A stretch of 64,000 nt of DNA from a bacterium BMS3Abin11 (GCA_002897635.1 BDTD01000023.1:1-64000); one strand, 5' to 3'. Counted from the first letter of the stretch, positions 1-64,000 are shown. Numbers and translations: made by a program. The notes: generated by a model from the letters alone, not told the origin.

Positions 1-443
1 CCATGGCCTTTATCGCCGATTTCTCCGATCCTGATGCCGCCGAAGAGGCAGTGCTTGCTGCGTTGGCATCACACCAGAAGGTGATGGGGTTTGGCCACCG
101 GGTCTACCGGGAATCAGATCCACGTAACGTACTGATCAAAGCATGGAGTAAACGGCTGTCAGATGAAACCGGTGATAGTCGACTGTTTACTGTTTCCGAA
201 CGTATCGAGCAGGTGATGTGGCGCGAAAAAAAGCTGTTCGCCAATCTGGATTTCTACAGTGCCTCGGTTTATTACTTCCTCGCTATCCCGGTGTCACTGT
301 ATACCCCGGTGTTTGTGTGTGCGCGGATGAGTGGCTGGGCCGCTCATGTCATAGAGCAACGTCAGCATAATCGCCTGATCCGGCCTGCTGCCAATTATAT
401 AGGGCCAGACAAAAGATCCTTCGTGCCACTTGAGAAAAGATAA
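1..443 (+). CDS. prpC: 2-methylcitrate synthase, C-terminal part (partial)
   Basis: Condenses propionyl-CoA with oxaloacetate in the methylcitrate cycle. Only the last ~146 residues are in the window; the reading frame is open to the left edge, so the true start lies outside and the in-frame ATG at 3 is internal. The citrate-synthase catalytic motifs are visible: GFGHRVYR with the active-site His, and NLDFYSAS with the catalytic Asp. The YYFLAIP and MSGWAAHVIEQ segments that follow fit PrpC and the type II-like bacterial citrate synthases. The stop TAA shares one base with the ATG of prpD (TAATG), which supports the methylcitrate rather than TCA assignment. Confidence 0.9.
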   Translation, partial: MAFIADFSDPDAAEEAVLAALASHQKVMGFGHRVYRESDPRNVLIKAWSKRLSDETGDSRLFTVSERIEQVMWREKKLFANLDFYSASVYYFLAIPVSLYTPVFVCARMSGWAAHVIEQRQHNRLIRPAANYIGPDKRSFVPLEKR

Positions 444-1867
444 TGAACACACAGGCACCGGTACCGGTGGATGCATTGCTGAATCAACTCACGGACTATG
501 TGCTCGATTACACCCCTGGTAGTCTGGATGCGTATGACACGGCTCGCTATTGTCTCATCGACAGTCTTGGTTGTGCCCTCTGCAGCCTCGATGACCCAGA
601 CTGCCAGCGTGTGCTCGGTCCACTGCTGGATGACATCACCATATCCGGTGGGATTTGTATCCCCGGACTGAAACAGGAACTGGAACCGGTACAGGCCGCC
701 TTTAATTTGGGCAGCATGATCCGCTGGCTGGATTTCAACGACACCTGGCTGGCTGCAGAATGGGGACACCCGTCAGATAACCTCGGCGGAATTCTGGCTG
801 CGGCACTGTTGATGGAAAAACGCCAGCCTGGTGTTTCGTTGCACGATATCCTGACGGCAATGATTAAGGCCTATGAAATACAGGGCTGCCTGGCCCTTGG
901 TAACAGCTTTAATCGGTTTGGGCTGGATCATGTCATCCTGGTGCGGGTTGCTACTGCACTGGTTACCAGCGCCATGCTCGGCTCTTCGCGCCAACAGGTT
1001 TTTAATGCCCTGTCGAATGCCTGGGTGGATGGCGGCACCTTGCGGTGTTACCGCCATGCCCCGGATACCGGTTCGCGTAAAAGTTGGGCGGCGGGGGATG
1101 CCACCGCGCGTGGCCTGTGGCTGGCGCTACTGGCCTTGCGAGGTGAGATGGGATATCCGCACGCGCTCAGCACACCCGGCTGGGGTTTCCAGGACAGCCT
1201 GTTGCACGGCGAGGAACTCACCCTGACACAACCGCTCGACTGTTACGTGATGCAAAATATCCTGTTCAAGGCAAACTTTCCGGCCGAATTTCATGCCCAG
1301 ACAGCCGTTGAAGCCGCCATACAATTGTATGCAGTGGAAGGTGAACGTTGCGATGTCATCAGGCGTATCGTGATAGAAACCCAGCAGGCTGGTATGCGCA
1401 TCATCAACAAGACCGGCACGCTGAATAATCCGGCAGACCGTGACCACTGTCTGCAATACATGGTGGCTATTGCGCTTTTGCACGGTAAGCTGACCAGCGA
1501 GGATTACCATGACAGCCGAGCGGCCGACCCGCGCATTGATCGATTGCGTAACTGTATGGAGGTTGTCGAAAATCCTGATTTCACGTGCGCCTATCTCGAC
1601 CCGTTACGGCGTGCGATTCCCGGTGCCGTGCAGATATTTTTTAATGACGGTAGCCACAGTAAACGCATCGCTGTGGAATATCCTCTCGGTCATCTTCAAC
1701 GACGGGAGGAAGCACTGCCTCTGCTGCACAAAAAATTCCGCATCAACACTAGCAACTATCTCGAAAAGGATCGCTGTGAACAGGTTCTGGCACTGCTAGT
1801 CGATAGAGAACGCTTTGATGTCATGCCGGTGAGCGACTTTATGCAACTGTTGCGTAGGCGGCGTTAA
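443..1867 (+). CDS. prpD: 2-methylcitrate dehydratase (MmgE/PrpD family)
   Basis: Dehydrates 2-methylcitrate to 2-methyl-cis-aconitate, the second step of propionate breakdown through the methylcitrate cycle. The 474-residue product has the usual PrpD length. Family landmarks include DSLGCAL near residue 33, FNDTW near residue 97, WGHPSDNLGG, and ADRDHCLQYMVAIALLHG in the C-terminal half. It is translationally coupled to prpC. No acnD/prpF gene follows, so within this window the cycle is represented by prpC-prpD only. A diverged 60-bp relic of the ADRDHCLQYM region lies about 9 kb downstream at 10675-10734. Confidence 0.95.
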   Translation: MNTQAPVPVDALLNQLTDYVLDYTPGSLDAYDTARYCLIDSLGCALCSLDDPDCQRVLGPLLDDITISGGICIPGLKQELEPVQAAFNLGSMIRWLDFNDTWLAAEWGHPSDNLGGILAAALLMEKRQPGVSLHDILTAMIKAYEIQGCLALGNSFNRFGLDHVILVRVATALVTSAMLGSSRQQVFNALSNAWVDGGTLRCYRHAPDTGSRKSWAAGDATARGLWLALLALRGEMGYPHALSTPGWGFQDSLLHGEELTLTQPLDCYVMQNILFKANFPAEFHAQTAVEAAIQLYAVEGERCDVIRRIVIETQQAGMRIINKTGTLNNPADRDHCLQYMVAIALLHGKLTSEDYHDSRAADPRIDRLRNCMEVVENPDFTCAYLDPLRRAIPGAVQIFFNDGSHSKRIAVEYPLGHLQRREEALPLLHKKFRINTSNYLEKDRCEQVLALLVDRERFDVMPVSDFMQLLRRRR

Positions 1868-2201
1868 TTGAATTCGGGGCTATCGCCCATCCGCAGGTTT
1901 GGAAGGAGTACACTCTTCTGATTAGCCCGATGCGGAGTTGCTGTATCGGATTGTCCACGAAAGATTTTAGATGGTATTTTAAGGCACGACCAGAATGAAT
2001 ATGCTGGATGCCGAGCATGCAGAACTTACTGGTGCAGAACTTACTGGTGCAGAACTTACTGGTTGCATAAACAATGTAGCTGTTGCATAATTACTTTTCA
2101 GGAAACAACATAGATAGAGTGTGGTTGCAGTTGCCATGTATCGCAGCAACACGTACCAGATATTTGTGTGTCGGGTCTTTTACTTGCCATCGTCGTTGTA
2201 T
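1868..2201. other. gene-free stretch after prpD
   Basis: No convincing coding region on either strand. It contains the three-unit 15-bp tandem repeat listed separately and two copies of GTTGCATAA near 2062-2090. No clear terminator for the prp operon was found. Confidence 0.6.
2018..2062 (+). repeat. 15-bp tandem repeat, three perfect units
   Basis: The unit TGCAGAACTTACTGG is repeated three times without mismatch (2018-2032, 2033-2047, 2048-2062). It lies between prpD and the IS200-like element. The unit length is a multiple of three, but no supported ORF covers it. Function unknown. Confidence 0.95.
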
Positions 2202-2227
2202 ACTGATTTAACCGCATAGCGTAAATC
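2202..2227 (+). repeat. left copy of near-direct repeat flanking the accessory segment
   Basis: ACTGATTTAACCGCATAGCG followed by TAAATC. A related 26-base sequence is found at 10630-10655; with one single-base gap in each copy I count 23 matches and 2 mismatches. The two copies bracket the IS200-like element and the cytochrome/ferredoxin operon. This may be an insertion scar or chance; the match was found by eye. Confidence 0.45.
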
Positions 2228-2244
2228 TCGAGTGGCTTGCCCCC

Positions 2245-2294
2245 GAGCTGGATAGTGTAAACTGGGTGTTTTCCCAGTTTGCATTATCCAGTTT
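2245..2294 (+). promoter_or_regulatory. long hairpin ending at the tnpA start codon
   Basis: A 22-bp stem (with several G-U pairs) pairs 2245-2266 with 2273-2294 around the loop TGTTTT. Its core is AAACTGGG/CCCAGTTT. It ends one base before the tnpA ATG, so in the mRNA it would bury any ribosome binding site. IS200 elements are known to limit transposase translation with a 5' hairpin; here the role is inferred from position. Confidence 0.65.
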
Positions 2295-2748
2295 ATGGAT
2301 CTTCAGAGAAATACGCATCATGTATACCGCTTAATGTATCATTTTGTGTGGATACCAAAGTATCGACATAAAATATTCAGTACGCCACAACGTAAAGCAC
2401 TGAAGTTGATTATACAGAAAATTGGGTATGACTACGGAATTGAAATTGTAGAACTAGAAATACCAGAAGATCATATCCACATGGTAGTACGAAGCGAGCC
2501 GAAGCAGTCACCGAACAAGATAATGCAGGTAATCAAAAGTATTTCAGCAAGAGAGTTTTTTAGGCTTTTCCCGAACATCAAGAAACGTTACTTCTGGGGA
2601 GGGAAATTATGGACACAAAGCTATTTTTTTGAGTCGATTAGGTAATGCAGATGAAAATACAATCAGGCAGTATGTTCAGAATCAGTTGTCAGAACTTGAT
2701 CGTAAAGAAGAACCAGCTAAGCAACTGGAGCTGTTTAAAACTCGGTAG
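2295..2748 (+). pseudogene. tnpA: IS200-family transposase TnpA, frameshifted
   Basis: Y1 HUH transposase of the IS200/IS605 family. The first frame (2295-2645) reads the family sequence from MDLQRNTHHVYRLMYHFVW through the HUH metal motif HIHM (about residues 60-63) to KLWTQSYFFESI, then stops. An extra A at 2640 separates it from the remaining family sequence: GNADENTIRQYVQNQLSELD, ending in a tag at 2746-2748. The presumed catalytic tyrosine (IRQYVQ, codon at 2671) lies after the shift, so the short product would be catalytically dead. A sequencing error or recoding at ATT AGG TAA cannot be excluded. Confidence 0.8.
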
Positions 2749-2921
2749 CTTGCTGCCGAGATATTTATCTCCGTTTCGACATGCGACACTTTGGAAGGGT
2801 GGGCGGTTGGGGTGGCACGCACCAGCCACCACAGAGAATTCACACAACGAGCGTTGCACTTCTTATTGCGCGTTTTCTTCGCGCGATGGCTGGGGGACTC
2901 TGATGGTAGCACGAGTTTTTC

Positions 2922-3788
2922 TTGCCAGAGGAGCCGGAGGCGACGTTGGTTGATCGGATTTATGGCATGGGCGGAGTGCCACCCGGCAAAGGGAAGGCAG
3001 GCCGCAAGCGCTATGCGATGGTTGTAGATCTGCGGCGTTGCAATGGATGCAACGCTTGCACCGCCGCTTGCAAGGCTAACTATGATGTGCCGCTGGGTGA
3101 ATGGCGCATGTGGGTCATGGAAACGGAGATGGGGGAATTCCCGAACACCAAGCGTTATGTATTACCGCGCTTGTGTAATCAATGCGACGACCCACCTTGC
3201 GTAGTGTCCTGTCCGACTCAGGCTACCTTCAGGCATCCCGACGGCTTCGTCCTGCAACGTTACAACCGCTGCATTGGTTGCCGCGCCTGCATGGTCGCCT
3301 GCCCATACAACGCCAGGCATCTGCTGCCCGATTACCGGCGAGACAAACGCAATCCCCGCAACGTCGCCGACAAGTGCGATTTCTGCGTCGTGCGCGTGAC
3401 TCGCGGCCTGGCCCCGTTTTGCGTGGCCTCCTGCACCGGAGGGGCCCTCATATTCGGTGACATCAACGATCCCGAAAGCGAGGTAGCCCGTCTGGTCAGG
3501 GAGAACAAGATATTCACCCTAAGGCCGGAGCTGGGTACTGCACCACAGGTCTACTACATCGGCTTGAACGAGTCTATCGCCGATCCGGACTTCGCCTTTA
3601 CTAACCGTAGTGCCCAGCTTCGTGAGCGTTACATCACCTTCAAGCATAACAGTGGGGTTGGCGGCGAGATGGGCGGCAATATCGATGCTTCTGATATGGG
3701 CTTTTTCGGTCTGGTGCGCCAGGGGCTGCGCAATTTCGCGAGCTTCTTCGGGGAGGCACCGAAGAAGTTTTTCAGAGGATTGTACTGA
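2922..3788 (+). CDS. four-cluster ferredoxin subunit of a CISM (Qrc/ACIII/Psr-like) complex
   Basis: Predicted electron-transfer subunit with four Fe-S clusters, of the PsrB/TtrB/QrcC type. Cysteine groups appear in order: CNGCNACTAAC (around residue 42), CNQCDDPPC...C, CIGCRACMVAC, and CDFC paired with CVASC. There is no signal peptide, so export would be by hitch-hiking with the Tat-signal partner. Start is uncertain: TTG 2922 gives 288 residues; TTG 2946 has GGAGG five bases upstream; ATG 2967 is also in frame. The stop overlaps the ATG of the NrfD gene by one base. Its GC content looks higher than that of the flanking housekeeping genes. Confidence 0.85.
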   Translation: MPEEPEATLVDRIYGMGGVPPGKGKAGRKRYAMVVDLRRCNGCNACTAACKANYDVPLGEWRMWVMETEMGEFPNTKRYVLPRLCNQCDDPPCVVSCPTQATFRHPDGFVLQRYNRCIGCRACMVACPYNARHLLPDYRRDKRNPRNVADKCDFCVVRVTRGLAPFCVASCTGGALIFGDINDPESEVARLVRENKIFTLRPELGTAPQVYYIGLNESIADPDFAFTNRSAQLRERYITFKHNSGVGGEMGGNIDASDMGFFGLVRQGLRNFASFFGEAPKKFFRGLY

Positions 3789-4690
3789 TGGAAGGCCAGG
3801 TCATTGCCAACGCGTTCCAAAATGCCTACTGGGGATTTCCCATCGCCCTGTACTTCTGGCTGGTGGGCGCCTCTGCCGGCTCATTCGTGATCAGCACGCT
3901 GGGGTGGGTGTTCGGCATCAAGAAATACAAGCCCATCGCCTTTTTCGCCTCGAATACCGCCATCGTGGCGCTACTGATCGTGCCGGTACTGCTGGTCATC
4001 GACTTGGGCAAGCCCTACCGCTTTTTTCACCTCTATATTTTCGCCCATTGGTCAGCGCCGATGGTATGGGGGTCATTTCTCATCACGACCTATCCGATCG
4101 CCATGGGGTTCTACAGTTACTTCGTGTACCGTGAGAACCAGCGCTGGGCACGGATATTGGGGATCCTGGCTGTGATTCTGGCCCTGGCTACCCATTGGTA
4201 CACGGGTGTGGTCATGCAGCTGAATCCGTCGCGATTGCCTAATCACACTTCGGTGGCGCCACTCCTGTTTTTGACCGGTGCGTACGTCTCGGGTATCGGA
4301 CTACTCATTCTCTGCCTGTGGATACGCAACTTCCTGGTAGATGTAAAAGCCAGGGTGTCGAATGAGTTGCGGGCAGATATGGCGCGTCTCATGCTCTACG
4401 GTATCGTTTTCGACCTTTTTCTGTTGGGAAACGAGTTTCTGCAGATGACGTATGGGACAGGCGAAGAACGCACTCTCCTCTATGATGTATTATTGGGCGT
4501 ATTCCGCTGGCCATACTTATATATGGAGATTGTATGGGGTCTCCTACTGCCGTTGGTCATTCTGGTTATCCCCAAGATCAATCGGACCCCCAACGGGGTG
4601 CTCATAGCCTCCTTCATGACTGCCACCGGCGTTTACGGTATGCGCATCTGGTGGGTTATGGGGACGTTATACTTCCAAGGCCATTTTTGA
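3788..4690 (+). CDS. NrfD/PsrC/QrcD-type integral membrane subunit
   Basis: About eight hydrophobic helices across 300 residues, as in the NrfD/PsrC family, which binds quinone at the periplasmic side of the membrane. It begins on the stop of the ferredoxin gene (TGATG) and is followed after 33 bases by the molybdopterin-family gene. The pairing of NrfD and four-cluster ferredoxin is the defining module of complex iron-sulfur molybdoenzymes and of their Mo-free relatives Qrc and alternative complex III. Direction of electron flow (quinone reduction or quinol oxidation) cannot be read from sequence. Confidence 0.88.
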   Translation: MEGQVIANAFQNAYWGFPIALYFWLVGASAGSFVISTLGWVFGIKKYKPIAFFASNTAIVALLIVPVLLVIDLGKPYRFFHLYIFAHWSAPMVWGSFLITTYPIAMGFYSYFVYRENQRWARILGILAVILALATHWYTGVVMQLNPSRLPNHTSVAPLLFLTGAYVSGIGLLILCLWIRNFLVDVKARVSNELRADMARLMLYGIVFDLFLLGNEFLQMTYGTGEERTLLYDVLLGVFRWPYLYMEIVWGLLLPLVILVIPKINRTPNGVLIASFMTATGVYGMRIWWVMGTLYFQGHF

Positions 4691-4723
4691 GAAAGCCATT
4701 TTTGAGGGCACAGGAAATAAAAC

Positions 4724-7072
4724 ATGAAGATTAGTCGACGTCGGTTTTTGCAAGTGAGTGCGGCAGTGACTACCGCACTCGGGTACAAGAGAAAGGCCTC
4801 TGCCATGGAGGTGGCCCTTGGCGACCAGTCATACAACTATATCAGGCGCCAGCCGCGGGAACGCGTATTCTCTTGTTCTCCACTGTCTCTGCACGACAAT
4901 CCAGTAGAAGCTTGGGTGGAGGACGATCCCACCACCGTGAACCTACTCACTGGCAAGCAGGGCAGACAGGTGGTTGAGATCTTCGGCGTGACCGAATCCA
5001 GCCGCAGCAGGGGGCGGGTGAGTGCCGCGGAGGCCTCTTCCTGGCTGGAGCTGACTGACGGCGATCGATTGATGCAACCGCTCAAGCGTGCGGGTGCCCG
5101 GGGTTCCGGAAAATGGCAGCCGATTTCCTGGCAACAGGCGCTCGAAGAGATCGGTGCTGCCATTAAGAACAGTCGGCCGGAGGAGGTTGCGCTCATGCGC
5201 GGCAAGGATACCAGCGCGGGTGCCTGGGACCGCTTCCTGCACACCCTGGGTTCAAATACCGTGATCGAGCTGAATGATACGACGAATCGACGGGCAGCAT
5301 TGCAAACGGTTTGGGGAGAGGATGACTCGATACCCGACCTGGCGAATAGCCATTATATTCTTAATTTTGGTACCAACTTTCTCGTCAGTCTTCCGGACTA
5401 TGCAGCGGATGCCGTCGATGGCAAGTTATTCCGCCGCGCCCGGATCGTTACATTCGATCCACGTTGTTCGAAGACCGCCGGCCTTTCAGATGAATGGGTG
5501 GAGGTGCGTCCGGGGACGGACGGGGTGGTGGCTTTGGCAATGACGCGCTACCTCCTTGATAGTGGGTGGGCGGACAAAGCTGCCGTCGAGCGTTTTAGCA
5601 ATCTTAGTGCCGCTCGTCTTGAACGGGAGCTGAAGCCTTACACGCTCGAGCATGCCGCAGAGATCAGCGGAGTACCAGCGTTAACCATTCGCCGCATTGC
5701 CCAGGAGTTCGCAGAGAGCGGACGAGGCTGCGTCATGACCGGCGCGGGCACGAGTGGTCACGCCAACGGCTATGACACCGAGCGGGCCTTGATGTTGCTG
5801 CCCCTGGTGATTGGTGCAGTGGAGAGCAGAGGTGGGAACTGCCTGCCAGAGCGTCTTGACCTGGGGAGAATCGAGCCCACGCCGCCGGTACCCAGGAGCA
5901 AGAATCCAGTACTCAATCCGTACAAATTTCCGTTTGAAGCCGGGAAACAGTATCCCATCAATGTACTCTTCGGATACAACACTAATCCGGCATTCGCCGC
6001 TCCATCCGCGGCACTTTGGCGCCGTGCGCTTGCCGATCAGAACCAGATTGGGTTGTTCGTCGGTATTGGTACTTTACGCAACGAGACCTGGGAACTGGCG
6101 GACATCATCCTTCCAGAGAGCCACTGGCTTGAGCGCAATGAGCCGGTACAGGGTGAGGGAAGCCTCCTGCCCTGGGTGGGTCTCAGGCAGCAGGTTGTGA
6201 GTCCCCCGGGGCAGGTCAGGGAATTGCGTGAGATCCTGCGCGATATAGTACTTGCAACCGGCGATCGCAAAAAAGCACACTACTGGCAGTTCAGCGATAC
6301 CAAAGAATGGCTGGGTCGGCAGCTCAACGGCGTTACCGGCCTGAAAAAGGGCGGCGGCTGGGAGTTGATGGCCAAGCACAGTGGGGTATGGCCCATATAC
6401 GGCCACCTGGATCCGGTGTTGCGTCGTATTGTCGACGAGCAGGGCGAGGAAGTGTTACCGAAATACGGTCGGTCAGTGAAAATGAATCTTACTCCCTTCC
6501 CTCACTGGAAGGCAGCCAAAGACACCGCTGCTGGCGAGGGCGAACTCGTCCTGCTAGTGCACGCCTCCGACTACCATGCCGGGGACGCATCGGCCAATAA
6601 CAAGGTGGTCGTGGAGATGACGCTGGCCAATCACTTGCAGATCAACGTAAAGACTGCGGAAAGCCTGGGGATCAACGATGGCGACTTGGTGCGGGTGAGT
6701 TCGAAGGCGGGTTATCTGGTGACTCGTGCCCGTCTCACCCAGTCCATCCGCCCAGAAGTGGTCGCTATGCACCGTGAGGGGGGGCACTGGAGTATCGGTA
6801 GAGTGGCCAGAGGCAAGGCGGGGCCGGAGCACGAGGAAGACCCCATCAATATCGATCACGACATCGCTCACAATCTGTGGTGGTCGGATCTCGGGGTTCA
6901 TCCCATGGATCTGATCGTTCCCGTATTTGACAAAAAGGGCGGGGGTCCGGCCTCTGCCACCACGGTAAAGGTGAAGAAGGCCGAAGGCGAAGATACCTAC
7001 GGTACAGTTAAAGTAGACACGTCGGCGTTGCTTGCATTCCAGCGCTCCGCTACGTTGCAGGAAAGGGGTTAA
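4724..7072 (+). CDS. molybdopterin-oxidoreductase-family subunit lacking Fe-S ligands (QrcB/ActB1-like)
   Basis: 782 residues with an N-terminal Tat signal, SRRRFLQVSAAVTTALG (residues 4-20), so it is exported. DMSO-reductase-family landmarks are present: PLKRAG and GKWQPISWQQALEEIG, domain II with VTFDPRCSKTAG and EVRPGTDG, MTGAGTSGHANG, and the C-terminal cofactor domain (ESLGINDGDLVRV). The N-terminal CxxCxxxC...C motif is missing: only one Cys (FSCSPLSLHD) remains where four are expected, and the region usually holding the Mo-ligating Cys/Ser reads ELNDTTNRRAA. Only four cysteines occur in the protein. This matches QrcB and the N-terminal half of ActB, which carry no Mo and no cluster; a cluster-free Mo enzyme is the alternative. 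Confidence 0.85.
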   Translation: MKISRRRFLQVSAAVTTALGYKRKASAMEVALGDQSYNYIRRQPRERVFSCSPLSLHDNPVEAWVEDDPTTVNLLTGKQGRQVVEIFGVTESSRSRGRVSAAEASSWLELTDGDRLMQPLKRAGARGSGKWQPISWQQALEEIGAAIKNSRPEEVALMRGKDTSAGAWDRFLHTLGSNTVIELNDTTNRRAALQTVWGEDDSIPDLANSHYILNFGTNFLVSLPDYAADAVDGKLFRRARIVTFDPRCSKTAGLSDEWVEVRPGTDGVVALAMTRYLLDSGWADKAAVERFSNLSAARLERELKPYTLEHAAEISGVPALTIRRIAQEFAESGRGCVMTGAGTSGHANGYDTERALMLLPLVIGAVESRGGNCLPERLDLGRIEPTPPVPRSKNPVLNPYKFPFEAGKQYPINVLFGYNTNPAFAAPSAALWRRALADQNQIGLFVGIGTLRNETWELADIILPESHWLERNEPVQGEGSLLPWVGLRQQVVSPPGQVRELREILRDIVLATGDRKKAHYWQFSDTKEWLGRQLNGVTGLKKGGGWELMAKHSGVWPIYGHLDPVLRRIVDEQGEEVLPKYGRSVKMNLTPFPHWKAAKDTAAGEGELVLLVHASDYHAGDASANNKVVVEMTLANHLQINVKTAESLGINDGDLVRVSSKAGYLVTRARLTQSIRPEVVAMHREGGHWSIGRVARGKAGPEHEEDPINIDHDIAHNLWWSDLGVHPMDLIVPVFDKKGGGPASATTVKVKKAEGEDTYGTVKVDTSALLAFQRSATLQERG

Positions 7073-7076
7073 CCAC

Positions 7077-8279
7077 ATGACGAGAAAAAGAAAGATCATC
7101 GTCACCGCAGCGCTCAGTGTAACGGGTCTGTTCCTGCTCTACATTGTCGGCAAGATCGGTATTCTGCCCGTCTACGGGGTCACCTCCGTGTTTCAGACGC
7201 CAGGTACCTGCAGCGTCTGCCACGAGACTTGGTATAACGAGGCCGCGTACGCCTTCAACCCCAAGGGCAACGCAAAACTGCCCTCTTCTGGGGTGACCAT
7301 CGGCTGCGCAGAGTGCCACCCGGTTCAGTTTGAGGAATACAAGCTTTCGGCCATGGGTAACAGCAAGAACGCATTGCGGCCCGGGTGTGTCAACTGTCAC
7401 GACAAAACGCATTCGGTGTTCCAATGGTTTTCACACATGTATCTGGGCAATGAGGGCTGGACGAAAACGGTACAGCTCGCGCTGAGAGATCGGGAATTGT
7501 ACAACACCAAGCTGTCACCGCATCTTGCAACGAAGGCGCGCGCAAGGTTCATTGAGACGGACAGTGCGCGGTGCCGGGAATGCCATTCTCAGGGGGATAA
7601 CCGATCCCAGCTTAAGGGAACTAGCGGTGAATACCGGCCCAAAATCCCGCCGCATCAAGAGGCGAAGGCGCAGAATCTCACCTGCATCCAGTGTCACCAG
7701 AACCTGACACACAATCTTTCCTATCCGGTCGCGCAGAACGGGGCAGGGCAGGGCAGCGTTGAGGCTGGGGAGCAGAAATCCGCGATGTGTGCCGGCTGCC
7801 ACGGTGCCGACGGCAACAGCTCGCAAGCTGCATTCCCGAGTATCGCCGGGTTGAATTCCAACTACTTCTCGATGCAGCTACAGGCGTTCAAGTCGGGCAG
7901 TCGGAAAAACAGTCTCATGCAGGGCTTTGTGGCGGGTCTGAACAAGAAGGACATGGCTGATCTGGCGGCCTACTACAGCAAGCAGAAGATGCGTCCCACC
8001 CTGGTCTGGCCCAAGGTGCTGTCGCTTCAGCAGCGAGCGAACCTGGAAATCGGCGAGACACTGTACAAGGGGAACTGCGCTCGTTGTCATGGGTTGACCG
8101 GCCGCGGACAAGGCATTTTCCCAGCGCTGGCGGGTCAGCATCAGGATTATGATCGCGCACAAATGGCTGCCTTCAAGGCGGGAACTCGCAACAAGTACTC
8201 CGTCATGCGCGATGTGGCGAAGGGGATTAGCGATACTGACTTGAGGCTGATTGCCGACTACCTGGCGGGACTCAAGTGA
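7077..8279 (+). CDS. membrane-anchored heptaheme cytochrome c (NapC/NirT-like plus c4-like fusion)
   Basis: 400 residues from ATG 7077, preceded by GGAAAGGGG. An uncleaved signal anchor (about residues 8-28) leads into five CxxCH sites: CSVCH, CAECH, CVNCH, CRECH and CIQCH. Two cytochrome c4/c553-like domains follow, each with one site (CAGCHGADG and CARCHGLTG), making seven hemes. The N-terminal half resembles NapC/NirT or ActA/QrcA-type cytochromes. The C-terminal half resembles a diheme cytochrome c4. It starts five bases after the molybdopterin-family gene stop and probably carries electrons between the complex and soluble periplasmic carriers. The fusion itself is unusual. Confidence 0.85.
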   Translation: MTRKRKIIVTAALSVTGLFLLYIVGKIGILPVYGVTSVFQTPGTCSVCHETWYNEAAYAFNPKGNAKLPSSGVTIGCAECHPVQFEEYKLSAMGNSKNALRPGCVNCHDKTHSVFQWFSHMYLGNEGWTKTVQLALRDRELYNTKLSPHLATKARARFIETDSARCRECHSQGDNRSQLKGTSGEYRPKIPPHQEAKAQNLTCIQCHQNLTHNLSYPVAQNGAGQGSVEAGEQKSAMCAGCHGADGNSSQAAFPSIAGLNSNYFSMQLQAFKSGSRKNSLMQGFVAGLNKKDMADLAAYYSKQKMRPTLVWPKVLSLQQRANLEIGETLYKGNCARCHGLTGRGQGIFPALAGQHQDYDRAQMAAFKAGTRNKYSVMRDVAKGISDTDLRLIADYLAGLK

Positions 8280-8776
8280 ACGGAAGGATCCTACGTGATC
8301 TGCCGGAGAGCTGCCCACCCGGGCAGCCTCGACAACCCGTTCACTCCGTACTGCGCGTCTATGATGTATTTGTCAATGTGGAAGGTCTGCGGGTTCGGGT
8401 GCCTAAGCCTCTTCTCGGGTTTATTCCCTTCGGCGTAAGTAAGAGTTTCGGCTTCTATGTCGTGATGATACTTGCTGCCTCCGAGTCCAGCGAGTCTGCG
8501 CAGCTGTTGAGCCTGGCCAAGGCGGCGCTTGCCGATGAGTTTGCGTCGATTAGTCGGAACTCACCGGATGAGTGGGATATACAACAGGTAAACTGTCGCG
8601 AGGTTGGAGCGGCACCGCCGGAGTTTCAGCAACCGGGTTGTGTCGACCATGACTGGGGCGCAATATGGTATGAGCTTGGGGATGAGACCGCGAAACGCGA
8701 TCGCTACGAGCTGGCAAAGACGCGCCTGTGGGAAGAAGGTTTCAAGGTATCGAGGGCGCCCATTCTGCCGATATAG
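8276..8776 (+). CDS. uncharacterised protein in the cytochrome operon
   Basis: 166 residues from a GTG that overlaps the cytochrome stop (AAGTGA), so it is translationally coupled. I recognise no family. There is no signal peptide or clear transmembrane helix apart from a short hydrophobic run (GFYVVMILAAS, near residue 60). Residues 90-165 are mixed charged and look globular. A maturation or chaperone role, as dedicated proteins often have next to exported redox subunits, is only a guess from position. No TorD-type motif was seen. Confidence 0.6.
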   Translation: MNGRILRDLPESCPPGQPRQPVHSVLRVYDVFVNVEGLRVRVPKPLLGFIPFGVSKSFGFYVVMILAASESSESAQLLSLAKAALADEFASISRNSPDEWDIQQVNCREVGAAPPEFQQPGCVDHDWGAIWYELGDETAKRDRYELAKTRLWEEGFKVSRAPILPI

Positions 8777-8799
8777 GTGCGACACGTGATACAGGTTTC

Positions 8800-9972
8800 A
8801 TGAACGAGAACAGCACTTTGCGCTTCAACACCCGGGGTGACACAGCCAAAGGTTCCAGCGACACCGCGCTACGGATTGACCAGATGCAGTGTCTGAACCT
8901 CAGGGGACGAAACGTCACCTGCATGCAGTGCGCCGACACCTGCTCGGCAAAGGCACTGAAATTAACGGTAGACGAGGTCAGTCTGGATGCGGGACGATGT
9001 ACCGCATGCGGGGCATGCCTGCCGGTTTGTCCGTCAGGTGCCATGTGGCTGACTGGATTCGTTCCGCAGCAATTTCTGGAAACCGTGGCGGGTGCGGCCG
9101 AGATACACATTTACTGTAGCCAAAGCGACGATCCCGATAGTGATATTATTGTTCCCTGCCTCCAGGTTCTGGATACCCGCTTGCTTGCCGCGGCAGCCGC
9201 GGATGGTGCGGAGACCGTGGTGCTACACGGTACCGACCAGTGTTCGAGCTGCGATCGAGGAGATGCTCGCGCTGTCTTCGAGCAGATACACGCAAACCTG
9301 AAAAGATGGTTCACTGATGTCCCTGTGCACCTCATACAAGAGAACCGGGCGCAGATCGGAAAGGGAGAGCGCTCGGGTGAAGATCAGATTCAGCTCGGCC
9401 GCCGAAATTTCCTGCGTTTTGCTGGTGCCAAGGTTGCCCACGGTGCTTCGAAGTGGCTCGTAGATGCTGCACCGGAACAGGATGAGGCAACATCGCAACG
9501 GTTTATTTTCCCGAGCGATGGAAGTTCCAGTCGCCCATCCGCATATCAGGAGCTGCTGGCAGAGCGAGCCGAGTCACTTCCCTGGCGAGACCACCAGTTG
9601 CCCTGGCGTTCCCTCGTGTTCAGCGATGCCTGTAACGCGTGTCTTACCTGTGCCCAACGCTGTCCCACGGGGGCGCTGGTACCGAAAGAGACAAAGTCAA
9701 CGATTTCTATTTTGTTCCGTTTGCGTCAATGCACAGACTGCGGTCTGTGTGGACATCTCTGCCCCGAAAGCGCTATCTCGTGCGCTTCGGTCGCGAGCTC
9801 GGAAGAACTGCGCGCACCGGCGCATCGCGTGATGCATCGCAGCCTGCGTCAGTGCGCAGGCTGCGCCCGCAGCTTTGTTCCCGGGCCGGATTCCGGTGAG
9901 TTGTGCACGACCTGCCAGAACGAACTCGATGTGGCGAACGACTGGAAGACAATGTTGATCGATTCGTCGTAA
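8800..9972 (+). CDS. multi-cluster ferredoxin with NapF-like C-terminal half
   Basis: 390 residues from ATG 8800. The N-terminal part has two cysteine groups (CMQCADTC and CTACGACLPVCP) and a middle region with paired Cys (IYCSQ, CSSCDRGD). Near residue 200 comes LGRRNFLRFAG, a twin-arginine-like motif placed as in NapF. It is followed by two ferredoxin motifs, CNACLTCAQRCP and CTDCGLCGHLCP, and a zinc-ribbon-like tail CAGC...CTTC. This looks like a fusion of a ferredoxin with a NapF-type protein. It probably supports assembly of, or electron transfer to, the upstream complex. The internal RR motif is not at the N-terminus, so export by Tat is doubtful. Confidence 0.75.
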   Translation: MNENSTLRFNTRGDTAKGSSDTALRIDQMQCLNLRGRNVTCMQCADTCSAKALKLTVDEVSLDAGRCTACGACLPVCPSGAMWLTGFVPQQFLETVAGAAEIHIYCSQSDDPDSDIIVPCLQVLDTRLLAAAAADGAETVVLHGTDQCSSCDRGDARAVFEQIHANLKRWFTDVPVHLIQENRAQIGKGERSGEDQIQLGRRNFLRFAGAKVAHGASKWLVDAAPEQDEATSQRFIFPSDGSSSRPSAYQELLAERAESLPWRDHQLPWRSLVFSDACNACLTCAQRCPTGALVPKETKSTISILFRLRQCTDCGLCGHLCPESAISCASVASSEELRAPAHRVMHRSLRQCAGCARSFVPGPDSGELCTTCQNELDVANDWKTMLIDSS

Positions 9973-10075
9973 GCGACGATTCTCCCGCACTCTTTCCGCG
10001 ATGATCTCGTCGCTAGGGCGGGAAGCACCGCCGCCGGAAGAAACAAATTCATTCAACGAACACAGGAGATAAGAC

Positions 10076-10562
10076 ATGTACATTTGCTTTTTAAAGACAT
10101 TCTGGAAAGCCGCGCTCGTACTGATCGGTGTGGCGATTTTTCAACCCATTGCCGCAGCGGCAGACGCCCCGGACAATTTCCAGGTCGTCGATGGTGTGGC
10201 GATCTATCTGGGTGTGGTGCCGGCCCAGGTTATCCAGGGGCACCCCAAGGAGCACCTGGAATCCAAGATGCATGGAGGTGTTCCGATCAAGGGTCACCGT
10301 GATCATGTGGTCGTGGCCTTGTTCGACGACGCCACCGGCAAGCGTATCGAAAATGCGAAGGTCAAAGGTAGCGTTATGGAAATCGGCCTGGGGGGGGAAA
10401 CAAAAAAGGCTCGATGCCATGAAGATCGCCGGCACGATCACCTACGGTAACTACTTTGACATGCCGAACAAGGGTACTTATCACATCAAGCTATGGATTC
10501 GCATCCCTGGCATGTCGCATGACATTGAAGTAAGATTCACGCATCGGCACACTGACGGCTAA
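10076..10562 (+). pseudogene. periplasmic YtkA/FixH-like protein, frameshifted in a G8 run
   Basis: The start ATG 10076 has AGGAG nine bases upstream and an N-terminal signal peptide ending near IAAAADA. The frame reads through VIQGHPKEHLESKMHGGVP and HVVVALFDDATGKRIENAKV, then is lost at the eight-G run 10390-10397. Removing one G gives a continuous ending QKRLDAMKIAGTITYGNYFD through MSHDIEVRFTHRH to TAA at 10562 (about 161 residues). The fold resembles YtkA/FixH-type beta-sandwich proteins; the exact role is unknown. The shift may be real decay, homopolymer phase variation or a base-calling error. Confidence 0.65.
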
Positions 10563-10629
10563 ACTATACGTCCCGTGTGGCGCGGCATTATGACGCAAGC
10601 CGTAGACCAGCGGGGGCAAACTGAAGCGT

Positions 10630-10655
10630 ACTGGATTTAACGGATATCGTAAATC
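10630..10655 (+). repeat. right copy of near-direct repeat flanking the accessory segment
   Basis: ACTGGATTTAACGGATATCG followed by TAAATC, matching 2202-2227. It lies 20 bases before a prpD relic, so it marks a plausible right boundary of the inserted ~8.4 kb. Confidence 0.45.
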
Positions 10656-10674
10656 AGGGTCGATTCCGAAGGTT

Positions 10675-10734
10675 TGAATAATTCGGCAGACCGTGGCCAC
10701 TGTCTGCTATTTATGGTTGCAATTGCGCTGTTGC
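10675..10734 (+). pseudogene. prpD fragment (relic)
   Basis: By hand alignment 52 of 60 bases match prpD positions 1422-1481. The conserved reading is NNSADRGHCLLFMVAIAL versus NNPADRDHCLQYMVAIAL in the intact gene. No flanking prpD sequence remains recognisable, so it is a short remnant of a second, diverged prpD. Confidence 0.75.
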
Positions 10735-10782
10735 TTAGCCAGTGGGCCATGCGTACCACCCCCTGTTTCCAATAAGAAGTCC

Positions 10783-10814
10783 TTGACCTGTACCTAACAC
10801 ACAGGTGTTATATT
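10783..10814 (+). promoter_or_regulatory. candidate promoter with palindromic operator before the SPW-repeat gene
   Basis: TTGACC at 10783-10788 resembles a -35 box, and GTTATA/TATATT at 10807-10814 a -10 box (spacing 18-20, longer than ideal). A perfect inverted repeat TAACAC-ACAG-GTGTTA (10795-10810) overlaps the -10 region and could bind a repressor. Confidence 0.4.
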
Positions 10815-10877
10815 TAAGACGTGTTCTAAAGAGCCATCAATTGCAGATGACTCGTTGAGGAACAATGGAGGTGTATT

Positions 10878-11255
10878 ATGAAAGAGCAACGATGGCAAGA
10901 CTGGACGATTGTCGTGTTAGGTGTGTGGCTTGTGCTGGCACCGTTCTTTGGTATCGGTGCTATTGGTGATGTGGCCGCAATCAACTCCTACCTGATCGGA
11001 GCGGTGGTGGCGGTAGTTGCATTCATGGCAATCGCCAAACCGGAACTGTGGAAGGAGTATACTAACCTGACACTTGGACTCTGGTTGATCGCTGCACCGT
11101 TCGTATTAAGCTTCACGAATCAGGCAGGCCCGATGTGGAACCAGATTATCGTAGGCCTTCTGATCGGTGCCGCCGCATTTGATGTCACCTTGAGAATGTC
11201 AAAACCAACGGAAGGACATGGTGGTCCTGAGGGTCACGGTCACGGGCATGCATAG
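10878..11255 (+). CDS. SPW-repeat membrane protein
   Basis: 125 residues with four transmembrane helices arranged as two similar halves. Each contains a W-rich repeat of the SPW type: DWTIVVLGVWLVLAPF and NLTLGLWLIAAPFVLSF. The tail is rich in Gly and His (EGHGGPEGHGHGHA), which could bind metal. The ATG has GGAGG upstream. Family function is unknown; the gene stands alone. Confidence 0.8.
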   Translation: MKEQRWQDWTIVVLGVWLVLAPFFGIGAIGDVAAINSYLIGAVVAVVAFMAIAKPELWKEYTNLTLGLWLIAAPFVLSFTNQAGPMWNQIIVGLLIGAAAFDVTLRMSKPTEGHGGPEGHGHGHA

Positions 11256-11950
11256 TGTGGCATTCTCTGTTGGCTGAGAGGAGGCAGCGAATGGCCCGGA
11301 TCTGAATGGGCAGGCAGGTAGCGAGTTTAGCATCAGTTAAATATTCGCTCTGTTACCCCCGGCAGGATGCGGGCTGTTCTTGTTTGTAAACACAATGGCC
11401 GGCCGCACCGCAGTATTTGGTGGGTTCTTTACCCTTTCGACTCTATAGATGAGGTGCCCTTGATAAAGGCCGAAGGTTATTATGCTTATACGTCAGTAAA
11501 CCCGTCCCCGCATACGGGCTTAAGAAAAACAAAGGCACCATCAGACAGGGGATATTGTTTTGAAAGCTGGCTGAACAATTTGTTCCGGTCTATGCCTGCT
11601 GGTCGTGGTTGCGAGCCTGGTCGCAGTCGCTGCTGCCAATGTTATTGATATTCATAGACAAAGACAAACAATGTAACTGCGCCATCTGCAGGGAAAAGAA
11701 CCTTGGCGCAACGTGATTGAAACAACCAGAGACAGAGCACGATTTAGAAAAGAAGATAATTAGTCGGGAGAAACACGGGTAAGATCTCAGTGACCAGTAA
11801 TTGAAAAAACCATATTTTTTCGTAGGTAGCATCTGGACAGAATCTGGACACAAGGTAAATTGCAGAAGTAATTTCTGGTTAGTATTTTCCTGCTCCAGCA
11901 ATCAGCAGAAAAAATATCAAACTCTCCTGTAATACAGTAATATCAATGCC
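11256..11950. other. gene-free stretch
   Basis: About 700 bases without a supported gene. The possible ORFs are short, lack ribosome binding sites and have no recognisable product. A GAGGTGCCCTT core at 11450-11460 resembles the repeat near tRNA-Leu. A small hairpin CCCGT...ACGGG lies near 11502-11519. Confidence 0.5.
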
Positions 11951-11958
11951 TTGAGGGC

Positions 11959-11987
11959 TTGCATCGTGGTTTGTTTTATACCATAAT
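11959..11987 (+). promoter_or_regulatory. sigma-70-type promoter for tRNA-Val
   Basis: TTGCAT (11959-11964), 17-base spacer, CATAAT (11982-11987). Transcription would begin a few bases before the tRNA at 12000. Confidence 0.6.
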
Positions 11988-11999
11988 CCGCCGCCTTAT

Positions 12000-12074
12000 A
12001 GGCGTGTAGCTCAGTGGTAGAGCACTACCTTGACATGGTAGTGGTCGGTGGTTCGATCCCACTCGCGCCTACCA
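12000..12074 (+). tRNA. tRNA-Val(GAC)
   Basis: Cloverleaf with acceptor AGGCGTG/CGCGCCT, D-arm GCTCAGTGGTAGAGC, anticodon stem CTACC/GGTAG with loop TTGACAT (anticodon GAC), T-arm GGTTCGATCCC and encoded CCA. 75 nt. Confidence 0.95.
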
Positions 12075-12081
12075 AAAAACA

Positions 12082-12127
12082 GGGGTCAGAGTAGATTTTT
12101 ATAAGTCTAAAAATCAAGTCTGACCCC
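12082..12127. repeat. 46-bp hairpin element (GGGGTCAGA...TCTGACCCC)
   Basis: Outer arms GGGGTCAGA and TCTGACCCC enclose inner arms GATTTTTA and TAAAAATC with loop TAAGTC; the arms are perfect and separated by 3-base internal loops. It sits directly after tRNA-Val and before thrS. It looks like a palindromic interspersed repeat and could also end or attenuate transcription. A similarly built GGGGTCGG hairpin precedes tRNA-Pro at 19663. Confidence 0.75.
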
Positions 12128-12189
12128 GCATCTGTTAACTACTTCACGCGGCCTCTGGTAAGGGTCGCCACTGAGACGAGGTTACAATC

Positions 12190-14121
12190 ATGCCTGTTAT
12201 TACCCTTCCTGATGGATCTACTCGATCCTTTGCTGCCCCTGTTTCTGTGATGCAGGTTGCCGAAGACATTGGTCCCGGGCTTGCCAAAGCGACTCTTGCT
12301 GGCCGTGTTAATGGTGATCTGGTCGATGCCAGTTTTGTCATGAGTGATGATGCCTCACTGGCGATAGTGACATCACGTGATGATGATGCGCTGGAGCTGT
12401 TTCGTCATGATGCCGCACATGTGATGGCGCAGGCGGTGCAGGAATTATTTCCTGGGACACAGGTGACAATCGGCCCTGCTATTGAAGACGGTTTTTATTA
12501 TGATTTTGCCCGTGACGAAGCCTTTACATCTGCAGATTTGAATAAGATCGAGCAGAAGATGCATGAAATTGTTAAGCGCGATCTAGTTATTCAGCGTGAG
12601 GTGATGGACAGGGCAGAGGCTATGAAGGTTTTTGCCGAACTGGGTGAGGATTACAAGGTCGAGATTATCGACGATATTATCCCGGAGGGCGAAGAAGTCT
12701 CAATCTACCGTCAGGGTGACTGGTTTGATGTCTGCCGTGGGCCACATTTACCGAGTACCGGCAAGCTGGGGAAGGCCTTTAAGTTAATGAAATTGGCCGG
12801 GGCCTATTGGCGTGGCGATTCACGTAACGAAATGCTGCAGCGTATCTATGGTACTGCCTGGACAGACAGGAAAGAGTTGAAGGCCTATCTGCATCGGCTT
12901 GAAGAAGCGGAAAAGCGTGACCATCGAAAGCTTGCAAAGCAGATGGACCTGTTTCACCTGCAGGAGCAGGCACCCGGTATGGTGTACTGGCATGACAAGG
13001 GCTGGCGGATCTATCAGGTTGTTGAAAACTACATTCGTTCACAGTTACGTGAGCACGGCTACCAGGAAGTGCATACGCCACAGATTATCGATCGTTCGTT
13101 GTGGGAGAAGTCGGGTCATTGGGACAAGTTCCACGATGATATGTTTACCACGGCTTCGGAAAACCGTGATTATGCGATTAAACCGATGAATTGCCCGGCA
13201 CATATTCAGATATACAACCAGGGGCTGAAAAGCTACCGTGATCTGCCGCTGCGACTGGCTGAGTTTGGCTCCTGTCACCGTAACGAACCCTCCGGTACCC
13301 TGCACGGCATCATGCGCCTGCGTAATTTCGTGCAGGACGATGCGCACATTTTCTGTACAGAGGAGCAGATTCAGGATGAAGTCTCTGATTTCATTGATCT
13401 GCTGTTTGAAGTGTATAAAGATTTTGGCTTTGAAGATATCCTGATTAAGCTTTCTACACGTCCTGAAAAAAGAGTGGGTAAGGACGAGGACTGGGATAGA
13501 GCTGAGCTTGCCCTGGAGCAAGCTCTGAATGCCAAGCAGCTGGATTGGGATCTACAGCCGGGTGAGGGGGCATTCTATGGGCCTAAAATTGATTTTTCAC
13601 TGAAAGACAGTATTGGTCGAGTCTGGCAGTGTGGCACCATTCAGGTCGATTTTTCCATGCCCGGGCGGCTTGATGCAAGCTACATCGATCATCACGGCAA
13701 TAAGCAGGTACCAGTGATGCTGCACCGCGCAATACTGGGTTCGCTGGAGCGTTTTATCGGTATTCTGATCGAAGAATCTGCGGGACTGCTGCCATTATGG
13801 CTGGCACCGATACAGGCTGTGGTAATGAATATTACAGACGATCAGGCTGAATTTGCCACAAATGTTGAGAGAACCTTGAAAAAACAGGGGTTCAGAGTCG
13901 ATTCGGACTTGAGAAATGAGAAGATCGGCTTTAAAATTCGCGAGCACACAATACAGCGCATTCCGTACCTTCTCGTGGTGGGTAACCGTGAGGTGGAGGA
14001 TCGTGTTGTTTCTGTTCGTACACAAAGGGGTGAAGACCTGGGTTCGATGACGGTAGAAGAATTTGCCGACTTGATGAACAAAGAGGTTTCCACCAGGAGT
14101 CAAACTGTTTCGGAGGGTTAA
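12190..14121 (+). CDS. thrS: threonyl-tRNA synthetase
   Basis: Charges tRNA-Thr. 643 residues, the usual length. Order: TGS domain (1-61), editing domain with the [11 protein letters not shown] metal-binding His pair (about residues 74-78), class II catalytic core with MNCPAHI carrying the zinc ligand Cys335, motif 2 ([20 protein letters not shown]) and motif 3 near [14 protein letters not shown], then the anticodon-binding domain. ATG 12190 has GAGG upstream. It heads the thrS-infC-rpmI-rplT cluster; its last codons contain the infC Shine-Dalgarno. Confidence 0.97.
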
Positions 14122-14125
14122 ACCA

Positions 14126-14644
14126 ATCGCAGGTGAAAAGCAGTATCGTATGAATTCACAAATTCGGGTGCCCAAGGTGCGTCTGGTCGGTGAAGATGGT
14201 GGTCAGATAGGTCTAGTTGCTACAGATGAAGCACTAAATATGGCAGTAGATGCCGGTCTGGATCTGGTCGAAATATCTCCAAATGCTGATCCGCCTGTCT
14301 GTCGTTTGATGGACTATGGCAAGTTCAAGTATCAGGACAGTAAGCGCAAGCATGCAGCGAAGAAGAAACAGAAAGTAGTAACGGTTAAAGAGATTAAGTT
14401 TCGTCCCGGCACAGATGTTGGCGATTACAATATCAAGCTTGGGAAACTGATTAAATTTCTTGAAAACGGCGACAAGGTAAAATTGACTTTACGTTTTCGC
14501 GGTAGAGAGATGGCGCATCAGCATCTGGGTATGGATTTACTCAATCGTGCCGAAGCGGATCTTTCGGAGCTGGCTGTTGTGGAGCAGTATCCGAAAATGG
14601 AAGGGCGCCAGATGGTAATGGTAATGGCGCCGAAGAAAGCCTAG
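14126..14644 (+). CDS. infC: translation initiation factor IF-3, AUC start
   Basis: Binds the 30S subunit and checks initiator tRNA and start codon. I place the start at ATC 14126, not at the in-frame ATG 14150. GGAGGG (14112-14117) is eight bases before the ATC and overlaps the end of thrS. The added residues (AGEKQYR) align with the conserved IF-3 N-terminus. IF-3 genes typically use AUU/AUC-type starts so that IF-3 represses its own translation. The product is 172 residues, with [17 protein letters not shown] and a C-terminal [10 protein letters not shown]. Confidence 0.88.
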
Positions 14645-14737
14645 TAAAGCCGTCGACGGTTCACGGTAAGCGGGTATTAATCGCAGCAAGTGCTGTAAAA
14701 CGTACATACTACGTACATTGAAAAACCGGAGTAAGAA

Positions 14738-14935
14738 ATGCCTAAAATGAAGACTAATCGAGGTGCTGCAAAGCGCTTCAAAAAGACGGCGAGTGGTGAT
14801 TTTAAACGATCACAGGGCCATCGTCGCCATATCCTCACCAAGAAGTCGACCAAGCGCAAGCGTCATTTGCGTGCTGCGGCGACTATTCACAAAGCCGATG
14901 CCGCATCTGTCAAACAGATGCTGCCATTCAGTTAA
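14738..14935 (+). CDS. rpmI: 50S ribosomal protein L35
   Basis: 65 residues, very basic, [20 protein letters not shown] with the L35 signature and [15 protein letters not shown]. It follows infC after a 93-base spacer and precedes rplT by 16 bases. In Gammaproteobacteria L20 usually represses rpmI-rplT by binding upstream of rpmI; the infC-rpmI spacer is the place to look for that site. Confidence 0.97.
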
Positions 14936-14951
14936 CTGGGAGGATTAGAAT

Positions 14952-15311
14952 ATGCCACGCGTAAAACGCGGTGTTACGACACACGCACGTCACAAAAAGG
15001 TACTTGATCGCGCTAAGGGTTATCGCGGCGCAAGAAAGAATGTATTTCGTGTTGCCAATCAGGCTGTTGCTAAAGCGGGACAATATGCCTATCGCGATCG
15101 TCGACAGAAGAAACGCCAGTTCCGTGCGCTATGGATCGCACGTATCAATGCTGCTGCCCGTTTGAATGGTCTTAGTTATAGCCGTTTCATGAACGGACTG
15201 TCGCGTGCTGAAATCGATCTCGATCGTAAGGTGCTGGCGGACATTGCTGTGCATGATCTTGGTACATTTTCTGCACTGGCTGAAAAGGCCCGGACGGCTC
15301 TCGCTTCCTGA
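14952..15311 (+). CDS. rplT: 50S ribosomal protein L20
   Basis: 119 residues beginning [18 protein letters not shown], with the family landmarks [19 protein letters not shown] and [21 protein letters not shown] has GGGAGG upstream. Binds 23S rRNA early in 50S assembly and in known systems represses its own operon. Followed by two hairpins, the second with terminator features. Confidence 0.98.
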
Positions 15312-15323
15312 TCGTTTTTAGCT

Positions 15324-15341
15324 GCGAATCATCTGATTCGC
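15324..15341 (+). promoter_or_regulatory. perfect 8-bp hairpin after rplT
   Basis: GCGAATCA-TC-TGATTCGC immediately upstream of the terminator hairpin at 15353. It could be a partner or anti-terminator element in pheST leader control; no U-tract of its own. Confidence 0.45.
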
Positions 15342-15352
15342 AATGAAATCTG

Positions 15353-15383
15353 GAGGGAAAGGTCGTCGCCTTTCCCTTTTTTT
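15353..15383 (+). terminator. intrinsic terminator / possible pheST attenuator
   Basis: Stem GGGAAAGG (15355-15362), loop TCGTCG, CCTTTCCC (15369-15376), then seven T. It lies between rplT and pheS. An attenuator role is possible because pheST is attenuated in enteric bacteria, but I found no Phe-rich leader peptide. Confidence 0.75.
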
Positions 15384-15409
15384 ATTTGTAGAGGGCATCT
15401 GAGACATAA

Positions 15410-16465
<1,056 letters not shown>

Positions 16466-16498
16466 ATGTCTTATTATTAATCACGAGGTGGTTGAAGC

Positions 16499-18877
16499 AT
16501 GCGGGTTAGTGAAGCCTGGTTGCGGGAATGGGTCTCGCCTAAGTTGAATACCAATGAGCTGGCTAACAGGCTGACGATGGCCGGTCTGGAAGTGGGTAAT
16601 ATTGATCCTGCTGGAGACTTGTCCGACAAGCTGGTGGTTGGGAGAATAGAACAGATTTCCGCCCATCCTGATGCTGATCGTCTGCGAGTTTGTAAAGTTA
16701 ATGTTGGACGTGCAAGAAATCTGACTATCGTCTGTGGTGCTGCCAATGCGCGGGAAGGACTTTATACCATTGCGGCACTGGTTGGTGCTAAATTGCCTGG
16801 CGGCATGGCCATCAGCAAGACAACGGTGCGCGGTGTGACTTCTTCCGGTATGTTGTGTTCGGCTTCAGAACTGGGGCTGGAGGAATCTTCAACGGGGATA
16901 CTGGATCTTGCAGGTAAACCTGCTGCGGGCATGCTGGCAAGTACCCTTTTCCAGATTGATGACTGTATTCTTGATCTTGAGTTGACCCCTAATCGTGGTG
17001 ATTGCCTGAGTATTCGCGGTGTTGCACGCGAGGTGGCTGCACTGACCAACTGCCGATTAAAAAAGCCGGTCAAATCCGTCGAAATGGCCGTGCAGGCCCG
17101 GGGTAAGCTGCCGATTAAGCTTACAGCCAGTGATGGTTGCCCACATTATGTCGGACGCATCATCCGTGGCGTGGATGTATCAGCAGTAACGCCATTATGG
17201 ATTAAAGAGCGACTGCGTCGTGCCGGTATACGCAGCCTGGGGCCCTCTGTCGATGTCACTAACTACGTCATGATAGAGCTGGGCCAGCCGATGCATGCCT
17301 TTGATCTGGAGAAAATAAATGGTCATATCGAGGTGCGTTATGCAAATGGACGCGAAAAACTTAATCTGCTTGACGGATCGACCGTCAGGCCCGAAAAAAC
17401 TGATTTATTGATTGTGGATAAAAGTGGTCCATTAGCCCTGGCGGGTGTCATGGGTGGCGCAGCTTCAGCTGTTTCCGATCAAACACAGAATATTTTCCTC
17501 GAAAGCGCCTACTTCACACCGGAGATTATTGCAGTTACCACGCGTGACGGTGGGATTCATACAGATTCTTCCCATCGTTTTGAGCGCGGGGTGGATTTTG
17601 AAATGCAACGGCAAGCGATAGAGCGCGCATCCTTCTTGCTGACCGAGATAACAGGCGGCGTGTGCGGGCCTGTGGTAGAGAAGACAATTCCTGGGAAAAT
17701 GCCTCAAAAACAGCTGATCACGCTGCGAAATAAGCGTTTAAATGCAGTATTAGGTACGAAGATCACTGTTCGCCAGATGGTTTCCAGTCTGCAGCGCCTT
17801 GCTATGCAGGTCAAAGGAAAAACCGATACGGTTAAAGTGATCCCACCCGCTTATCGTTTCGATATCAATATCGAGGCCGATTTGATAGAAGAGGTGGCGC
17901 GTGTGACAGGTTTTGAAAAGATTCCTGAAACGGTACCTGTCGCGCATTTACAGATATCAGCCGAAGAAGAAAAGATACTGCCAATCAGGCGCTTACAGTC
18001 ATGTCTGGTCGATCAAAATTACCAGGAAGTCATCACTTACAGCTTTATAGATCGTGCCATGCATGAGCAGTTTTCTCCCAATTCGCGTGCAGTAGAGCTA
18101 GAAAATCCGATTGCTTCGGATATGTCTGTCATGCGTGCCAGCTTATGGCCGGGATTGATCAAAACCATGCAATATAACGTCAATCGACAGATCAGTGATC
18201 TGAAACTATTCGAATCGGGTCGAACATTTGTTACTAAAGGCAAGGCCCTGCTTCAACACCGCTACATTGCAGGACTGCTGACAGGTAGTGTAGATGCCCG
18301 GAGTTGGGTAGATAGTCAGCGGGAAGTGGACTTTTTTGACCTGAAGGGTGATGTGCAGGCCCTTATCGCGCTCACGGGTCGTGATAATGACTTTATTTTC
18401 TCGCCAGCCACACATCCAGTACTGACGCCAGGTCAGTCTGCAAAGATTAAGGAAGGGAGGAAAGTGGTTGGCATGTTGGGTCGATTGCATCCGGCGATTG
18501 AATCATCTCTCGGACTTGATCAGGTGGTGTATCTTTATGAAATCCGACTGGATAGCCTGCTGCATTCACGAATTCCAGCTTTTCATGAATTTTCTCGATT
18601 TCCTGCTGTTCAGCGCGACATTGCGCTTGTAATTGCAGCGAAAATACCACTATCTGACGTGATCAGGTCTATAAAATACCATGCTGGAGACCTTTTAGTG
18701 AAGTTGGAGTTGTTTGATCAGTATCAGGGCGAACATATTGATTTTGGTAAAAAAAGTCTCGCTTTTACCTTGACCTTACAGCGTACTTCGCGCACTCTTA
18801 CAGATAGTGAGACAGAAAATCTGATAAAAGGTGTAATTCTAGGGGTTCAGTCAGATCTGGACGCACAATTGAGATAA
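16499..18877 (+). CDS. pheT: phenylalanyl-tRNA synthetase beta chain
   Basis: 792 residues, full length. Order: an OB-fold tRNA-binding domain near residues 40-150 (ISAHPDADRLRVCKV, IVCGAANAREG), the B3/B4 editing region (TPNRGDCLSIRGVAREVAAL), the B5 domain (YRFDINIEADLIEEVARVTGFEKIP), the catalytic-like core, and the C-terminal FDX-ACB domain (EFSRFPAVQRDIALVI). Starts at ATG 16499 and is followed 12 bases later by ihfA, the usual gammaproteobacterial order. Confidence 0.97.
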   Translation: MRVSEAWLREWVSPKLNTNELANRLTMAGLEVGNIDPAGDLSDKLVVGRIEQISAHPDADRLRVCKVNVGRARNLTIVCGAANAREGLYTIAALVGAKLPGGMAISKTTVRGVTSSGMLCSASELGLEESSTGILDLAGKPAAGMLASTLFQIDDCILDLELTPNRGDCLSIRGVAREVAALTNCRLKKPVKSVEMAVQARGKLPIKLTASDGCPHYVGRIIRGVDVSAVTPLWIKERLRRAGIRSLGPSVDVTNYVMIELGQPMHAFDLEKINGHIEVRYANGREKLNLLDGSTVRPEKTDLLIVDKSGPLALAGVMGGAASAVSDQTQNIFLESAYFTPEIIAVTTRDGGIHTDSSHRFERGVDFEMQRQAIERASFLLTEITGGVCGPVVEKTIPGKMPQKQLITLRNKRLNAVLGTKITVRQMVSSLQRLAMQVKGKTDTVKVIPPAYRFDINIEADLIEEVARVTGFEKIPETVPVAHLQISAEEEKILPIRRLQSCLVDQNYQEVITYSFIDRAMHEQFSPNSRAVELENPIASDMSVMRASLWPGLIKTMQYNVNRQISDLKLFESGRTFVTKGKALLQHRYIAGLLTGSVDARSWVDSQREVDFFDLKGDVQALIALTGRDNDFIFSPATHPVLTPGQSAKIKEGRKVVGMLGRLHPAIESSLGLDQVVYLYEIRLDSLLHSRIPAFHEFSRFPAVQRDIALVIAAKIPLSDVIRSIKYHAGDLLVKLELFDQYQGEHIDFGKKSLAFTLTLQRTSRTLTDSETENLIKGVILGVQSDLDAQLR

Positions 18878-18889
18878 TTAGGAATAAGA

Positions 18890-19210
18890 ATGACAGTTAC
18901 CAAGGCAGATCTGGCAGACAGGTTATATGAAGAACTGGGGCTAAATAAGCGTGAGTCTAAAGAATTTGTAGAATTATTCTTTGAGAAAATGCGTCAGGCC
19001 CTGGAATCCGGGGAATCTGTCAAATTGTCCGGTTTTGGTAATTTCGACCTACGCAAGAAGACACCCAGGCCAGGTAGAAACCCGAAAACTGGCGAAGAAA
19101 TCCCCATTTCGGCTCGTCGCGTGGTAACCTTTAGACCAAGCCTGAAACTAAAGGAACGGGTTGCGCAGTACACAGCCAGCCTGCAAAACAAGAAACAGGA
19201 AAATGAGTAA
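18890..19210 (+). CDS. ihfA: integration host factor alpha subunit
   Basis: DNA-bending architectural protein that pairs with IHF beta. 106 residues with the HU/IHF fold: [23 protein letters not shown] at the start, [22 protein letters not shown] forming the DNA-inserting arm (residues ~45-70) with the conserved Pro, and [19 protein letters not shown]. The alpha assignment follows the position after pheT and the sequence style. ATG 18890 is preceded by AGGAATAAG. Confidence 0.96.
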
Positions 19211-19216
19211 AGGATT

Positions 19217-19597
19217 ATGCTCGATCCAGCTGACAATTCAGTTTTACCCGCCATACCTGCCAAACGTTATTTTACGATTGGTGAAGTAAGCGAGCTATGC
19301 CAGGTTAAACCCCATGTTTTGAGATACTGGGAACAGGAGTTTACGCAGCTCAATCCGGTAAAAAGGCGTGGTAATCGACGTTATTATCAACGGCATGAGG
19401 TTGAACTGATTCGAACCATACGTTCATTACTCTACCTTGAGGGGTTCACTATAAGCGGCGCACGCCAGAAACTGGAATCAGAAAATGGGTTTGAAGAGAA
19501 GGTAATGAAATCAGCAGAACAGCCAAAGGTTTCCAAAGAGGTGATTGGCGGGCTGATTAATGAACTTGAAGAGTTGACTGGTATATTAAGAGATTAG
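19217..19597 (+). CDS. MerR-family regulator downstream of ihfA
   Basis: 126 residues with an N-terminal MerR winged helix-turn-helix: YFTIGEVSELCQVKPHVLRYWEQEFTQL, then RRGNRRYYQRHEVELIRTIRSLLYLEGFTISGARQKL (about residues 20-85). A short C-terminal helix would dimerise. It starts six bases after the ihfA stop. A MerR-type gene after ihfA is common in Gammaproteobacteria; its effector and targets are unknown. No metal-binding Cys pair is visible at the C-terminus. Confidence 0.9.
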   Translation: MLDPADNSVLPAIPAKRYFTIGEVSELCQVKPHVLRYWEQEFTQLNPVKRRGNRRYYQRHEVELIRTIRSLLYLEGFTISGARQKLESENGFEEKVMKSAEQPKVSKEVIGGLINELEELTGILRD

Positions 19598-19662
19598 CTC
19601 GGCAACACGTAATTCCAGCAATTATTTTGTAGTTTTATATAGAGGTACACAGGAAAAACACC

Positions 19663-19693
19663 GGGGTCGGAGTCGAAGTGCGACTCCGACCCC
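19663..19693. repeat. 13-bp perfect hairpin GGGGTCGGAGTCG...CGACTCCGACCCC
   Basis: Arms 19663-19675 and 19681-19693 with loop AAGTG, followed by CCTTT. It is between the merR-type gene and tRNA-Pro, so it may terminate the ihfA operon. Its build recalls the hairpin after tRNA-Val at 12082. Confidence 0.7.
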
Positions 19694-19772
19694 CTTTAAT
19701 TCAAAGATCTTAAAATTCTTTCCTGTTTTTGAAGTGCTTTCCGAAGACAGTCCATCATGAAAAATCAAAAAA

Positions 19773-19849
<77 letters not shown>

Positions 19850-19881
19850 TTTTCATTTTTACAAATAGCTACTTTAAATCC

Positions 19882-19963
19882 TTTGTGCGAATGAATTCGC
19901 ACCTACGACCAACTCCCCTGGCCTGGCATATATTAATTGTAGGTCCGAATTCATTCGGACAAA
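19882..19963. repeat. two palindromic repeats in opposite orientation (REP-like pair)
   Basis: Copy A, 19882-19906, reads on the minus strand GTAGGTGCGAATTCATTCGC plus ACAAA. Copy B, 19938-19963, reads on the plus strand TGTAGGTCCGAATTCATTCG plus GACAAA. Each is a near-perfect palindrome. The G-C pair at the third stem position in A is C-G in B. Related copies occur at 31930, 31985 and 32061. They lie between tRNA-Pro and the 3' end of the DAHP synthase gene. Confidence 0.85.
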
Positions 19964-19966
19964 GCG

Positions 19967-21031
19967 TTAGTGTTTCTGACGGCGGAACGTAACAGCCTCT
20001 GCCAGTGATTCCAGCACATCAACAGTTTCATCCCAGCCTATGCAGGCATCGGTGATGCTGACGCCGTACAGCAGCTCTTTCCCGGGTGTTATGTCCTGAC
20101 CCCCGGCATTGATATGACTTTCAATCATTACACCAATAATGTGTTTATCACCCACTGAAATTTGTTCAGCAATGTCTGCTGCAACATCCACCTGTTTTTC
20201 TGGCTGTTTCATACTGTTGGCATGTGAGCAGTCAATCATCACATTCGCTGTCAGTCCATAACTTTCCAGTTTTTCTTCTGCTAGCAGAACGTTATTTCGA
20301 TCATAATTGGGTAACGCACCACCTCGTAAAATGATATGTCCATCATCATTGCCAGTAGTCGAGAAAATAGCGGATTTTCCATCCATGGTCATCGACAGGA
20401 AGTGATGCGGTAACGAAGCGGCGCGTATGGCATCAATGGCATTTTTCAGTGTGCCGTCGGTACCATTTTTGAAGCCGACAGGACAGGACAGGCCGGAAGC
20501 CAGCTCACGATGCACCTGGCTTTCAGTTGTTCGTGCACCTATGGCACCCCAACTGATTAAATCAGCGACATACTGCGGCGTAATAAGGTCGAGAAATTCG
20601 GTTGCTGTGGGTATGCCCATATTGGTCAAGTCAAGTAGCACCTTACGCGCCAGTCTTAGTCCCTGATTGATATGGAAGCTACCATCCAGCATGGGGTCAT
20701 TGATTAAGCCTTTCCATCCAACGATGGTGCGTGGCTTTTCGAAATAGACACGCATAACGATTAGCAATTGATCACTCAAACGATCACTAATTTCTTTTAA
20801 CCTGCCGGCATAGTCTATGGCGGCCTTCGGGTCATGAATGGAGCAGGGGCCAACGATGACAATCAGATGATCGTCTTCACCATGCAATACTCTATGAATA
20901 GCCAGTCGTGTATCACTGGTTAGTTTTTGTGATTTTTCAGTTGCAGGAAATTCAGTATGCAACTCAGTCGGCAGAACAACGTTCTTAATTTCCTTGATTC
21001 TGAGATCTTGTGTTGGGTGGGGTGATTTCAT
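19967..21031 (-). CDS. aroG: 3-deoxy-7-phosphoheptulonate (DAHP) synthase, class I
   Basis: First step of the shikimate pathway: phosphoenolpyruvate plus erythrose 4-phosphate. 354 residues, type I-alpha length. Landmarks: VIVGPCSIHDPKAAIDYA (about 58-75), MRVYFEKPRTIVGWKGLINDP, TESQVHRELASGLSCPVGFKNGTDG, VMIDCSHANSMKQ and MIESHINAGGQD. Metal ligands of the family (Cys61-, His-, Glu- and Asp-equivalents) are in these motifs. Which amino acid inhibits it (Phe, Tyr or Trp) cannot be told from motifs alone, so aroG versus aroF/aroH is uncertain. It is monocistronic on the minus strand. Confidence 0.93.
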   Translation of the reverse strand: MKSPHPTQDLRIKEIKNVVLPTELHTEFPATEKSQKLTSDTRLAIHRVLHGEDDHLIVIVGPCSIHDPKAAIDYAGRLKEISDRLSDQLLIVMRVYFEKPRTIVGWKGLINDPMLDGSFHINQGLRLARKVLLDLTNMGIPTATEFLDLITPQYVADLISWGAIGARTTESQVHRELASGLSCPVGFKNGTDGTLKNAIDAIRAASLPHHFLSMTMDGKSAIFSTTGNDDGHIILRGGALPNYDRNNVLLAEEKLESYGLTANVMIDCSHANSMKQPEKQVDVAADIAEQISVGDKHIIGVMIESHINAGGQDITPGKELLYGVSITDACIGWDETVDVLESLAEAVTFRRQKH

Positions 21032-21231
21032 GTTGTTTCGTGTCGTTTACCGGTGTGCTGGGGTGGGAGCGTATTTTACTTTGTATGGGGTTGAAACGGT
21101 AGAAAAAAAGTTTTCAGTTTTCAAGATTGCATTATTGACCAGTGAGATATGCCGTAGGAGTGTCGCTCAGCGCGATTCTGTTTAGCAAGGTTGCAAATCT
21201 GAAACAATAGCGCCGAGCGATGTGTTCAAGT

Positions 21232-21705
21232 CTAGCGACTCCACACGCCTGACTTTCCACCACTTTTGTAAATTAAGGCAATGTCAGTCATCACCATGCC
21301 GCGATCGACAGCCTTACACATATCATAGATCGTCAACAGGGAAATCATGACAGTGGTCAGTGCTTCCATTTCTACTCCTGTCTGGCCATGAGTCTCGGTT
21401 TTGGCCTCACAGCGTATACAACTGGCATCAGTGTCTATATCAAAGTTCACTTCTACATGGGTCAGGGGTAGCGGGTGGCACAGGGGAATGAGATCGGCGG
21501 TACGTTTGCTGGCCATGATGCCAGCAGTTCGGGCAATAGCCAGCACGTCACCTTTTTTATGGCCGCCCTGCTGAATCAGCGACAGCGTCCTGGCCTGCAT
21601 CGTGATGATGCCTTCAGCAATGGCTATACGGTGCGTCCTGGCCTTGTCTCCGACGTCAACCATGTGTGTATCGCCCTTCTGATTAAAATGTGTTAATTCT
21701 GACAT
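21232..21705 (-). CDS. moaC: cyclic pyranopterin monophosphate synthase
   Basis: Second step of molybdenum cofactor biosynthesis, acting with MoaA. I chose the start at 21705, giving [22 protein letters not shown], the conserved N-terminus; a longer frame reaches 21768 but adds a poorly conserved extension. 157 residues. Family motifs: [35 protein letters not shown] with catalytic Lys/His context, and [25 protein letters not shown]. The other moa genes are not nearby. Confidence 0.95.
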
Positions 21706-21873
21706 TTCTTGCTTTACCAGCGGTTGTATAAATTGAGTTAAATATGTGCATAGAATGTTCCTGTACAAGCCTGGTTATGTGGTCATCACTGCGTCGTCAT
21801 GGCATACTGCGCGCGACCAGAAAATTGAACATTTTCTGCATAGAACTGCGTATCCAGGATTTTACAATACACT

Positions 21874-22617
21874 GTGAGAATACTACTAAGCAATGACGAC
21901 GGCTACCTTGCACCAGGATTGCGGGCACTTTATTTGGCGCTAAAAGATACTCAGGAGCTAACCGTCGTTGCGCCGGACAGAGATCATAGTGGTGCCAGTA
22001 ATTCATTGACGCTGCAGCGACCGCTATGCATTCGAAAATCTGAAGAGGGTTTTCAATATGTCGACGGCACACCAACAGATTGTGTTCACCTGGCAATTAC
22101 TGGCTTGATGGAAAAAGAGCCGGATATGGTTATTGCCGGTATCAATAATGGAGCCAATCTCGGCGATGATGTGATTTATTCAGGCACCGTTGCGGCGGCC
22201 ACGGAGGGGCGATTTCTCGGTTTTCCTGCGATGGCGGTTTCCATGGCCAGTCATGAGCCTCAGTTTTTTGAAACTGCCGCAAGGGTGGTCATTGATCTTC
22301 TTAATCGTTTAAATCAGCACTTGCTTCCAGCGGACAGCATTCTTAACATCAATGTACCGGATATCCCGTATGAAGACCTGCAGGGTTTCCAGGCGACCCG
22401 TCTGGGTAAGCGACATAAATCTGAGTCAGTAATTAGGCAGCAATCACCACATGGCAAGGAAGTATTCTGGGTAGGTCCTGCCGGTCAGGAGCAGGACGCC
22501 GGGCCCGGCACTGACTTTCATGCGATTAAAAGCCACTATGTGTCTGTTACACCGCTTGAAATCGACCTTACACGTTATACGGCGATAGAAACCGTCGCAC
22601 ATTGGCTGCAAGAATAG
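21874..22617 (+). CDS. surE: 5'/3'-nucleotidase SurE
   Basis: Metal-dependent survival nucleotidase. 247 residues from a GTG start. NDDG (residues 7-10) holds the metal-binding Asp pair, and the [16 protein letters not shown] stretch (33-48) and [20 protein letters not shown] (~89-108) are family signatures. First gene of surE-pcm-yqaA-nlpD-rpoS, a conserved stationary-phase cluster. Confidence 0.96.
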
Positions 22618-22646
22618 TGCACGCAATGAATCTAAAAGGTATAGGC

Positions 22647-23279
22647 ATGACATCAATGCGTACACGTGCGCGATTGATTAGCAGTCTGCGTGATATGGGC
22701 ATTACCGATGAAAGAGTACTGGCTGCGATGATGGATACACCGAGACATTTGTTTGTTGATGAAGGTATCGCCTCCCATGCCTACGATAACAGTTCTTTAC
22801 CCATTGGCTACGGGCAGACTATCTCTCAGCCCTATATTGTTGCCCTGATGACACAGGTTATGCTGGGTGGCGGAAAGCCAGCAAAGGTGCTAGAGATCGG
22901 GACAGGCTCAGGTTACCAGACTACAATACTGTCAAAGCTGGCGGGGACGGTGTATAGCGTAGAGCGTATAGAGCCGCTGCTGAAACAGGCAAAGCGGCTG
23001 CATTACAAGCTCAGGTTGCGAAATATCTATCACAAGTTAGCCAAGGGGAAGACCTTCGGTTGGCCAGATGCGGGGCCATTTGACGGCATTCTGGTTACTG
23101 CTGCACCGCAGACTATACCTGAAGAGCTTTATTCCCAGTTAGCACCTGGCGGGCGCATGGTAATTCCCAGCGGCAAGGACAATGCTCAGGAATTGTATCT
23201 AATTGAGCGAACCAATAGCGGCTTCACTAAAACCAGTCTCGAAGCTGTCCGCTTTGTGCCATTAGTCGAGGGTAGCTGA
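22647..23279 (+). CDS. pcm: protein-L-isoaspartate O-methyltransferase
   Basis: Repairs isoaspartyl residues in aged proteins using S-adenosylmethionine. I chose ATG 22647 (210 residues), preceded by AAAAGG; ATG 22626 and a frame overlapping surE are alternatives. Motifs: LPIGYGQTISQPYIVALMTQ (active-site region), then the SAM-binding motif VLEIGTGSGYQTTILSKLAG. Its TGA overlaps the ATG of the next gene (TGATG). Confidence 0.95.
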   Translation: MTSMRTRARLISSLRDMGITDERVLAAMMDTPRHLFVDEGIASHAYDNSSLPIGYGQTISQPYIVALMTQVMLGGGKPAKVLEIGTGSGYQTTILSKLAGTVYSVERIEPLLKQAKRLHYKLRLRNIYHKLAKGKTFGWPDAGPFDGILVTAAPQTIPEELYSQLAPGGRMVIPSGKDNAQELYLIERTNSGFTKTSLEAVRFVPLVEGS

Positions 23280-23863
23280 TGGCTGTTTTCGCTAGTATCT
23301 ACAAGCGCGTCATCGAATGGGCCAGGCATCGTCATGCCAGCTATTATCTGACTGCGACGAGTGTGGCTGAATCCTCTTTTTTTCCAGTTCCGGTAGATGT
23401 ATTGCTGGCACCAATGGTGCTTGCTCGCCGAGATAAGGCATGGTGGTATGCCACCCTGGCGACGGTCGGCTCTGTTGCAGGTGCCGTGGTTGGCTATTAC
23501 ATCGGCCTGTTCCTGTTCGATCAGGTGGCGCAGCCGATCATTGATCTTTACAATTTTCAGGAAAAATTTGTCTATGTGCAATCGCTGTTTAATGAATATG
23601 GCGTCTGGATAATTTTTATTGCCGGTTTCTCCCCTGTACCCTACAAAGTTTTCACCATTACAGCCGGTGTAGTGGGGATGCCATTATTACCATTTATACT
23701 GACTTCACTGGTGGCTCGCGGCGCGCGGTTTTTTCTTGTTGCCGGTCTGGTTTATGCTGGTGGTGATAAAATCGATGCTGTGCTGAAAAAACGCGTAGAA
23801 CAAATTGGCTGGGCCAGTGTAGTGATTATTGTTCTGGCGGCCATCATCTACCAGTTTATCTAA
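23279..23863 (+). CDS. YqaA/DedA-type (VTT domain) membrane protein
   Basis: 194 residues with four to five transmembrane helices. The VTT/SNARE-associated family pattern is visible: SSFFPVPVDVLLAPMVLARRDKAWWYATLATVGSVAGAVVGYYIG and FIAGFSPVPYKVFTITAGV, including the G-x-x-P-V-P-x-K type motif. DedA-like proteins act in membrane homeostasis and lipid scrambling. Gene order with surE-pcm and nlpD-rpoS is common in Gammaproteobacteria. Confidence 0.9.
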   Translation: MAVFASIYKRVIEWARHRHASYYLTATSVAESSFFPVPVDVLLAPMVLARRDKAWWYATLATVGSVAGAVVGYYIGLFLFDQVAQPIIDLYNFQEKFVYVQSLFNEYGVWIIFIAGFSPVPYKVFTITAGVVGMPLLPFILTSLVARGARFFLVAGLVYAGGDKIDAVLKKRVEQIGWASVVIIVLAAIIYQFI

Positions 23864-23887
23864 GGAGCCTCTGAGCAAGTCATAATT

Positions 23888-24025
23888 GTGATTTTACTGC
23901 CCAAACTACCAGCTATTGTGTTGATAATCTTTCCAATAGCTTACATATTGGCTGTGGCCTTCGCTTTACATCTGAAATATTTGATCAGCTATTTCAACAA
24001 CCAGGTCTGGTCAGAGGCCCCTTAA
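23888..24025 (+). CDS. candidate small membrane protein (45 aa), coupled to nlpD
   Basis: GTG 23888 opens a 46-codon frame ending in TAA 24023-24025, which overlaps the nlpD ATG (TAATG). The product begins MILLPKLPAIVLIIFPIAYI and continues LAVAFALHLKYLISY: one strong transmembrane helix and a short polar tail. The stop/start overlap suggests translational coupling. Against it: AAGGAG (23862-23867) is about 20 bases from the GTG. I know no family for it. Confidence 0.4.
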   Translation: MILLPKLPAIVLIIFPIAYILAVAFALHLKYLISYFNNQVWSEAP

Positions 24026-24801
24026 TGAAACTAAGCTGGGTCATAAAATCTTCTGGTTTAGCCTTATCTATTTTATTGCTGTTGTTGTTAAGTGCCTGTA
24101 ATTCAAGTTCTAAACATGACTATGCAGCGAATAGAAACCTGCCGAATGCCAAATATGGCACGATCTATACAGTCAAGCGGGGTGATACCCTGTACAGCAT
24201 AGCCTGGGTAATAAAACAGGATTATCGAAAGCTGGCAGGCTGGAACGGCATCAGATCCCCGTATCTGATTCGTATCGGGCAACGCTTACGCATGTATCCG
24301 CCATCATCGAAAACGGCAAAGTCGAAAAAGACAAAGAAGACTTATTCTTCTGGCAGATTAGCAAAGAGTTCATCGACCCGCGCAATAAAAAAATCACCTC
24401 CCTACAAATGGAAAACCGCGCAGGGTAGAGTAAAACGGTGGTTCTGGCCGACCGTCAACCGCAGAGTTACTGAACGCTTCAATCCTGGAGCAGGCAAGGA
24501 TGGTATAGATATCGCTGGTAAATTTGGTGATGCTATTTTTGCAACCGCCGATGGCCAGGTAGTTTATGCCGGGAGTGGACTCAGGGGCTATGGAAGGCTT
24601 ATCATTCTCAAACACAACAAAACTTATCTTAGTGCCTATGCACATAATGACAGCATACTCGTTGCAGAGGGCCAGAACATCAGGGCAGGAAAAAAGATAG
24701 GACGGATGGGTAGCAACGGAAAAGGAAGAGCCACACTGCATTTTGAAATCAGAAAAAATGGCAAGCCGGTTAATCCAGCCAGCTACCTGTCTTCCAGGTA
24801 G
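24025..24801 (+). CDS. nlpD: NlpD-type lipoprotein, LysM plus degenerate LytM domain
   Basis: 258 residues. Lipoprotein signal with lipobox LLSAC (Cys near residue 25), LysM domain (YTVKRGDTLYSIAWVIKQDY...NGIRSPYLIRIGQRL, ~48-91), a Lys/Ser-rich linker, then an M23/LytM domain. Zinc ligands of active M23 peptidases are not all kept: the usual HxGxD reads KDGID and the HxH motif reads TLHFEIR. This fits E. coli NlpD/EnvC, which do not cut peptidoglycan themselves but activate amidases. Directly upstream of rpoS, as expected. Confidence 0.93.
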   Translation: MKLSWVIKSSGLALSILLLLLLSACNSSSKHDYAANRNLPNAKYGTIYTVKRGDTLYSIAWVIKQDYRKLAGWNGIRSPYLIRIGQRLRMYPPSSKTAKSKKTKKTYSSGRLAKSSSTRAIKKSPPYKWKTAQGRVKRWFWPTVNRRVTERFNPGAGKDGIDIAGKFGDAIFATADGQVVYAGSGLRGYGRLIILKHNKTYLSAYAHNDSILVAEGQNIRAGKKIGRMGSNGKGRATLHFEIRKNGKPVNPASYLSSR

Positions 24802-24964
24802 TGACGTGTCATATATACCCGGATATTTACAGGGACGCTACTTATTGCGAGTTAAGTGTATGAATATAACAGAGAATCATCATATACTAGCAAGGTATAC
24901 TCTATGAAATATCCGGGTTAAACAGACGGCGACTGTAGTAAAATGAGTCGGACAGGCAGATAAG

Positions 24965-25861
24965 ATGAATGTGATTAACAATGTGATTAATAAAGAAACT
25001 GCTCCCGCGAGGCCAGCCTATACGACATCTGCTGAGGTTGATGCTACACAGATGTATTTAAAAGAGATAGGCTTCTCTGAATTACTGACGGCAGAAGAAG
25101 AGGTTTATTTTGGGCGACTCACCAGAAAAGGTGACATGGCTGCGCGAAGCAGAATGATTGAGAGCAATCTCCGCCTGGTAGTAAAAATCTCACGACGTTA
25201 TATCAACCGCGGACTGCCCCTGCTGGATGTTATTGACGAAGGCAATCTTGGACTCATTCGTGCGGTAGAGAAATTCGATCCGGAAAGAGGTTTTCGATTT
25301 TCTACCTATGCTACATGGTGGATCAGGCAAACCATTGAACGTGCTCTAATGAATCAAACCCGGACCATACGCCTGCCGGTGCATGTACTCAAGGAAATCA
25401 ATGTATATCTCCGCGCAGCCAGGCAGCTGACGCAAAAACTCAGTCATGAACCCAATGCGGGTGAAATCGCAGAGTTTCTTGATGTACCGGTCAATGACGT
25501 CAAAAGAATGCTTGATAAGCAGGAGCGCATCAGCTCATTTGACAGTCCGGTAGAACGTGATGGCGATCGAACCCTGCTGGATGCTGTTCCCGATGATTCT
25601 TCCTGTGACCCGGCAGAATTACTGCAAAACAATCAGGTTATGAAACATCTTGATGTCTGGCTTGAGAGCTTGTCTGATAAGCAGCGTGAGGTTATCCTGC
25701 GGCGATTTGGTATGCGTGGCCATGATGTGGCAACCCTGGAGCAGGTAGGTGATGATGTTGGGGTGACGCGCGAAAGAGTCAGACAGATTCAGGTTGAGGC
25801 CTTAAAAAAATTGCGCAAGCAGCTGGAAAGGGAAGGGTATTCGAGGGATGAGTTGCTTTAG
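24965..25861 (+). CDS. rpoS: RNA polymerase sigma factor RpoS
   Basis: Stationary-phase/general stress sigma factor. 298 residues, somewhat shorter than the enteric form (~330) at the N-terminus. Region 1.2 [21 protein letters not shown], region 2 [62 protein letters not shown], region 3, and region 4 [31 protein letters not shown] are all present. The 163-base nlpD-rpoS spacer could hold leader-RNA control, as in enterics; none is demonstrated here. Confidence 0.97.
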
Positions 25862-25988
25862 TTCTAAGTTTCAGGTTCCAGGTCCCAGGCATGGCTGGGA
25901 GCCTTGATCACAGTTTTGTACGAATAGAATGGTTTAGGTGTTTTCTTTCCCCTTTTTCAGTTTTCAGCTTAAAACATGAAACTATTTT

Positions 25989-26354
25989 TTAAATTATCAA
26001 CGCTGCTAACACATCCCGGTCTTCCCCTATGAGAATGTTGTAAGTATGACAGGCTGCCTCGGTAGTCATGATTTCTATACCTATGCCTTGCTGAGTGGCT
26101 GTTAGTGTAAGCATGGGATCAAGGAAATGGTGCTTCAGGCCTGAGCCGATTATTATAATTTCCGGTTGATGATTAAGCAGTTCCTCTATTATTTCTACAG
26201 TCAGTTCCTCAGGCTTATTGACAATCCAGTTATTGTCAATTATTTCAGCTGTTACTAACAGGCTGTTGTCATAAAATTGATCATTGATTTTGATCCTGCC
26301 GGGTTCAATGGCGCGGATGGTGTTTACGTTCGGAGTACTTTGCTGGTGGAGCAT
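25989..26354 (-). CDS. Mth938-like (DUF498) domain protein
   Basis: 121 residues, convergent with rpoS. The pattern IKINDQFYDNSLLVTAEIIDNNW, followed by PEIIIIGSGLKHHFLDP and IGIEIMTTEAACHTYNILIGEDRDVLAALII, fits the Mth938/Xcc1710-like family. The bacterial function is not known. A relative in mitochondria (NDUFAF3) assists complex I assembly, which is of interest because the nuo operon is about 13 kb away. Confidence 0.88.
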   Translation of the reverse strand: MLHQQSTPNVNTIRAIEPGRIKINDQFYDNSLLVTAEIIDNNWIVNKPEELTVEIIEELLNHQPEIIIIGSGLKHHFLDPMLTLTATQQGIGIEIMTTEAACHTYNILIGEDRDVLAALII

Positions 26355-26429
26355 AATAAATATCCTTGTCTATTCCCCTGTCCGTTATTTTCAGGCGGCG
26401 TGCGAGTTTTATAATTTATCATAGCTTGA

Positions 26430-26459
26430 TTGATTTTAACGTAGCAAATCGACTAGAAT
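26430..26459 (+). promoter_or_regulatory. candidate carAB promoter
   Basis: TTGATT (26430-26435), 18-base spacer, TAGAAT (26454-26459), followed by a leader of about 75 bases before carA. Confidence 0.5.
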
Positions 26460-26486
26460 CTGTATAGTCAGAAACGTCTGTCGAAT

Positions 26487-26518
26487 AACGGGAGTAGTGC
26501 TACGCAACTCCCGTTTTT
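26487..26518 (+). terminator. terminator-like hairpin in the carA leader (possible attenuator)
   Basis: AACGGGAGT (26487-26495) pairs perfectly with ACTCCCGTT (26507-26515) and is followed by TTT, giving a run of five T with the stem end. It lies after the candidate promoter and before the carA ribosome binding site GGAGG (26532-26536), where an attenuator would act. Confidence 0.55.
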
Positions 26519-26542
26519 CTACATCTAGAACGGAGGAAAACC

Positions 26543-27694
26543 TTGTCTGTCCCTGCCATACTGGCCCTGGAAGATGGTAGCCTGTTCCACGGCATTGCTG
26601 TGGGCACGATTGGATATTCTTCGGGCGAGGTGGTTTTTAATACCTCGATGACGGGCTACCAGGAAATCCTGACCGACCCTTCCTACTGTCGTCAGCTCAT
26701 AACACTTACTTACCCTCATATCGGTAACACCGGCACAAATAATGAAGATTTCGAATCTGACCGTGTTCATGCCGCTGGTTTGATTATTCGTGACCTGCCC
26801 GATTTGTACAGCAGCTGGCGCGCAGAGCAGTCACTGCAGTCATTTCTTGAAGCTCAGCAAGTAGTGGCTATAGCCGAAATTGATACACGCCGACTGACTC
26901 GTATTTTGCGTGAAAAAGGTGCGCAGGCCGGTTGTATTGCTGCCGGCGATAAGCTTGATTTCGATATGGCCATAAAACAGGCAAAGGAATTTCCGGGGCT
27001 GCGCGGAATGGATCTGGCGAGGGAAGTGACTACCGATGCACTGATCGCCTGGGATGAGGGTGGCTGGGATCTGGAATCCGGTTACCTGCCTGCAGCGGAC
27101 AGAAAGTATCATGTGGTGGCCTATGATTTCGGCGTAAAACGTAACATTCTACGCATGCTTAGCGATCGCGGTTGCCGTGTCACCGTTGTTCCGGCAACCA
27201 CACCAGCCAGTGATGTGCTAGCAATGAAGCCCGATGGTGTGTTCCTGTCAAATGGCCCCGGTGATCCGGAACCCTGTGACTATGCCATAGCATCAATCAA
27301 AGAAATTGTCGCCACAGATACCCCGGTCTTTGGTATCTGTCTCGGCCATCAGCTGCTAGCCCTTGCTTCGGGTGCGCAGACAGAAAAAATGAAGTTCGGC
27401 CACCATGGTGCCAACCATCCTGTTCAGGATTTAGCCAGCAAGCACGTCATGATCACCAGCCAGAACCATGGTTTTGCAGTAGCTGAAGGTGATCTGCCCG
27501 AAAATCTCAGGGTAACTCATCGGTCGTTGTTTGATAAATCTATTCAAGGTATCGAATGCATGGATCATCCTGCTTTTTCATTTCAGGGCCATCCGGAAGC
27601 CAGTCCGGGTCCACACGACGTCAGCCCGCTGTTTGATCGCTTCATCGAAAATATGATTAGGAACAAGTCAAAAGCTAAAGGGACGGATTCATAA
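26543..27694 (+). CDS. carA: carbamoyl-phosphate synthase small subunit
   Basis: Glutaminase subunit that supplies ammonia to CarB for arginine and pyrimidine synthesis. 383 residues from TTG 26543, chosen because GGAGG is six bases upstream and [11 protein letters not shown] matches the family start. N-terminal small domain, then class I glutamine amidotransferase: [15 protein letters not shown] with nucleophile Cys266, and [12 protein letters not shown] with the His-Glu pair. carB starts four bases after its stop. Confidence 0.97.
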
Positions 27695-27698
27695 ACCC

Positions 27699-30600
27699 AT
27701 GCCACGTCGTGATGATATAAAAAGTGTCCTGATTATTGGTGCCGGCCCGATCATAATCGGCCAGGCCTGTGAGTTTGATTATTCCGGTACCCAGGCCTGC
27801 AAAGCGCTAAAAGAAGAGGGCTATCGAGTGATTTTGGTGAACTCTAACCCTGCCACCATAATGACTGACCCGGGGATGGCTGATGCGACTTACATTGAAC
27901 CTATCGTCTGGGAGACCGTAGCAAAGATAATCGAGATAGAAAGACCGGATGCGCTGCTGCCCACCATGGGCGGTCAGACTGCGCTGAATTGTGCGTTGGA
28001 TCTGGTAAAACAAGGCGTACTTGAACGTTACAATGTTGAGATGATTGGTGCTTCCCGTGAAGCCATTGATAAAGCAGAAGATCGTGAGCTATTTCGTCAG
28101 GCAGTGCAGGCTATCGGCCTGGAAACGGCTCGTGGTGCCATTGTGCATAATATGGAAGAGGCAGAGCAGATTCTTGCCATGGTTGGATTTCCAGCCATCA
28201 TTCGCCCGTCGTTTACCATGGGTGGAACAGGCGGTGGAATTGCCTACAATCGTGAGGAATATTTTGAGCTTTGTGAACGCGGCTTTGATGCTTCACCGAC
28301 CTCTGAACTGCTGATTGAGGAATCTATACTCGGCTGGAAAGAGTTCGAGATGGAGGTCGTGCGCGACCCGGCGGATAATGTCATCATTATATGTTCGATC
28401 GAAAACTTTGATCCGATGGGTGTGCATACAGGTGATTCCATTACCGTTGCGCCTGCACAAACGCTAACTGATAAAGAATATCAGATCATGCGTGATGCCA
28501 GCATCGATATATTACGCGAGATTGGGGTCGATACCGGGGGATCGAATGTGCAGTATGCGATCAATCCCGATGACGGGCGTATGCTCGTGATTGAAATGAA
28601 CCCGCGGGTATCGCGCTCTTCTGCACTGGCCTCCAAGGCGACAGGTTTTCCGATTGCTAAGGTTGCCGCCAAGCTTGCTGTCGGTTTCACGCTCGACGAA
28701 CTACAGAACGAGATTACTGGCGGTACAATGCCGGCCTCCTTTGAACCCAGCATCGACTATGTAGTAACCAAATTTCCACGTTTTGATTTTGAGAAATTCC
28801 CGGCGGCGGATAGTGTATTGACCACACAGATGAAATCTGTCGGTGAGGTGATGGCCATAGGCAGGACGTTCCAGGAGTCATTACAGAAAGCCTTGCGAGG
28901 GCTGGAAATTGGTACCGACGGTTTCGATGAGATTTGTACCGATACCGATCCTGATGAATTAAAAGAGACACTCTACCGGGAGCTGCGCGTACCTGGGTGT
29001 TTCAGGATCTGGTACCTGGCCGAGGCATTCCGTGCCGGCATGTCGATTGATGAGATCTATGAACTTAGCCGTATCGATACTTGGTTCCTGCATCAGATTG
29101 AGCAGTTGATCAGAATAGAGCAGGAAATACGGAAGATGGATAATAAATTACTTACAGAACATCAGATAAGATCTTGGAAACGCAAAGGTTTCTCTGATTT
29201 ACGTCTGGCAAGACTGTTAGTTTTAAATGAGTATGAATTTCGTGCGATTCGCCATTCATACGGTATTCGCCCGGTCTACAAACGTGTCGATACCTGCGCC
29301 GCTGAATTTTCCACGTCTACCGCCTATCTTTATTCAACCTACGAAGAAGAGTGCGAATCGAACCCGGACAGCAGCAGCAAGATCATGGTTCTCGGCGGTG
29401 GTCCTAATCGTATAGGTCAGGGGATAGAATTTGATTACTGTTGTGTACACGCCGCACAGGTCTGTCGTGAAGATGGTTTTCAGACCATCATGGTCAACTG
29501 TAATCCAGAAACTGTATCGACTGATTTTGATACCTCAGACCGTCTGTATTTTGAGCCATTGACGCTGGAAGACGTGCTGGAAATAATCCATATTGAAAAC
29601 CCTGCCGGTGTGATAGTGCAATATGGTGGACAGACACCATTGAAGCTGGCGGAAGACCTGGAAGCTGCTGGGGCGAAAATAATTGGTACCTCGCCGGATT
29701 CTATCGATCTGGCAGAAGACAGAGAGCGTTTCCAGAAGCTGGTTGAAGACCTTGGCTTATTACAGCCGCCAAACTGTACCGCCCGTAGTCGTGAAGAAGC
29801 CCTGCTCGGGGCTGAAGAAATTGGTTTTCCGCTGGTTGTTAGACCGTCGTATGTGTTGGGCGGCAGGGCGATGGAGATCGTTCATAATCTAGAGGATCTT
29901 GATAACTACATGACGGTAGCTATCCAGGTTTCCAATGATTCACCGGTACTGCTCGATCGTTTTTTGAATGATGCAATAGAGGTGGATCTGGATGCGGTGT
30001 GTGATGGTAAAGATGTAGTAATTGGCGGCATAATGGAGCATATCGAAGAGGCCGGGGTGCATTCCGGTGACTCCTCCTGCTCATTGCCGCCGTTTAGTTT
30101 GCCAGAAAACATAATTCAGCAGCTGCGAGAACAGGCAACCAGTCTGGCTCTGGCAATTGGTGTGCGCGGGTTAATGAATATTCAGTTTGCTGTAAAAGGT
30201 GAAGATATCTACCTGCTTGAAGTGAATCCTCGTGCTTCACGCACGGTTCCTTTTGTTTCTAAAGCGACATCGCGGCCGCTGGCAAAAATTGGGGCCCGCT
30301 GTATGGTGGGTATCAGCCTGGCAGATCAGGGTATTACGGGTGAAATCATTCCGGAGTATTATTCTGTCAAAGAGGCGGTTTTCCCCTTTATCAAATTCCC
30401 GGGTGTCGATCCGGTGCTGGGTCCGGAGATGAAATCTACCGGTGAAGTCATGGGTGTTGGTAAAACCTTTGGTGAAGCCTTTGACAAGGCACAGAAGGCG
30501 GCAGGTGCACACATACCTGAAAAGGGTAAAGCCTTTATCAGTGTGCGTAATATTGATCAGCCACGTGTAGTAGAAGTGGCACGGTACCTGGCTGGACACG

Positions 30601-30926
30601 GTTTCGATATACTGGCCACCAGGGGTACAGCAAAGGTTATTGAAGCGGCTGGGGTCAAAGTAAGGCAGGTAAATAAGGTGCGCGAAGGTCGGCCGCATAT
30701 CGTTGATATGATTAAAAATGAGGAAATTGACATCGTTATTAATACCACGGAAGGTAAGCGTAGCCTGAAAGATTCCTATACCATTCGCAGAGAGGCATTG
30801 CTGCATAAGGTAACAAACTTCACCACAATCGCTGCGGCCAAAGCGGCAGTGGAGGCACATCGTGCTGATAATGAGGTTACTGTTTATAAGCTTCAGGATC
30901 TACATAAGACGCTGAAGGTACCCTGA
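27699..30926 (+). CDS. carB: carbamoyl-phosphate synthase large subunit
   Basis: Synthetase subunit making carbamoyl phosphate from bicarbonate, ammonia and two ATP. 1075 residues with the duplicated ATP-grasp layout: first half opening with [21 protein letters not shown], second with [19 protein letters not shown] (about residue 563), and the C-terminal MGS allosteric domain ([32 protein letters not shown]). ATG 27699. greA follows after 65 bases. Confidence 0.98.
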
Positions 30927-30991
30927 AGCAGTATTTTGTCGTTAAGATGTTGTTTGTTGAACGTAAAGAAAAGAACGAAAAAGGAATTGAA

Positions 30992-31468
30992 ATGGAAAGT
31001 TTGCCGTTGACCACTAAGGGCGCAGAACGTTTGCGCGAAGAACTTAAACATTTGAAGCAGGTTGCTCGGCCAAAAGTCATTGATGCTATTGCTGAAGCAC
31101 GCGCTCATGGTGATTTGTCTGAAAATGCCGAATATCATGCCGCACGCGAGGAGCAGGGCTTCATAGAGGGCCGAATCAAGGAGCTGGATAGTTCCCTGGG
31201 TCAGGCTCAGGTCATTGACCCCGCAACGCTGGATACGGGTGGACGTGTTGTTTTCGGCGCAACTATAGAATTGTATAACGTCGCTACAGAAAATGAAGTG
31301 ACTTATCAGATTGTCGGTAATCTGGAATCAGATATCGAAAAATTGAAAATCTCTATCAGTTCTCCTATTGCTCGCGCACTAATCGGCAAAGAAGAAGGCG
31401 ATGAAGTCAAAGTGCAGACCCCCGGTGGCGTAACGATGTACGAGATTTTAAGTGTCAAATATATCTAG
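30992..31468 (+). CDS. greA: transcript cleavage factor GreA
   Basis: Rescues backtracked RNA polymerase by stimulating transcript cleavage. I chose ATG 30992 (158 residues, family length), preceded by AAGGA; the frame is open 15 codons further upstream. N-terminal coiled coil includes [18 protein letters not shown] and [22 protein letters not shown], which carries the acidic tip; the C-terminal FKBP-like domain ends [16 protein letters not shown]. The stop lies inside the next gene, which starts at GTG 31452. Confidence 0.96.
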
Positions 31469-31934
31469 CGACAGGGTAATCATTAGAGTGCTGCTCAATA
31501 TACAGCTTATCGTTCTGACACTCTGGGTAGGTGGCCTGTGGACAGTAGGCTATTTAGTCGCTCCGGTGCTTTTCCATCTTCTGCAGAATCCACAGCTGGC
31601 AGGTCAGATTGCAGGCGAACTGTTTACTTTGATGAGTTGGTTAGGACTGGCTTCTGTGTTAGTTCTTACAGTCATATATTCTTTTCTTGATCGTGAAAAA
31701 TGGCGTTTCCTGGTACTTTTCCTGATGGCTGCATTGATTGCCACCAATCTGCTTTACCTGACACCAGAAATAGCCGGATTGCGGGATATGGCCGGTGGTG
31801 CAATAGAAAAGGGAACGGAGATACACAATCGTTTCGCCATACTGCATGGCATTGCTAGTGGGTTATATCTGTTGGTTAGTCTGCTGGGTCTGCTGCTGGT
31901 GATTCGGCAGCCTGAGAAGAGTTTGCTTCTGTAG
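31452..31934 (+). CDS. DUF4149-type integral membrane protein
   Basis: 160 residues with four transmembrane helices. [25 protein letters not shown] and the later [22 protein letters not shown] are typical of the DUF4149 family. GTG 31452 overlaps the end of greA by 17 bases; GTG 31488 is an alternative start. Function unknown. Convergent with yhbY across a repeat-rich spacer. Confidence 0.82.
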
Positions 31935-32086
31935 GTGCGAATTCATTTGCACAAAACTGTCACAAGAGAGCGTTCATGGTGATATTGTCCGAATGAATTC
32001 GGACCTACAATTATTTTTCTATCGACACGGGGTGATTGATGACAGGTGTGTCCATATTTGTGTAGGTGCGAATTCATTCGCACAAA
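31930..32086. repeat. three palindromic repeats, alternating orientation (REP-like cluster)
   Basis: Copies at 31930-31955 (plus; GTGCGAAT/ATTTGCAC, one G-U pair), 31985-32010 (minus; GTCCGAAT/ATTCGGAC) and 32061-32086 (plus; GTGCGAAT/ATTCGCAC). They belong to the same family as 19882-19963. They fill the spacer between two convergent genes, so they may also act as transcription barriers. Confidence 0.87.
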
Positions 32087-32091
32087 GAATT

Positions 32092-32385
32092 TTATGCTGG
32101 AATCTTTATTTTGTGTTTTTTACTCGGACGAAATATTACCGCAACCTTTCCAATCTGCTGAACCAGTTCAGCAGAGGTAGATGAGCAAATATCCTGAACA
32201 AACTTTTTGCGCAAATCCCGGTTGTCCGTGGCAATCTTTATTTTCAAAAGTTCATGATACCCGAGTGTAGATTCAAGCTCAGCCAAAACTGCATCAGTGA
32301 GGCCGGAACCACCTATGCTGACTATCGTGGGTAATGGATGCGCCAGGCCACGTAAATATGATGTTTGCTTGTGGTTGAGAGACAT
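32092..32385 (-). CDS. yhbY: YhbY-type RNA-binding protein (CRM domain)
   Basis: 97 residues forming a single CRM domain: KQTSYLRGLAHPLPTIVSIGGSGLTDAVLAELESTLGYHELLKIKI, with the GxxG-like loop, and IGKVAVIFRPSK at the C-terminus. It associates with pre-50S ribosomal particles in E. coli. Divergent from rlmE with a 94-base spacer, the conserved arrangement. Confidence 0.94.
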   Translation of the reverse strand: MSLNHKQTSYLRGLAHPLPTIVSIGGSGLTDAVLAELESTLGYHELLKIKIATDNRDLRKKFVQDICSSTSAELVQQIGKVAVIFRPSKKHKIKIPA

Positions 32386-32479
32386 TTAAACTCCGGGTGT
32401 TGTAACCTGAAAGAAGAGCAGAGCGCGATTGTACAGTGAATAATGTAAACATTCTCGTTGTAGTTAGAGGGACGTATTG

Positions 32480-33109
32480 ATGAGTGCTGACAAAAAGCAT
32501 CGTTTTGGTCGTAACTGGATGAATGAGCATGTGAATGACAGTTATGTCAAAAAAGCTAAAAAAGCCGGTTATCGTGCCAGGTCTGCATTCAAGCTGGAGG
32601 AAATAGATAAAAGAGACAGACTTTTGCGTCCCGGGATGAATGTCGTTGATCTGGGTGCGGCACCCGGCAGCTGGTGTCAGTATGCCCGTACACGGCTTGG
32701 GAAAAAGGACCACCTGGTTGCGTTAGATTTACTGCCGATAGACCCAATAGATGGTGTTGTGCTTATACAGGGTGATTTTACAGAAGATAAGATTCGGTCA
32801 CAGCTTCGCGAAATGATGGGTGGCAGGGGTATTGACCTTGTGTTATCTGATATGGCCCCCAATATAAGTGGTATAACCCTTTCTGATCAGGCCAGGTCTA
32901 TCGGTCTGGCCGAGGGTGTGCTGGACTGGAGCTGCTCAGTGCTGGTGCGGGACGGCGGTCTGTTGATGAAGGTGTTTCAGGGCAGCGGCTTCGATCAGCT
33001 TCGACTGGAGTTATTAATAGCGTTTCGTTCGGTTGCGACACGAAAACCAGGCGCATCGCGTTCCCGCAGCTCGGAGGTTTTTTTGCTCGCTCGCGGTTTT
33101 AAGGGCTGA
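32480..33109 (+). CDS. rlmE: 23S rRNA 2'-O-ribose U2552 methyltransferase
   Basis: Methylates the ribose of U2552 in 23S rRNA late in 50S assembly (also called FtsJ/RrmJ). 209 residues from ATG 32480, with AGAGGGA eight bases upstream. SAM-binding MNVVDLGAAPGSWCQYA (about residues 53-69) and the DLVLSDMAPNISG catalytic region; KVFQGSGFD contains the catalytic Lys. Precedes ftsH by 111 bases. Confidence 0.96.
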   Translation: MSADKKHRFGRNWMNEHVNDSYVKKAKKAGYRARSAFKLEEIDKRDRLLRPGMNVVDLGAAPGSWCQYARTRLGKKDHLVALDLLPIDPIDGVVLIQGDFTEDKIRSQLREMMGGRGIDLVLSDMAPNISGITLSDQARSIGLAEGVLDWSCSVLVRDGGLLMKVFQGSGFDQLRLELLIAFRSVATRKPGASRSRSSEVFLLARGFKG

Positions 33110-33220
33110 TAAGTGGTTAGAGGTACCCTTAAATTTTTAGTTTTTTTATTGAATCACGGTATCCGGCAGGGCAGAATATACACATTGCCATTTCACTCAT
33201 TTCATCATTGAGGCACTAGT

Positions 33221-35143
33221 TTGAACAATATCTCTAAAAATCTCGTCATGTGGCTAGTTATCGCCATTGTGCTAATGACTATTTTCAACAATTTTGCACC
33301 GCGTCAGCAGGCGCAGACGACGAAACTGGATTACTCCTCATTCGTAGCAGATGTGAGACAGGGCCAGATAAGCAAAGTAACCATATCTGGCCGAAATATT
33401 ACCGGTACACGCCAGGATGGGTCATCTTTCAAGACTTATTCACCGGATGATCCGGATTTGATCAATGACTTGCTAAGAAATGGTGTTGTTGTTGATGCAA
33501 AAGAACCCGAGAAACCATCATTACTGATGAGTATTTTTATCAGCTGGTTTCCGTTGTTGCTGCTGATTGGTGTCTGGATATTCTTCATGCGGCAGATGCA
33601 GGGTGGAGGTGGTCGTGGTGCCATGAGTTTTGGTAAGAGCAAGGCGCGTTTGCTGAGCGAAGACAAGAACAAGGTAACCTTTGAGGATGTTGCAGGCGTT
33701 GAAGAGGCCAAGGAAGAGGTTGCTGAACTGGTAGAATTTCTGCGTGACCCGTCACGGTTTCAGAAGCTAGGTGGAAAAATTCCTCAGGGTGTGTTGATGA
33801 CAGGGGCGCCTGGTACCGGTAAAACACTACTGGCCAGAGCGATTGCCGGTGAGGCCAAAGTGCCGTTCTTCACCATTTCAGGTTCTGATTTTGTAGAAAT
33901 GTTTGTCGGTGTCGGTGCTTCACGTGTGCGTGATATGTTTGAACAGGGAAAGAAGCACGCACCCTGCATCATCTTTATCGATGAAATAGATGCGGTAGGT
34001 CGCCACCGTGGTGCCGGTCTTGGCGGTGGTCACGATGAACGTGAACAAACATTGAACCAGTTGCTGGTGGAAATGGATGGTTTTGAAGGTAATGAGGGCG
34101 TTATCGTTATTGCTGCCACCAACCGTCCTGACGTGCTTGATCCTGCGCTGCTCCGGCCCGGCCGTTTTGATCGCCAGGTTTATGTGCCTTTGCCGGATAT
34201 CCGTGGTAGAGAACAAATACTTAAAGTCCACATGCGCAAGGTACCCATTGATGATGATGTAGACGCCGGTATTATTGCGCGCGGTACACCGGGTTTTTCT
34301 GGCGCTGATCTGGCTAACCTGATCAATGAGGCCGCCCTGTTTGCAGCCAGAGGCAATCTGCGAACCGTTAAAATGGAACAGTTTGAACTGGCCAAAGACA
34401 AGATTATTATGGGTGTTGAACGACGTTCCATTATCATGCCGGAAGAAGAACGGCGGAATACTGCCTACCATGAAGCCGGACATACAATTGTTGCCAAGGT
34501 GCTGCCTGGAACGGATCCCGTACACAAGGTGACTATCATCCCCCGCGGTAGGGCACTGGGCGTCACCATGCAGCTGCCATTAGAAGATCGATACAGCCAC
34601 AGCCGTAGCTATCTGCTGTCAAATATCGCTGTGCTGATGGGTGGTCGTATCGGTGAAGAGATTTTTATGAAGCAGATGACCACCGGCGCATCGAATGATT
34701 TTGAACGGGCCACCGATGTGGCCAGAAATATGGTCGTACGCTGGGGCATGAGTGACCTGATGGGGACTCGCGTTTACGGCGAAAATGAAAGCGAAATCTT
34801 CCTCGGTAGAGATGTAACGACGCATAAGAATCTTAGTAATTCGACTGCTGAACTGGTCGATAAAGAGATCCGTCGTATTGTTGATGAGCAATATGCACGG
34901 GCTCGACAGATTATTGAAGAAAACAAGGATAAAATGGAAATTATGGCCAAAGCTTTGCTTGAATGGGAAACCCTTGATGCAGAGCAGATTGATGACATCA
35001 TGGCTGGCAAGGATCCGCAGCCACCGGCTGAGGTTTCTGACAAAAAATCAGATAATGAATCAGGCAAAGATGATTCCTCCAGTGACAAGAGCGATAAAAA
35101 AGGCCCTGAACCAAAAATGGATGAACCGGCAGGCGAACACTAA
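33221..35143 (+). CDS. ftsH: ATP-dependent zinc metalloprotease FtsH
   Basis: Membrane-anchored AAA+ protease for quality control and regulated turnover of membrane and cytoplasmic proteins. 640 residues from a TTG start. TM helices near residues 8-25 and 103-124 flank the periplasmic domain; Walker A GAPGTGKT begins about residue 195; Walker [10 protein letters not shown]; second region of homology with RPGRFDRQV; zinc motif HEAGH at 417-421. The tail is rich in Asp, Lys and Ser. Confidence 0.97.
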
Positions 35144-35150
35144 ATAAACA

Positions 35151-35996
35151 ATGTTGACAAAAGCCGATGGCTCTCCGCTCCTGCAAACGGGGCGGGCAGC
35201 CATCATGGGCATACTCAATGCGACCCCCGATTCCTTTTCGGACGGGGGTCTTTTTCTTTCTGTTGATGAGGCCGTTGATCATGTGGCAAGAATGATTGAT
35301 GAAGGTGCCGATATCATCGATATTGGGGGTGAATCAACGCGACCGGGTGCAACCCCAGTCAATGCTGATGAGGAAATGCAGCGTGTTATTCCGATCATAG
35401 AGGGACTGGTAGGGCGCTTTGATGTGACGATATCTATCGATACATCAAAGGCTCAGGTGATGGATGCAGCGGTGAATGCCGGTGCAGCCATGATCAACGA
35501 TGTATGTGCTCTGACGGAGGAGGATACGCTCAGTGTTGCTGCAGAATTAAACGTGCCAGTTTGCTTGATGCATATGCAGGGGCAGCCATGGACCATGCAG
35601 GCTAACCCAGTTTATGGAGATGTAACTGCGACTATCAGGGATTATCTGTCTCGGCGTGTAGTTGCCTGTGTAGCAGCCGGGCTGGATATCAACAACCTGA
35701 TACTCGATCCGGGATTTGGTTTTGGCAAGACACAGAAGCAAAATTTTACTCTGTTGAATGAGCTGCAACATGTCAGTAGCCATGGTCTGCCGATTATGGC
35801 AGGCCTGTCCCGTAAGAGTGTAATTGGTGAGACTCTGGGTTTAGCGGTTAAGGATAGAATATATGCCAGTATCGCACTGGCCTTGCTGGCAGTGCGAAAT
35901 GGTGCCAATATTGTCAGGGTTCATGATGTGAAGGCGACAACCGATGCTATACGTATGGTGGAAGCAGTGGAAAAAGTGAGAAAGGAAAGTACATGA
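35151..35996 (+). CDS. folP: dihydropteroate synthase
   Basis: Joins p-aminobenzoate to the pterin pyrophosphate in folate synthesis; the sulfonamide target. 281 residues. MGILNATPDSFSDGG (about residues 18-32) and DIGGESTRPGA are the family signatures, and GLSRKSVIG the pABA/pterin loop. Starts eight bases after ftsH; its last bases overlap glmM (ATGA). Confidence 0.97.
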   Translation: MLTKADGSPLLQTGRAAIMGILNATPDSFSDGGLFLSVDEAVDHVARMIDEGADIIDIGGESTRPGATPVNADEEMQRVIPIIEGLVGRFDVTISIDTSKAQVMDAAVNAGAAMINDVCALTEEDTLSVAAELNVPVCLMHMQGQPWTMQANPVYGDVTATIRDYLSRRVVACVAAGLDINNLILDPGFGFGKTQKQNFTLLNELQHVSSHGLPIMAGLSRKSVIGETLGLAVKDRIYASIALALLAVRNGANIVRVHDVKATTDAIRMVEAVEKVRKEST

Positions 35997-37336
35997 AATA
36001 TTTTGGTACAGATGGAATTCGCGGGCGCATGGGAGAAGAGCCGATCACACCCTCTACAGTGATGAAATTAGGCTGGGCGCTGGGCAAGGTGCTCGGTAGC
36101 AATGGTGATAGCCATGGCAAAATAATCATTGGTAAAGATACTCGTGTTTCAGGTTATCTGCTTGAGTCTGCAATGGAAGCCGGTCTTATTTCTGCCGGTG
36201 TCGATGTCAGTTTATTAGGGCCGATGCCGACACCGGGTATTGCCTATCTGGCGCGCACAGCGCGCGCCCAGGCTGGGGTGGTCATCAGTGCTTCTCACAA
36301 CCCTTATTATGACAACGGTATCAAATTCTTCTCTACTGCGGGGGAGAAACTGCCTGATGAGACAGAGCAGGCGATCGAGCAAATGATGCAGCAGCCCTTC
36401 AGGACTATTGACTCCCATGATCTGGGTAAGGCCACTCGATATCCCGATGCCGCTGGGCGTTATATTGAATATTGCAAGGCGACAATTGGCAATCAGGTAA
36501 GTCTTGAAGGGCTGAATATAGTACTGGATTGCGCAAATGGTGCCAGTTATCACATCGCACCTTGCGTGTTATCAGAACTGGGAGCTCGACTGCATGTGAT
36601 TGGCGACGAGCCTGATGGTTTTAATATTAATGAAGGTTATGGTGCTACGGATACTGCAGCATTACAATCTGAAGTTGTGAAGCAAGGTGCAGACCTGGGT
36701 ATTGCACTGGATGGTGACGGCGATCGCCTGATGATGGTTGATCATCGCGGTGAGATCATTAATGGCGACAAGCTGATTCTCATTATGGCACTGGCTCGGT
36801 CCCGGCGTGGAGAACTGCAGGGCGGTGTTGTCGGTACAGTGATGAGCAATCTTGGGATGGAACAGGCTTTGCGTGCAAATAAAATTGATTTTCTGAGGGC
36901 CGCCGTTGGTGACCGTTATGTACTGGAAATGATGAAGAAAAATGGCTGGCAATTAGGTGGTGAAGCCTCCGGCCATATAATTTGTCTGGATAAATCAACT
37001 ACGGGCGATGGTATTGTTGCGGCGCTGGAAGTATTGCAAGTCATACATGATAGCGGCAATACACTGGCAGAACTTGCTGGAGAAATGGAAACTTGCCCGC
37101 AAACGATGATTAATGTAGAGATTTCGCGTGATTTCAATATGAATGATAATCACCTTATCAGGGATGCAGTCACTGAGGCAGAAACAGAACTTGGTGATCG
37201 CGGGCGCGTCGTACTCAGGCCCTCTGGGACAGAGCCGTTGATCAGGGTGATGATTGAAGGCATTGATGCTTCTCAGGTAAAAAGCCATTGCGAGTCACTG
37301 GCTGAAATCGTTCGCCAGGCATCGGCTGCAAATTAA
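35993..37336 (+). CDS. glmM: phosphoglucosamine mutase
   Basis: Converts glucosamine 6-phosphate to glucosamine 1-phosphate for peptidoglycan and LPS. 447 residues. Phosphoserine loop SASHNP with Ser101, metal loop DGDGDR (about residue 240), sugar-binding GGEASGH, and phosphate-binding RPSGTEPLIRVM near the C-terminus. ATG overlaps the folP stop. Confidence 0.98.
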   Translation: MKYFGTDGIRGRMGEEPITPSTVMKLGWALGKVLGSNGDSHGKIIIGKDTRVSGYLLESAMEAGLISAGVDVSLLGPMPTPGIAYLARTARAQAGVVISASHNPYYDNGIKFFSTAGEKLPDETEQAIEQMMQQPFRTIDSHDLGKATRYPDAAGRYIEYCKATIGNQVSLEGLNIVLDCANGASYHIAPCVLSELGARLHVIGDEPDGFNINEGYGATDTAALQSEVVKQGADLGIALDGDGDRLMMVDHRGEIINGDKLILIMALARSRRGELQGGVVGTVMSNLGMEQALRANKIDFLRAAVGDRYVLEMMKKNGWQLGGEASGHIICLDKSTTGDGIVAALEVLQVIHDSGNTLAELAGEMETCPQTMINVEISRDFNMNDNHLIRDAVTEAETELGDRGRVVLRPSGTEPLIRVMIEGIDASQVKSHCESLAEIVRQASAAN

Positions 37337-37415
37337 CTAATTCACATTGATTTTCAAGTGCTTCACGCGTACCATTGCGCCCCCATCATATACGGTAAAA
37401 ATACAGGAGTATTGA

Positions 37416-38171
37416 ATGCGTCGTCCCCTGGTTGCTGGAAACTGGAAGATGAACGGTGACTCAGAGAGTACCGTGAACCTGGTCAATGGTATTGCAAATG
37501 GTCGTGGTGATGTCACCAACGCAGAAGTGCTTATCTGTCCACCTTATATATTAATTCCGCGTGCAGCCGATGCTTTAAACGGGCGCGATGATATTTCCCT
37601 CGGTGGGCAGGATCTGGATATTAATGAAAGCGGCGCATTTACCGGCCAGATATCCGCATCTATGTTAGTAGATGCCGGGTGTAAGTATGTCCTGGTTGGC
37701 CACTCAGAACGTCGTGCCATCTATGGTGAAAGTGACCAGGATGTAGCGGCCAAGTTCAACACAGCGCAGAATGGTGGCCTAATCCCTGTGTTGTGTGTGG
37801 GGGAAACCCTGGCTGAAAGAGAAACCGGTGACACTGAAACGGTTGTCGCTCGCCAGCTGCAGGCAATAATTGAGACCGTTGGTATCGATAAGCTGGCTAA
37901 TTCTGTCATCGCCTATGAGCCTGTTTGGGCAATTGGTACCGGCATGACAGCTACTCCTGAGCAGGCGCAGGAAGTGCACAAGTTTATCCGCAATATGCTT
38001 TCGGGCCTAAGTGCAGAGGTAGCAGAAAACATGCAGATCCTGTATGGCGGCAGTATGAATGCTGGTAATGCAGATGCACTAATCGGTATGCAGGATATCG
38101 ATGGTGGTCTGATTGGCGGGGCATCTCTCCAGGCCGAAAGCTTCCTTGCTATTTGCAAGGCTGCAAACTAA
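37416..38171 (+). CDS. tpiA: triosephosphate isomerase
   Basis: Interconverts dihydroxyacetone phosphate and glyceraldehyde 3-phosphate. 251 residues. VAGNWKMNG with catalytic Lys11, YVLVGHSERR with the electrophilic His, AYEPVWAIGTG with the base Glu, and the phosphate loop YGGSMNAGNA. Upstream spacer of 79 bases. secG follows after 21 bases. Confidence 0.98.
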   Translation: MRRPLVAGNWKMNGDSESTVNLVNGIANGRGDVTNAEVLICPPYILIPRAADALNGRDDISLGGQDLDINESGAFTGQISASMLVDAGCKYVLVGHSERRAIYGESDQDVAAKFNTAQNGGLIPVLCVGETLAERETGDTETVVARQLQAIIETVGIDKLANSVIAYEPVWAIGTGMTATPEQAQEVHKFIRNMLSGLSAEVAENMQILYGGSMNAGNADALIGMQDIDGGLIGGASLQAESFLAICKAAN

Positions 38172-38192
38172 GAAATCAACTGATCAATCGTC

Positions 38193-38678
38193 ATGGTTAA
38201 TATACTGATAGCAATTCACGTACTGGTTGCCGTAAGCATCGTCGTTTTAGTGTTGGTGCAACACGGCAAGGGTGCTGATGCAGGTGCCGCATTCGGCGGT
38301 GGAGGGGGTGCTTCTGGTTCTCTTTTTGGTAGTCAGGGTTCAGCAAATTTTCTCTCGCGCACCACCGCGGTGCTTGCGACTGTTTTCTTTTTGACCAGTT
38401 TGTCGCTTACCTATCTTTACAGCAAATCAGCAAAGCCTACCAGTGTAACAGACAGTGTTATTCAGAAGGTTGAAAAAAACTTACCGGAAAAGACAGAAAC
38501 CATGCCGTCTTTACCTGCTGGGAATATTAATGGATCAACGAAGAGTAGTGTCCCTGCATTGCCTGCCACAGACGCGGGTTCATCGACTGTGGATATTCCA
38601 GTGGTCACTGAAGTACCTAATGTGACAGAGGTGCCAGAGGTACCAGGTAAAGTTAAGGGCAACGCTACTAATCCATGA
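38193..38678 (+). CDS. secG: SecG subunit of the preprotein translocase
   Basis: Auxiliary subunit of the SecYEG channel. Two transmembrane helices (about 3-22 and 54-75) flank the conserved GKGADAGAAFGGGGGASGSLFGSQGSANFLSRTTA loop. At 161 residues it is longer than typical SecG (~110). The extra C-terminal part is a low-complexity Val/Pro/Thr-rich tail (VVTEVPNVTEVPEVPGK). Followed by tRNA-Leu(GAG), as in E. coli. Confidence 0.93.
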   Translation: MVNILIAIHVLVAVSIVVLVLVQHGKGADAGAAFGGGGGASGSLFGSQGSANFLSRTTAVLATVFFLTSLSLTYLYSKSAKPTSVTDSVIQKVEKNLPEKTETMPSLPAGNINGSTKSSVPALPATDAGSSTVDIPVVTEVPNVTEVPEVPGKVKGNATNP

Positions 38679-38716
38679 ATATTCATCTTCCATCCCAGAT
38701 CGTCCATCTCTGCGTT

Positions 38717-38755
38717 AAGGATCTTCGCAATAGCCAGCTATTACGTACGATCCTT
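38717..38755. repeat. nested inverted repeat after secG
   Basis: AAGGATC (38717-38723) and GATCCTT (38749-38755) enclose AATAGC-CA-GCTATT (38729-38742). No T-run follows, so terminator function is uncertain. Confidence 0.5.
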
Positions 38756-38813
38756 GCCTTGATATGAACAATCTGGAATGCAATCTGATCTATCCAGAAT
38801 TAATAGAGGTGCC

Positions 38814-38828
38814 CTTAAGCCTGAAAAA
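38814..38828 (+). repeat. dispersed repeat TAGAGGTGCCCTTAA, copy upstream of tRNA-Leu
   Basis: Same sequence with one change (TAGAAGTGCCCTTAA) lies after the tRNA at 38934-38948. A related TAGAGGTACCCTTAA is at 33118-33132, between rlmE and ftsH. Confidence 0.7.
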
Positions 38829-38841
38829 TGAATAGAATATT

Positions 38842-38926
38842 GCCGAAGTGGTGAAATTGGTAGACACGCCGTCTTGAGGGGGCGGTGACGCAAGTCATGC
38901 CGGTTCGAGTCCGGCCTTCGGCACCA
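38842..38926 (+). tRNA. tRNA-Leu(GAG)
   Basis: Acceptor GCCGAAG/CTTCGGC, D-arm with AAATTGGTAGAC, anticodon stem CCGTC/GGCGG (one G-U) with loop TTGAGGG (anticodon GAG), a class II long variable arm, T-arm CCGGTTCGAGTCCGG and encoded CCA. 85 nt. Corresponds to leuU downstream of secG in E. coli. Confidence 0.95.
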
Positions 38927-38933
38927 CAATTGA

Positions 38934-38948
38934 TAGAAGTGCCCTTAA
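38934..38948 (+). repeat. dispersed repeat TAGAAGTGCCCTTAA, copy downstream of tRNA-Leu
   Basis: Direct repeat of 38814-38828 with 14 of 15 bases identical, eight bases after the tRNA 3' end. Confidence 0.7.
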
Positions 38949-39068
38949 ATCATTTCAGTCGCTCAACGGGCTGTTGTTTCTTTTCCTACGATAAATAATA
39001 CTTGTGCAGGTTTTGCGGCACACATTGTAAGTTATTGAATTATAAGAATTAATTAGTCTTGCTCTGGC

Positions 39069-39097
39069 TTGACACACGGGGCAAGCCGTCCTAGACT
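39069..39097 (+). promoter_or_regulatory. strong sigma-70 promoter for the nuo operon
   Basis: TTGACA (39069-39074), 17-base spacer, TAGACT (39092-39097). The predicted start near 39104 lies about 65 bases before nuoA. Confidence 0.75.
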
Positions 39098-39140
39098 GAG
39101 CGTTTCGCTTTTTTGCCGTACGATTTGGAGGGGGGGGGAT

Positions 39141-39173
39141 ATGCCGAGAGGCATAGTCAATATTATAAAATGA
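39141..39173 (+). CDS. ten-codon leader ORF coupled to nuoA
   Basis: ATG 39141 reads [10 protein letters not shown] and stops at TGA 39171-39173, which overlaps the nuoA ATG at 39170 (ATGA). GGAGG at the start of a long G-run (39127-39138) sits at ribosome-binding distance before this ATG, while nuoA itself has no good site. The arrangement suggests that ribosomes load here and reinitiate at nuoA. Being so short, it may be chance. Confidence 0.4.
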
Positions 39174-39550
39174 CCATGCTTGAAAACTATATACCGGTTC
39201 TGGTGTTCATTGCTGTGGGCTTTATGATGGGTGCAATGTTTATCATGTTCGGCAAGATTTTCAGCAAGTTACTGAAAGTCGATCGTCCGAATCCTGCCAA
39301 GCTGTCACCTTTCGAATGCGGCTTCGATGAATTTGAAGACGCACGTATGAAATTTGACGTGCGTTATTATCTGGTAGCCATACTGTTTATTATTTTTGAT
39401 CTTGAAATAGCCTTTCTTTTCCCCTGGGCAATCGTTCTGCAGGAAGAGTCTGTCGGCATGTTCGGTTTTGTTGCAATGATGATTTTTCTTGGCATACTGG
39501 TCATCGGCTTCATATATGAATGGACAAAAGGAGCGCTGGAATGGGAGTGA
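39170..39550 (+). CDS. nuoA: NADH-quinone oxidoreductase subunit A
   Basis: Membrane-arm subunit of complex I. 126 residues from ATG 39170 (ATG 39176 is an alternative; upstream TTG 39113 is also in frame). Three transmembrane helices; the conserved loop [36 protein letters not shown] with its Cys is present. First gene of a complete nuoA-N operon. Confidence 0.96.
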
Positions 39551-40035
39551 ATGACAGCGTCGTTGAGAAAGGTGTTGTTGAACAGGGTTGGGCCATTACC
39601 ACGGCGGACAGCCTGATTAACTGGGCTCGCACTGGATCGATGTGGCCGGTCACCTTCGGTCTTGCCTGTTGTGCTATTGAAATGATGCATGCGGGTGCTG
39701 CGCGCTATGACCTGGATCGATTTGGTATTATGTTTCGCCCCAGTCCCCGACAGTCAGATGTTATGATTGTCGCTGGTACCCTTACCAACAAGATGGCTGC
39801 CCCATTGCGTAAAGTCTACGATCAGATGGCTGAACCGCGCTGGGTTATCTCCATGGGCTCCTGTGCCAATGGCGGTGGCTACTACCATTATTCCTATTCT
39901 GTTGTGCGTGGTTGTGATCGCATCGTACCTGTTGATGTCTATGTACCAGGCTGCCCTCCGACAGCTGAAGCATTGTTATACGGCATACTGCAGTTACAGA
40001 AGAAGATTCGAACCAACACCATTGCTCGTACCTGA
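39541..40035 (+). CDS. nuoB: NADH-quinone oxidoreductase subunit B
   Basis: Carries cluster N2, the last cluster before quinone. Start ATG 39541, seven bases after AAGGAG, gives 164 residues; ATG 39520 is less likely. Cys ligands appear in [18 protein letters not shown] and [12 protein letters not shown]. It overlaps the nuoA stop by ten bases. Confidence 0.96.
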
Positions 40036-40038
40036 CAG

Positions 40039-40644
40039 ATGAACAGTATCGAAAGACTACAGGCGCTGCAATCGCGCATAGCAGAAGTTGCGGGTGACGC
40101 TATACAGGCTTCTGCAATAGATCTCGGTGAATTGACTGTCGATGTGTCTGAAGATTCACTGCATGACATCTGTAGGAAATTACTCATCGGCGAAAACTTC
40201 GCCTTTGATACCCTGATAGATGTTTGTGCTGTTGACTATCTTAAATATCGCCAGGAGGCCGGTGAAAAATGGGTTAAACCCAGATTTGCCGTGGTTTATC
40301 ATTTACTTTCTACCTCTCGCAATCAGCGTCTGCGGCTTCGTGTTTTCGTTGAAGAATCCTCACCTGTGGTCGATTCGGTCATCGATATCTGGAAGTCAGC
40401 AGACTGGTATGAGCGTGAGGCTTTTGACCTCTTCGGAATTCTTTTCAAGGGGCATCCGGATCTGCGTCGAATTTTGACAGACTATGGATTCGTCGGGCAT
40501 CCGTTCCGCAAAGATTTCCCGTTGTCGGGTCATGTCGAAATGCGCTATGACGAGGAAAAAAGCAGGGTGGTCTATCAGCCCGTTTCCATCGAACCTCGTA
40601 TTCTTGTTCCCAGAGTAATCCGGGAGGAAGGTTACGGTGCCTGA
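40039..40644 (+). CDS. nuoC: NADH-quinone oxidoreductase subunit C
   Basis: Hydrophilic subunit at the interface of the peripheral and membrane arms. 201 residues, not fused to nuoD as in enterics. Signature [39 protein letters not shown] (about 121-160). Overlaps nuoD by eight bases. Confidence 0.97.
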
Positions 40645-41890
40645 AATACGCAATTACACAATGAACTTTGGCCCGCAGCATCCAGCGGCGCATGGCGTAT
40701 TGCGCCTGGTGCTCGAGCTGGATGGTGAAGTAATAACGCGTGCCGACCCACACATCGGCCTGCTGCACCGTGCGACTGAAAAACTCGCTGAGACGAAGCC
40801 TTACAATCAAAGCATCGGCTATATGGACAGGCTCGATTATGTCTCCATGATGTCGAATGAGCATGCCTATGTGCTGGCGATTGAGAAAATGCTCAGTGTA
40901 GAAGTCCCTTTGCGCGCTCAGTATATCCGGGTCATGTTTGATGAAATTACACGCATTCTGAATCATCTGCTATGGCTGGGAACACATGGCCTGGATATTG
41001 GTGCAATGACCATGTTTCTCTATTGTTTTAGAGAACGCGAGGATCTGATGGATATCTACGAGGCGGTGTCCGGTGCGCGTTTACATGCGACCTATTATCG
41101 TCCTGGCGGTGTCTACCGGGACCTGCCGGATCGTATGTCGCAGTATGAACCGTCTAAATGGCATAACCAGAAGGCCGTCGACCGCATGAATGAGAACCGT
41201 CAGGGTTCTCTGCTTGACTTCATCTGGGATTTTACCGAACGCTTCCCTGCTCATGTTGATGAATACGAAGCCTTATTAACCGATAACCGCATCTGGAAGC
41301 AACGTACCGTTGATATTGGTGTCGTTTCACCCGAACGGGCAAGAAACCTTGGCTTTACAGGGCCCATGCTGCGTGGTTCAGGCGTTGAATGGGATCTGCG
41401 CAAAAAGCAGCCCTATGAAGTTTATGACCGGCTTGATTTTGATATTCCCGTTGGTACTAATGGTGACAACTATGACCGCTATCTGGTGCGCATGGAAGAG
41501 TTTCGCCAATCCAATCGTATCATTCGACAGTGTGTTGAATGGCTGCGAAATAATCACGGTGCGGTGATGGTGGAAGACCATAAAATTGTTCCACCAAAGC
41601 GTGAATCCATGAAGCACGACATGGAATCGCTGATTCATCATTTTAAATTGTTTACCGAGGGTTATTGCGTGCCGCAAGGCCAGGCCTATGCCGCTATCGA
41701 GCATCCTAAGGGTGAATTCGGCATCTATCTTGTTTCAGACGGCGCCAACAAACCCTATAGAGTCAAGATTCGTGCCCCGGGATTTGCACATCTCGCTGCA
41801 ATGGATGAAATGTCCAATGGTCACATGCTGGCTGACGTAGTGGCTATTATTGGTACCCTGGACATTGTTTTCGGAGAAATTGATCGATGA
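40637..41890 (+). CDS. nuoD: NADH-quinone oxidoreductase subunit D
   Basis: 49-kDa subunit that forms the quinone cavity with NuoB. 417 residues from GTG 40637. [22 protein letters not shown] (about 10-31), HRATEKLAE and the C-terminal DPVFGEIDR-like end ([11 protein letters not shown]) are family marks. Stop overlaps the nuoE ATG (ATGA). Confidence 0.97.
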
Positions 41891-42369
41891 CTGCCATGAC
41901 TTTATCTGCTGCAGCAATAAGCCAGATCGAAAAGGAACTTGAAAAGTACCCCGCTGATCGCAGACAGTCTGCTGTAATGGCAGCTTTACGTATCGTTCAG
42001 GAAGAGTTTCGCTGGGTCAGCAAAGATATTATGCAGGAAATCGCTGACTTGCTTGGTATACCGGCCATCCATGTCTATGAAATAGCGACCTTTTATTCAA
42101 TGTATGAACACGGGGATGTCGGCGTACACAAGATATGTGTCTGTACCAATATTTCCTGCAAGTTACGCGGTTCTAAAGAAATACTTGACTACCTGAAGGA
42201 AAAAACAGGTATCGGACCGGGTGAAACGACAGCGGACGGGCGTATTTGCATTAAGGAAGTGGAATGTCTGGGGGCCTGCGGCGGGGCACCAATGATGCAG
42301 GTTAATAAGGAATACCACGAAAATCTGACACCCGACAGTATCGACAGCATACTGGAGGGACTGGATTGA
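41887..42369 (+). CDS. nuoE: NADH-quinone oxidoreductase subunit E
   Basis: 24-kDa-type thioredoxin-fold subunit carrying a [2Fe-2S] cluster (N1a). 160 residues. Cluster ligands in [13 protein letters not shown] and [14 protein letters not shown]. Starts inside the end of nuoD. Confidence 0.97.
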
Positions 42370-42370
42370 C

Positions 42371-43660
42371 ATGATTGACGAAAGCAAACTGAATCTTGTC
42401 TGTTTCCGTACCCTTGCCAGGGATGAGCCATGGAGCATGAAATCCTATCTCGATGTAGGTGGTTATTCAGCGCTGAAAAAGATTTTAAAAGAAAAAACGC
42501 CGGCTGATGAGATTATAGAAGAGGTCAAAGCATCCGGTCTGCGTGGCCGTGGCGGTGCCGGCTTTCCGACCGGTCTTAAGTGGAGTTTTATGCCCCGCAC
42601 AGCTCCGGGACAGAAATATATCATCTGCAATTCAGATGAGGGCGAGCCGGGTACCTTCAAGGACCGCGATATCCTGCGTTATAACCCACATCAGTTGATC
42701 GAGGGCATAATTATTGCGGGCTATAGTATCGGGGCATCCGTAGGATACAACTACATACGTGGTGAATTCTGGGAACCGTATGAACGTTTCAAAGCTGCTT
42801 TGGCAGAAGCGAGAGAAGCCGGGCTGCTCGGTGCTGATATCCAAAGTTCCGGTTTTGATTTTGAGTTACATGTTCATCTTGGTGCAGGGGCCTATATCTG
42901 TGGTGAAGAAACGGCATTACTGGAATCAATAGAAGGGAAAAAGGGTCAGCCGCGGTTTAAGCCGCCATTTCCTGCTGGTTATGGCCTCTATGGCAAACCG
43001 ACAACGATTAACAATACAGAAACCCTGGCATCTATACCGGTGATTCTGGAAAAGGGTGGCAGCTGGTTTGCCGACCTGGGCAAACCCAATAACGGTGGCA
43101 CAAAGCTTTTTTCAGTCTCCGGTCATGTCAATAAACCGGGCAACTATGAAGTGCCGATGGGTACCTCGTTCAAGGACCTGCTGGCGTTAGCCGGTGGCGT
43201 ACGCGATGGCAGAACACTGAAGGCCGTTATTCCGGGTGGCTCGTCAGTCCCGGTGCTACCGGGGGATGTCATGATGGAACTGGATATGGATTATGATTCG
43301 ATTGCCGGTGCCGGATCCATGCTGGGAGCAGGTTCGGTGATCGTGATGGACGATACGACGGATATGGTCGACGTGCTGGAACGTCTTTCCTGCTTCTACT
43401 ATGAGGAATCCTGTGGTCAGTGTACTCCGTGCAGGGAAGGGACGGGCTGGCTATATCGGGTGATACACCGTATCAATTCTGGTGCAGGAAAAAGTGAGGA
43501 TCTTGATCTGCTGACTGACATGGCCAGTAACATACAGGGCCGCACTATCTGTGCATTAGGAGATGCGGCGGCGATGCCGGTAGTAAGTTTTATCACGCGA
43601 TTCAGAGGTGAATTTGAAGCAAAAATTGATATTAATATTAATCGCAAAGCAACTGCCTGA
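42371..43660 (+). CDS. nuoF: NADH-quinone oxidoreductase subunit F
   Basis: NADH- and FMN-binding subunit with cluster N3. 429 residues. [16 protein letters not shown] (about residues 57-72) and [15 protein letters not shown] bind nucleotide; the [4Fe-4S] ligands are [12 protein letters not shown], from Cys348, plus a later Cys (RTICALGD). Starts directly after nuoE. Confidence 0.98.
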
Positions 43661-43684
43661 AGAATACTGACACATAGACTAAAC

Positions 43685-46030
43685 ATGGCAACAATAGAAA
43701 TTAACGGACAAAAGATCGAAGCAGAAGCGGGATCGATGTTGATCAGGGCAGCTGATGCAGCGGGTATCTATATCCCGCGTTTCTGCTATCACGATAAGTT
43801 GTCCATTGCCGCGAATTGCCGCATGTGTCTGGTCGAGGTAGAAAATTCACCGAAGCCGCTGCCCGCCTGTGCCACACCCATTACAGACGGGATGAAGGTA
43901 GAAACGCGGTCTGAACAGGCGCGTGCCGCACAGAAAGGCACCATGGAATTCCTGCTCATCAATCACCCGCTGGATTGCCCGATTTGTGATCAGGGTGGTG
44001 AATGTGAGCTACAGGATTTATCTGTTGGCTATGGCAAAGACATTTCGCGCTTTTCTGAAGGCAAACGTGTTGTACTGGATAAGAATTTAGGCTCGCTAAT
44101 TTCCACAGACATGACACGCTGTATTCACTGTACCCGTTGTGTACGTTTTGGCCAGGAGATAGCGGGCATTATGGAACTGGGCATGGTAAACCGCGGCGAG
44201 CACAGCGAGATTATGACCTTTATGGAACAGGCCGTCTGTTCTGAGATGTCAGGTAATGTCATTGATCTGTGCCCGGTCGGTGCGCTGACCTCTAAACCGT
44301 TCCGTTTCAGGGCGCGTAGCTGGGAAATGCAGAACCACCATGGCGTAGCTGTTCACGACACCGTCGGGTCAAACACCATAGTCCAGACTCTACGTGGTGA
44401 AGTATTACGTGTGTTACCACGCGAGAATCAGGATATAAACGAGGAATGGTTATCAGATCGTGACCGTTTCAGTTACACCGCGAATAACTCAGAGCAGCGT
44501 TTGACTACGCCTATGCTGAAGATCGATGGCGAATGGAAGAAAGTGGACTGGCACACAGCACTGGACAATGTCTCCAGTAAGCTGAAGAAGATTGTTGATG
44601 AATATGGTGCAGAAAGCATTGGCGCACTGGCTTCGCCAACCTCCACGCTGGAAGAATTCTCCCTGCTGGCAAAACTGATGCGGGGACTGGGTAGCCAGAA
44701 CATGGACTACCGTCTGCGTCAGCAGGATTTCAGGGCTGATGGTGCAATGTCTGCCCCCTTACTGGGCGACAGCATAGTAAGTCTGGAGCAGGCCAAAACT
44801 GTATTGCTGATAGGCAGCAATATCCGTAAGGAGCAGCCGATACTGGCAACGCGTCTACGCAAGGCGGCAAAAAACGGTACCAACATCAATGCCATCAACA
44901 GCACTAAATTCGATTTTGCCTTGCCGTTACAGACCAATATTGCTGTTTCACCTGCGATGCTGGTGGCCACACTAGCTAGACTTGTAGTGATCATCTCACT
45001 GAAAAAGCAGGTGTCTATTAATGATGTGGTGGAAGAAATTGCTGAATCATGCGACGCAAATAAAGAGCTAGATGGACTGGCAGACAGCCTGATTGAAGCA
45101 GGTAGCGACGGGCAAATTATTATTGGCTCGATGGCGCAAATGGATGCCAATTATTCTCTGCTGGTTGCGCTTGCTACGATTATTGGGAATATTACCGATG
45201 CCAAATCCGGAAGACTGGAAGAGGGCAACGCAGCAGCGGCCTGGCAGGCATCATTCCTGCCATTTTCTGATAAGGAAATAGCCGGTAAGAACACCACAGA
45301 GATGCTGAACCCAGCTTTGAAGGCCTGTTTGTTATTTAATATTGAACCATCGCTGGATTGTATCGCTGGCAATAAGGCGGTGGATGCGTTACATGAGACA
45401 GGCATGGTCATCCATGTCGGTTGTTATCGCAGTGAGGAAATTGAAGAGCTTGCGCATGTCATGCTGCCATTAGCTTCTGTTACTGAGAGCGATGGAACAC
45501 ACGTCAATTGTGAAGGCAATATGCAAAGCTGGAAGGCGGTGGTTCACCCACAGGGCGATGCGAAACCCGGTTGGAAAGTGCTGCGTGTGCTGGCGAATTA
45601 TCTTGAGCTGGATGGCTTTGATTATACTGCAAGCGAAACGATTCGAGACGAAAGCAGCAGTCTCATCAGTGCAGCAACAAGAACAGCTAGTATGGAGCTA
45701 TATGCACCTGTGCTTGTTGAACAAAATATGTTGGCGTGTATCTCTCATCTTTCTTTATATCGTGTTGATACCGTTACACGTCGCTCACAGCCGTTGCAAC
45801 AGACGCTGGATAATCCACCTGCAGCAGCGGGTATGCACCCGGACACACTGGCATCTATGGGGATAGATGACGGCATCACGGTAGAACTGGCAAATGGAGA
45901 TGAAAAAATTGACATCAGCGTGTATGCCAGTACATCAATACCATTGAACTGCGTCTTGTTGCCAACTGCAATGCGGGAGACCGCCGCATTGGGCAGTGCA
46001 AACTGGTTAGAGGTGAAGTCCCATGCCTGA
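43685..46030 (+). CDS. nuoG: NADH-quinone oxidoreductase subunit G
   Basis: Largest peripheral-arm subunit. 781 residues. N-terminal [2Fe-2S] ferredoxin domain ([15 protein letters not shown]), His-ligated cluster ([14 protein letters not shown]), and CIHCTRC plus a later Cys; the rest is a molybdopterin-oxidoreductase-like domain without a cofactor. Overlaps nuoH by eight bases. Confidence 0.96.
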
Positions 46031-47081
46031 ATGGATACTTTATTTACTTGATTTTCTGCCGGACTGGGACTGGTTGCATGTTCTGCTTATCGCTCTCATT
46101 AAGGTGGTGGCGATCCTCATACCATTGGTTGTGGCGGTTGCCTATTTGCCCTATGCGGAGCGCAAGATCGTCGGCTATATGCAGATCCGTATCGGACCCA
46201 ATCGGGTAGGTCCCAGGGGATGGCTGCAACCGATAGCAGATGCACTGAAGCTGATTCTAAAAGAGATCATCGTTCCGACTAAATCGAATAGATATCTGTT
46301 TATACTGGCACCGATACTGACAATTGGGCCGGCCATTGCTGCCTGGTCAGTGATTCCGTTTACCGATACATTGGTACTGGCTAATATCAATGCGGGTCTG
46401 CTGTTTGTTCTTGCTATGAGCTCCATCGGCATCTACGGCATCATCATTGCTGGTTGGGCATCCAATTCAAAATATGCCTTTCTCAGCGCCATGCGTGCCT
46501 CTGCCCAGATTGTCTCCTATGAACTGGCGATGGGCTTTGCACTGGTAACGGTACTGATGGCAGCAGGCAGCCTGAACCTGCGTGAAATCGTTCTGGCGCA
46601 GAGCGGGGGCTTAACCAACTGGTATCTGTGGCCGTTATTTCCGATGTTCATGGTGTACTTTATCTCTGGTGTTGCCGAAACCAACCGTTTACCTTTTGAT
46701 GTGGCTGAAGGTGAATCAGAAATTGTTGCGGGCTTCCATGTTGAATACTCCGGCATGACCTTTGCTGTTTTTTTCCTGGCAGAATACGCCAATATGATAT
46801 TGATATCAGCGCTTGCATCATTGTTGTTTCTCGGTGGCTGGATGTCACCGTTTGGCGCGGTTTCAGATGTTTTTTTACTGGGTGACGGTATTCAGTGGCT
46901 GTTGCTGAAAACCAGTTTTCTGTTGTTCTTCTTCCTCTGGTTCCGGGCGACATTCCCGCGTTATCGCTATGACCAGATTATGCGCCTGGGCTGGAAAGTC
47001 TTTCTTCCACTGACAATCTTCTGGATTGTTTTTATGGGTGTCATGATGTTTCTTACGCCATGGGGTTACCTGTTTCACTAG
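46023..47081 (+). CDS. nuoH: NADH-quinone oxidoreductase subunit H
   Basis: Membrane subunit that joins the peripheral arm and forms the quinone entry. 352 residues, eight helices. [34 protein letters not shown] (about residues 40-73) and [26 protein letters not shown] are the classic loops. Confidence 0.98.
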
Positions 47082-47092
47082 GGGGGCATGGA

Positions 47093-47584
47093 ATGATAAA
47101 AAAAGTAATTTATGCCATTAAGAGTCTATTCCTGATCGAGTTGATGAAGGGTTTGTCAGTAACGGGCAAACACCTGTTCAAAAGAAAGATCACGGTACAG
47201 TATCCTGAAGAAAAGACACCGATGTCTTTCCGTTTTCGAGGTTTGCATGCACTGCGCCGCTATCCGAATGGAGAAGAACGCTGTATTGCCTGTAAATTGT
47301 GTGAGGCAGTATGTCCGGCCCTGGCAATAAAGATAGATTCTGAAGTAAGAGAAGACGGTTCGCGGCGCACCAGCCGATACGATATAGATTTAACCAAGTG
47401 CATATTCTGCGGTTTCTGTGAAGAGGCCTGCCCTGTAGATGCTATCGTCGAAACGCGTGTGTTTGAATATTTCGGCGAAAAAGCAGGTGATCTTTATTAC
47501 ACCAAGGACATGTTGCTGGCTGTTGGAGAACGCATGGAAGCAAGTATTGCAAGCGACAGGAAACAGGATGCCGTTTACCGGTAG
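47093..47584 (+). CDS. nuoI: NADH-quinone oxidoreductase subunit I
   Basis: Ferredoxin-like subunit with clusters N6a and N6b. 163 residues from ATG 47093; the frame is open further upstream into nuoH. Cluster motifs [12 protein letters not shown] and [12 protein letters not shown]. Starts 12 bases after nuoH. Confidence 0.97.
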
Positions 47585-47617
47585 CCTCGGTAGCTGTATG
47601 AAGGTATATAAAAACCT

Positions 47618-48223
47618 ATGACATTTGAACAACTGGTATTTTACTTTCTAGCATCGGTAGCAGTGATATCTGCTGGCCTGGTGATTACCGTACGTAACCC
47701 GGTACGGGCAGCCTTGTTCCTGATTCTGACATTTTTTACAGTAGCAGTGATCTGGTTATTGCTGGAAGCAGAATTTCTGGCCATTGTGCTGGTGCTGGTA
47801 TATGTCGGTGCAGTAATGGTGTTGTTCCTGTTTGTGGTGATGATGCTGGATATTGATACTGATCAGTTACGAGAAGGTTTTGCTAAATACCTGCCCATCG
47901 GTGCGACAGTGGCAGTCATCATACTGCTGCAACTGGTCATTGTTTTCAGTTCCGGCCCTTTTGATATAGAACAGATGCCGGCTCCAGCCGCAGCGGCTGT
48001 TGACTACAGCAACACACACCAGCTGGGTCTGTTGCTCTACACATACTATGTTTACCCATTTGAACTGGCGGCAGTTTTACTGTTGTTGGCAATGGTTGCA
48101 GCTATTGCTTTGAGCCTGAGAGGGCGCATGTCTGCAAAACGGCAGAGACCAGATGCCCAGGTACGTGTGCGTAAAGAAGACCGTTTACGCGTAGTGAAAA
48201 TGAATGCTGAGAAGCAGGACTGA
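47618..48223 (+). CDS. nuoJ: NADH-quinone oxidoreductase subunit J
   Basis: Membrane subunit with five helices. 201 residues. The conserved NPVRAALFLILTFFTVAVIWLLLEAEFLAIVLVLVYVGAVMVLFLFVVMML segment includes the pi-bulge helix linked to coupling. C-terminal tail is Arg/Lys-rich. Confidence 0.96.
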   Translation: MTFEQLVFYFLASVAVISAGLVITVRNPVRAALFLILTFFTVAVIWLLLEAEFLAIVLVLVYVGAVMVLFLFVVMMLDIDTDQLREGFAKYLPIGATVAVIILLQLVIVFSSGPFDIEQMPAPAAAAVDYSNTHQLGLLLYTYYVYPFELAAVLLLLAMVAAIALSLRGRMSAKRQRPDAQVRVRKEDRLRVVKMNAEKQD

Positions 48224-48278
48224 CCTGGGTTTACTAACATGGGTTTACTGACAAAGGATAAATGACCAGGACTTTATA

Positions 48279-48584
48279 ATGATTGCTTTATCAGACTATT
48301 TGATTCTAGGCGCCATACTGTTCTCGATAAGTGTGGCTGGGATCTATCTGAACAGGAAAAATGTCATCATCCTGCTGATGTCGATCGAGTTGATGCTGCT
48401 CTCAGTCAATCTTAACTTTATTGCCTTCTCACATTATCTGAATGATCTGGCAGGACAGGTATTTGTGTTCTTTATACTTACCGTTGCCGCCGCAGAATCC
48501 GCAATCGGTCTGGCCATAATCATTGTTCTGTTTCGGCGCAGGCATACCATTAATATCGAAGATCTGGACAGTTTAAAAGGATAG
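48279..48584 (+). CDS. nuoK: NADH-quinone oxidoreductase subunit K
   Basis: Small antiporter-like membrane subunit, 101 residues, three helices, with membrane Glu residues in [12 protein letters not shown] and [16 protein letters not shown]. It ends one base before nuoL. Confidence 0.97.
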
Positions 48585-48585
48585 C

Positions 48586-50565
48586 ATGATGGATAACATG
48601 AAACTCCTTTATCTAGCTATTCCATTAGTCTGTTTGTTCGCTGCACTGATAGCGGGAGTCTTCGGTCGACAGATTGGTCGTGTTGGTGCACACAGTATCA
48701 CCATAGCAGCGGTAGCAACAGCCTTTGTACTTTCACTCTATGTGTCTTTCGATGTGCTGGCAGGAAACACATTCAACGGTACCATTTATGTCTGGGGCGT
48801 CAGTGACAACTTCCCTTTTGAAATCGGTTTTCTGATTGATAGCCTGACCGTCACCATGATGGTGATAGTGACTTTTATTTCACTGATGGTGCATATCTAC
48901 ACCATTGGTTATATGCGCGATGATCCAGGTTATCAGCGTTTCTTTAGCTATATTTCCCTTTTCACCTTCGCCATGCTGATGCTGGTGATGTCGAATAACT
49001 TCCTGCAGTTGTTCTTCGGCTGGGAACTGGTCGGACTGGTTTCCTATCTATTGATTGGTTTCTGGTATACCAGAGAGTCGGCGATTTATGCGAACATGAA
49101 GGCGTTTCTGGTCAACCGCGTCGGTGACCTTGGCTTCCTGATTGGTATCGCTGCCATTTATGCCACATTCGGTACGCTGGACTACAATGCTGTTTTTGCC
49201 TCAGTGCCGGATGTTCTCGGTCAGACTATTGAAATACTGCCGGGCAGTGAATGGAGCATCATTACCTTTATCAGCATCCTGTTGTTCATTGGGGCCATGG
49301 GGAAATCAGCACAGGTTCCATTACATGTCTGGCTACCTGATTCAATGGAAGGCCCGACACCTATCTCTGCATTGATCCACGCGGCAACCATGGTGACCGC
49401 TGGTATTTTCATGGTGGCACGTACCTCACCCATATTTGAATTTTCAGACACTGCATTAAGCGTGGTGATGATCATCGGTGCGATCACAGCATTTTTTATG
49501 GCCTTGCTTGGTCTGGTGCAAAACGATATCAAGCGTGTCATTGCCTACTCAACATTGTCACAGTTGGGTTACATGACCGTAGGCCTGGGGGCATCAGGCT
49601 ATGCGGCATCAATTTTCCACCTGGGTAACCATGCATTTTTCAAGGCGCTACTTTTCCTCGCTGCAGGCTCTGTCATAATCGCTATGCACCACGAGCAGGA
49701 TATGCGCAAAATGGGAGGGCTTAGAAAGTTCCTGCCCTGGACCTATATCACGGCATTGATTGGCTCACTGGCATTGGCCGGTATTCCACCTTTTGCCGGA
49801 TTCTTTTCCAAGGATCTGATCATTGAAAGCGTGCATCATTCAGAGTTGTTCGGTTCCGGTATCGCCTATGTATCCGTGCTGTCCAGTGTGGTACTGACCG
49901 CATTTTATTCCTTCCGCCTGATGTTTATGACCTTCCATGGCCGGCCGCGCATGGATAATCATACACTGCAGCACCTGAAAGAATCACCGATGGTCGTCGT
50001 GCTGCCCTTATTGCTGTTAGCGATCCCTTCTATGATCGCAGGTGCTTTATTTATTAATCCTATGGCTTTTGGTGATTACTTCTCCGGTGCAATTTTTGTC
50101 CTGCCGCAACATGATGTAATCGGTGCGATCGCAGAAGACTATGCGGGTGAATCAAGCCTGGCGGTTGTGTTCAGCTTTATGTTTCACGGCATTCTGCAAC
50201 CGCCATTCTGGCTGGCTATCAGCGGTATATTTCTCGCATGGCTATTTTATGTTCGACTACCGGAATTGCCGGGCAAGGTGGTTGCATCGGTCAAACCGCT
50301 GTATAGCCTGTTGATGAACAAATATTATTTTGACGATTTTAACCAGAAATACCTTGCAAACGGCACCCTCGGCATGGGTCGTCTATTGTCGAAATTCGGC
50401 GATAGGATATTTATTGATGGCTGGCTTGTGAACGGTACAGCAAAAGTCGTTGGCTTTTTATCGAAAAAATTAAGGCCACTGCAGTCCGGCCTGGTCAATC
50501 ATTATGCTTTTGCCATGATTCTCGGTCTGTTGGTGCTAATGACCTGGTTCATACGAATAAACTAA
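48586..50565 (+). CDS. nuoL: NADH-quinone oxidoreductase subunit L
   Basis: Distal antiporter-like subunit with the long lateral helix. 659 residues. WELVGLVSYLLIGFW (residues ~146-160), GKSAQVPLHVWLPDSMEGPTPISALIHAATMVTAGI and the broken-helix Lys/His residues are present. ATG 48586 or 48589, preceded by AAAAGG. Confidence 0.97.
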   Translation: MMDNMKLLYLAIPLVCLFAALIAGVFGRQIGRVGAHSITIAAVATAFVLSLYVSFDVLAGNTFNGTIYVWGVSDNFPFEIGFLIDSLTVTMMVIVTFISLMVHIYTIGYMRDDPGYQRFFSYISLFTFAMLMLVMSNNFLQLFFGWELVGLVSYLLIGFWYTRESAIYANMKAFLVNRVGDLGFLIGIAAIYATFGTLDYNAVFASVPDVLGQTIEILPGSEWSIITFISILLFIGAMGKSAQVPLHVWLPDSMEGPTPISALIHAATMVTAGIFMVARTSPIFEFSDTALSVVMIIGAITAFFMALLGLVQNDIKRVIAYSTLSQLGYMTVGLGASGYAASIFHLGNHAFFKALLFLAAGSVIIAMHHEQDMRKMGGLRKFLPWTYITALIGSLALAGIPPFAGFFSKDLIIESVHHSELFGSGIAYVSVLSSVVLTAFYSFRLMFMTFHGRPRMDNHTLQHLKESPMVVVLPLLLLAIPSMIAGALFINPMAFGDYFSGAIFVLPQHDVIGAIAEDYAGESSLAVVFSFMFHGILQPPFWLAISGIFLAWLFYVRLPELPGKVVASVKPLYSLLMNKYYFDDFNQKYLANGTLGMGRLLSKFGDRIFIDGWLVNGTAKVVGFLSKKLRPLQSGLVNHYAFAMILGLLVLMTWFIRIN

Positions 50566-50580
50566 CGAGATCACCCTTAC

Positions 50581-52062
50581 ATGTTTGAAGTAAATCAATT
50601 AAGCCTTGCAATCTGGTTGCCGATAATCGGTGGCATAGCTGTGCTGGCGACAGGTAATGATCAGCGCGCAGGCTTGGCAAGGATAATGGCTTTACTGGTC
50701 AGTATTGCTGCATTCCTGACAACATTGCCGTTGTATATCGGCTTTGATATATCTACAGGTGACATGCAGTTCATTGAGCATCTTCGATGGATACCGGCAC
50801 TGAATATAAACTATTCTCTGGGAATAGATGGTATCGCTTTGTTACTGATCATGTTAACGGCCTTTCTTACCATTATTGTAGTGATATCTGCCTGGCAGGT
50901 GATTCAGGAGAAGGTGGCACAATACATGGCGGCCTTCCTGATTATGGAAGGGCTAATGATAGGTGTCTTTTCAGCCACTGATGCCATTTTATTCTATGTC
51001 TTCTGGGAAGCCATGTTGATACCCATGTTCCTGATAATTGGTATATGGGGTGGGCCGAACAGGATTTATGCCACGATAAAGTTCTTCCTCTATACATTGC
51101 TTGGTTCATTATTGATGCTGGTGGCGCTGGTCTATCTATATATAAAAAGCGGCAACAGTTTTGCACTTGCCGATATGTATGCTGTGAAACTCAGCTTAAC
51201 TGAGCAAATATGGCTGTTTATAGCATTCTTCAGTGCCTTTGCTGTCAAAATACCAATGTTCCCGGTACATACCTGGTTGCCTGATGCGCATGTTGAGGCC
51301 CCTGCAGGCGGTTCTGTAGTGCTGGCGGCAATTATGTTGAAGATGGGTGCCTACGGCTTTATCCGATTCAATTTACCGATCACTCCAGATGCCAGTCACA
51401 GTTTATCTTTTGTCATTATTGTTCTGTCACTAATCGCGATTGTCTATATCTCCATGGTTGCACTGGCGCAGACAGACATGAAGAGATTGATTGCCTACTC
51501 ATCGATCGCACACATGGGTTTTGTCACGCTGGGTTTGTTTGTGTTTAACAAGATGGCTTTGGAAGGTGCAATCATCCAGATGATATCGCACGGTTTAATC
51601 TCAGGCGCGATGTTCCTTTGTGTCGGTGTGCTCTATGACCGCATGCATACACGTAACATGAGTGACTATGGTGGTGTGGCGAATACCATGCCTAAATTTG
51701 CGGCATTTATGATGTTCTTTGCGATGGCCAATGTCGGACTGCCGGGGACTTCGGGTTTTGTCGGAGAATTCCTGGTAATACTAGGTGTCTTCCAGGTTAA
51801 CGCATGGTACGCAATCATCGCCGGCACGACTTTGATTCTGGGGGCAGCCTACACCCTGTGGATGTATAAAAAGGCTATTTATGGTGCCGTAAACAATGAC
51901 ATGGTTAAGGCGTTAAAGGATATCAACAGTAGAGAAGGTTTATTCCTGCTGCTACTTACTCTTAGTGTACTCGTCATAGGACTATGGCCGGCGCCATTCC
52001 TGGAAATCATTCATGCCTCTGTCGACAGGCTACTTACGCTTTCGGCAGTAACCAAACTGTAA
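50581..52062 (+). CDS. nuoM: NADH-quinone oxidoreductase subunit M
   Basis: Antiporter-like subunit, 493 residues and about 14 helices. FYVFWEAMLIPMFLIIGIWGG carries the key Glu; KIPMFPVHTWLPDAHVEAPAGGSVVLA and TDMKRLIAYSSIAHMGFV follow. Lies 15 bases after nuoL. Confidence 0.97.
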   Translation: MFEVNQLSLAIWLPIIGGIAVLATGNDQRAGLARIMALLVSIAAFLTTLPLYIGFDISTGDMQFIEHLRWIPALNINYSLGIDGIALLLIMLTAFLTIIVVISAWQVIQEKVAQYMAAFLIMEGLMIGVFSATDAILFYVFWEAMLIPMFLIIGIWGGPNRIYATIKFFLYTLLGSLLMLVALVYLYIKSGNSFALADMYAVKLSLTEQIWLFIAFFSAFAVKIPMFPVHTWLPDAHVEAPAGGSVVLAAIMLKMGAYGFIRFNLPITPDASHSLSFVIIVLSLIAIVYISMVALAQTDMKRLIAYSSIAHMGFVTLGLFVFNKMALEGAIIQMISHGLISGAMFLCVGVLYDRMHTRNMSDYGGVANTMPKFAAFMMFFAMANVGLPGTSGFVGEFLVILGVFQVNAWYAIIAGTTLILGAAYTLWMYKKAIYGAVNNDMVKALKDINSREGLFLLLLTLSVLVIGLWPAPFLEIIHASVDRLLTLSAVTKL

Positions 52063-52072
52063 CGGTTAGTCT

Positions 52073-53521
52073 ATGAACAATATATTTGCAGACATCCAGC
52101 TTGCTACTCCTGAAATTTTCGTATTTTCTATGGCCTGTATAATCCTGCTGGCCGATAGATTTACCCATGAACGGATGCCAAAGGCGAGCTTCCTGCTTAC
52201 TCAACTTACCCTGCTCGTGGGTTTATATCTGGTGACGACCACCGTCCCGGAAGGGGGGTCGGTAAAGGCATTCAATGATATGTTTATCCTTGACGGCATG
52301 GCGACTCTGAGCAAACAGGTCATTCTTTCCCTGACATTCGTCGTACTCATTTACTCATATTCGTATATTACTGAACGCAAGATGTATCGCGGAGAGTATT
52401 TTGTACTGATTCTGAATGCTGTACTCGGTATGATGGTATTGACCTCAGCCAGCCATTTCTTAACCATCTATATTGGCCTTGAGTTGTTATCATTATCGCT
52501 CTATACGCTTGTTGCCATGAATCGTGATTCTGATCTGGCAACTGAAGCGGCAATGAAATATTTTGTCCTCGGCGCTCTGGCCTCGGGCATGTTGCTCTAT
52601 GGTATGTCGATGATCTATGGTGCAACAGGCAGCCTCGACATAGAAACCATCAGAGGCGCCATACAGGGAATGGAGTCAGATGATGCAATGCTGATTCTTG
52701 GGCTGGTTTTCATTATAGTGGGAGTTGGCTTCAAACTTGGCGCCGTACCATTCCACATGTGGGTGCCCGATATCTACCAGGGTGCGCCGACTTCGGTTGT
52801 TCTGTTCCTGGGCACCGCTCCCAAGGTTGCTGCATTTGCCTTTATTATGCGTCTGTTAGTGGATGGTTTTCAGGGGCTTGCCGTCAGCTGGTCTGATATG
52901 TTGACTATCATCGCCGTACTCTCCATGGCGACGGGTAATTTACTGGCGATAGTTCAGACCAATCTAAAACGCATGCTGGCTTATTCAACCATCTCTCACA
53001 TGGGCTATTTCCTGCTGGGAATACTGAGTGCCACTCCAAATGGATACAGTGCATCTCTTTTCTACGTCATTGTTTATTCATTCACCAGTCTGGCGGCATT
53101 TGGTCTTATTATTATGATGTCACGAGCAGGTTTTGAAGCAGAAGAAATTAGCGATTATAAGGGACTGAATAAACGACACCCATGGTTTGCGGCTCTGGTC
53201 GCCCTGGTTATGTTCTCCATGGCTGGAATACCACCGACTGTTGGATTTTTCGCCAAGTTATCCGTTATTCAGGCCCTGATAGATGTAGAAATGTACTGGC
53301 TTGCTGTCGTTGCGGTACTGTTTGCTGTTATCGGTGCCTATTATTACCTGAGAATCGTCAAAACCGTGTATTTTGACAAGCCAGAAACAAATGAGCCAAT
53401 ATCAGCCAGGCTTGGAATGCAATTTGTGCTAAGTGTGAATGTGCTCGCACTAATACTTATTCTGCCATGGATCGGTATAATAATGGATGCTGTCAGTAAC
53501 GCAATCAGTGCCATGGGATAA
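52073..53521 (+). CDS. nuoN: NADH-quinone oxidoreductase subunit N
   Basis: Antiporter-like subunit, 482 residues. YIGLELLSLSLYTLVAM, GAVPFHMWVPDIYQGAPTSVVLFLGTAPKVAAF and TNLKRMLAYSTISHMGYFLLG are the family blocks. Last gene of the nuo operon; a 50-base gap separates it from the first lipoprotein. Confidence 0.97.
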   Translation: MNNIFADIQLATPEIFVFSMACIILLADRFTHERMPKASFLLTQLTLLVGLYLVTTTVPEGGSVKAFNDMFILDGMATLSKQVILSLTFVVLIYSYSYITERKMYRGEYFVLILNAVLGMMVLTSASHFLTIYIGLELLSLSLYTLVAMNRDSDLATEAAMKYFVLGALASGMLLYGMSMIYGATGSLDIETIRGAIQGMESDDAMLILGLVFIIVGVGFKLGAVPFHMWVPDIYQGAPTSVVLFLGTAPKVAAFAFIMRLLVDGFQGLAVSWSDMLTIIAVLSMATGNLLAIVQTNLKRMLAYSTISHMGYFLLGILSATPNGYSASLFYVIVYSFTSLAAFGLIIMMSRAGFEAEEISDYKGLNKRHPWFAALVALVMFSMAGIPPTVGFFAKLSVIQALIDVEMYWLAVVAVLFAVIGAYYYLRIVKTVYFDKPETNEPISARLGMQFVLSVNVLALILILPWIGIIMDAVSNAISAMG

Positions 53522-53571
53522 TTGAATCATAAAGGTACTCTAACGATGTACAATAGAGGTTTATATTTAGA

Positions 53572-53913
53572 GTGGTTACGAATATCATAAATAAAGCAAA
53601 ATATGTATTAGCTATTTCTGTACTATTGTTAGCTATTAGCGGCTGCTCCAGTTATGGTGCTGCGAAGATACAATCCATACCTTCAGGTGCTGAGGTCGTG
53701 AATCTTGAAGATGATTCACTGTTAGGTACTACCCCGGTGATGATTCACTGGAAAAATGACCGCGAAGAATCCAGGCTCATCACGGTACGTTTTCAGAAAG
53801 TCGGGTATAACAATAAAGTGACTGCATTTTGGGTAAATATGCGCCATGGTTCTCGAGCAGAGGCAGAAAAAGAGGCACAGCCAGTTAAGGTTGAGTTGAA
53901 GCCAAAAAAATAG
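53572..53913 (+). CDS. small PEGA-like lipoprotein
   Basis: 113 residues from GTG 53572. Lipoprotein signal with lipobox LAISGC (Cys near residue 25), then a PEGA-type beta domain: IQSIPSGAEVVNLEDDSLLGTTPVMI and a C-terminal ITVRFQKVGYNNKVTAFWV. PEGA domains usually mediate surface or cell-wall contacts; the function here is unknown. Paired with a similar gene 11 bases downstream and placed right after nuoN. Confidence 0.78.
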   Translation: MVTNIINKAKYVLAISVLLLAISGCSSYGAAKIQSIPSGAEVVNLEDDSLLGTTPVMIHWKNDREESRLITVRFQKVGYNNKVTAFWVNMRHGSRAEAEKEAQPVKVELKPKK

Positions 53914-53924
53914 GGTAGTGTAAT

Positions 53925-54287
53925 ATGAAACCAACACTAATTTTCTCATTACTTACTCTTCTGCTGCTTTCATCTGCCTGTAGTAGCACGCCTAAAGTAA
54001 TACCACTGAAGGTTTACTCCGAGCCTGCGGGTGCTTATGTAATATATCGCGTAAGCAGTACTTCTGGTGATGTACCCTGGGTGTATCTCGGAACCACTCC
54101 GCTGGAGTCCACTCTACAGGTTGATAGTGATATGGCAAAAAATACCAGTAAACTCAGTGTCCGTGTTATGAAAGAAGGGTATTTTGATAGCAAGAAGGAA
54201 TGGGATGCTGAAAAGCTCAAAAAAGAATCTAAACAGAGAAAAATGCTGTTTTGGAATCCTAGCCTGGTTGAACATCAGGCGAGGTAG
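53925..54287 (+). CDS. small PEGA-like lipoprotein
   Basis: 120 residues. Lipobox LSSAC (Cys near residue 19), then VYSEPAGAYVIYRV, YLGTTPLESTL and VRVMKEGYFDSKKEW, which fit a single PEGA-type domain. The tail is Lys-rich (KLKKESKQRKMLFW). Likely anchored in the outer membrane. The similarity to the preceding gene in layout suggests an old tandem duplication. Confidence 0.78.
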   Translation: MKPTLIFSLLTLLLLSSACSSTPKVIPLKVYSEPAGAYVIYRVSSTSGDVPWVYLGTTPLESTLQVDSDMAKNTSKLSVRVMKEGYFDSKKEWDAEKLKKESKQRKMLFWNPSLVEHQAR

Positions 54288-54332
54288 CTTTTTGTGTTGG
54301 CGCACGGCTGGGTTGTTTATTTTTTTTCGTTT

Positions 54333-54947
54333 TATATTTTTTTATTCTTTTTCTTGAATTTTCATGAGTTTTTTCGCCCTTCATGGGCGAGTTCATTTCT
54401 TTTGTACGGACAAAAGAAACAGAACCAAAGAAAAACCGCCCCATAGGTTGGCCTTCGGCTGCTCTGCGCGCTTCAGTCTGAACCGGGCACGGTGAACTCG
54501 CTTCGCTCAAACATGCACCGTGCTATTCCGGCCCAGACTTCCAGTGCTCGACAACCCAAAAGGGGTTTATGGGTCAAACCCAAAAGAAAGGATCAAACCC
54601 TGTAGCGCCGTTTCGGCGCGATTCTTTGCTAAAACAATCGCGCCGAAACGGCGCTTACAAGGTTGCCTTTGATGTTGAAGTGGATGTTGACCTTTAAATC
54701 CCGTTCAGGCTTGCCGAGCACAGGATGAGCTGGGGTTTCGGGGTGTGCCTGTCTGAGGGCGTAGCCCGAGTTCACACCCCGCCAGCTCATCCGAGCATCG
54801 CAGGGAACCCATAATGGTTTTTATTATGGGCAAGCATGCGGGTGCTCTTTCTTTTGGTTACTTTTCTTTGAGCAAGCAAAGTAAAAGTAACTCGCCCATA
54901 AAGGGCGAAAAAACACGGATAAATACAAGAAATAGAATAAAAATAGA
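54333..54947. repeat. ~615-bp inverted-repeat element with nested hairpins
   Basis: The left end (54333-54435) and the reverse complement of the right end (54848-54947) align over about 100 bases, with the best block TTTTTTCGCCCTTCATGGGC at 54369 versus TTTTTTCGCCCTTTATGGGC. Inside are a long hairpin with 23- and 24-base arms (54601-54623 and 54636-54659, GCGCCGTTTCGGCGCGATT core) and a nested one (GGATGAGCTGG 54723-54733 with CCAGCTCATCC 54782-54792, GGGGTGTG with CACACCCC). No gene is supported. It looks like a MITE-like or composite repeat. Confidence 0.75.
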
Positions 54948-55011
54948 TTCCACATTAAAATGATAAGATCCCCAGCCGTGCACCAGCATAATAAATAAAT
55001 CCCTTCGGATG

Positions 55012-55040
55012 TTGAAAAATAATCCTGTCATGAGTATGAT
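55012..55040 (+). promoter_or_regulatory. promoter of tRNA-fMet / rimP operon
   Basis: TTGAAA (55012-55017), 17-base spacer, TATGAT (55035-55040); the predicted start near 55047 is just before the tRNA. Confidence 0.65.
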
Positions 55041-55053
55041 GCCCTCCGTCTGA

Positions 55054-55130
55054 TGCGGGGTGGAGCAGTCTGGCAGCTCGTCGGGCTCATAACCCGAAGG
55101 TCGCAGGTTCAAATCCTGCCCCCGCTACCA
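55054..55130 (+). tRNA. initiator tRNA-fMet(CAT)
   Basis: Initiator hallmarks: three G-C pairs at the anticodon stem (GGG...CCC), anticodon loop with CAT, and an unpaired position 1-72 (T1 opposite T72, where E. coli has C-A). T-arm GCAGGTTCAAATCCTGC and encoded CCA. 77 nt. As metY in E. coli, it precedes rimP-nusA. Confidence 0.92.
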
Positions 55131-55169
55131 AGTTTTATCGAGTTTGTGACTGGGAGTACTGCTTAGGGA

Positions 55170-55259
55170 CTTCGGGTTATGGGCCCGACATGTAGTCGGT
55201 CTCATGGTTTATTACCCATGGGAAGGTCGCAGGTTCAAATCCTGCCCCCGCTACCAAGT
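55170..55259 (+). repeat. rearranged partial copy of the initiator tRNA
   Basis: Bases 55170-55189 are the reverse complement of the anticodon arm 55080-55099 with one mismatch. Bases 55222-55259 repeat the last 35 bases of the tRNA plus AGT exactly (55096-55133, 38 bp). No 5' acceptor strand is present, so this copy cannot form a tRNA. Confidence 0.85.
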
Positions 55260-55271
55260 ATTTATAAAAAT

Positions 55272-55301
55272 AAGGCCCCGCAATGCGGGGTCTTGTTTTT
55301 T
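55272..55301 (+). terminator. intrinsic terminator between tRNA-fMet and rimP
   Basis: Stem AAGGCCCCGC (55272-55281), loop AAT, GCGGGGTCTT (55285-55294, one G-U), followed by GTTTTTT. It may separate or attenuate rimP-nusA transcription after the tRNA. Confidence 0.75.
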
Positions 55302-55357
55302 CGGGCTCAGATTGCCATATGCCAGATATGTATGGAGCTGATTGTGGTTGAGAAGGA

Positions 55358-55819
55358 ATGGACAGGCTGGAAAAGAAATTAAACGATATGTTTGAGCCGG
55401 TTGTTGAATCAATGGCTTATGAACTTGTTGGCGTTGAGCTGACGAGTAGTGGTAATGGTACGGTTCTGCGTATATATATTGATGCAGAAAAGGGGATAAC
55501 AGTAGAGGATTGTCAGGCGGTCAGCTATCAGATCAGTGGCATACTTGATGTTGAAGACCCCTTGCAAAATCGTTACACACTGGAGGTTTCATCACCAGGC
55601 CTGAACAGGCCGTTGATTAAACCTGAACATTTTAAGCAGTTTACAGGTGAATTAGTAAAAATACGCAGTACTGAAGCTGTTCTTGGAAGAAAAAACTTCA
55701 AGGGTGTACTTGAATCATTTGATGGAAAAAACCTGTTTGTTGCGGTCGACAATGAAGAATATAAAATACCTCTTGATATAGTCGAAAAAGCAAATCTGGT
55801 ACCTGTATTGGATAGTTAG
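55358..55819 (+). CDS. rimP: ribosome maturation factor RimP
   Basis: Needed for 30S assembly. 153 residues: N-terminal domain with VGVELTSSGNGTVLRIYIDAEKGITVEDCQAVSYQI and DPLQNRYTLEVSSPGLNRPL, C-terminal SH3-like domain. First gene of the rimP-nusA-infB-rbfA-truB-rpsO-pnp series; ATG 55358 is preceded by GAAGGA. nusA follows after 11 bases. Confidence 0.96.
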   Translation: MDRLEKKLNDMFEPVVESMAYELVGVELTSSGNGTVLRIYIDAEKGITVEDCQAVSYQISGILDVEDPLQNRYTLEVSSPGLNRPLIKPEHFKQFTGELVKIRSTEAVLGRKNFKGVLESFDGKNLFVAVDNEEYKIPLDIVEKANLVPVLDS

Positions 55820-55830
55820 CGAGGCTTGTT

Positions 55831-57327
55831 ATGCAAAATGAAATTCTCATGATGGCTGATGCCGTCTCACGCGAGAAAGGACTTGAAAAAGAAGTCATAT
55901 TTCAGGCAATTGAGGCGGCACTGGCAGCGGCGACGTGTAAGCTCAATCCACTGGATATCGATGCCAGGGTAGAGATCGACAGAAATACGGGCGCATATCA
56001 AAGCTTTCGTATATGGGAGATTATTGATGATGAATCGCTTGAAGATGGGCAGGGTCTTGAGTATCCCGACAAACAGCTGTTGCTTAGTTCAACTAAAGAA
56101 GACTACCCTGAATTAGTCGCCGGTGATGTAATAGAAGAAAGCATCGAACCAATGGTATTTGGTAGAATTGCCGCCCAGGCAGCCAAGCAGGTAATTATGC
56201 AGAAAGTTCGCGAGGCTGAACGCGAACAAATCGTCAGAGATTTTGAAGGTCGTCAGGGGGAGATGGTCACCGGTATTGTAAAAGGCATGGAACGCGGTGA
56301 TGCTATCGTCGAAATTAATGGCACGGAAGCACTGTTACCCAAGCGGAATATGATTCCGAGAGAAGGACTGCGCAAAGGTGATCGAATAAGGGCGATTCTG
56401 GAAGAAGTTCGTTATGCAAACCGGGGGCCGCAGCTTTTACTTAGCCGGATTACCCCGGAATTACTGATTAAACTATTTGAGCTTGAGGTGCCGGAAGTCG
56501 GTGAGGGCCTGATTAAGATTCACGGTGCAGCCAGAGATCCGGGTTCACGTGCAAAGATAGCAGTGCAATCCATGGATGGCCGAATTGATCCTGTTGGGGC
56601 CTGTGTAGGCATGCGTGGATCGCGTGTACAAAGTGTATCGAATGAGATTGCTGGAGAGCGTGTTGACATTATTAAATGGTCGCCAGAAACCCCTGAATTT
56701 GTCATAAATTCACTGGCACCGGCAGAAATCCTGTCCATCATGATTGATGAAGAAAATCATGCCATAGATGTTATTGTTGATGAGACCCAGCTTGCCCAGG
56801 CGATTGGGCGTAGTGGTCAGAATGTTCAGCTGGCTTCAAAGCTTACCGGCTGGGTGCTCAACGTCATGTCAGAAAGCGGTGCAGAAGAAAAAGGTCAGGG
56901 CGAAGCACAAAAATTAATCGAGATGTTCTCCGCTCAGCTTGATGTGGATGAGGATGTCGCGATGATACTGGTACAGGAAGGTTTTACCTCTGTAATGGAA
57001 GTCGCTTATGTCCCCCGCCAGGAAATGGAGGCGATTGAAGAATTTGACGATACTTTGATTGACGAGTTGCGTAACCGTGCGGCGGATGCATTACTTACTT
57101 CAGCTATTGCTGAAGAAGAGGCTTTGCAAAATGCCAAACCGGATGCCGATCTGCTGGCGTTGGATGGGATGGATGAACATACAGCTAAAGTACTGGCAAA
57201 CAGCGGTGTAATATCGCAGGAAGGACTGGCAGAGCTTGCCGTTGATGAATTGCTCGATATCCAGGAGATGGATGAAGAACGTGCCAAGCAGTTGATCATG
57301 ACTGCAAGAGCCCCCTGGTTTGAGTAA
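55831..57327 (+). CDS. nusA: transcription termination/antitermination factor NusA
   Basis: Binds RNA polymerase and controls pausing, termination and antitermination. 498 residues: N-terminal polymerase-binding domain, S1 domain (GEMVTGIVKGMERGDAIVEING, ~145), KH1 and KH2 (GACVGMRGSRVQSVSNEIAGERVDIIKW and AIGRSGQNVQLASKLTGW), then two acidic C-terminal repeats, as in Gammaproteobacteria. Confidence 0.98.
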   Translation: MQNEILMMADAVSREKGLEKEVIFQAIEAALAAATCKLNPLDIDARVEIDRNTGAYQSFRIWEIIDDESLEDGQGLEYPDKQLLLSSTKEDYPELVAGDVIEESIEPMVFGRIAAQAAKQVIMQKVREAEREQIVRDFEGRQGEMVTGIVKGMERGDAIVEINGTEALLPKRNMIPREGLRKGDRIRAILEEVRYANRGPQLLLSRITPELLIKLFELEVPEVGEGLIKIHGAARDPGSRAKIAVQSMDGRIDPVGACVGMRGSRVQSVSNEIAGERVDIIKWSPETPEFVINSLAPAEILSIMIDEENHAIDVIVDETQLAQAIGRSGQNVQLASKLTGWVLNVMSESGAEEKGQGEAQKLIEMFSAQLDVDEDVAMILVQEGFTSVMEVAYVPRQEMEAIEEFDDTLIDELRNRAADALLTSAIAEEEALQNAKPDADLLALDGMDEHTAKVLANSGVISQEGLAELAVDELLDIQEMDEERAKQLIMTARAPWFE

Positions 57328-57410
57328 AGCAGGTAAAGTATTACAGGACTAATAGAGTAGAATGAGCCGAGTTTTCGCAAATACCCTTGATGAGGGTAGA
57401 GAGATGAGTT

Positions 57411-59933
57411 ATGTCAGAGACCAATATTAAGAGTTTTGCACAGAAAATCGGTGTCGAGCCGGAGCATCTGTTGAAGCAGTTGACTGCAGCAGGCGTCAAG
57501 GGCAAAAAAGTTGGTGATGATCTGACTAATGACGAGAAAATACTCCTGCTCAAGCACCTGAGCGGTGATGTTGATGCTGAATTACCAAAATCACGTAATA
57601 AGATTACGCTTAGTCGAAGAACATCCAGTGAAATTCGACAGACATCGCGTACGGGTAGCGCACATGCAGTACAGGTAGTTGTACGCAAGAAGCGCACATT
57701 CCTTAACAAGGGTGTAATTGACGAGGTTCAGGCTAAAGAAGAAGAAAAGCTCAGGCTGGAGAGAGAAGCAGAAGAAAGAAAACAGGCTGAGATCAATGCA
57801 ACTAAAGAAGCTGAAATTCTAGCTAAAAAATCTGCAGAGGAAGAGGCTGCCAGGGCCAGGGCAGAAGCTGAGGCAGAAGTATCACGAAAGACTGAAGCTA
57901 AAAAAGCGGCGAAGGAAAAAGCCATAAAAGCGGCCAATGTTGACAGCACTGAAGAAACTAAAAAGAGTGCCGGTCCTCGACCGGGTAAACAGGCCCCAGC
58001 CAAAAAAGATAAGTCTGCCCGTCACAAGGATCATGGTGGCTTTGGTAAGGGACGAGAGCAACTTCATGTTGCTCCCGGTAAAGGTAAACGACGCAAGCCC
58101 AGGCGCCGTGGCAATCAGAAAGTCCAAACGAGCATCTCGGATCAGCACGTATTTGAAAAGCCAACAGAGCCCGTGATCTACGAGGTAGAGATACCTGAAA
58201 CTATCACCGTTGCAGATCTCGCGGCAGCTATGTCTGTTAAAGCAGGCGAAGTGATTAAAGTTCTGATGGGTATGGGCATGATGGTTACCATTAACCAGAT
58301 ACTCGATAGCGATACGGCCACCCTGCTTGTTGAAGAAATGGGGCATATTGCAAAAGAGGCAAAAGCGGAAACACCTGAAGATATTTTCTCACAGATTAAT
58401 GACGGTGAGCATGAACTTAAGCCACGTTATCCAATTGTTACGGTCATGGGCCATGTTGACCATGGCAAGACATCTCTACTGGATTATATTCGTGAAACAC
58501 GTGTTGCCAGTGGTGAGGCAGGTGGAATTACCCAGCATATTGGCGCCTATCATGTTGAGACGCATGGTGGTATGACCTTCCTTGACACGCCGGGCCATGA
58601 GGCGTTTAGCGCCATGCGTGCGCGTGGTGCAGGTGCTACTGATATTGTTATTATCGTCGTTGCTGCTGATGACGGTGTAAAACCACAAACCATTGAAGCA
58701 ATACACCATGCTCGCACTGCAGGCGTCCCAATTGTAATCGCTATCAACAAAATTGATAAGGAAGGTGCCGACCCTGAGCGGGTGAAGTCAGAATTGAGCT
58801 CTCATGATGTCTTTGTAGAGGATTATGGCGGGGATGTTATGTCAGTTGCCGTTTCTGCACATACTGGAGAAGGGGTGGATGCATTGCTTGAAAGTGTGCT
58901 GCTGACATCAGAGATACTGGAATTACAGGCCCCTGTAACAGGACCTATGAAAGGAATGGTCGTTGAAGCGCGACTTGATAAGGGCCGAGGTCCAGTGGCG
59001 ACTGTTCTTGTACAGAGCGGGACATTACACAAGGGCGACATTGTAATTGCAGGTCAGGAAAGCGGAAAGGTGCGTGCCATGTATAATGATGCTGGCAGGG
59101 TAATCAAGCAGGCAGGGCCGTCAATCCCAGTCGAGCTGCTTGGTTTATCCGGTGTTCCTACGGCAGGTGATGAGGTGCTGGTGGCGAGTGATGAACGACA
59201 GGCGCGCGAGATTGCTATGTACCGCAAAAGTAAGGCCAAGGAATCGAAACTGGCACGCCAACAGGCAAGCAAGCTGGAAAACATTTTCCAGAATATGGAA
59301 GATTCGCAGAGCGAAAAGAAGACTCTCAATCTGCTGGTGAAGGCAGATGTGCAGGGTTCAGTGGAAGCGCTTAGCCAGGCATTGGAGAAAATGTCTTCTG
59401 ATGAAGTCAAAGTCATTGTTGTTCATGGGATGGTTGGCGGTATTTCTGAATCAGATGTGAATCTGGCTCTGGCATCGGAGGCAATCATCATTGCTTTTAA
59501 TGTCCGTGCTGATATGACCGCCAGAAAACTAATCGAAAATGAGGGTGTTGAGGTTTATTACTATAAGGTAATTTATGATGCAGTTGATCAGGTGAAGGCC
59601 GCTATTGAAGGGATGTTATCGCCCGAAATTAAAGAAACGATTACCGGTCTGGCAGAAGTGCGGGATGTATTCATGGTTTCAAAGGTTGGCGCGATTGCAG
59701 GTTGTATGGTGATCGAGGGTTCAATCAAACGTAACAACCCGGTTCGGGTATTACGGGATAATGTTGTTATCTTCGAAGGTAAACTCGATTCCTTACGCCG
59801 CTTTAAAGAGGATGTGAATGAGGTCAAATCAGGTCTTGAATGCGGTATCGGGGTGAAAAACTACAACGACATTAAGGTCGGTGACCAGATTGAAGTGTTT
59901 GAGGTCATCGAAACAAAAAGAACACTCGATTAG
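57411..59933 (+). CDS. infB: translation initiation factor IF-2
   Basis: GTPase that brings fMet-tRNA to the 30S subunit. 840 residues. N-terminal IF2 domain, a long Lys/Glu/Ala-rich helical stretch (~95-190), then the G domain with GHVDHGKT (from about residue 347), [15 protein letters not shown] and NKID, and C-terminal beta-barrel domains. ATG 57411; rbfA begins six bases after its stop. Confidence 0.97.
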
Positions 59934-59938
59934 TTGTA

Positions 59939-60310
59939 ATGCCTAGAGATTTTAGTCGTTCTGCTCGAGTCTCCGAAGTAATTCAGCGAGAGGTTGCCAA
60001 TATCGTCCAGAAGGGTATGAATGACCCGCGTGCCGCCGCCGTCACTATTACCCACACCAGGATGACACGGGACATGTCCTCTGCACAAATTTATTTCGTC
60101 ATGCAGGGCGAAAAACAGACAATTAAAGAAACTGAAAAAGTGCTCAATAAAGCTGCCAGTTTTATTCGTCATGAGCTTGCCGGCTGTATCGAACTCCGAT
60201 ACATCCCGAAATTACATTTTGCATACGACCATTCTATTGAACGCGGTCTGCGTGTCGGTAAATTGATTGATGACCTTATGCTCAATGAACAGGATAAAAA
60301 TAAAGAGTGA
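59939..60310 (+). CDS. rbfA: 30S ribosome-binding factor RbfA
   Basis: KH-type factor for 16S rRNA 5' end maturation. 123 residues with RVSEVIQREVANIVQKGMNDPR and the conserved LRYIPKLHFAYDHSIERGLRV near the C-terminus. The stop overlaps the truB GTG (GTGA). Confidence 0.95.
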   Translation: MPRDFSRSARVSEVIQREVANIVQKGMNDPRAAAVTITHTRMTRDMSSAQIYFVMQGEKQTIKETEKVLNKAASFIRHELAGCIELRYIPKLHFAYDHSIERGLRVGKLIDDLMLNEQDKNKE

Positions 60311-61218
60311 GCAGACGTTCACAGCGCCAACTCGACCCGGTGGATGGCATCTTGCTGTTAGACAAGTGTCTGGGTATCTCTTCTAACAGGGCCCTGCAGC
60401 AGGTCAAACATCTGTTCAATGCCAGAAAAGCAGGCCATACAGGAAGTCTTGATCCTCTTGCCAGTGGTCTACTTCCGCTGTGTTTTGGAGAGGCGACTAA
60501 ACTAAGCCAGTACCTGCTGGATTCCGACAAACGTTATCTGACCACCTTCAAGCTCGGAGAAACAACGACTACCTGCGATGGTGAAGGTGATGTCATTTCT
60601 CAGAAAACAGTGAACGTCTCCAGTCAGCAGCTAGAGTTAGTGCTGAATAAATACAAGGGTGTTATTAAGCAGGTTCCGCCTATGTATTCGGCATTGAAGA
60701 AAAATGGCCAGCCCCTGTATAAACTTGCCAGAAAGGGTATAGAAGTTAAACGCAAACCACGCTCAGTTGAAATCTTTGATTTATCACTACTGGCATTCGA
60801 TGCTGAATTGCTTACTCTGGACGTCCATTGCTCTAAAGGTTTCTATATTCGTAGCCTTGCTTTCGATATTGGTGAAGGCCTGGGCTGTGGTGCACATGTC
60901 ACTGAATTGAGAAGGACAGCTGCCGGTAAATTTGATGTCAGAGATGCAGTAAAACTTGAACAGCTGCAGGAAATGGACGATCAGCGGCGTCTGCAACAAT
61001 TGTTGCCGGTAGATGCCGGTATAGACGATATGCCACGGGTTAGCCTTGCACAAGATGCCTGGCAGTATTTTAGACAGGGTCAAATGGTGCGTGCAGATGA
61101 TGTTCCGCAAGCCGGCCTGGTGCGTGTGTATAGTGAAAATGGGTGTTTTACTGGTATAGGAGAGGCCCTGGAAGACAGGCAAATAAAGCCCAAAAGACTC
61201 CTCTGTACAAATAGTTAA
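60307..61218 (+). CDS. truB: tRNA pseudouridine-55 synthase
   Basis: Makes pseudouridine 55 in the T-loop of tRNAs. 303 residues from GTG 60307. Catalytic Asp49 in GHTGSLDPLASGLLPLCFGEATK; later VPPMYSALKKNGQPLYKLARKG and the C-terminal PUA-like domain. Translationally coupled to rbfA. Confidence 0.97.
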   Translation: MSRRSQRQLDPVDGILLLDKCLGISSNRALQQVKHLFNARKAGHTGSLDPLASGLLPLCFGEATKLSQYLLDSDKRYLTTFKLGETTTTCDGEGDVISQKTVNVSSQQLELVLNKYKGVIKQVPPMYSALKKNGQPLYKLARKGIEVKRKPRSVEIFDLSLLAFDAELLTLDVHCSKGFYIRSLAFDIGEGLGCGAHVTELRRTAAGKFDVRDAVKLEQLQEMDDQRRLQQLLPVDAGIDDMPRVSLAQDAWQYFRQGQMVRADDVPQAGLVRVYSENGCFTGIGEALEDRQIKPKRLLCTNS

Positions 61219-61329
61219 TTGGAAATATTTAGCTAATGATTATTAGTAAAAACAAGATGTAATAAAGTAAACTTAAAGTATATAATTGCTACATGTAGAG
61301 TATTTTAGAATCTACTAATTAGATAGCAG

Positions 61330-61473
61330 CCGTCATTGCACCCTATGGGTATTTCCTGCAGGATGGGGCTGCGCCACCATCCTTACGGCCACGATCACCG
61401 CAGCGCGGCAATCTCTTTGATTAGGATCAAACGGATAGAGATTTTTTCGTCTCTTCATTCCTCGCAATGACGG
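61330..61473. repeat. 144-bp MITE-like element with 10-bp terminal inverted repeats
   Basis: Ends CCGTCATTGC (61330-61339) and GCAATGACGG (61464-61473) are perfect inverted repeats. The inside shows no ORF and is richer in GC than its AT-rich surroundings. It lies in the 391-base gap between truB and rpsO. Copies elsewhere would confirm a mobile origin. Confidence 0.65.
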
Positions 61474-61518
61474 GCAACATAAGCTTCACTAAAATTCAGC
61501 ATTTTACATATATTAGTA

Positions 61519-61547
61519 TTGAGGAATACACGACACACAGGTAGAAT
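61519..61547 (+). promoter_or_regulatory. candidate rpsO promoter
   Basis: TTGAGG (61519-61524), 17-base spacer, TAGAAT (61542-61547). Downstream, the 11-bp unit CCAGTAAGGAT is tandemly duplicated (61570-61580, 61581-61591) in the 5' leader before rpsO. Confidence 0.6.
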
Positions 61548-61609
61548 ACGCGGGTTTTATTGACTGTAACCAGTAAGGATCCAGTAAGGATCAATCAGAG
61601 AGGAAGAAA

Positions 61610-61879
61610 ATGGCCTTGAATGCAGAAGCAAAGGCGAAGATTGTTGAAGAATATCAGACCGGAACAACAGATACCGGTTCGCCAGAAGTACAGGTTGCCC
61701 TGATGACCGCACGGATCACTGATTTGACCGGCCATTTTAAAGAGCATATCCATGATCATCATTCACGACAGGGTTTGTTGCGTCTGGTAAGCAAGCGTCG
61801 CAAGTTGCTTGATTATCTCAAAAGCCGCGATTCAGAACGTTATCGTAATTTGATCTCACGTCTGGGTCTGCGTAAGTAA
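61610..61879 (+). CDS. rpsO: 30S ribosomal protein S15
   Basis: Binds the central domain of 16S rRNA. 89 residues with [50 protein letters not shown], a nearly invariant S15 sequence. ATG has GAGAGGAAG upstream. pnp follows after 70 bases, as in E. coli, where the two share RNase-controlled transcripts. Confidence 0.98.
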
Positions 61880-61949
61880 TCGTAGGTCTACTACGACACA
61901 ACTCAGTGTAATTAAGTCAGCCGGACAGTATCCGAGTAGAGGGTGAATT

Positions 61950-64000
61950 TTGAAAAAGGTAAGCAAGTCATTTCAGTACGGTGAGCACACCGTTACGTTG
62001 GAAACAGGTGAAGTTGCACGTCAGGCCGATGCTGCAATTATGGCAAGCATGGAAGATACGGTTGTTCTGGTCACAGTGGTTGGTGCAAAAAGTACCCGTC
62101 CCGGACAGGATTTCTTTCCACTTACAGTCGATTACCAGGAAAAAGTCTATGCAGCCGGTCGTATCCCGGGTGGTTTCTTCCGTCGTGAAGGTCGCCCCTC
62201 TGAAAAAGAAATTCTAATCTGTCGTTTGATTGACCGACCTATGCGTCCTTTATTCCCAAAAGGATACATTAATGAAGTGCAAATCATCTGTACAGTCATT
62301 TCAATCAATCCTGATGTTGATCCCGATATCGTCGCTATGCTTGGTACCTCAGCGGCACTAGCCATCTCAGGACTGCCATTCAATGGCCCGGTCGGCTGTG
62401 CCCGTGTCGGCTACATCGATGGTGAATATGTACTCAATCCCGGTAATGAAGCACTGAAAAGTTCAGACCTGGATCTGGTTGTTGCCGGCACTGAAAGTGC
62501 TGTTCTTATGGTTGAATCAGAAGCTAAAGTGCTATCTGAAGAAGTGATGCTTGGTGCCGTCATGTACGGCCATGAACAATCAAATATAGCCATTAATGCA
62601 ATCCGTGAACTGGCAGCAGAAGTCAATACTGAACCACGTGATTTTGTGGCATTTGAGAAAGATGAAGCACTGGCTGAAAAAGTGACAGCGATCGGTGCAG
62701 CAGGTTTTGAAGAAGCCTACAGCACAGCAGAAAAAATGTCTCGCCAGGATAAATGTTCTGTGGTTCGTTGCCAGATCATGGATGAGCTGACAACTGAAGA
62801 TACAACGCCCGAAGATGCTGAAAAGATCTCCGGTGCCATTAAAGGCCTTGAGAAATCAATCGTTCGCGGCCGTATCCTCGATGGTCAGCCGCGTATCGAT
62901 GGTCGTGACACGCGAACTATCCGTCCCATTACAATTCGTACCGGGGTATTGCCGCGTGCCCATGGCTCAGCCCTGTTTACCCGCGGTGAAACTCAGGCGC
63001 TGGTTGTCACTACACTGGGCACAGAGCGTGATGCACAGATTATTGATGCGCTGGAAGGCAGCTACCGCGACCCCTTCATGCTGCATTACAATTTTCCACC
63101 CTACTCGGTAGGTGAAACGGGTCGAGTAGGCAGCCCCAAACGTAGAGAAATTGGCCATGGTAAATTGGCCAAGCGTGCCATTGCCGCCGTCGTTCCGACT
63201 CTGGAAGAATTCCCATATGTGATTCGCGTGGTATCTGAGATAACAGAAAGCAACGGTTCAAGCTCGATGGCTACGGTCTGTGGAGCATCACTTTCTTTGA
63301 TGGATGCTGGTGTAAAAACCAAAGCACCTGTTGCTGGTGTTGCCATGGGACTGATCAAAAACGGCGACAAGTTTGCCGTACTGTCAGACATCCTTGGTGA
63401 TGAAGACCATCTGGGTGACATGGATTTCAAAGTAGCCGGCACCGCCGAAGGAGTAACAGCGCTACAGATGGATATCAAGATCGAGGGCATTACGCGCGAA
63501 ATCATGGAAATCGCTCTGAGTCAGGCGAAAGAAGGCCGTGAACATATCCTGGGTGAGATGGCTAAAATCATTGAAGCTCCGCGCGAAGAAATGTCTGATT
63601 ATGCACCGCGCATTATTACCCTGAAGATACCTACCGACAAGATTCGTGACGTCATTGGTAAAGGTGGCTCAACCATCCGCTCAATCTCTGAAGAGACTGG
63701 CGCCACGATTGACATTCAGGATGACGGTACGGTCAAGATTGGCTCAATCGACAATGCAGCCGGTCAGGAAGCGAAACGTCGCATCGAACAGATCACGGCT
63801 GATGTTGAAGTAGGAACAATCTATGAAGGCAAGGTTGCCAAGCTAATGGACTTCGGTGCTTTCGTAACGATATTGCCGGGCAAAGACGGTCTTGTACACA
63901 TATCACAGATCTCTCACGAGCGAGTAGAGAAAGTCAGCGACAAGCTTACTGAAGGTGATGTGATCAAGGTGAAGGTGCTTGAGGTTGATCGTCAGGGCCG
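61950..64000 (+). CDS. pnp: polyribonucleotide nucleotidyltransferase (partial, 3' end outside)
   Basis: 3'-5' phosphorolytic exoribonuclease of the degradosome. Start TTG 61950, six bases after GAGGG, reading [20 protein letters not shown], the family N-terminus. The frame is open to the window end (683 codons). First RNase PH domain, helical linker, second RNase PH domain ([25 protein letters not shown]), KH domain ([20 protein letters not shown]) and the start of the S1 domain ([20 protein letters not shown]) are visible. Confidence 0.96.

Follow-up and report, generated by a model that had tools for sequence, protein, structure and literature searches.

Gene content and conservation of the operon

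The window analyzed here is a 64,000-nucleotide stretch of the genome of bacterium BMS3Abin11 (GCA_002897635.1, BDTD01000023.1:1-64000). It carries a seven-gene operon in which the four core genes are consecutive, as a sequence-only reading had described, and lie on one strand; the ORF list and the profile searches agree on this. The features, numbered from the first letter of the window, are as follows.

2295..2645, plus strand: ORF of an IS200-like transposase preceding the operon, a mobile-element flank (ORF list; weak tblastx match)
2949..3788, plus strand: ferredoxin subunit, PsrB/NrfC/DsrO-like, 280 aa (Fer4_11, 1.2e-19; DsrO/TtrB models, ~204 bits)
3788..4690, plus strand: NrfD-type membrane subunit, 300 aa, candidate quinone binder (PF03916, 4.1e-34)
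4724..7072, plus strand: Tat-exported MopB-fold subunit, 782 aa (PF00384, 7.5e-33; PF01568, 3.5e-12; alignments)
7077..8279, plus strand: membrane-anchored seven-heme cytochrome c, 400 aa (PF03264, 2e-20; seven CxxCH motifs; cytochrome c4 match)
8276..8776, plus strand: accessory protein without family assignment, 166 aa (its GTG start overlaps the stop codon of the cytochrome gene)
8800..9972, plus strand: NapF-like ferredoxin accessory protein (Fer4 domains; ORF open from 8728)
10076..10562, plus strand: small protein with a signal-like N-terminus (frameshifted near an eight-G run at ~10391)

To find relatives, we scanned bacterial and archaeal genomes, with each species represented by one genome. 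Two loci (L037 and L038), both titled Acidiferrobacteraceae MAGs, encode a MopB that is 80 to 81% identical to that of the window and match the window operon in all seven genes and their order. Because this order is kept in two other MAGs and dN/dS across the operon is ~0.06 to 0.3 (ferredoxin and NrfD, 0.06 to 0.08; MopB, 0.10; cytochrome, 0.13), the operon is under purifying selection and is not a chance arrangement. The gammaproteobacterial setting assigned to it by the sequence-only reading was supported. Our comparison revealed two further groups of loci. The first, which we call the sister lineage (~35 to 37% MopB identity), is found in MAGs labeled Sedimenticola, Thioploca, Gammaproteobacteria, and others (L039, L041 to L044, L046, L048, and L050) and has the order ferredoxin-NrfD-MopB-pentaheme cytochrome. 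The second, of similar identity, consists of operons with an intact Mo site and a Cys ligand (L040, L045, L047, L049, G067, G090, G131, and a plasmid of Azoarcus sp. KH32C).

The ferredoxin gene most likely starts not at position 2922 but at the TTG codon at 2949, which a GGAGG closely precedes, and the resulting 280 aa match the length of both orthologues. All 16 cluster cysteines, for four [4Fe-4S] clusters, are present both here and in close relatives of the window. The product of 3788..4690 is assigned by its PF03916 match to the NrfD/PsrC family of membrane proteins, and its conserved Ser and C-terminal Arg align with other NrfD proteins; it is 55 to 60% identical to NrfD of the sister lineage and 57% identical to that of L040. 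The cytochrome gene starts at ATG 7077. Downstream of the core lie accessory genes, as had also been proposed, three in number. The 166-aa protein had no Pfam or NCBIfam match, is 67% identical in L037 and L038, and gave an AlphaFold model (pLDDT 42) too low in confidence for use. Homologues of the NapF-like protein were found in Cys-ligand operons too, and the last gene, with one extra base at the eight-G run in the window, is open in L037 and L038 (161 to 162 aa).

The operon has a GC content of 0.569, against 0.478 elsewhere in the window, where other 7.6-kb stretches reach at most 0.491, and this contrast points to horizontal acquisition. The operon is also GC-rich in L037 and L038, in different surroundings there.

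Altered cofactor sites in the MopB subunit

The sequence-only reading had described a degenerate MopB, with a single Cys in the N-terminal cluster motif and neither Cys nor Ser at the Mo-ligand position, and our alignments bear this out. Where relatives have C-x2-C-x3-D...C, the window protein has only Cys51 and Asp58; the other two motif cysteines are Leu54 and Ser100, leaving one of the three FS0 cysteines, and the FS0-proximal Lys (K102) is Ala102 in the window lineage. The Mo-ligand position is occupied by Asp185 (nucleotides 5276 to 5278) in all three window-lineage genomes, preceded by a two-residue deletion. Compared with PsrA/PhsA-type enzymes, two FS0 cysteines and the ligand Cys have been lost. 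Cys-ligand operons have both C-x2-C-x3-D...C and (V/I)CESSKK. In the sister lineage, the three FS0 cysteines and the following Lys are intact, and the ligand Cys is replaced by S, N, or G, with a two-residue insertion. Asp is itself the Mo ligand in NarG-type enzymes (PMC10100899), which the earlier reading did not weigh.

Over 22 columns conserved in Mo enzymes and not in QrcB/ActB, retention was 0.95 to 1.0 in Cys-ligand operons, 0.64 to 0.73 in the sister lineage, 0.41 to 0.50 in the window lineage, and 0 to 0.32 in QrcB/ActB, which served as negatives; the contrast is descriptive rather than a significance test, as the columns came from this very alignment and the negatives took part in defining them. 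Several Mo-enzyme positions that QrcB/ActB have lost are still present, notably N218 and D266, which both altered lineages (window and sister) retain, and on this account a pterin may still bind. The AlphaFold model of MopB had a pLDDT of 52, too low for use.

TorD (PF02613) adjoins MopB in each of the six Cys-ligand operons that were tested, and none was seen beside MopB in either altered lineage. A PF02613 search returned no match anywhere in genomes G507, G508, G509, and G514. Two broader arguments for a Mo-free subunit were set aside. Absence of Mo-cofactor synthesis is ruled out by MobA and MoaA matches in all hosts, and genome-wide absence of TorD is weakened by the genome of the window (G000), which has one TorD beside another, truncated MopB on C30. 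This genome also has a NarJ-like ORF that PF02613 did not report.

Could MopB still be catalytic? Such an enzyme would bind bis-PGD, with Mo held by Asp185 or without a protein ligand, as in AioA and IdrA (PMC10100899), and would receive electrons directly from the hemes, as in TorC-TorA, with FS0 dispensable; the complex would then be a quinol-linked reductase or dehydrogenase of a small substrate. The invariant Asp, the retained N218, D266, and C-terminal pterin domain, the match of the pentaheme part to TorC/NapC models, and the capacity of the hosts to make Mo-bisPGD all fit this possibility. However, the two-residue deletion falls just before the ligand, the sister lineage has S, N, or G there, no TorD lies alongside, the FS0-proximal Lys is gone, and the four-cluster ferredoxin would have no FS0 partner. 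We consider a catalytic MopB rather unlikely, although it is the strongest of the alternatives. By the residue comparison, the catalytic site is altered, and MopB is most likely a scaffold rather than a catalyst: a descendant of Psr/Phs-type enzymes in which FS0 and the standard Mo-ligand motif are gone and which may hold no Mo.

A cytochrome c4 domain fused to a NapC-type pentaheme cytochrome

The N-terminal part of the seven-heme cytochrome is a NapC/NirT-type pentaheme domain (PF03264, 2e-20). Residues 226 to 399 are a diheme cytochrome c4, matched over both domains by 6q2u (2.8e-28) and 1etp (1.7e-23). The best-matching c4 chain recurs, with the same sequence, in a structure that includes a cbb3 oxidase subunit chain (PDB entry 8snh). 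The tethered c4 domain suggests direct handover to a cbb3 oxidase and, with it, a route from quinol through the iron-sulfur clusters and hemes to that oxidase. In the complex that these subunits would form, quinol would be oxidized at the NrfD subunit, and electrons would travel along the ferredoxin subunit's four [4Fe-4S] clusters to the five hemes of the NapC-like part. The fused c4 domain would then deliver them to the cbb3-type oxidase, with MopB acting as a scaffold between ferredoxin and cytochrome. Neighboring genes in the sister lineage are of cytochrome cd1 type (PF02239, 8.5e-114 in L039) or encode triheme cytochromes of nanowire type (L041). The module is thus found together with c-type electron carriers in both lineages.

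The same architecture could run in reverse, as a cytochrome c:quinone reductase that draws on the proton motive force to lift electrons released by sulfur oxidation to the quinone pool, from which CO2 fixation would be supplied. In Qrc, the same kinds of module make up a cytochrome c3:menaquinone reductase (PMC13059093), and relatives of the operon occur in MAGs of sulfur-oxidizer type (Sedimenticola and Thioploca, for example). Against this direction stand the c4 domain and the cd1-type neighbors of the sister lineage, which suggest that cytochrome c is the acceptor, and we regard the reverse direction as improbable.

Phylogenetic placement apart from Qrc and alternative complex III

The sequence-only reading had placed the operon in the Qrc/alternative complex III superfamily of quinone:cytochrome c oxidoreductases. 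Its inventory of modules stands, and so, as the most likely one, does the role; the family membership does not. In the MopB tree, the window lineage, the sister lineage, and the Cys-ligand operons lie together, apart from QrcB and ActB, with the window lineage on a long branch outside reference PhsA. AU tests rejected a grouping of the window MopB with QrcB (p-AU 0.003) or with ActB (p-AU 1e-5) and accepted groupings with the sister lineage and with the Cys-ligand operons. The best NCBIfam and PDB matches of MopB are of PhsA/PsrA type, with PhsA scoring 221 bits and QrcB 146 bits (cutoff, 440). In the NrfD tree, the window protein is far from QrcD and ActC, both of which are on long separate branches. 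The grouping of window and sister lineages had 41 to 50% support for MopB and 88% for NrfD, where L040 came next. In blastp, the window cytochrome had no match to QrcA better than an E value of 0.02 and was likewise not detectably similar to ActA. By comparison, E values are 1e-9 to 1e-20 between QrcA and ActA and 1e-21 to 1e-27 between the window cytochrome and the sister pentaheme cytochromes.

The comparison of parts tells the same systems apart. QrcABCD of sulfate reducers also combines a multiheme cytochrome, a MopB (in Qrc, one without a catalytic Mo site), a four-cluster ferredoxin, and NrfD, but in the order cytochrome-MopB-ferredoxin-NrfD, with a QrcD of ~410 to 440 aa rather than 300 aa and with MopB and NrfD in other clades. 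The operon thus has its own subunit order, as had been proposed. Alternative complex III (ActABCDEF) shares the proposed quinol:cytochrome c role, a MopB (in its case without Mo), NrfD, a pentaheme cytochrome, and occurrence where bc1 is absent. It differs in ActD/ActE, in a second NrfD (ActF), and in ActB, a MopB-ferredoxin fusion. The window genome had no match to the model of this fusion (TIGR04519), MopB and ferredoxin being separate genes, and the operon has only one NrfD, without an ActC/ActF-like pair. PsrABC/PhsABC and the Cys-ligand operons (L040, L047, and the Azoarcus KH32C plasmid) resemble the window operon in MopB identity (34 to 38%), in the NapF-like gene, in the NrfD type of L040, and, in the Cys-ligand operons found here, in the order ferredoxin-NrfD-MopB; unlike it, they retain TorD, FS0, and the Cys ligand and lack a pentaheme-c4 cytochrome. 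The sister lineage has the window's core order, has also lost the ligand Cys, and has no TorD alongside, but it keeps FS0 and the Lys, and its c4 is unfused.

On the MopB and NrfD trees, the AU tests, and the cytochrome comparisons, the likeness to Qrc and alternative complex III is one of parts and layout and not of close descent. That the operon encodes a true but divergent member of either family is very unlikely: the module types agree and there is a weak QrcB match, but the AU tests, the dissimilar cytochrome, the distant NrfD, the gene order, and a ferredoxin with 16 Cys speak against it. Least credible is a decaying relic of a Mo enzyme, for although the last gene is frameshifted and the region appears horizontally acquired, the MopB dN/dS is ~0.10, the same residue losses occur in three genomes, and the core ORFs are all open. 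From sequence comparison, the complex is best read as convergent with Qrc and alternative complex III, separate from both and derived from Psr/Phs-like Mo enzymes. Our literature searches, which covered open-access papers, found no description of this operon. The suggestion of an undescribed branch holds as to being undescribed, but the branch lies outside Qrc/alternative complex III and probably arose from Psr/Phs-like enzymes with a Cys ligand and TorD.

Loss of petAB in the assembled genome carrying the operon

The window's genome (2.67 Mb in 38 contigs, 99.92% complete) was examined by named families and chosen stretches, and these searches found no Rieske protein and no cytochrome b. Two congeners (G001 and G003), in which the operon was not found, have the order degQ-petA-petB-petC-sspA-sspB-hslV with petABC intact, gene names that we take from our reading of the ORFs. 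At the syntenic locus of the window's genome, degQ, an IS200-type transposase, a 5'-truncated petC, sspA, sspB, and hslV lie on one 84-kb contig, and a segment of ~2.2 kb, comprising petA, petB, and the 5' end of petC, has given way to one of ~0.6 kb. A contig-edge gap as the cause of the missing Rieske gene is ruled out by the petC remnant inside this contig, beside the IS element; misassembly driven by a repeat at the IS copy may be an alternative explanation for the loss. The IS200-like element at the deletion and the transposase ORF at 2295..2645 matched weakly in tblastx (33% over 96 residues). In the same genome, ccoO, ccoQ, and ccoP are open and ccoN has a one-base frameshift.

Judging from the assembly, operon gain and bc1 loss are both seen in this genome, and the operon may stand in for cytochrome bc1 there, probably taking over quinol oxidation from the deleted complex. 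Because the other two operon-bearing genomes, G507 and G508, still have bc1 genes, and neither was seen in the congener G005 (91% complete), the swap counts as one correlated event in an assembly.

Discussion

Our results are probably best explained by a periplasm-facing quinol:cytochrome c oxidoreductase complex that is convergent with Qrc and alternative complex III, has MopB as a scaffold, and is a probable replacement for bc1. The quinol:cytochrome c role is plausible by analogy, and the c4 domain and the loss of petAB, from which we infer it, strengthen it. More tentatively, and as a history that we find conceivable rather than probable, the operon would be a further, independent substitute for complex III. 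A Psr/Phs-like complex would have lost its Mo site stepwise (first the ligand, at a stage like that of the sister lineage in which FS0 persists, and then FS0 too), recruited a NapC-type pentaheme-c4 cytochrome, spread horizontally, and replaced bc1 in an organism with an IS-driven loss of petAB.

Cofactor loss in the MopB superfamily has been described as three independent events, with Nqo3, FhcB, and ActB listed as lineages without cofactor (PMC10100899). If our reading is true, the operon would add another such loss. The Cys-ligand, ligand-lost, and ligand-plus-FS0-lost stages would all be present in living lineages, making the order of events testable. The complex would also be a bc1 substitute outside alternative complex III, with a built-in c4 donor for a cbb3 oxidase, and the window's genome would represent a natural bc1 swap within one genus.

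Surroundings of the operon and respiratory genes disrupted in the G000 assembly

The seven-gene operon is preceded in the window by a prpC/prpD stretch of the 2-methylcitrate pathway (positions 1-2000). Because this stretch is also GC-rich relative to the rest of the window (GC 0.54), the acquired region may begin upstream of the operon. At the other end, an extra base close to a run of eight G (around position 10391) breaks the reading frame of the operon's final gene, which is open in both orthologous loci.

Elsewhere in the same genome (G000), a one-base frameshift splits ccoN of the cbb3 oxidase (contig C5, L098), with the reading frames of ccoO, ccoQ, and ccoP open beside it. This frameshift may be an error or a recent mutation. 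At the bc1 locus (contig C36, L099; reverse complement of 7042-11169), petA and petB are missing and petC lacks its 5' end, an IS200-type element with hairpin-like ends having taken the place of the lost stretch; in congeners, the pet operon is intact at the matching position. Contig C30 (1-1724; L087) carries another MopB, a C-terminal fragment at the contig end, followed by TorD.

Cluster and Mo-ligand positions in MopB relatives

In the MopB relatives that keep the Cys Mo ligand (L040, L045, L047, L049, L026, L028, L030, and L031), the third ligand position of the N-terminal cluster FS0 is Asp rather than Cys (C-x2-C-x3-D), and this motif suggests an Asp-ligated or three-iron cluster. Two of these operons adjoin genes for a PhnD-type binding protein, a histidine kinase, and a response regulator (L026, 3383-7066; L028, 11041-14751), a layout resembling that of an oxyanion sensor. 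In Azoarcus KH32C, ars genes lie next to such a set.

QrcB is described as being without a redox cofactor, in contrast to the FS0 cysteines retained in most QrcB-like proteins fetched (L070 and L072 to L078); these cysteines are gone in L069 and L071. Four gammaproteobacterial MopB proteins that cluster with ActB at 100% (L015, L018, L019, and L021) have Asn at the Mo-ligand position (e.g., EVINTSV) and may represent a further lineage whose Mo site is altered.
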